Origin: a virus
Length of the DNA stretch: 23,008 nt
Direction: 5' to 3' (one strand)
Virus record (IMG/VR): IMGVR_UViG_3300025030_000426
Coordinates: 1 to 23,008 of that record
Position numbers and translations under genes: made by a program. The notes below the pieces were generated by a model, which saw only the letters and a list, made by a program, of their open reading frames with translations, did no database searches and was not told the origin of the DNA. Shown piece by piece: positions 1-23,008 of the stretch (position 1 is the first letter of the stretch; each line of letters begins with the position of its first letter).

Positions 1-477
1 CCCATCCGTAAATTTCGCTTCTATTTCAATAAATCCATCGCAACTTCTTTTTGGTGTTGTCGAGCAACAAGTATAAAAATTTATCCATTGATGAGGATAT
101 TCCCCCATATCTCTTTTTTTTCTATTTTCCGGCAGAAAGGCTTCATCTTTCCAATATCCACCTTCAATCATCCTCATTTCAGCAAATACGGCACTTAATT
201 TATTAGGATCGCTTTTATCGTTTTTAACTTTTTCAAATTCTCCCAATTCTTCCGGGGAATATGGAACAAAATGATTTTCTTTCTCTGGCGGATCTAGACC
301 ATAAATTTTGAGATTATTATTTTCATCATAACAAAGATAATAATCATTCATTGCGCTATCAAAATCTTTTGTTTGATAATTTCCGCCGTCAAATTTTGAA
401 CATTTCGGACAAGAAAAAATATCTTTATAATTTTCAAAGATTTTTTGGTGAATGTGAATTGTGTCGTACAAGCCCAT
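1..477 (-). CDS. Phage zinc-ribbon protein of unknown function (MGLYDT start), partial
   Basis: This reading frame starts with ATG at 477 and stays open for 159 codons to the window edge, so its C-terminus is missing. It begins MGLYDTIHIHQ, and a CPKC pair lies near residues 23-26, followed by an acidic region and a Cys-Cys pair near the fragment's end (YTCCSTPKRSC). Small phage proteins that start MG(L/M)(F/Y)DT and carry zinc-ribbon cysteines are common in tailed phages and have no assigned function; that resemblance is from memory. The gene is the last in the minus-strand direction here and has its own sigma70-like promoter, so it is probably not simply part of the tail operon. There is no Shine-Dalgarno sequence. 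The coding call is strong, the function is unknown. Confidence 0.8.
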   Translation of the reverse strand, partial: MGLYDTIHIHQKIFENYKDIFSCPKCSKFDGGNYQTKDFDSAMNDYYLCYDENNNLKIYGLDPPEKENHFVPYSPEELGEFEKVKNDKSDPNKLSAVFAEMRMIEGGYWKDEAFLPENRKKRDMGEYPHQWINFYTCCSTTPKRSCDGFIEIEAKFTDG

Positions 478-488
478 TTGATTAAAAG

Positions 489-517
489 ATGATAATTTAT
501 TTTTATATAAATGTCAA
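489..517 (-). promoter_or_regulatory. Sigma70-like promoter with very short leader
   Basis: On the minus strand there is a perfect TTGACA (-35, 517-512), a 17-nt A/T-rich spacer and TATCAT (-10, 494-489). Transcription would start near 482, only about 5 nt before the ATG at 477, giving a nearly leaderless message. A small TAGGG-TTTT-CCCTA hairpin lies just upstream (about 520-533) but lacks a U-tract, so I do not call it a terminator. Confidence 0.5.
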
Positions 518-558
518 GGTAGGGAAAACCCTATAATAATTAATTTAATTTTAATTCA

Positions 559-1434
559 TTAAAACAACACCAAATACCTATTTAATTCCGTTCCAGTAAG
601 CGTATTCGTTGGCGTGAAGGATTGTGCCCCAAAGGTCAAAACGCCGGTTGTTCCAAACCAGTCCGTCGATGTATTTGACGAACAACCTATAGCGCCAGTA
701 TTAATCGGTTCATCACATTTGAAATTAATATTGGACGCGCTGTCTGTTTCATTGATTGTAAATCTCGGCCGTGCTCCTGTATGGACATAAACATCGGTCG
801 CCCCTCCCGTATAAGAACCGATATATCCACGAAGCCCAGCACGGAGGCTTAAAGCAACATAGTAATAAACATTGGAAGACACGTTTGTCGCGGCGTCGCC
901 CGAACCAAGTTTAATCCCGCCATCAACCAATAAAAACCCATTTGCCGTTGTGATTGTTCCACAATTAATTTCAAAGGTCGTAAATCTATTTGTTGGATGA
1001 TTGGCGAGTTTTAATGATATGATGCCTCCGGACGCGAATGGTTGATCCCTCATAATCAAAGCCACATCCGGTTTAAACCCAATAGGGATTAATCGTGCCG
1101 CACCGGACCCGGTATATTTGCCAGCGATAAATTGAGCCGACTTTTGAAAGGCGATGTATGAATATATGATGGTGTTTAAGTTCGCGTTCCCTGCCACGGC
1201 AAAACCAGAGTTCTCCAAATCAAGATCCGTGTCGGCATTAGAGAAACTTCCATCCGTACCCCTAAAACTTGTTCCATCGTCAATGTATTTATCTCTCGTT
1301 AAAAAGTAGCCTTGTGGAACCAGATTGCGCCCAAATAGCATCAAGAATTCCGGATAAAATCCGGTTGAGATTAAGCGCGGATCCGAGCCATTGCCCGTAT
1401 ATGTGCCAATGGCATACGGAACCTCGTAAGACAT
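559..1434 (-). CDS. Putative tail fibre tip or accessory protein with three YTG repeats
   Basis: The 291-residue protein contains three related modules starting near residues 8, 103 and 203. Each opens with a form of IG(T/K/S)YTG followed by a Gly-Phe/Ala-x-Pro turn (STGFYPEF, PIGFKPDV, HTGARPRF). The first two modules end in similar aromatic strands (IYSYIAF, YYYVAL). Such beta-rich repeats are seen in phage fibre and receptor-contact proteins, so a role at the distal fibre is inferred from the repeats and from position. It starts 2 nt after the stop of the large fibre gene (TAGGAATG) and is surely co-transcribed with it. Base composition is markedly richer in G+C than in the baseplate genes. 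No enzymatic motif is visible. Confidence 0.65.
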   Translation of the reverse strand: MSYEVPYAIGTYTGNGSDPRLISTGFYPEFLMLFGRNLVPQGYFLTRDKYIDDGTSFRGTDGSFSNADTDLDLENSGFAVAGNANLNTIIYSYIAFQKSAQFIAGKYTGSGAARLIPIGFKPDVALIMRDQPFASGGIISLKLANHPTNRFTTFEINCGTITTANGFLLVDGGIKLGSGDAATNVSSNVYYYVALSLRAGLRGYIGSYTGGATDVYVHTGARPRFTINETDSASNINFKCDEPINTGAIGCSSNTSTDWFGTTGVLTFGAQSFTPTNTLTGTELNRYLVLF

Positions 1435-1436
1435 TC

Positions 1437-4016
1437 CTAGGTATAACTCACTTCCATTGTGGCGCTCAAATCAACCGGTTCGCCCGCTTCAATTTCATCC
1501 ACATCCATCGTAAAGTAATCTCCGGCCGAGAAAGCGGTTCCCGTATCTGGAATTGATCCGGTTAAGGCATTATCTCCGGCGGAAGCCGAAACGACTGGTT
1601 TATTGTCCTGATTTGAATAGAGAGAAGTCCCGTTTTTATTTATATCAATTCTGGTCGTTAAAGATGAGCCCGATAATCTTCGCCAGAGGCGAACATTTTC
1701 AACCGTTCCCGCTCTATTGGGAACCCAAGCGCCGTCAAAAACGGAGCCGGTTAATAGGCGTCCATTGACGCTAAATCGGGTTGTGTCATAGACGGTGGAT
1801 GATCCCCCGGTTGAAGCGATTGTGATTTGCCCATCGCTTCCCGAGGTTAAGGTGATATTGCTTCCCGCGGCAAGATAAGAACGGCCATCGGGGAGGAGCA
1901 TTAGGGAGCCGGTAATGCCACCTTCTATTACCCTAAGAGATCCCGTAATTCCAACTTGTCCTCCTTGAGTAATTCTCGCCCTCTCTAATAAACTTGTTCC
2001 GTTATAAGTTGAAAAAATTAAATCAGAATTCGCGGAAGCACCAGTCCGTTCAGCAGAAATACGAGTTGTCACTGTGCTTGCATTTGTTGTTAGGTTTGAA
2101 TCTATATCAAATTTAATTCCAGTTGTATTGCTATTAATTCTCCCTCTTGTTGAAATATCTGTGGTGTCAAATATCATAAATTTAACACCAGAAACTCCGG
2201 CAGTTGTATTTCCAATTACAACATTTCCAGAAGTGTCAATTATTAATCTATTATTTGTTCCTAAAACGGCGGCGCCTGCCGTCGCAGAATATGCTATAGC
2301 AAAAACTTCTGCTTGCGAATTATCAATTCCAACAGCGTATGAAGCATCCCCGCCAGCCGCATCAATTGTAAACATGATGGCGGCGTCGCCAGTTGTTGTT
2401 GACGCTTCTTCTATTTCAATTTGCGGAGTGGTTGAAGAAGTTCCGGTTATATGAAGAAGAGTTGAAGGCGTAGAAGTTCCAATTCCCACAGATGAAGTTG
2501 TATAAACTATATTTCCGGCATCAACCCAATCTGCATCAGCCGAACTTCCACCAGCAGATGTAATTGTAATTCCTCCATTTGAAGCAGATGAAATTGTAAT
2601 ATTTGTTCCAGCAATTAAATAACTTGTTCCATCTATTAATGTCGTTAATGAACCAGAAATTCCTGTTTCAAAACTTCCGGTGCCCGTTGTTGTTATATTT
2701 CCAACGAAATGAGTTCCGGAAACTGTCGCGACAACAGAGTCTAAAATCGCAAAAGTCGCGTTATTTCCAGCGCCGGCATCAGTTAAAGACAAACCAGTTC
2801 CAGCAGCCAAAACTCTTTCTGCGCTTAATGAAGAGGTTGTGCTTATTACAACATAAGTTGCATTTGGATCTCCGGAGCCTCCACCGGCTGCCGTTGAATT
2901 TATTGTAACTTGTCCATTTGAAGCCGAAGTTATAGTGATGCTGTCTCCTGCAACCAAATAAGAACGACCGTCGGTTAGATTTGTTAAAGAACCAGAAATT
3001 CCAGTTTCAAAAGAACCTGTTCCAACCACAGTAATATTGTTGCTAAATCTTGATCCCGAAATTGTTGCTACAATAGAATCGTGAATAGTGAGGGTCGCAT
3101 TCCCTCCGGCTCCGCCGTCGGCTAAAAGAATTCCTGTTCCTGCTGTCAAAACTCTTTCATTATCAAGAGAAGAAGTGGTGGCGAGAGTTAAATATTGTGC
3201 TTGTTCGTCAAAATTGCCATCTGGAACAGATATAGTTATTTGTCCTTTTGATCCAGTCAAAACAGAAATGTTTTTTCCCGCCTCAATATATGATGTTCCG
3301 TCAGTTAGATTTGTTAAACTCCCAGAAACACCGCCCTCAAAACTTCCAGTGCCAACAACAGTTATATTTCCTGTAAAATGAGAGCCAGAAATTGTGGACA
3401 CAACTGAATCTAAAATGGTTAATGTTACTGTGCTTCCCGCGCCGGCATCAACAATACTTATTCCTGTTCCTGCTGTTAAAACTCTTTCATTATCAAGAGA
3501 AGAAGTCGCGGACAAAACAACGTATTGCGCTTGATTATCCCCAGAACCTCCGGCGGCCGTTGAATTAATTGTTATTCCGCCATTTGAAGCGGAGGAAATT
3601 GTAATGCTTGTTCCGGCAATTAAATAAGAAGTTCCGTCAGTTAAGGTTGTTAAAGAACCAGATAAACCACTTTCAAAACTTCCTGTTCCGGTTGCTGTTA
3701 TACTTCCAGCAAAATGTGTTCCAGAAATTGTTGCGACAACAGAATCTAAAACTGCCAATGTGGCTGTGCTTCCAGCGCCGGCATCAACTAAAGATATCCC
3801 AGTTCCAGCAGTTAAAACTCTTTCGTTAGAAAGAGAACCAGTTGCGGATAAAGTCAAATATGCTGCGTCATTATCGAAATTCGCGTGGGGGGCCGAAATT
3901 GTGATTTGCCCCGTAGAAGAAGAAACAATGTTAATATTGGTTCCGCCGACCAAATAACTAGAACCGGACGTTGTCCTTGTGATTGAACCACTTATTGAAG
4001 TTGCTCGAAAAACCAT
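1437..4016 (-). CDS. Long repetitive tail fibre protein
   Basis: The 859-residue protein is low in charge and rich in Ser, Thr, Gly and Ala. The N-terminal half contains about four copies of a roughly 111-residue module with recurring SYLxAG-xxIxI-xSxxxGxITI, NERVLTAGTGISxxDAGAG and GTGSFExGxSGSLTxLxDG segments. After residue 500 a VGIGTSTPSTLLHI segment follows, a pattern typical of trimeric fibre shafts, then one more SYLAAG element and a C-terminal beta-rich domain of about 110 residues. It most likely forms a trimeric beta-fibre for host attachment. I see no intramolecular chaperone (peptidase S74) motif at the C-terminus. It ends in TAG. Base composition rises sharply toward the gene's 3' end, which suggests a recombined receptor-binding segment. 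The family-level call is good; the receptor is unknown. Confidence 0.8.
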   Translation of the reverse strand: MVFRATSISGSITRTTSGSSYLVGGTNINIVSSSTGQITISAPHANFDNDAAYLTLSATGSLSNERVLTAGTGISLVDAGAGSTATLAVLDSVVATISGTHFAGSITATGTGSFESGLSGSLTTLTDGTSYLIAGTSITISSASNGGITINSTAAGGSGDNQAQYVVLSATSSLDNERVLTAGTGISIVDAGAGSTVTLTILDSVVSTISGSHFTGNITVVGTGSFEGGVSGSLTNLTDGTSYIEAGKNISVLTGSKGQITISVPDGNFDEQAQYLTLATTSSLDNERVLTAGTGILLADGGAGGNATLTIHDSIVATISGSRFSNNITVVGTGSFETGISGSLTNLTDGRSYLVAGDSITITSASNGQVTINSTAAGGGSGDPNATYVVISTTSSLSAERVLAAGTGLSLTDAGAGNNATFAILDSVVATVSGTHFVGNITTTGTGSFETGISGSLTTLIDGTSYLIAGTNITISSASNGGITITSAGGSSADADWVDAGNIVYTTSSVGIGTSTPSTLLHITGTSSTTPQIEIEEASTTTGDAAIMFTIDAAGGDASYAVGIDNSQAEVFAIAYSATAGAAVLGTNNRLIIDTSGNVVIGNTTAGVSGVKFMIFDTTDISTRGRINSNTTGIKFDIDSNLTTNASTVTTRISAERTGASANSDLIFSTYNGTSLLERARITQGGQVGITGSLRVIEGGITGSLMLLPDGRSYLAAGSNITLTSGSDGQITIASTGGSSTVYDTTRFSVNGRLLTGSVFDGAWVPNRAGTVENVRLWRRLSGSSLTTRIDINKNGTSLYSNQDNKPVVSASAGDNALTGSIPDTGTAFSAGDYFTMDVDEIEAGEPVDLSATMEVSYT
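2600..3960 (-). repeat. Tandem ~333-nt modules inside the fibre gene
   Basis: The stretch coding for ERVL(T/A)AGTG recurs at about 2810, 3150, 3480 and 3816, so the period is 330-340 nt (110-113 codons), in frame each time. Nucleotide identity between copies is visible by eye, for example a shared 20-nt AACTCTTTCATTATCAAGAG at about 3149 and 3480. In-frame repeats of this kind can change copy number by recombination. Confidence 0.75.
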
Positions 4017-4035
4017 TCTCTAATAATTATTCCTT

Positions 4036-7000
4036 TTAATATTTACTTAATTTTCCTTCAAAAGTTTGAACTTTTCTATTTTCAATAACAATTTTCTCTG
4101 GTTTTAAATATTGTTCATTGAAAAAATAGATATGTTTACTTCTCTCCAACATGTGTGACTCGATTACGTGATTAATACCAAAAAATCTTGTTTTCCTATT
4201 TAAGAAAGAAGTAATCATTTCAGAAAAATTCACAAAACTATCAAACCATTTAAAAAATGAAAAAAATTCTTTTAAATTAATTTTATCTGTCAATCTATTA
4301 AAATAAATTTGTCTCATTTTCTCCAAATCAACATAATCAGGAGAAAACATAATTTCTGGGCTTCCGAGCGCATTTTCTAATTCATCAAATGTTCCAAAAA
4401 TTTTTATAATATCATCATTTAAGGTATTTATTATTCCAAATTCTATACTAAATCTTGTATCATCTTGAGGAATTTCGCTTCTATCAATTTGATGAACTGG
4501 CGCTTGTTGCCCGCCAAATTCTTCAATATTAGATTGTTCAAGAAATCCTCTAACACGAACTTTATTTGTTGTAGCATATTCGTCAAATTTGGCAGATAAA
4601 ACGCTATATTGAAAGTCCTCTGGTTTTATAATGCTTTTCGAAAACTCAAATCCAGAACCAGTTAAATGAAATTCATTTTGAGAAAAATCAAAAATGTCTA
4701 TTTTGCCGGAACTATTTGACGCCGTGATTTGCTGATCTCCGGACGCATCAATCCGAAGCCTCTCAAACGAACCAGAAAGGCTTCTCTCGAAATTAAAATT
4801 AATAATTGGGTTAGAGACGCCAACAGATTTAAAGTTCCTTATATGCTCTTTAAACTCGTTCTCGGTTAATGCCTTTGACCAAAATCTTATATGCCCAATC
4901 TTTCCTTCAAATTTTGTCGCACGAACTTCATTGTTAGAAACATTTGAAGTGTCATTCAAAAATCTATTCGTTGATGTTCCTATGCTTTGAGAACCAATTG
5001 TTATAAAAGATCCAGAAGTATTAAATGTTGTTGATATATTTTGGAAAGAATTATTCGAAATTGTATTTGTTCTATCTTCCATAAAAAAAGAAGATGTTGA
5101 AAAATATTGATTAACATTTCCGTTTATACTTTTCCCTGCGCGCAAAAAATAAGATGAAGAAACTTTTGAATTTATTTCGTCATTTCTTTGACGCCCAAAA
5201 GATACATTCCATTTATCACCATCAAATATGTTAACACCAGTTAAAAGAAGTTCTAATGTTGGCGCATTTGTCGCTTCAATACTGGGTCTAACAAAACATT
5301 TCAAAGAACCAGTTGCCGAACCAGAAACGGCAATTAAATTAGTAACAAGAGCGCCAGTTGATGAAGGTGCTGATGTTCCTGTAATATTTAAACGAGCAAG
5401 AGAAAGTGTTGTTGAATACGAACCCGTCAATAAATTTGGAAATCGATAAATTGCTTCATATGTCCAAGAACCCGAAGTTAGCAAACCATCATTCACATTA
5501 TTAGAAATCCCGTGAGGAGGATGAAATTTTTGATTAACAAATGTGCCAGCGGCTTCTGGAAATCCAATTTCAATACGAGAAGAAGACAAATATGGAGAAA
5601 TAATAAAGGGAATATTATCAGGAATTCCTTGTCTGTCTAAAGTTGCCGACACTGGAGCAATCGAACCAGAAAAATCAATTAAAAATGAAATTTCCGATCT
5701 ATCTTCTCTGGTTTGAGTTAATTGTCTTTCCGTAGGGCCACCAAATTCTCTTATTCTAAAATTAGAATCAGGATTTATTCCCATAGTTCTAAACAATGTT
5801 TTAACGCTATGAATTGTTCCTTTTGAAGATATAATTTCTTGAATATTTGTTAAAACTCTTCTCCAAATTTGATTTTGGACAAATTGAAGAGATAAAGAAT
5901 TTGTGCTCACATCAAAATTTATATTTTCTGCGCTCAAAAATTGTTCTGGGGTTGCCTCGCGAAATAGAGAAGGGATTTTAAAACCATATTGCTCTGCCAA
6001 AAACGGAAGAAGTTGATCGGAAACAGAATTTTTATCATCATAATTTACAAATAAAATATCTCCAAAATGATCAATAAAAATTTTAATTTCATCAAAATGT
6101 TTAGCGAAAACATATAAAAACTGGCTTAATAATTGAGCAGTTCCTAACTTCCCAGTTCCAGGAATTCCTGCGCCACCAAAACTATCCCCAATTGTTCCTT
6201 CTTCTTCTTGCAATCCTTCAAAAAATTGACCTTCCTCAAAATAAAAAGGAGGAATTAGTCTGGTAATTAAATTTGGGTTTTTTTCATCATAATCGCTTGC
6301 GGAAACTAATAATTTAGAATTTAAAGTTCTAACGTCAGGAAAAGCGGGAAAAAGAACAGGATTATTTTCAAGTTTTTCAAAAGTCGTTGGAACAGAAATT
6401 GATCCTGTTTCGCGTAATGTATGAACATAATTTGAAATCTCCGAATGAAGAGAATTTCCAGAACTATCAAGAACTTTCGTCTCTGGACCGATACTTCCAG
6501 ATGGCTCATTGAACTTAAAATATAGTTTTAATTCCGGTGAGGTAAAAATATTTTTTTTCTCAAATAATTCTAATTGTTTTTCCGATCGTGTTCCGTGGAA
6601 AATTCTAAATTCATCAAGAGCGCCAGACAAAGTTTGCGTTGGAATAAATGAAACTTCTTCTCCTGTATCAACATCGGCTCCACCAATTAAACTATGAACA
6701 GAACCGGAACCGATAACAAGAGGAGAAGTCTTAAAATCAATTAAACCAAAATCAGCGATATTAGAAGATGAAGCAATTAAATTTCTATTAATAAAAAGTT
6801 TTAAATTGTTATTACTCGTTCCTCGATTAAATTCTGTATATATATGATTGAATTTTCCTTTTGTTAATTCTGCTGACGATGAAATGGCCAAAGAAGCAGA
6901 ACAAGCACCAAATAATAAATTACAGGTTGATGTAGAAGAAGATTGAGAAAGGGCGAGCGTTATTCCTTGATTTGAACCAGAAAGTTTTTGAAAAATAATC

Positions 7001-7587
7001 TGATTATCATTAGTCTGTGCCGGGACAAAAAGATGAAATTCTGTTGAAAATGATTTAAATTCTGGATCAAGAATATGAGAAGCATCCCTTTTTCTTGAAA
7101 GTGTTGAAAATTCACTCCCAGCAAAATCATTGACAACAATATGTGTGCCAAGTTTTTGGGAAAAACTGTGCGCCGGATCTTCATCAACTTGCGTTCCAGA
7201 AAAAAATAAATAACCTTTATTTTTAGGAAATTGTGAAAGAACCCAATTTTCAAAACCAGAAAGACTATCTAGGAATTCTTCAAGTTGTTTTTTTGTGCCG
7301 TCGAAGGGATATTCATTGATAATTTTATCAAAAGAAATATTTACGAGAACCTCTCCAGACGAGAAAAAACAATGATTTTCAAATTTACCCCATTCAACGT
7401 TTAACTGTTGCGAAGATTTTAATGGAGAACCAATTGGATCGTAGCGAAAAGAATTATTAGATTCAATATTGGTGTCGCCGAGATCGTTGAGAGATTTCTT
7501 TGAAATAAAAGTAGTTTGATTTTCTTCTTTTGAAGACGGAGAAAATAATTTAGGGCGCGCGGAAAACAAAGAAGGCTTTTTTGCCAT
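4036..7587 (-). CDS. Large baseplate/tail protein: LamG-like, tail-protein-I-like core, LamG-like
   Basis: This 1183-residue protein appears modular. Residues about 150-350 and 705-920 look like concanavalin/LamG-type jelly rolls, with strands such as KGKFNHIYTEFNRG, LKLFINRNLIA and LDEFRIFHGTRSEKQL in the first and IGHIRFWSKALTENEF in the second. Between them, residues about 485-605 (LSQFLYVFAKHFDEIKIFID; LLPFLAEQYGFKIP; then WRRVLTNIQEIISSKGTIHSV) resemble phage tail protein I (P2 gpI), the protein that joins baseplate wedge to fibre. The location just before the fibre gene agrees with this. The job inferred is fibre attachment plus surface glycan contact. The start is ATG behind an A/T tract with no Shine-Dalgarno sequence. 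Domain assignments come from pattern reading only. Confidence 0.65.
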   Translation of the reverse strand: MAKKPSLFSARPKLFSPSSKEENQTTFISKKSLNDLGDTNIESNNSFRYDPIGSPLKSSQQLNVEWGKFENHCFFSSGEVLVNISFDKIINEYPFDGTKKQLEEFLDSLSGFENWVLSQFPKNKGYLFFSGTQVDEDPAHSFSQKLGTHIVVNDFAGSEFSTLSRKRDASHILDPEFKSFSTEFHLFVPAQTNDNQIIFQKLSGSNQGITLALSQSSSTSTCNLLFGACSASLAISSSAELTKGKFNHIYTEFNRGTSNNNLKLFINRNLIASSSNIADFGLIDFKTSPLVIGSGSVHSLIGGADVDTGEEVSFIPTQTLSGALDEFRIFHGTRSEKQLELFEKKNIFTSPELKLYFKFNEPSGSIGPETKVLDSSGNSLHSEISNYVHTLRETGSISVPTTFEKLENNPVLFPAFPDVRTLNSKLLVSASDYDEKNPNLITRLIPPFYFEEGQFFEGLQEEEGTIGDSFGGAGIPGTGKLGTAQLLSQFLYVFAKHFDEIKIFIDHFGDILFVNYDDKNSVSDQLLPFLAEQYGFKIPSLFREATPEQFLSAENINFDVSTNSLSLQFVQNQIWRRVLTNIQEIISSKGTIHSVKTLFRTMGINPDSNFRIREFGGPTERQLTQTREDRSEISFLIDFSGSIAPVSATLDRQGIPDNIPFIISPYLSSSRIEIGFPEAAGTFVNQKFHPPHGISNNVNDGLLTSGSWTYEAIYRFPNLLTGSYSTTLSLARLNITGTSAPSSTGALVTNLIAVSGSATGSLKCFVRPSIEATNAPTLELLLTGVNIFDGDKWNVSFGRQRNDEINSKVSSSYFLRAGKSINGNVNQYFSTSSFFMEDRTNTISNNSFQNISTTFNTSGSFITIGSQSIGTSTNRFLNDTSNVSNNEVRATKFEGKIGHIRFWSKALTENEFKEHIRNFKSVGVSNPIINFNFERSLSGSFERLRIDASGDQQITASNSSGKIDIFDFSQNEFHLTGSGFEFSKSIIKPEDFQYSVLSAKFDEYATTNKVRVRGFLEQSNIEEFGGQQAPVHQIDRSEIPQDDTRFSIEFGIINTLNDDIIKIFGTFDELENALGSPEIMFSPDYVDLEKMRQIYFNRLTDKINLKEFFSFFKWFDSFVNFSEMITSFLNRKTRFFGINHVIESHMLERSKHIYFFNEQYLKPEKIVIENRKVQTFEGKLSKY

Positions 7588-7629
7588 TTAGAGATAAATA
7601 TTGAAAAGGAGAAGAATGGTTAATTTATT

Positions 7630-9141
7630 TTATGCGATAACTCTAAAACTTTGACCCGTTCTAAATTCTTGAGTTGTTCCGAGGTCTTTAATTTTAAATT
7701 GGAATTCATATGTTCTGCCAAAAGACAAATCACTTACGAAAATTTCAAATTCCATACCATTTGAATTAGTCGAAAGCAATGTTCCATCTATTCCGTCCCC
7801 CTCACCTTTTATGTCGTAAGGCAAAATTATATCTTGAGTAATACTATCAACTAACTGATAATACATATTGGTCATAATAATACTTTTGCGCTCAACAGGT
7901 AATTTTGACACCTTTACATTTTCATCAACATCAAAAACTCTCACTAAAAATTTTGTTTTTTCATTTTGAGAATATTCACTTCGCATATTAGTAATATTGA
8001 CAACTAATCTTCTCGGAGAACTTGAAAAAGATGAACGATTTAATTCTCTTATTACCAATTTATTTGACGCAGTTAAAAATGGTAAAGTCCCGTCTAAACT
8101 GCCCCATATTTCGGTAAAAGAACAAGATCCGGCACTCCTTATTTCTTGTCTTAAAGCAGAATTTTCTTCACTTGAAATAGCAAACGAACTTGAATAAACA
8201 CCCGATACAAAATTACTTCCAATTTGATGTTGAGAACCAGTTATTATTTTTGAAAAAGAACCGCTTTCAAGTTTTAAGACAAGAGAATTAGTTCCTGTTA
8301 TCGGTGTTAATGATGTTCCAGAGAGCAGATTGGCTGACTGACCTCGAGCGAATGAATTAAGAAATAAACTTCCAGACAAATCAAAGAAAAATGCTTTGTG
8401 ATGATCTTGAATGGCGTCATTGAAACGAACAAGAAGACGTGGACGAATTGAAGGATTGGTGGAATGCATCGAAGCAAAACGAAGAACCCAATAACTTTTT
8501 GTATCGTCTTCATATGAAGAGGAATATGAAAGTCTAAATCCGTGGTCTTCTATCGCCTCAACAAGAGTTGCGCTTACAATTTTTGAAACATCTATTAATA
8601 GATTTTCTGTCCCTTTCTTAAAAAGTTGTTCTCCGTGAAGATTTCCAAGGGCAACTGTTCCGGTTATATAATCTTGGTTTAATCCATTAGCGCCAGAAAC
8701 AGACCAAGAAACAGCCGTTAAAGACCCTCCAGTTGTGCTCGCAGTCAACCAATTCGGGCTTGAAAGGTCTGAAAAACTAACTACATCTCTCCCTAATCCA
8801 CCTTGATCAAAACTACGAGAAAGTGGAAAAACAATAAGTTTTACATTTTGAGGAACAAAATTTCCTCCTCTTATTGCTGTCATAGCGAGAGAACAGGAAA
8901 AATTATTTAAATTTAAAATACTTCCAGTTAATTGACGAAGTGGATCTAAATCAAATTTTAAAAGGGCACGACTTAACTCAACAACACCAGCAGAACCAGT
9001 ATTTTTTAATGAACTCTCTTCATATAATTTAAATAAATCAATTGTCGAAGCGGCCGATACATTAGCGTCCTCAACCCTTTTACCGTTAATGGCTTTATTG
9101 GTGATGTAAGTTGTATCTTCTGGAAATAATATTCTAAACAT
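7630..9141 (-). CDS. Virion structural protein, beta-rich (DNRLRE-like)
   Basis: The 503-residue protein starts MFRILFPEDTTYITNKAING. Its N-terminal half has ALLKFDLDPL, a serine-rich SRSFDQGG segment, and later SYWVLRFASMHSTNPSIRPRLLVRF, a pattern like the DNRLRE-type jelly rolls found on extracellular and virion proteins. The C-terminal part has beta-strand-rich segments (KTKFLVRVFDVDENVKV; RTYEFQFKIKDLG) that resemble an Ig-like or fibronectin-like fold. It lies between the gp6-like wedge gene and the tail-protein-I-like gene, so a baseplate or fibre-base role is likely. Its ATG directly abuts the TAA of the homing endonuclease gene upstream. There is no signal peptide and no catalytic motif. 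The structural role is inferred from context; the fold is tentative. Confidence 0.6.
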   Translation of the reverse strand: MFRILFPEDTTYITNKAINGKRVEDANVSAASTIDLFKLYEESSLKNTGSAGVVELSRALLKFDLDPLRQLTGSILNLNNFSCSLAMTAIRGGNFVPQNVKLIVFPLSRSFDQGGLGRDVVSFSDLSSPNWLTASTTGGSLTAVSWSVSGANGLNQDYITGTVALGNLHGEQLFKKGTENLLIDVSKIVSATLVEAIEDHGFRLSYSSSYEDDTKSYWVLRFASMHSTNPSIRPRLLVRFNDAIQDHHKAFFFDLSGSLFLNSFARGQSANLLSGTSLTPITGTNSLVLKLESGSFSKIITGSQHQIGSNFVSGVYSSSFAISSEENSALRQEIRSAGSCSFTEIWGSLDGTLPFLTASNKLVIRELNRSSFSSSPRRLVVNITNMRSEYSQNEKTKFLVRVFDVDENVKVSKLPVERKSIIMTNMYYQLVDSITQDIILPYDIKGEGDGIDGTLLSTNSNGMEFEIFVSDLSFGRTYEFQFKIKDLGTTQEFRTGQSFRVIA

Positions 9142-10215
9142 TTATTTATCAACCTCATCAGCATATTTCCAGATGAAACCTATATATGGCTTATTTTTCT
9201 TGATGTATGTACAAATATTGTTACCGTATATTCTGTTTTTTCTTCCAGCTTCAGCAATAGAAACATACGATTTTATAAATATTCCATCTAAATTAAAACA
9301 ATTTACTTTCTTACTAGATAATTTTCCGGCGTTAGATTTAGCCAATCTATTTTTTTCATATCTTTTCTCTATCCAATCAATATTTATCTCTTTTTCTCCA
9401 CCGGCATCTCTCCTATATCGCCATATTAACCCCTTAATGAAGATAGTATCTCTATTTTTGCATCCGCCTTGTATTGAACCACAGGAAGTTTTCATGTGCG
9501 ACGCAGCATCTTTTAGTGTATTAAACGATAAAACTAATTTTCCTTCTTTATTGTAAGCATCAATTCTATTGACGAGTTTGTCCTTTTTCCCTATAATTTT
9601 TTCAATGTCTTCAATTGTTAAATTTAAATCTCGTCCCCTAGTTTCTTCAAACCATCTCCAAATGAAAAACCCCGCTTGAACTTGCAAACTATTACAACAA
9701 TTTCTAATATTGCACCTGCCAATACCAGTAATCCTCATTGCCTCTGCCAAAGAATGATAAGAATTTAAAAAATTACCATCTAAATCATATTGGGACACTT
9801 CTCTTCTGTTGGGTTGAGAAAGAGACAATTTTTTAAGGCTTTTTTTATCTAAAAAAACGACGCCAGCTCCGCCGGCCGTGCAATTATAGCCAAAAGGAAT
9901 TTTCGTATCTAATATTTTTATAAACATAACCTCCATATTTTTAAGAAAATTAACATTTTCATTAACCAACAAAATTGTTTTATTAAAATTTTCAATACCA
10001 AATTCTTTGATCGCTTCGTTTATAGGGGCTGTGTGTCTTTTTGAATAATAAATATGTCTTTTTATTCGACAAATAAATGTATTTGTCGTATATCCAACAT
10101 AGCATTCTTTTGTAATTTTATTTTCTAACAAATATATAACAAATTTCATTTCTTCAAAGTCACTACTAGACAGAATATCTTCCTTTTCCCATTTTTCTGT
10201 TTTAATTTTTCTCAT
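9142..10215 (-). CDS. GIY-YIG homing endonuclease with three NUMOD1-like repeats
   Basis: The 357-residue protein opens with a GIY-YIG nuclease domain (residues 22-115). VIY (26-28) and YVG (39-41) form the signature; Arg50, Glu95 and Asn111 sit where the catalytic Arg, metal-binding Glu and Asn of I-TevI-type enzymes are expected. Three DNA-binding repeats follow near residues 140-190, 217-268 and 303-352, each of the form Y/F-(D/N)-x-(D/E)G-x-(F/L)-xxS(Y/F)xSLxxA and ending GFxxWR/K, typical of NUMOD1. It is free-standing: the flanking structural genes are both complete and I see no intron core around it. It presumably cuts phage genomes that lack it and spreads by repair. The small gap before it and zero gap after it show insertion between operon genes without breaking them. 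Confidence 0.9.
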   Translation of the reverse strand: MRKIKTEKWEKEDILSSSDFEEMKFVIYLLENKITKECYVGYTTNTFICRIKRHIYYSKRHTAPINEAIKEFGIENFNKTILLVNENVNFLKNMEVMFIKILDTKIPFGYNCTAGGAGVVFLDKKSLKKLSLSQPNRREVSQYDLDGNFLNSYHSLAEAMRITGIGRCNIRNCCNSLQVQAGFFIWRWFEETRGRDLNLTIEDIEKIIGKKDKLVNRIDAYNKEGKLVLSFNTLKDAASHMKTSCGSIQGGCKNRDTIFIKGLIWRYRRDAGGEKEINIDWIEKRYEKNRLAKSNAGKLSSKKVNCFNLDGIFIKSYVSIAEAGRKNRIYGNNICTYIKKNKPYIGFIWKYADEVDK

Positions 10216-10227
10216 AATTCATTATAA

Positions 10228-12072
10228 TCACAAACTTGAACCTTTTAAGTCAAAATCTGGATATCTAACTTCCAAAATCACCGAAGGATCCACAACTAAA
10301 ACACCATTTCTAATATTTGGTTGAATATTCATTTTATTTTCACTATATTCTCTATCTAAAATTTTTCCTACTAAATTTCTGACCCTAATGTCAAGAACGC
10401 TCGCCACCCCATCCGTATTATAAATTAAATTCTGAACATCTGCTAAATTTATTCCTTGCCCAATTTGCCAATTTTTAACATGAAAATATTCCTTTAATTT
10501 CTTATTTATATTTTGAATAACTAAATTTGCGTTAGCAGAAAGTTCAGTTGAAATTTTATAATCAATTCCAATATTTATAACTTGCGCGTCCAAAATATCG
10601 ATTGAATCCGAAATAAGCCGGAAACTATTTAAAAACTTTGACAAATTTCTTTTTAATGTATCGGGAGATACAATTAATCTATTTTTTACATCTCTACTAA
10701 TGATAAATAATTGACTCGCCAATGGATTGTTTGGATTTGCTCTTACGCTCGCGCGAAAAACTCTTCCAAAATTGCTTGGCATTGTATAAACGCGAGCAAG
10801 CAAATCTTCTTTCGAAACAATTCTATTTTGAGCATTTCTGAATGAAGAAATTTTATTTTTAAGTTCCGTTAATGTTTGAGCGTTTTCTCCGCCGGAGGCC
10901 TGTTCATTATTATTAACATCTATGGTCGCTCTTAATGTCGCTGCCGTCGAAACAGAAGGATTTCCTGGAAACCTAATTGATAGAGAATTTAATGTTCTAA
11001 TACCATTTGTGGCAACATTATGAGATAATCCACCACCATAACGATATTCAACACTTATTGTTGTATTTATCGGAGCAATTCCGAGAGTTCTCGTATCCAA
11101 TAAATTTGACGGATCAAGCGTAAATTGAGAAAATGTTTTCTTTCCAAATAAAGGAATAGCAAATTCGCTCGGGTCAGGAACAATATCATCATCAATGGCA
11201 GACACTTTTCCCGCACCGAATTGAAGTGTTGTCAATTTTGTATCAAAATCCATTTGTCTCGTAAATCGATGCGGAGCAAAAATAACTTCTAAATTATCAT
11301 CAACTAAATCGTTATCTGTGCTTGTATTAGTAATTCTTTTGAAAACTGTATCTTGAGACAATGCTTCAACTTCATAATATTCATTTCCATTGGCATCCGT
11401 AACTCTAATAACTTCTGTTATATGCTCATTAGATAATGTTATTTTTCTAAATGGAACATGTAAATTTTCTATTGAAAAACTTTCAGTTGTTCTAAACCCT
11501 GAAACGCATAATCCATTCAAGGAAACAAAAAAATCAATAGGAGAACCATCACTATTAACATCTCTAGTTCTTATTTCTGCTTTGAAATTTCCTGCGGTAT
11601 CTTTTTCCGAATAATCTAAATCTTCAACTAATTCAAATATAGTCCCGTTATTGGACTGAACTTGCGTTCCTTGTAAAATTATCGGGAGAGCAGATGTTTG
11701 AGGTTGAAACTTTGTTCCAACTTTTTCTGCCGAAATAATAATTCTAAACGAAACATTAACAACGGCAGGAGAATTGCCTGTTATTTTTACGCCGGCAGAT
11801 TTTAAATGTCTTTGAATATTTTTTGTTTCTATTGCTGTTTCTGGGTTTAATTCATGAAATTGATGATCGAGATAAAAACTCATCGTATCGCCGACGAAAG
11901 AAGCAAAATCAGCAAATAATCCGCCAACAGAATTTTCAGAAAAATCTTTTATTCTATCAGGAAAAAATGTTTGTGCGTGCCGAAGAAATTCGGCAAGAAA
12001 GGCATCTCTGTCTTTTGCTAAAAAAGAACGACTGATTGTTTTTTTTAATTGTCTTCTTGAATTTACGGACAT
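10228..12072 (-). CDS. Baseplate wedge protein, T4 gp6 / P2 J-like
   Basis: The 614-residue length is close to that of T4 gp6. The N-terminus (FFPDRIKDFSENSVGGLFAD, then ASFVGDTMSFYLDHQFHELN and ETAIETKNIQRHLKSAGVK) is the characteristic opening of gp6/J-type wedge proteins. The middle carries the beta-rich insert, and the C-terminal third has the family pattern: FRNAQNRIVSKEDLLARVYT, SQLFIISRDVKNRLI, an NIGIDYKIS strand and INLADVQNLIYNTDGVASV. Two wedge copies per sixth of the baseplate form its inner ring in T4. The gp25-like gene lies just upstream in the same direction, the usual wedge pairing. The start is ATG preceded by an A/T tract (TTAGAGATAATG) with no Shine-Dalgarno sequence. Confidence 0.88.
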   Translation of the reverse strand: MSVNSRRQLKKTISRSFLAKDRDAFLAEFLRHAQTFFPDRIKDFSENSVGGLFADFASFVGDTMSFYLDHQFHELNPETAIETKNIQRHLKSAGVKITGNSPAVVNVSFRIIISAEKVGTKFQPQTSALPIILQGTQVQSNNGTIFELVEDLDYSEKDTAGNFKAEIRTRDVNSDGSPIDFFVSLNGLCVSGFRTTESFSIENLHVPFRKITLSNEHITEVIRVTDANGNEYYEVEALSQDTVFKRITNTSTDNDLVDDNLEVIFAPHRFTRQMDFDTKLTTLQFGAGKVSAIDDDIVPDPSEFAIPLFGKKTFSQFTLDPSNLLDTRTLGIAPINTTISVEYRYGGGLSHNVATNGIRTLNSLSIRFPGNPSVSTAATLRATIDVNNNEQASGGENAQTLTELKNKISSFRNAQNRIVSKEDLLARVYTMPSNFGRVFRASVRANPNNPLASQLFIISRDVKNRLIVSPDTLKRNLSKFLNSFRLISDSIDILDAQVINIGIDYKISTELSANANLVIQNINKKLKEYFHVKNWQIGQGINLADVQNLIYNTDGVASVLDIRVRNLVGKILDREYSENKMNIQPNIRNGVLVVDPSVILEVRYPDFDLKGSSL

Positions 12073-12104
12073 TATCTCTAATTATGTTTTTTAGAAAATA
12101 TTTT

Positions 12105-12572
12105 TTAGCCGGCAACAAAAAATGATATTTCTAATGCTTTATTTTTTATGCCAAGAGCAGGAACATCGTATATAACAGTTAATCTTACTCTTGCTGTGTG
12201 TTGATTATCAAAGTGATCAACTTCGCTTATCAAATCAATTGGTTCAACGTAGGGCATAAATTTAATTATTGCGCGTTTTATCCTTGTAATGACTTGGGCG
12301 TCAAAATCGTCTCGGCCAAATTCAAGCGTTAACTCTCTTAAATTCGCGCCATAAGAAAATCTTCCAAGTCTTTCCCCCGCGTTCGTTAAAAGTAAGACCT
12401 TGATATTATTGGAGATTTGATCTTCGATATTCGTATTCATTTCGAATATTTCATTTTCTCCAAGGCGAAGAGGAAGTTTTGGAGAAAAAGGAATGGGGTC
12501 TAATTTTCGGCGAAATTTGGGGTTAGTGGTTAATTCACCTACGGACTTAAAAGAGATTTTCGATTTAGACAC
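12105..12572 (-). CDS. Baseplate wedge protein, gp25-like (GPW_gp25 family)
   Basis: The 155-residue protein has the family hallmark near residues 50-85: an N-terminal helix (IEDQISNNIKVLLLT) followed by NAGERLGRFSYGANLRELTLE. The C-terminal half alternates strands (IDLISEVDHFDN, TARVRLTVIYDVP, NKALEISFFV) as expected. Family members are small wedge proteins in contractile tails and related injection machines; the old 'lysozyme' label for gp25 does not imply activity here. The open frame starts with GTG at 12572. It lies 32 nt upstream of the gp6-like gene and works with it in wedge assembly. The 54 nt before it hold no gene. Confidence 0.9.
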   Translation of the reverse strand: MSKSKISFKSVGELTTNPKFRRKLDPIPFSPKLPLRLGENEIFEMNTNIEDQISNNIKVLLLTNAGERLGRFSYGANLRELTLEFGRDDFDAQVITRIKRAIIKFMPYVEPIDLISEVDHFDNQHTARVRLTVIYDVPALGIKNKALEISFFVAG

Positions 12573-12626
12573 TATTTTTTAACTTCTATATGTATAACTA
12601 CCAATTCCGAATATAATATTTCTAAA

Positions 12627-13118
12627 TTATATCACCACAAAAGTATTAAGAAGTCTTAAATCCACTGGCGACAGCAAAGAAACAGCCCATTCTAATGTCG
12701 CTTTGGCGAAATTTCTTTTCACTAAAATTGCTTGAGGGCTTGTTGGCGGTGGAATTGGAGAAATTGCCATCATAGCAGTTAAAGAGGTAATAGGAGGAGC
12801 AACAACGCCAACAGGGGGGACTTTTGCTAAAGAAAGTGCCCCAGCATTTAACGGAGTAATAATAAAAGTTGTTATATCAACAACAATTTGCGCCATTAAA
12901 ATTGATGCGCCCCCTGCGACTTCTGGCCCTTGCCCTTGTTTTGCCGCCAAAGCAATCGGAACAGCAGGAACTAAAACTGGTGGTAAAACTGACAATATCG
13001 AAGACGGAACACTATAAGAGGCGCGCACAATTGGTTCAGCAACGGCGTCCATTACTTCGCCAAAAACAGGATCAATATCTTTAACATTATTCGCATCTAA
13101 AAATGTTTGAAAAGCCAT
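12627..13118 (-). CDS. Hydrophobic proline-rich protein of unknown function, baseplate cluster
   Basis: I do not recognise this 163-residue protein. It is rich in Ala, Val, Ile, Leu and Pro with few charges. Long hydrophobic stretches occur at about residues 40-60 (ILSVLPPVLVPAVPIALA), 72-95 and 98-125, broken by Pro-rich turns (PPVGVVAPPITS, ISPIPPPTSP). The amphipathic ends, including a start MAFQTFLDANNVKDID, are more polar. It begins immediately after the stop of the hub/spike gene and precedes the gp25-like gene, so it is part of the baseplate operon. It could be a baseplate or spike component whose hydrophobic core trimerises, or a protein that meets the host membrane during injection. 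Both ideas are guesses. Confidence 0.7.
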   Translation of the reverse strand: MAFQTFLDANNVKDIDPVFGEVMDAVAEPIVRASYSVPSSILSVLPPVLVPAVPIALAAKQGQGPEVAGGASILMAQIVVDITTFIITPLNAGALSLAKVPPVGVVAPPITSLTAMMAISPIPPPTSPQAILVKRNFAKATLEWAVSLLSPVDLRLLNTFVVI

Positions 13119-14681
13119 TTATTTTGTTTTTGCGTTTTTACTTAAAATGGTATTAATTTTCCCTTGGAATGCTTGAGTTGAAACATTAATTTGAGTTTGA
13201 AGAGTTGTTGCTGCTATTGATATAGCAATCATTCCAGGTAAAGGTATGCTAAAATTACCCAAATTTAAAGGTGCTGAATTTAAGGCAGTCAAAGCAGTAG
13301 TAAAAGAAGTTATATTTGTTTTTATATTTGTAGTATATTCATTTAACAAATTCTTTAATGTATCGCCCATCACCAAACTTTCAGTCGCATCACGACCGAT
13401 ATAAACCTGATCACCAGACCCGTTTCCTTTTTCTATTCCACTTCCAATAATAATTTTTCTTCCCTCTAAAAAAATAGTATTCCCGTCCAAAATTATAGAA
13501 ATTCTATCTTCGTCTTCTTCACCTTCTTTTTGAATTTTTATTGAACCAATTTCCCCAGTTTCTTCGCTCTTTCTAGCCAAAATTCTAATCTGGTTAGATT
13601 TGAGAATAGCATAAGCATCATCACTTATAGGATCAATAGTTTCGCCACCATTCAATTTAGGAAACTCTAAACCAAAATTCGCATCTCCGTTTGTTTTTTG
13701 GCTTAATAACAATCTGCTCGCGTCATTTTCAAAATCTGGATCACCTTCTCTCAAATTATTTTGCCGTGGCGAAAATATTTCTTTATCAACCTCCAACTTC
13801 CCGCGTTTGTTTTTAACGACCGGAGGAGCAGTTTCTTCTGGTTTTGACGCTGGAGAAAATGGAACATTTTCTGAAACTGGATCAGGTAATACTCGACCGC
13901 GTCCGACAACAATATCTATCGTTCCAGCCTGTTCTTTAATTTCGTCATTTTCTTTAACTGCCGAGCCTCTTCTGTCTTCCCCTAAAGCAATGAGAGCATT
14001 ATTAGAACCTTGAATTACCAAATCAGCGGGACGCTTTGTGTATCTCGGAATTGGTTCTTTGGTTATTAAATTATTGGCGGAAGCCTCTCTATTAATAACG
14101 TCATAATCATCCTTATTAACGAGAGTTAGATTATCTTCTGTTCCGCCGCCATTTATAAAAGAGGGAACAATATTTTTAATTGACGGATTATCTATATCTT
14201 CTAAATGTCTATCAAATTTTCTGTCTGAATGAGTAAAATTAATATCATCAATATGAATTGCTTCGGTCGGTCTAAAAATCCAATATCCTAACTGTAAAGA
14301 CTTTTCAGGATTTTCATAAAAAACCCATACTTGTTCTCCAGGTTTAACTGGCATTCTTAAATAAGGTGGAAAAAATGGATAAAATACTCTTAAAGAATTA
14401 TCTCTATGATCAAACCCATCTGTTATAATTCTGGCTAAAATGCTGTCGCGAGGAGAACGGTCAAAAACTTCTGGATTTGCTAGAGTTTCTTTTAATTTAT
14501 TTATTTCCTCTTTAGGAAAAGAGGCCGGATCAAACAAAACATCAACAACAACCGCCCTCAAAAATTGAGATAATTGAGAGGTTGTTCTTAAATCTCTTAA
14601 TTCCGGCGAAATTGTGCTGTGAGAATCTAATATTCTTCTTTGAGCATTTATTCCCTTGCCGGTTAAAATTCCACCAGCCAT
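13119..14681 (-). CDS. Baseplate hub/spike protein with OB-fold (gp5-like)
   Basis: The 520-residue protein has an N-terminal region (about 40-137) that looks like the OB-fold of tail-spike proteins: LRAVVVDVLFDP, LRVFYPFFPPYLRMPVKPGEQVWVF and QLGYWIFRP match the pattern of strands ending in 'pGE.V.v....GYW'. A long, polar, possibly flexible linker with acidic segments follows (about 150-340). Next comes a beta-helix-like stretch (QIRILARK, GSIKIQKEG, RISIILDGNTIFLEGRKIIIG), the kind of repeat that forms a spike needle. The last 90 residues are a helical hydrophobic tail. I see no lysozyme catalytic domain, unlike T4 gp5. It likely forms the central membrane-piercing spike. The next gene starts directly after its stop. 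Confidence 0.65.
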   Translation of the reverse strand: MAGGILTGKGINAQRRILDSHSTISPELRDLRTTSQLSQFLRAVVVDVLFDPASFPKEEINKLKETLANPEVFDRSPRDSILARIITDGFDHRDNSLRVFYPFFPPYLRMPVKPGEQVWVFYENPEKSLQLGYWIFRPTEAIHIDDINFTHSDRKFDRHLEDIDNPSIKNIVPSFINGGGTEDNLTLVNKDDYDVINREASANNLITKEPIPRYTKRPADLVIQGSNNALIALGEDRRGSAVKENDEIKEQAGTIDIVVGRGRVLPDPVSENVPFSPASKPEETAPPVVKNKRGKLEVDKEIFSPRQNNLREGDPDFENDASRLLLSQKTNGDANFGLEFPKLNGGETIDPISDDAYAILKSNQIRILARKSEETGEIGSIKIQKEGEEDEDRISIILDGNTIFLEGRKIIIGSGIEKGNGSGDQVYIGRDATESLVMGDTLKNLLNEYTTNIKTNITSFTTALTALNSAPLNLGNFSIPLPGMIAISIAATTLQTQINVSTQAFQGKINTILSKNAKTK

Positions 14682-15044
14682 TTATTTATTTCCTATTTTA
14701 CTAAAAATATCTTCAGGATTAAGAGACTCTTGTTTTTCTGTTTCTTTTTGAATTAATTCAATTAATTTAAGAATTTGTGTGTTGCTCTTTTCCATTCTTT
14801 CAAGATATTTTGCCATATTCATACCCAAAATTGAATGATTTGATGGATCTTCTGTTATTTTAGGATATAAATTATCGTAAAGCAATTCAGCACGCTTTCG
14901 ATCGCTCACGGCATTTCTGTATGCCTCTATCCATAATTTTTTCTTTTTATCTTCTAAATCAAGACTGTCAAGCAAATCAATAAAATTTTCGACTTTTTCG
15001 GTTTGTTCTACAATTTTTAGAATTTTTTCATCATTCTTCTTCAT
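14682..15044 (-). CDS. Small helical protein of unknown function
   Basis: The 120-residue protein is highly charged and predicted helical throughout (EKILKIVEQTEKVENFIDLL, then RKRAELLYDNLYP, then MAKYLERMEKSNTQILKLIE). I do not recognise it with confidence. The Asp-Arg-Lys-Arg-Ala helix and the following NMAKYLERMEKSNTQILKLIEL have a loose likeness to small terminase subunits of T4-like phages, but there is no large terminase gene in this window, so that is only a weak suggestion. It sits between the sigma factor gene (6 nt upstream) and the hub/spike gene (its TAA directly precedes that ATG), so it is in the late-gene operon. Confidence 0.75.
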   Translation of the reverse strand: MKKNDEKILKIVEQTEKVENFIDLLDSLDLEDKKKKLWIEAYRNAVSDRKRAELLYDNLYPKITEDPSNHSILGMNMAKYLERMEKSNTQILKLIELIQKETEKQESLNPEDIFSKIGNK

Positions 15045-15049
15045 TATTT

Positions 15050-15796
15050 TTAATTATTGAAAATTTTTAAACTGAGAGAAGGAAAAGATTCTCGGTAATA
15101 TTTTTTAACCATAGACATTGATGCGGTCATTTGTTTTCCATTCAGCCCGGTATAATCTTTAACATATTGAAAAAAAGCGCGTTTATTTAAAAAATCTATA
15201 TTATCAAGATTTCTAAAAATTGCTATAATTGCCTCTATACATAAAATTTCTCCTTCAGTTTTTGCTTTGCTTTTTATTTCTCCAAATAATTTTTCTATAT
15301 TAATATTTTTATTTTCTTTATATTCATAATCAAAAACATCTGGCTGGAGCGTGCATCTATCTTCAATTTCTTCTACGTCTTCAGTAGAAAGACTTTCGGA
15401 GTCATCAAGACTTAAATTTTTCTTTATATTTGCCGATTTTTTATTAGAACGAATTATAAGAAAATTTTTTGCGATAATAGAAAAATACGAAAATGCTTTA
15501 AACCCTCTTGTATGATCAAATTTCCCTATTTGTTCATATAAAAAAGCAACACAATCATGTTTTAAGTCTTCTGTTGTGTCGTATTGGCTTGTAAAGCCAA
15601 AAACAAATATTAAATTTTCAACAAGTTCATTAAAGGCCGGGCTAATTTCTTTAATGTATAAATCTTTTTTTTCTTGTATATCGTCTGATTTTTGATAATT
15701 TACTATTGCTTGCTGTGTCCCAGCATGAAAATATAATTTAGATTTTTTATCAGGCTTCCTTTTAATTTTTTTTTTGAGTTTAAATTTTCTATTCAA
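15050..15796 (-). CDS. RNA polymerase sigma factor for late genes (T4 gp55-like)
   Basis: The 248-residue protein begins with a very basic tail (residues 1-20) and carries a sigma region 2 near residues 75-117: EDLKHDCVAFLYEQIGKFD, then RGFKAFSYFSIIAKNFLI. Such KFD-x-x-RG-FKAFSYFSxIAKN cores are typical of gp55-type phage sigma factors that redirect host RNA polymerase to late promoters. A spacer rich in Asp, Glu and Ser (about 126-160) follows and then a helical C-terminus that could bind DNA weakly or other proteins. T4 gp55 is about 185 residues, so this one is longer. It is co-oriented with the tail genes it would switch on. A clear late-promoter consensus was not found by eye. The family call is strong; late-gene control is inferred. 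Confidence 0.85.
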   Translation of the reverse strand: MNRKFKLKKKIKRKPDKKSKLYFHAGTQQAIVNYQKSDDIQEKKDLYIKEISPAFNELVENLIFVFGFTSQYDTTEDLKHDCVAFLYEQIGKFDHTRGFKAFSYFSIIAKNFLIIRSNKKSANIKKNLSLDDSESLSTEDVEEIEDRCTLQPDVFDYEYKENKNINIEKLFGEIKSKAKTEGEILCIEAIIAIFRNLDNIDFLNKRAFFQYVKDYTGLNGKQMTASMSMVKKYYRESFPSLSLKIFNN

Positions 15797-15798
15797 AA

Positions 15799-16143
15799 TT
15801 AACGAAACCTCATCGGGGGATTATTATTAATTGGTTGTAAATTTAATTCTTCTTGAGGCCCTTCTTCAACATATTCAATCGGCATCGAAATGGCATCGGC
15901 AATATCTAAAATCGCTTCGCGAACATTTTTAACATCATTTATAACACCCCGAATTTCGGGATTATCAAAAAATAATGGTTTTTGGAGAGATATACCTATA
16001 TTCTCATCTGCTTTATCTATCACTTCAAGCAAATCATTTATTTTATCTTCCATATCTATTAACCGACGAGAAAATTTAAATAAAAAAATACATGCGGCGC
16101 AGAAAAGAATAGAGATTAATATTGAATAAATTATTAAAAACAT
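15799..16143 (-). CDS. Small membrane-anchored protein with coiled coil
   Basis: The 114-residue protein has one clear N-terminal membrane helix (residues 2-24, IIYSILISILFCAACIFLF), followed by a basic stop (KFSRR) and a helical, possibly coiled-coil region (DMEDKINDLLEVIDKADENI and DVKNVREAILDIADAI). The C-terminus is polar (NNNPPMRFR). A single-span anchor with the soluble part inside the cell fits the positive residues after the helix. It ends 2 nt before the sigma factor start. No family is recognised; proteins of this build in phages include lysis spanins and superinfection proteins, but nothing specific supports either here. Confidence 0.75.
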   Translation of the reverse strand: MFLIIYSILISILFCAACIFLFKFSRRLIDMEDKINDLLEVIDKADENIGISLQKPLFFDNPEIRGVINDVKNVREAILDIADAISMPIEYVEEGPQEELNLQPINNNPPMRFR

Positions 16144-16155
16144 TTTTAATATTTT

Positions 16156-17346
16156 TTAATTTAAAATTCCAACGAAGGCTTCATCATACAATTTAATAAT
16201 ATTGTTAATATGATATTCTTTTTGAATGATTTGTTTTAATTCCTTTGCCCATTCTTGAGGCGACGTGCTGCGATGTCTAAATTTTTCCATTTTCATTTTA
16301 GCATCTTCTTCTATAGGATTTGCCCAGCGCGCTTCTTTTGAACTAAATATATTCTTGTTTGATAAAAGACTTTCGTGAATTGGGGAAAGTTCATAATTTA
16401 CTTTAATAAATTTTCCTTTATTCATAAAATCTAGATGACCTGAATAGTTTGTTGCTATAATTGGGAGCCCCGAGGCAGACGCTTCTAAAATTGGCAATCC
16501 AAAACCCTCGCCTCTCGTTAAAGAAATAAAACATTTCACGCTCGGATGATTATACAGCCCAGCCATTTCAGCGTCGGTCATATATCCGTGGAGAAGGTAA
16601 ATCCTTGGAAATTCTTTTTTACCTATTTCTTGAGTTAATTTCTTAAGAATAGCCTCTGTATTCATCCTATCTTTTACAGAATTTCGTCCTGTATTTGTTT
16701 TTATAATTACTCCAACATCGGGATCATTTTTAAAAACCTCACAGAACCATTTAATTGTAAAAAATAGGTTCTTACGATCGTTTTGAGGATTATTTCCAGT
16801 TATTTGTGCGACGGAAAGATAATTGAATGAAGTTTTTAAATTTAAATCTAACGGTTTAATTTCTGGATTTAAAAGTTCGTTTGGAAAACTTTCCGGAACA
16901 ACTTTAATTTGAGTTGTTATTAGTTTATGATATTTTTCTGCTGTCCGTTCAAAAGTTTGTTTTGTATGATTTGAAGGAACAATAATGAGGTTCATTTTAT
17001 TTAAATGATCGATCCATTGAGGGTTGCAAATGTCAGTTTCTACACCAGCAGTGATGCCGATGTTGAAGTGGGCTGGATCGATTGTCCATTCGTTAGGCAA
17101 TATACATTGTAAAGAAAAATCTGCCCTGGCTGACAAGTTCCCGGCGATACTTCGCGACATTGCTTCACCGATTAATCCATTTTGAGCGTTTGAGTCGAGG
17201 ATCATCGGACACGAACCCCAAGGAGTTAATTGTGTTTTTACGTCTAAATTAGGCTTTGATAAAAGAAAGCGAAAAACATCCATAGCATGACGTTGGTAAC
17301 CAGCCGAAATATTTAGAGGTCCTCTTAAAATTACTATTTGTTTCAT
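16156..17346 (-). CDS. GT4-like glycosyltransferase (GT-B fold)
   Basis: The 396-residue protein has the two-domain GT-B layout. Near the N-terminus ILRGPLNISAGYQRHAMDV fits the first Rossmann strand and glycine loop. The C-terminal domain has YLSVAQ, a DRKNL segment (190-194) that can bind the nucleotide phosphate, IYLLHGYMTDAEMAGLYNHP, and the signature EGFGLPILEASASGLPIIA, in which Glu280 and Glu288 form the EX7E motif of retaining glycosyltransferases. It transfers a sugar from a nucleotide donor, substrate unknown. Phage enzymes of this type modify DNA, virion proteins or host glycans. It lies downstream of a homing endonuclease (4-nt gap) and of a second glycosyltransferase, so two-step sugar addition is possible. 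Confidence 0.85.
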   Translation of the reverse strand: MKQIVILRGPLNISAGYQRHAMDVFRFLLSKPNLDVKTQLTPWGSCPMILDSNAQNGLIGEAMSRSIAGNLSARADFSLQCILPNEWTIDPAHFNIGITAGVETDICNPQWIDHLNKMNLIIVPSNHTKQTFERTAEKYHKLITTQIKVVPESFPNELLNPEIKPLDLNLKTSFNYLSVAQITGNNPQNDRKNLFFTIKWFCEVFKNDPDVGVIIKTNTGRNSVKDRMNTEAILKKLTQEIGKKEFPRIYLLHGYMTDAEMAGLYNHPSVKCFISLTRGEGFGLPILEASASGLPIIATNYSGHLDFMNKGKFIKVNYELSPIHESLLSNKNIFSSKEARWANPIEEDAKMKMEKFRHRSTSPQEWAKELKQIIQKEYHINNIIKLYDEAFVGILN

Positions 17347-17350
17347 AGAT

Positions 17351-18355
17351 TTAATCTTTATAAATTTCAGAACTTATAATTTTATTCCACTTTCTTTCAA
17401 AATAATATGGAGGAGAACATTCTAATAATATTTTTCCTATTTCATAGGCTCTACGACTGCCAATTGAATAAGAATAACAACCGTTGCTTTTGCAAATGTT
17501 GGCAGATTTAGAGTGCGCGGGCAATCTCCATTTATCAAAATAATATTTAATCCAATTCATCATATCTTCTGTCCCGCGAATAGATATAGATAAAGATTTG
17601 TTATATTTTATACCCTCTTTAGTTTTGTATTTATTTATCGTATTTCTTATACATCCGTCCCCGTCTATATATCCAATTATAAACGACTTTATACAATTTA
17701 TATCCTGTAAAAATGGTGGTTTTAAAGTGAAAGTTTTGCGCGGAGTAATATTAAAATTTTTTTCTAAATCAACAATATATTCAGGAGAATTAAAATTTAT
17801 ACAAGACATATAGATATATTTATTATATTCTTTATTATATTGCGAGGAATTATGTATTTCACCAGTATAATTTATTTCATCTTTAAATTTAAAAAGAAAA
17901 TCCTTATCTCTTGAATTTATTGCAATTTTAAATTCATTGTCTTCCGACAAACAACCGTCCGCAGCAATAAACCCAGCATAATACGAATTTGTAATATTTG
18001 TAATGTTAAAAAAATTTGAATTTCTTTCGTGTTTTCTATTGCCAAGAGACGACATCTTAAAATTTGTTTCTTTATTCTTTAATCCTAAAATTGCGCACCT
18101 TGCCTTAATTGAACTTTTTGTATGTAATGGAACTAATTTATAAATTTCATCATAAGTAATATTTCCATAATTTTCTATTAGAATTTTATCTTCTTCTTTT
18201 TTCCAAAAACCTTTTTTTCTGTCAGGAGTTAATTGATATACTCTATCTTTTACTACTTGTTTTGATCTATTTAAAATTTCTGCTATTTCGGAATATTCCA
18301 TCGCTTTAAAATTTTTTAAAATAAATTCATCTTCATTTTTCGTCCATCTTCTCAT
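17351..18355 (-). CDS. LAGLIDADG homing endonuclease with two Myb/SANT-like repeats
   Basis: I place the start at the ATG at 18355 (334 residues). It overlaps the TGA of the glycosyltransferase as ATGA, so translation is probably coupled; the open frame extends seven codons further to a TTG. Two N-terminal helix-turn-helix repeats resemble Myb/SANT domains: RRWTKNEDEFILKNF and GFWKKEEDKILIENYG, each followed by a second helix pair. The nuclease part has both dodecapeptide motifs, YAGFIAADG (about 126-134) and IIGYIDGDG (226-234), whose acidic residues bind the catalytic metals, so one chain can cut as a pseudo-dimer. Both flanking glycosyltransferase genes are intact at this junction and no intron core surrounds it, so it is free-standing. 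Confidence 0.9.
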   Translation of the reverse strand: MRRWTKNEDEFILKNFKAMEYSEIAEILNRSKQVVKDRVYQLTPDRKKGFWKKEEDKILIENYGNITYDEIYKLVPLHTKSSIKARCAILGLKNKETNFKMSSLGNRKHERNSNFFNITNITNSYYAGFIAADGCLSEDNEFKIAINSRDKDFLFKFKDEINYTGEIHNSSQYNKEYNKYIYMSCINFNSPEYIVDLEKNFNITPRKTFTLKPPFLQDINCIKSFIIGYIDGDGCIRNTINKYKTKEGIKYNKSLSISIRGTEDMMNWIKYYFDKWRLPAHSKSANICKSNGCYSYSIGSRRAYEIGKILLECSPPYYFERKWNKIISSEIYKD

Positions 18356-19599
18356 TTCAACTCCAACATTTCCCAACTTTTATAATTTTCTCTAAATTTT
18401 TTAATTTCTCGCTCGAAAGTTTCGTCCCATTTTTTTACTACGTCGTCATGATTAAAATTTTTTAAACAATACTTTCTACATTTTTGCCCAACTTCTCTTC
18501 TTTTTTCTGGACCTAGTTCGTACATTTTAATAAATGCGTCTGAAATTGTTTCGACAGAACAGTATTGTTCTTTTATAAAGGGAACAGTTTGACTTCCAAC
18601 TAAAGTTTCAAATTCGACAGGCAAAGCAATTCCGTTCTCTTCCCCCGTTTCGTGATCTATAACTTGTCTCGTCATTCCGCCAGTTTTTACGGCAACAATA
18701 GGATTACCAACTTGGAGTGCCTCTGTCAAAGATAATCCCCAGCCTTCATTCATGCTTATTTGGACACAAAAGTCAGAAATGTTATGAAGAACATTCATTT
18801 TTTCAAATTCAAGGTGGTCTCTTGAAAAAAATACATTTTCTTGAATATTAAAATACTCAACTGTTTGAAACAAATTTGGCCCTTCGCCATCTAAAGGTTC
18901 AGAATGACAAATTAAAGTTGCTTTTCTATGCCCGTGTTTTCTTTCTAATTTGTCAAGAAATAATTTCCAAGACCACATCAAATCATTTGGTCGTTTTCTT
19001 TTAGCATTTCTATTAATCCATATAGCAACAAGATGATCCATTCTGTCTTTTCCAAGAAGTTGTTTTTTATACATTAATTTTTGATCTTCTGGCAATGGAA
19101 AAAAAATATTTTGTGGAAGTGCGTGTGGAACAAAATTAATTCTTTCTGGAACTATTTCATTTAATAATTCATAAGTTAAATAAGATATACAATTTAACCA
19201 ATCTGCGGAACGATAAATCCAGAAATTAAATTTTGGACTAGGATCACAATCCCAAATATTCCACCACAAAATATTTGAAATTTGGTGAATTTCATCCTCC
19301 ATCGCTAAAAGCCATTCGAAAAATCTTGGATCGGTGAAAAGAAAAACACAATCTGGTTTTTCTGTTACTAATAATTGACGCAACATTTGCGGATCCGAAA
19401 ATCCATCAACCGGTTTAATTATAAAATCTTCATTTACAACGATAGTATCATAATTTGCGTGTTTTATCGCACCCCCAATACATTTAAAAGAATATTTTCC
19501 AGTTTTTATGAGACCCTCAATCAAATGTCTGCTCTGCGTTCCAACCATTTTTCTGTTGCTTTTATGACCTTGAAAATCATTTTCAAGGCGGGCAAACAT
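18352..19599 (-). CDS. Glycosyltransferase (GT-B fold); N-terminus disrupted by group I intron
   Basis: The protein resembles phage family-1/4 glycosyltransferases: GTQSRHLIEGLIKTGKY, FLFTDPRFFEWLLAMEDEIHQ, WNIWDCDP, NFVPHALPQNIFFPLP, INRNAKRKRP (phosphate contact) and NEGWGLSLTEALQVGNPIVA with EX7E at Glu285 and Glu293. The sugar and acceptor are unknown. The first 18-19 residues (MFARLENDFQGHKSNRKM) do not look like the family and are encoded by the last two intron hairpins; the genuine part starts at GTQSRHL, with exon 2 predicted from 19544. The usual first beta-strand is missing. The ATG at 19599 has GAGG 9 nt upstream, so unspliced RNA might still be translated. Function in the absence of the first strand is doubtful. 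Confidence 0.75.
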   Translation of the reverse strand: MFARLENDFQGHKSNRKMVGTQSRHLIEGLIKTGKYSFKCIGGAIKHANYDTIVVNEDFIIKPVDGFSDPQMLRQLLVTEKPDCVFLFTDPRFFEWLLAMEDEIHQISNILWWNIWDCDPSPKFNFWIYRSADWLNCISYLTYELLNEIVPERINFVPHALPQNIFFPLPEDQKLMYKKQLLGKDRMDHLVAIWINRNAKRKRPNDLMWSWKLFLDKLERKHGHRKATLICHSEPLDGEGPNLFQTVEYFNIQENVFFSRDHLEFEKMNVLHNISDFCVQISMNEGWGLSLTEALQVGNPIVAVKTGGMTRQVIDHETGEENGIALPVEFETLVGSQTVPFIKEQYCSVETISDAFIKMYELGPEKRREVGQKCRKYCLKNFNHDDVVKKWDETFEREIKKFRENYKSWEMLELK

Positions 19600-20731
19600 T
19601 TCTGTTTGCCTCTCTATGTCTCCATAGAGTTCAGACTATATCTTCATCACTTTTTAAAATGATGCTCGGCGTGTAGTCGTTGAGGGGTCAACCACGACTT
19701 CCCTGCGGATTGTCTCTATTTTGTGAATTTTTACACTTTTTTGTGAGATGGTCAGTCTCGCGTATCACAAACCTAACAAGAGTTTCCCGCATATAGCCAA
19801 GTTAAGTGGCATTGAAATCTATATACCACTAAATGAAAGAGGGTGGTCCGAAAACCATAATATCTTGTATTTATTCGACATTTTGTATCTCCATTAAATT
19901 TTCAATTCTCCTTTTCAATTTATTTACCGTGCCTTCTTTATTTCTTCTATATTCATTTTCCCATATAATTTCAACTCTATTATTTGATTTAGTTAAATCT
20001 AAAATTTTTCTATTATCTTTATCCCATATTTGTTTTGCTGTCTTTTTCGAAACTGGGTTGAAAAAATCTTTATTATAAAAAGACGGATCGGCGTGCCAAA
20101 AACATCCATTAAATTCTATAATTAATCTTAATTCTTTTATTAAAATATCTACTTTATAATATTTTTCTTCGCTTATATAAACTCTTTTTTCTTTCTCAAC
20201 ACATAGTTGTGGAAACTCTTTTTTTATTGTTGAATATAAATCTAGACTATTTTTTGATGTTGATTTAATTGTATTTGAATTTACCCAATTATCATAAGTT
20301 CCATTTTTAATATAAAATTTAGACGCGCAAGGTCTAGAACAAAATCCGTTTCTTTCTCTGTCTCTAAAAAAAGGTAGATTACAAAATCTACAAATATATT
20401 TTTGAGCCCTCTTTCTTGAAGAAACTCTTGTTCTATTACATCTATGTTTGTTGAAACATAATTTCGAGCAAGTTTTTTGATTCATCGCTTTTGGATTAAA
20501 TTTATTTTTACAAACTATACAAATAATATCAAAATTATATATACAATCTCTTGAACAAAAATGATGTCCGGCATTTTTTCTTTTCTTGCTTCCTAACGCT
20601 CCTTTCGGTGCTTCAAAAATTTTCTTACACGCATCACATCGAAAAACTAATATTTTTTTCTTTCGTTTCTTTTTATCTTTACCGACAGAAACAACAATTT
20701 TCTCTTCTATAAACACTCATTTTAATTATAA
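19545..20731 (-). ncRNA. Group I intron with homing endonuclease gene in the P1 loop
   Basis: Conserved core elements fold by hand on the minus strand. P2 pairs 19830-19823 with 19812-19805. P3 pairs CUUGGC (19801-19796) with GCCGAG (19670-19665). P4 pairs UGCGG (19791-19787) with CCGCA (19708-19704). P6 pairs GGG/GUC with GAC/CCC near 19703-19683. P7 pairs GACUA (19678-19674) with UAGUC (19638-19634). P8 is a 19664-19645 hairpin. P9, P9.1 (GAAA loop) and P9.2 are perfect hairpins at 19629-19612, 19610-19591 and 19588-19568. P1 would pair exon GGUU (20735-20732) with GACC (19848-19845), giving the required U-G at the splice site; the intron would end in G19545. Length would be 1187 nt. The core is strong; the exact ends are a prediction. 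Confidence 0.85.
19871..20716 (-). CDS. Vsr-like (EDxHD-type) homing endonuclease with three zinc ribbons, intron-encoded
   Basis: The open frame starts at GTG 20716 (281 residues); no in-frame ATG occurs before residue 78. Three CxxC...CxxxC zinc ribbons follow one another: Cys27/30/54/58, Cys66/69/83/87 and Cys109/112/126/130. The C-terminal nuclease domain has YYKVDILIKELRLIIEFNG, then CFWHADP (Asp190, Glu201, His208, Asp210), the arrangement of Vsr-like EDxHD enzymes such as the intron-encoded I-Bth0305I. It ends about 20 nt before the intron's internal guide region, so it fills the loop of P1. It would make the intron mobile by cutting intronless alleles of the glycosyltransferase gene. 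A minus-strand TATAAT just upstream may drive it independently. Confidence 0.85.
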   Translation of the reverse strand: MFIEEKIVVSVGKDKKKRKKKILVFRCDACKKIFEAPKGALGSKKRKNAGHHFCSRDCIYNFDIICIVCKNKFNPKAMNQKTCSKLCFNKHRCNRTRVSSRKRAQKYICRFCNLPFFRDRERNGFCSRPCASKFYIKNGTYDNWVNSNTIKSTSKNSLDLYSTIKKEFPQLCVEKEKRVYISEEKYYKVDILIKELRLIIEFNGCFWHADPSFYNKDFFNPVSKKTAKQIWDKDNRKILDLTKSNNRVEIIWENEYRRNKEGTVNKLKRRIENLMEIQNVE

Positions 20732-20753
20732 AACCTCGCTAATTACTTGTATG
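20725..20753 (-). promoter_or_regulatory. Candidate promoter for the endonuclease, overlapping a plus-strand -10-like box
   Basis: On the minus strand a perfect TATAAT (20730-20725) is preceded after 17 nt by CATACA (20753-20748), a weak -35. The start point would fall close to the GTG at 20716. On the plus strand the same bases read TATAAA (20727-20732), suitably placed about 18 nt before the protease ATG, though without a recognisable -35. One short A/T-rich segment may thus serve both divergent genes. Confidence 0.35.
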
Positions 20754-21287
20754 GAAAAATTTTTATTTTTTCTTCTTTTTCTCGCACCAGTTTTATTCTC
20801 TTTAACCTCTCTTCACGAATTATACCATATCATCATTTATAAACTTCAAGGGTATAAACCCCGTATTTATCTAATTCCAGAATTCACCTCTCGTCGTTAT
20901 TTCGGCTTCATTCCAGGAATTCGTTTTGGAAGATTTAGCGAAGTTGGGCAAATTGAATTACCCAAATGGCAGGAGGGGTTAGTTTATTTGATGCCTGTCA
21001 TAATAGAAACAATTATATTTTCTATATCATTTTCATTATATATAATTTATGGCTCTATAAAAATTGATTGGCTCAATATTTTAACTTTAATGTTTATTTT
21101 AGGAAATTTATTTGACGCAGCCAAAAACCTTTTTCAATCATTTTTTCCAAAATTTTGGATTTTGGATACAAATAAAGTAATTGAGGCGTGGGAAGCACCT
21201 AGGATTTTATTTAATATTTTAGGAATATTATATTTAATATCTTTTATATTATTTGTCTGGTTTATTTTTCACTTTAATTTCATTTGA
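20751..21287 (+). CDS. Small integral-membrane zinc metalloprotease-like protein (M50/DUF3267-like)
   Basis: The 178-residue protein is the only plus-strand gene. I start it at ATG 20751, which gives a hydrophobic first helix (residues 4-20) leading straight into HELYH (22-26), an HEXXH zinc site. Further helices lie at about 78-100, 107-122 and 150-175. A GNLFDAAKN segment (118-126) offers Asp122 as a likely third zinc ligand, the layout of M50-type and DUF3267 intramembrane proteases. Family assignment rests on these motifs alone. The frame is open upstream to 20586 but that part overlaps the endonuclease and is not protein-like. Its 3' end overlaps the convergent nuclease gene by 19 nt. 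Strand and content suggest an inserted accessory (moron) gene, perhaps acting on host membrane proteins; this is inference. Confidence 0.7.
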   Translation: MEKFLFFLLFLAPVLFSLTSLHELYHIIIYKLQGYKPRIYLIPEFTSRRYFGFIPGIRFGRFSEVGQIELPKWQEGLVYLMPVIIETIIFSISFSLYIIYGSIKIDWLNILTLMFILGNLFDAAKNLFQSFFPKFWILDTNKVIEAWEAPRILFNILGILYLISFILFVWFIFHFNFI

Positions 21288-22078
21288 ATCCAGTTTTTAC
21301 AATAATCCGTATCTTTAAATTCGCAATATTCACAACTTGTTCTATTTTTAAAAAATCTATCATTCATTAAATTAAAAACCATATTTCCCATATTTTTAAA
21401 GGCTCTTTCAGAGGTTTTCTCCCCAACCGAAACTGAAAATAATTCGCACCTCTTCCCGTCTTTCATTTTTCTCTTTAAAATAATAAAGGCGCAACGTATA
21501 TCTTTTAAATCAATATTATGTTTTTTTGACCAAATATTTTTATAATAAATTAATTGAGATTTAACAATAAAATTTTGTTTTTTCTGTCGTGACCAATTAT
21601 ACATCGCAGTTTTCCAGTCAAGAATATGATATATATTTTTCTCTTTTTTATTCTTTACTTTTATAACAGCATCAATATATCCTTTTAATTTTATGTTTCC
21701 GCCAACAATTTCCTCATTAATCAATTCTTCTGCTTTAACCGCTTCCCAATTAGGAAATTCTTTTTCCATAAAATCAGGAATTTCTTCTAAAATCTTCTTA
21801 AGTTCTTCCATCCATTCTTCAATATTTCCAAAATTATTTAATCCCCATTCCTCTTCAAGAATTTTTATAGCAATATCTTTATCCATCTCCCTTGTTTCAA
21901 TAAAATTTTGACAAGAAGCATGAATAGCAGTCCCAAAAGCAGAATATTCGTTCGGGGCGCCTAAATCAATACCGTCAATATATTTTAATTTATGCCTATA
22001 AGAACAATCGTTCCAGATTTGGAACTCGGAAAAAGAGATATGAGATTTTTTGGTGGGAAGTTGAATTAATTCAGACAT
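21269..22078 (-). CDS. PD-(D/E)XK nuclease with Fe-S-type cysteines (RecB/Cas4-like)
   Basis: The 269-residue protein starts SFSEFQIWNDCSYRHKLKYI, a typical opening of PDDEXK_1 domains, then FGTAIH (48-53) and the core GYIDAVIKV (133-141) plus ILDWKTA (152-158), giving Asp136, Asp154 and Lys156, and the QLIYY helix (175-179). Cys25 together with Cys249, Cys252 and Cys260 matches the one-plus-three cysteine pattern that holds a 4Fe-4S cluster in AddB and Cas4 nucleases. It most likely trims single- or double-stranded DNA ends in phage recombination or host DNA breakdown. It ends in TGA. There is no CRISPR array or other cas gene in the window, so I do not read it as a Cas4. It follows the Dam gene with a 48-nt gap. 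Confidence 0.85.
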   Translation of the reverse strand: MSELIQLPTKKSHISFSEFQIWNDCSYRHKLKYIDGIDLGAPNEYSAFGTAIHASCQNFIETREMDKDIAIKILEEEWGLNNFGNIEEWMEELKKILEEIPDFMEKEFPNWEAVKAEELINEEIVGGNIKLKGYIDAVIKVKNKKEKNIYHILDWKTAMYNWSRQKKQNFIVKSQLIYYKNIWSKKHNIDLKDIRCAFIILKRKMKDGKRCELFSVSVGEKTSERAFKNMGNMVFNLMNDRFFKNRTSCEYCEFKDTDYCKNWIQMKLK

Positions 22079-22093
22079 GTTATTTTATAACAT
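22077..22093. repeat. 17-bp palindrome over the nuclease start codon
   Basis: ATGTTAT, three T residues, then ATAACAT form a perfect 7-bp inverted repeat. The minus-strand start codon of the nuclease gene (22078-22076) overlaps its end. It could be a repressor operator or, in RNA, a hairpin covering the start codon. A second short A/T palindrome (AATTTAAATT, about 22104-22113) lies just upstream. No Shine-Dalgarno sequence is present. Confidence 0.5.
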
Positions 22094-22126
22094 AGCACAT
22101 CTAAATTTAAATTGCTTGGAGAAGTT

Positions 22127-22903
22127 TTAACAAATGATTAAAACTTCTTTGATTTTCCCACGATTTTTACAACTTATATTTCTATTCGCAGAATAGGTTA
22201 AAATCTCACACCCTTTATATAATTCATAAATTAATGGAACATCCGCATTAGAAGCAAAAACAGATGCTTTGCTATTTTTTGACAATTCTGCAAGTTTTTT
22301 TTGTTTTGTTAAATCAAAACCAGATGAAGTATATGAAGTAAAATTTGCTGTTTTTGATACACTTATATAAGGTGGATCGATATAACAAACATCCGTTTCT
22401 TTTACTTCTTTAAATGTCTCTTCAAAATCCTGACATTTAAAAATACATTTATCAGCCTTAAAATTAATAAAATATTCCATTTCTTTTCGCGGAAAATAAG
22501 GGTTTTTATATTTTCCGAAAGGAACATTAAACTGATTTTTTTTATTATAACGACACAGCCCATTAAAACAATGTCGATTAAGATATAAAAAAAACGCTGG
22601 GTCTCTATTGCTGTTAAATTCAGTTCTTAATTCGTTGTAAGTTTCTTTATTATTATATTTTTTATCAAAAAATTTCCAGCATTCATAAATAAAACCATTT
22701 TTTCGTTCTTGAAGATTTATATAAAAATTTATTAAATCTTGATTTAGATCGCAAAGAAGATACTCTTCGTAATCAACATTTATAAACACCGCTCCAGCGC
22801 CTACAAAAGGCTCTACGAGACGATTTTTTGTTTTTGGTAGGCGAGGCAGGATGAAGGATAAATATTTATATTTGCCACCAACCCATTTAAGAAAAGGTTT
22901 CAC
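22127..22903 (-). CDS. dam: DNA adenine-N6 methyltransferase, Dam (D12 class)
   Basis: The 258-residue protein has the ordered motifs of Dam/D12-class enzymes: FLKWVGGKYKYL (4-15), the S-adenosylmethionine-binding EPFVGAGAVF (31-40), the CDLNQDLINFY strand-helix (51-61), the YLNRHCFNGLCRYN region (107-120) with NVPFGKYKNPYF, and the catalytic DPPY (176-179). The length fits T4 and E. coli Dam. It methylates adenine, probably at GATC, to protect phage DNA from host nucleases or mark it; the target site is inferred from the family. The start is GTG at 22903, which overlaps the TGA of the upstream gene (GTGA), so translation is probably coupled. Confidence 0.92.
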   Translation of the reverse strand: MKPFLKWVGGKYKYLSFILPRLPKTKNRLVEPFVGAGAVFINVDYEEYLLCDLNQDLINFYINLQERKNGFIYECWKFFDKKYNNKETYNELRTEFNSNRDPAFFLYLNRHCFNGLCRYNKKNQFNVPFGKYKNPYFPRKEMEYFINFKADKCIFKCQDFEETFKEVKETDVCYIDPPYISVSKTANFTSYTSSGFDLTKQKKLAELSKNSKASVFASNADVPLIYELYKGCEILTYSANRNISCKNRGKIKEVLIIC

Positions 22904-23008
22904 AAAATGACTTTGGCATACTTATGCCACTCAAACAAGAAGAGTTTTTTGCCGTCGCAGAAAGCCTTTATGAAACCACCAGTTTTTGGATTTTCAAATT
23001 CATTAAGA
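22900..23008 (-). CDS. C-terminal fragment of an unknown gene
   Basis: An open frame enters from the right edge and ends in TGA at 22902-22900. The visible end contains NEFENPKTGGFIKAFCDGKK and then LFLFEWHKYAKVIL. The 4-nt overlap with the dam start supports real coding and a shared message. Too little is visible to name a family. Confidence 0.6.
   Translation of the reverse strand, partial: LNEFENPKTGGFIKAFCDGKKLFLFEWHKYAKVIL

Follow-up and report, generated by a model that had tools for sequence, protein, structure and literature searches.

A glycosyltransferase gene on the minus strand of the viral DNA studied here (23,008 nt in all, called the window below) is interrupted by a group I intron. 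The intron is ORF-less, and a gene for a free-standing endonuclease lies next to it, upstream of the interrupted gene. We read the two, with a probability of about 0.75, as a self-splicing intron and a neighbouring endonuclease that have spread together by collaborative (trans) homing. This reading starts from the anatomy and splice sites of the intron, the empty sites in its relatives, the position of the endonuclease gene, and the recurrence of introns at one junction in association with endonucleases.

A restricted Rfam search matched the minus strand from 19834 to 19612 to the group I model RF00028 over the full model (positions 1-253 of 253) with 87 bits (E=1.9e-22; the gathering score is 50), and the conserved catalytic core P3-P8 matching RF00028 is present. 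The first-pass annotation had paired the hairpins of a group I core on this strand and proposed an Rfam covariance search as the check; the significant match bears out the core, as does its fold. The 285-nt transcript folded at -83.4 kcal/mol compared with -57.5 (sd 4.7) for shuffled sequences (z=-5.5), and P1, P3, P4, P5/6, P8, P9, P9.1 and P9.2 were all found in the minimum free energy structure, with P9, P9.1 and P9.2 placed as they had been in the first-pass annotation. An Rfam scan of the whole window at the default gathering cut-off gave no match, showing that a fast automatic scan misses this intron; counts of phage introns taken from default Rfam scans may therefore run too low. An exact pattern search of IMG/VR with the core of the window intron also gave no match, leaving it with only one known member.

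Exon 1 lies directly above the core. It reads ATG TCG AAT AAA ... TTT AGT GGT, and a possible ribosome-binding site, GGAG, precedes it at 19892-19889. The first codons of exon 2 are GTT GGA ACG CAG from 19545, so that the start of exon 2 first proposed, 19544 before Gly-Thr-Gln, was right to within 1 nt but missed the valine codon GTT with which the exon begins. When exon 1 is joined to 19545, the frame is restored exactly and an unbroken glycosyltransferase of 416 aa results, in which the insertion falls after codon 19, at the conserved loop SG/VGTQ (the slash marks the junction). Its match to PF00534 (Glycos_transf_1; 43.6 bits, cut-off 26.4) identifies a GT-B glycosyltransferase domain. Relatives in IMG/VR that are 48-58% identical have an uninterrupted protein at this point (...SDHALSTSG/VGTQTRHL...). 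Altogether, 193 distinct intronless phage relatives, pooled from three glycosyltransferase searches, were contiguous across the exact junction (...LSDHPLSTSG/VGTQ... or the close variant SDHxLSxSG/VGTQ). The sequence MFARLENDFQGHK before VGTQ was absent from all 193. The first 18 residues of the ORF that starts at ATG 19599 (codons 19599-19546) are therefore intron RNA read as protein, as the first-pass annotation had suspected. Gene callers can be expected to misplace the N-termini of such genes and to overlook an exon 1 this short.

The 5' splice site is between 19825 and 19824. The first reading had the intron run from 19545 to 20731, having missed exon 1, P1 and P10; the roughly 900 bases above the 5' splice site are exon 1 and an endonuclease ORF upstream of the gene, and exon 1 separates that ORF from the 279-nt intron. 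P1 of the window intron is AGUGGU/GCCACU with the U.G pair at the splice site, and we place the P10 strand in the guide sequence upstream of P1. By established group I chemistry, the intron most likely splices itself from the mRNA: guanosine would attack at U19825/A19824, omega-G 19546 would define the 3' end, P10 would guide ligation, and the product would be MSNKYKILWFSDHPLSFSG-VGTQSRH.... The stop codon of the exon-1 frame just inside the unspliced intron would prevent ribosomes from entering the core. The coordinates of these features are collected in Table 1.

Table 1. Features of the interrupted glycosyltransferase locus in the window.
Feature	Position	Strand	Basis
Exon 1, 57 nt, MSNKYKILWFSDHPLSFSG	19825..19881	minus	in-frame splice; contiguous in 193 intronless relatives
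Group I intron, ORF-less, 279 nt, last base G (omega-G)	19546..19824	minus	RF00028, fold z=-5.5, empty-site limits
P1 5' strand AGTGGTAT, from the end of exon 1 to intron base 2; U.G wobble pair at 5' splice site	19823..19830	minus	sequence
TAG stop in exon-1 frame, two codons into intron	19819..19821	minus	sequence
P10 partner TTTCAAT, pairs exon 2 GTTGGAA (19545-19539)	19811..19817	minus	7 contiguous pairs incl. G-U
P1 3' strand / internal guide sequence ATGCCACT	19805..19812	minus	sequence
P9 hairpin	19612..19629	minus	RF00028 match, fold
P9.1 hairpin; contains ATG 19599, likely gene-caller start for glycosyltransferase	19591..19610	minus	ORF list, fold
P9.2 hairpin	19568..19588	minus	fold
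Exon 2, VGTQSRH... to stop	18352..19545	minus	PF00534 2.9e-11; phrog_2170 1.9e-16
Free-standing zinc-finger/Vsr-like homing endonuclease ORF, 281 aa from an uncertain GTG start	19871..20716	minus	1vsr phmmer, Foldseek, phrog_22677
Second free-standing endonuclease ORF, LAGLIDADG + Myb-like, downstream of gene	17351..18376	minus	PF14528 4.3e-6, PF13921 7.9e-6
PD-(D/E)XK gene, context marker; directly precedes glycosyltransferase in most relatives	21269..22078	minus	PF12705 3.5e-20

The upstream endonuclease ORF extends over the first 11 nt of exon 1, and all of it lies before the 5' splice site. It matches phrog_22677 (9e-20), its N-terminus is rich in paired cysteines, and its C-terminal domain resembles 1vsr (phmmer E=0.0024). 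Foldseek returned Vsr with a probability of 1.00 (E 2e-3) and I-Bth0305I with 0.96 (E 0.1); no Foldseek match passes E=0.001. Residues D190, E201 and H208, candidates for members of the E, D, H, D catalytic set, were invariant in six relatives. A single-sequence query for close relatives of the endonuclease found none, and a two-sequence alignment used as the query did retrieve relatives. The LAGLIDADG and Myb-like ORF stands between two glycosyltransferase genes and had no tblastn match in the first 80 relatives. With one endonuclease ORF downstream and another upstream, the interrupted gene is bracketed in the manner of 'HEG islands' (PMC10448857). A third endonuclease ORF of the window, with GIY-YIG and NUMOD1 domains, was seen amid structural genes (9142-10215, minus strand). 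Between the PD-(D/E)XK gene and the upstream endonuclease sits a lone plus-strand ORF (20751-21284) whose product is small, membrane-like and weakly matched to the DUF3267 zincin family (E=0.01). Promoter and terminator scans stayed at chance level.

Introns recur in this gene. A locus found as a plain relative of the glycosyltransferase (L054) is interrupted after GACCATCCGT by an intron whose site is 14 nt upstream from that of the window, and it has a related endonuclease just upstream. Nine distinct loci carry an intron at this second position, which we call site A (L054, L126/L127, L134, L138, L164, L173, L260, L273 and L364). All nine site-A introns end in G and restore a Leu codon at the consensus position, and in all nine P1 pairs CAUCCGU with a GCGGAU guide; here, too, the exon-1 frame is stopped within a few codons. 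P10 of the site-A introns covaries with exon 2, since 5-6 bp form with an intron's own guide compared with a mean of 2.9 in cross combinations. An RNAalifold alignment of six of them gave 64 pairs, 25 of which have two-sided compensatory changes. Site-A introns are 69-87% identical to one another, whereas their host exons are only 48-65% identical, a contrast that speaks for mobility. Judged by its identity of 45-51% to the site-A introns, the window intron is of a different lineage. The exon-1 end reads CATCCGT in 9/9 site-A carriers and in only 3 of the 193 intronless genes, an enrichment that fits either exon co-conversion or target choice.

We considered the site-A core pattern as a marker of the glycosyltransferase gene and rejected it, because it matched at least 120 contigs and is a widespread phage intron core. 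Three contigs (L287, L288 and L298) have 4-7 copies of the core motif within a few kb and possibly represent many-intron genes. In L054 (618-1640), the endonuclease ORF continues across exon 1 in a different frame as far as a stop codon in the intron, and its translation would thus enter the core; we do not regard this read-through as meaningful, because the frame relation varies between carriers.

The usual gene order at the junction is the PD-(D/E)XK gene and, at once, the glycosyltransferase. Measured between the PD-(D/E)XK stop codon and the VGTQ codon, and thus counting the exon-1 codons, the gap was 250 nt or less in 99 of 116 intronless loci (those from the first two glycosyltransferase searches plus L165). 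All carriers have an endonuclease gene, remnant or fragment immediately upstream, mostly of the zinc-finger/Vsr type. The gene is full in the window and in L054, L164, L173, L260 and L364; L134 has a C-terminal remnant of it (phrog_22677 E=0.0011), and a short endonuclease tail precedes L126 (judged by eye) and L273 (cut by the contig end). L138 has a fragment of a different type, endonuclease VII-like by PHROGs, for which a Pfam search gave no match. Endonucleases also occur at the same junction without an intron: a phrog_3339 homing endonuclease in L030 and L051, a Vsr-like endonuclease in L108, L144 and L152, an endonuclease VII in L154, a weak phrog_314 match in L160, and a Vsr-like endonuclease in L165, a locus found through the endonuclease search. 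When only loci found via the glycosyltransferase were counted (carriers L054, L126, L134, L138 and L364), an endonuclease or its remnant was upstream in 5/5 carriers compared with 7/180 intronless loci, with a nominal P=4.6e-7 that is optimistic because the association is among related sequences with shared ancestry.

The marks of collaborative homing found here are a 279-nt intron without an endonuclease ORF, an adjacent free-standing endonuclease gene, and this co-occurrence. By precedent, collaborative homing is the most likely course for the pair, together with the endonuclease target and joint transfer that it entails: the zinc-finger/Vsr-like endonuclease would cleave glycosyltransferase alleles that lack the intron, close to the 5' end, and repair templated by the intron-bearing locus would copy endonuclease and intron together. 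A different possibility is that the intron is real and moves independently of the upstream endonuclease. Free-standing endonucleases would then simply have the 5' end of the gene as a hotspot; reverse splicing would have brought the introns, or earlier intron-borne endonucleases would have left them behind. The several endonuclease types found at the junction without introns, and the intron of L138 beside a different type, would fit such a history, and endonuclease turnover has been proposed as an alternative origin of such loci (PMC10448857). We nonetheless think it unlikely, given the strength of the association, the occurrence of one endonuclease family next to two introns of unrelated lineage, and introns that lie within 40-57 nt of the end of the endonuclease gene.

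It is very improbable that the intron is dead, or that expression of the gene starts solely at ATG 19599 and gives an intron-derived N-terminus. The frame is indeed open from 19599 through exon 2, but P1, P10, the core and omega-G are all intact, a protein from ATG 19599 would lack the conserved first segment of its relatives, and several other carriers have stops in frame before exon 2. The first reading implied a 1.2-kb intron, about 20731 to 19545, with the endonuclease ORF inside it and an exon 1 still farther upstream, and to this we give next to no credence. Phage group I introns often house endonuclease ORFs, and this one does adjoin the core, but between the two comes exon 1, whose 57 nt match the N-terminus of all relatives and at whose end P1 and P10 are found, and L165 has the same endonuclease type upstream of an intronless glycosyltransferase.

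Within the preferred reading of collaborative homing, we tentatively suggest, at somewhat less than even odds, that one lineage of free-standing zinc-finger/Vsr endonucleases targeting the 5' end of this widespread phage glycosyltransferase gene independently recruited two unrelated ORF-less introns 14 nt apart, and that the stages are preserved side by side. If so, present-day phages would display the endonuclease alone, the endonuclease with an intron, an intron with a decaying endonuclease, an intron with a replacement endonuclease, and the empty site. The junction described here bears on how ORF-less introns come to be tied to endonucleases; collaborative homing, whose origin is disputed (PMC10448857), rests on a handful of loci. 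With ten distinct carriers from two intron families, endonucleases in several states and some 190 empty alleles, it provides enough material for phylogenetic and cleavage tests of the sequence of events.

Precedents for trans homing are the nrdB intron of T4 with mobE, an HNH endonuclease (PMC2988022), and the psbA intron of cyanophages with F-CphI, which is endonuclease VII-like (PMC6083498, PMC3984707). In ICP1, the terL intron has an adjacent T5orf172 endonuclease beside a short N-terminal exon (PMC10448857). As at these three loci, the window has an intron that itself encodes no working endonuclease and a separate endonuclease gene near the interrupted gene, and like ICP1 terL it has a short N-terminal exon adjoining the endonuclease. 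Unlike them, the host gene is a glycosyltransferase, the partner is of the zinc-finger/Vsr type, two unrelated intron families lie 14 nt apart, and cleavage is argued from precedent. Genes of nucleotide synthesis and DNA metabolism are said to be the favoured hosts of phage group I introns (PMC12350094), a preference from which the glycosyltransferase departs, and we found no intron in a phage glycosyltransferase in the open-access literature searched. In its build, the window intron resembles other RF00028 introns of phages, with a complete core, P1, P9, P9.1, P9.2, P10, a terminal G and an early stop in the exon frame. The endonuclease shares a Vsr-like C-terminal domain and an association with phage introns with the EDxHD/Vsr homing endonucleases such as I-Bth0305I, and N-terminal cysteine-rich repeats followed by a Vsr-like domain with the large outgroup of CapR-like and EDxHD/Vsr proteins (PMC12350094). 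It differs from EDxHD/Vsr members in lying outside the intron, upstream of the host gene, and in its weak similarity to the solved members. Taken together, these comparisons indicate that the kind of system is already known; what appears new is a glycosyltransferase as host gene, recurrence at a single site, a Vsr-type partner, and two unrelated intron families within 14 nt.
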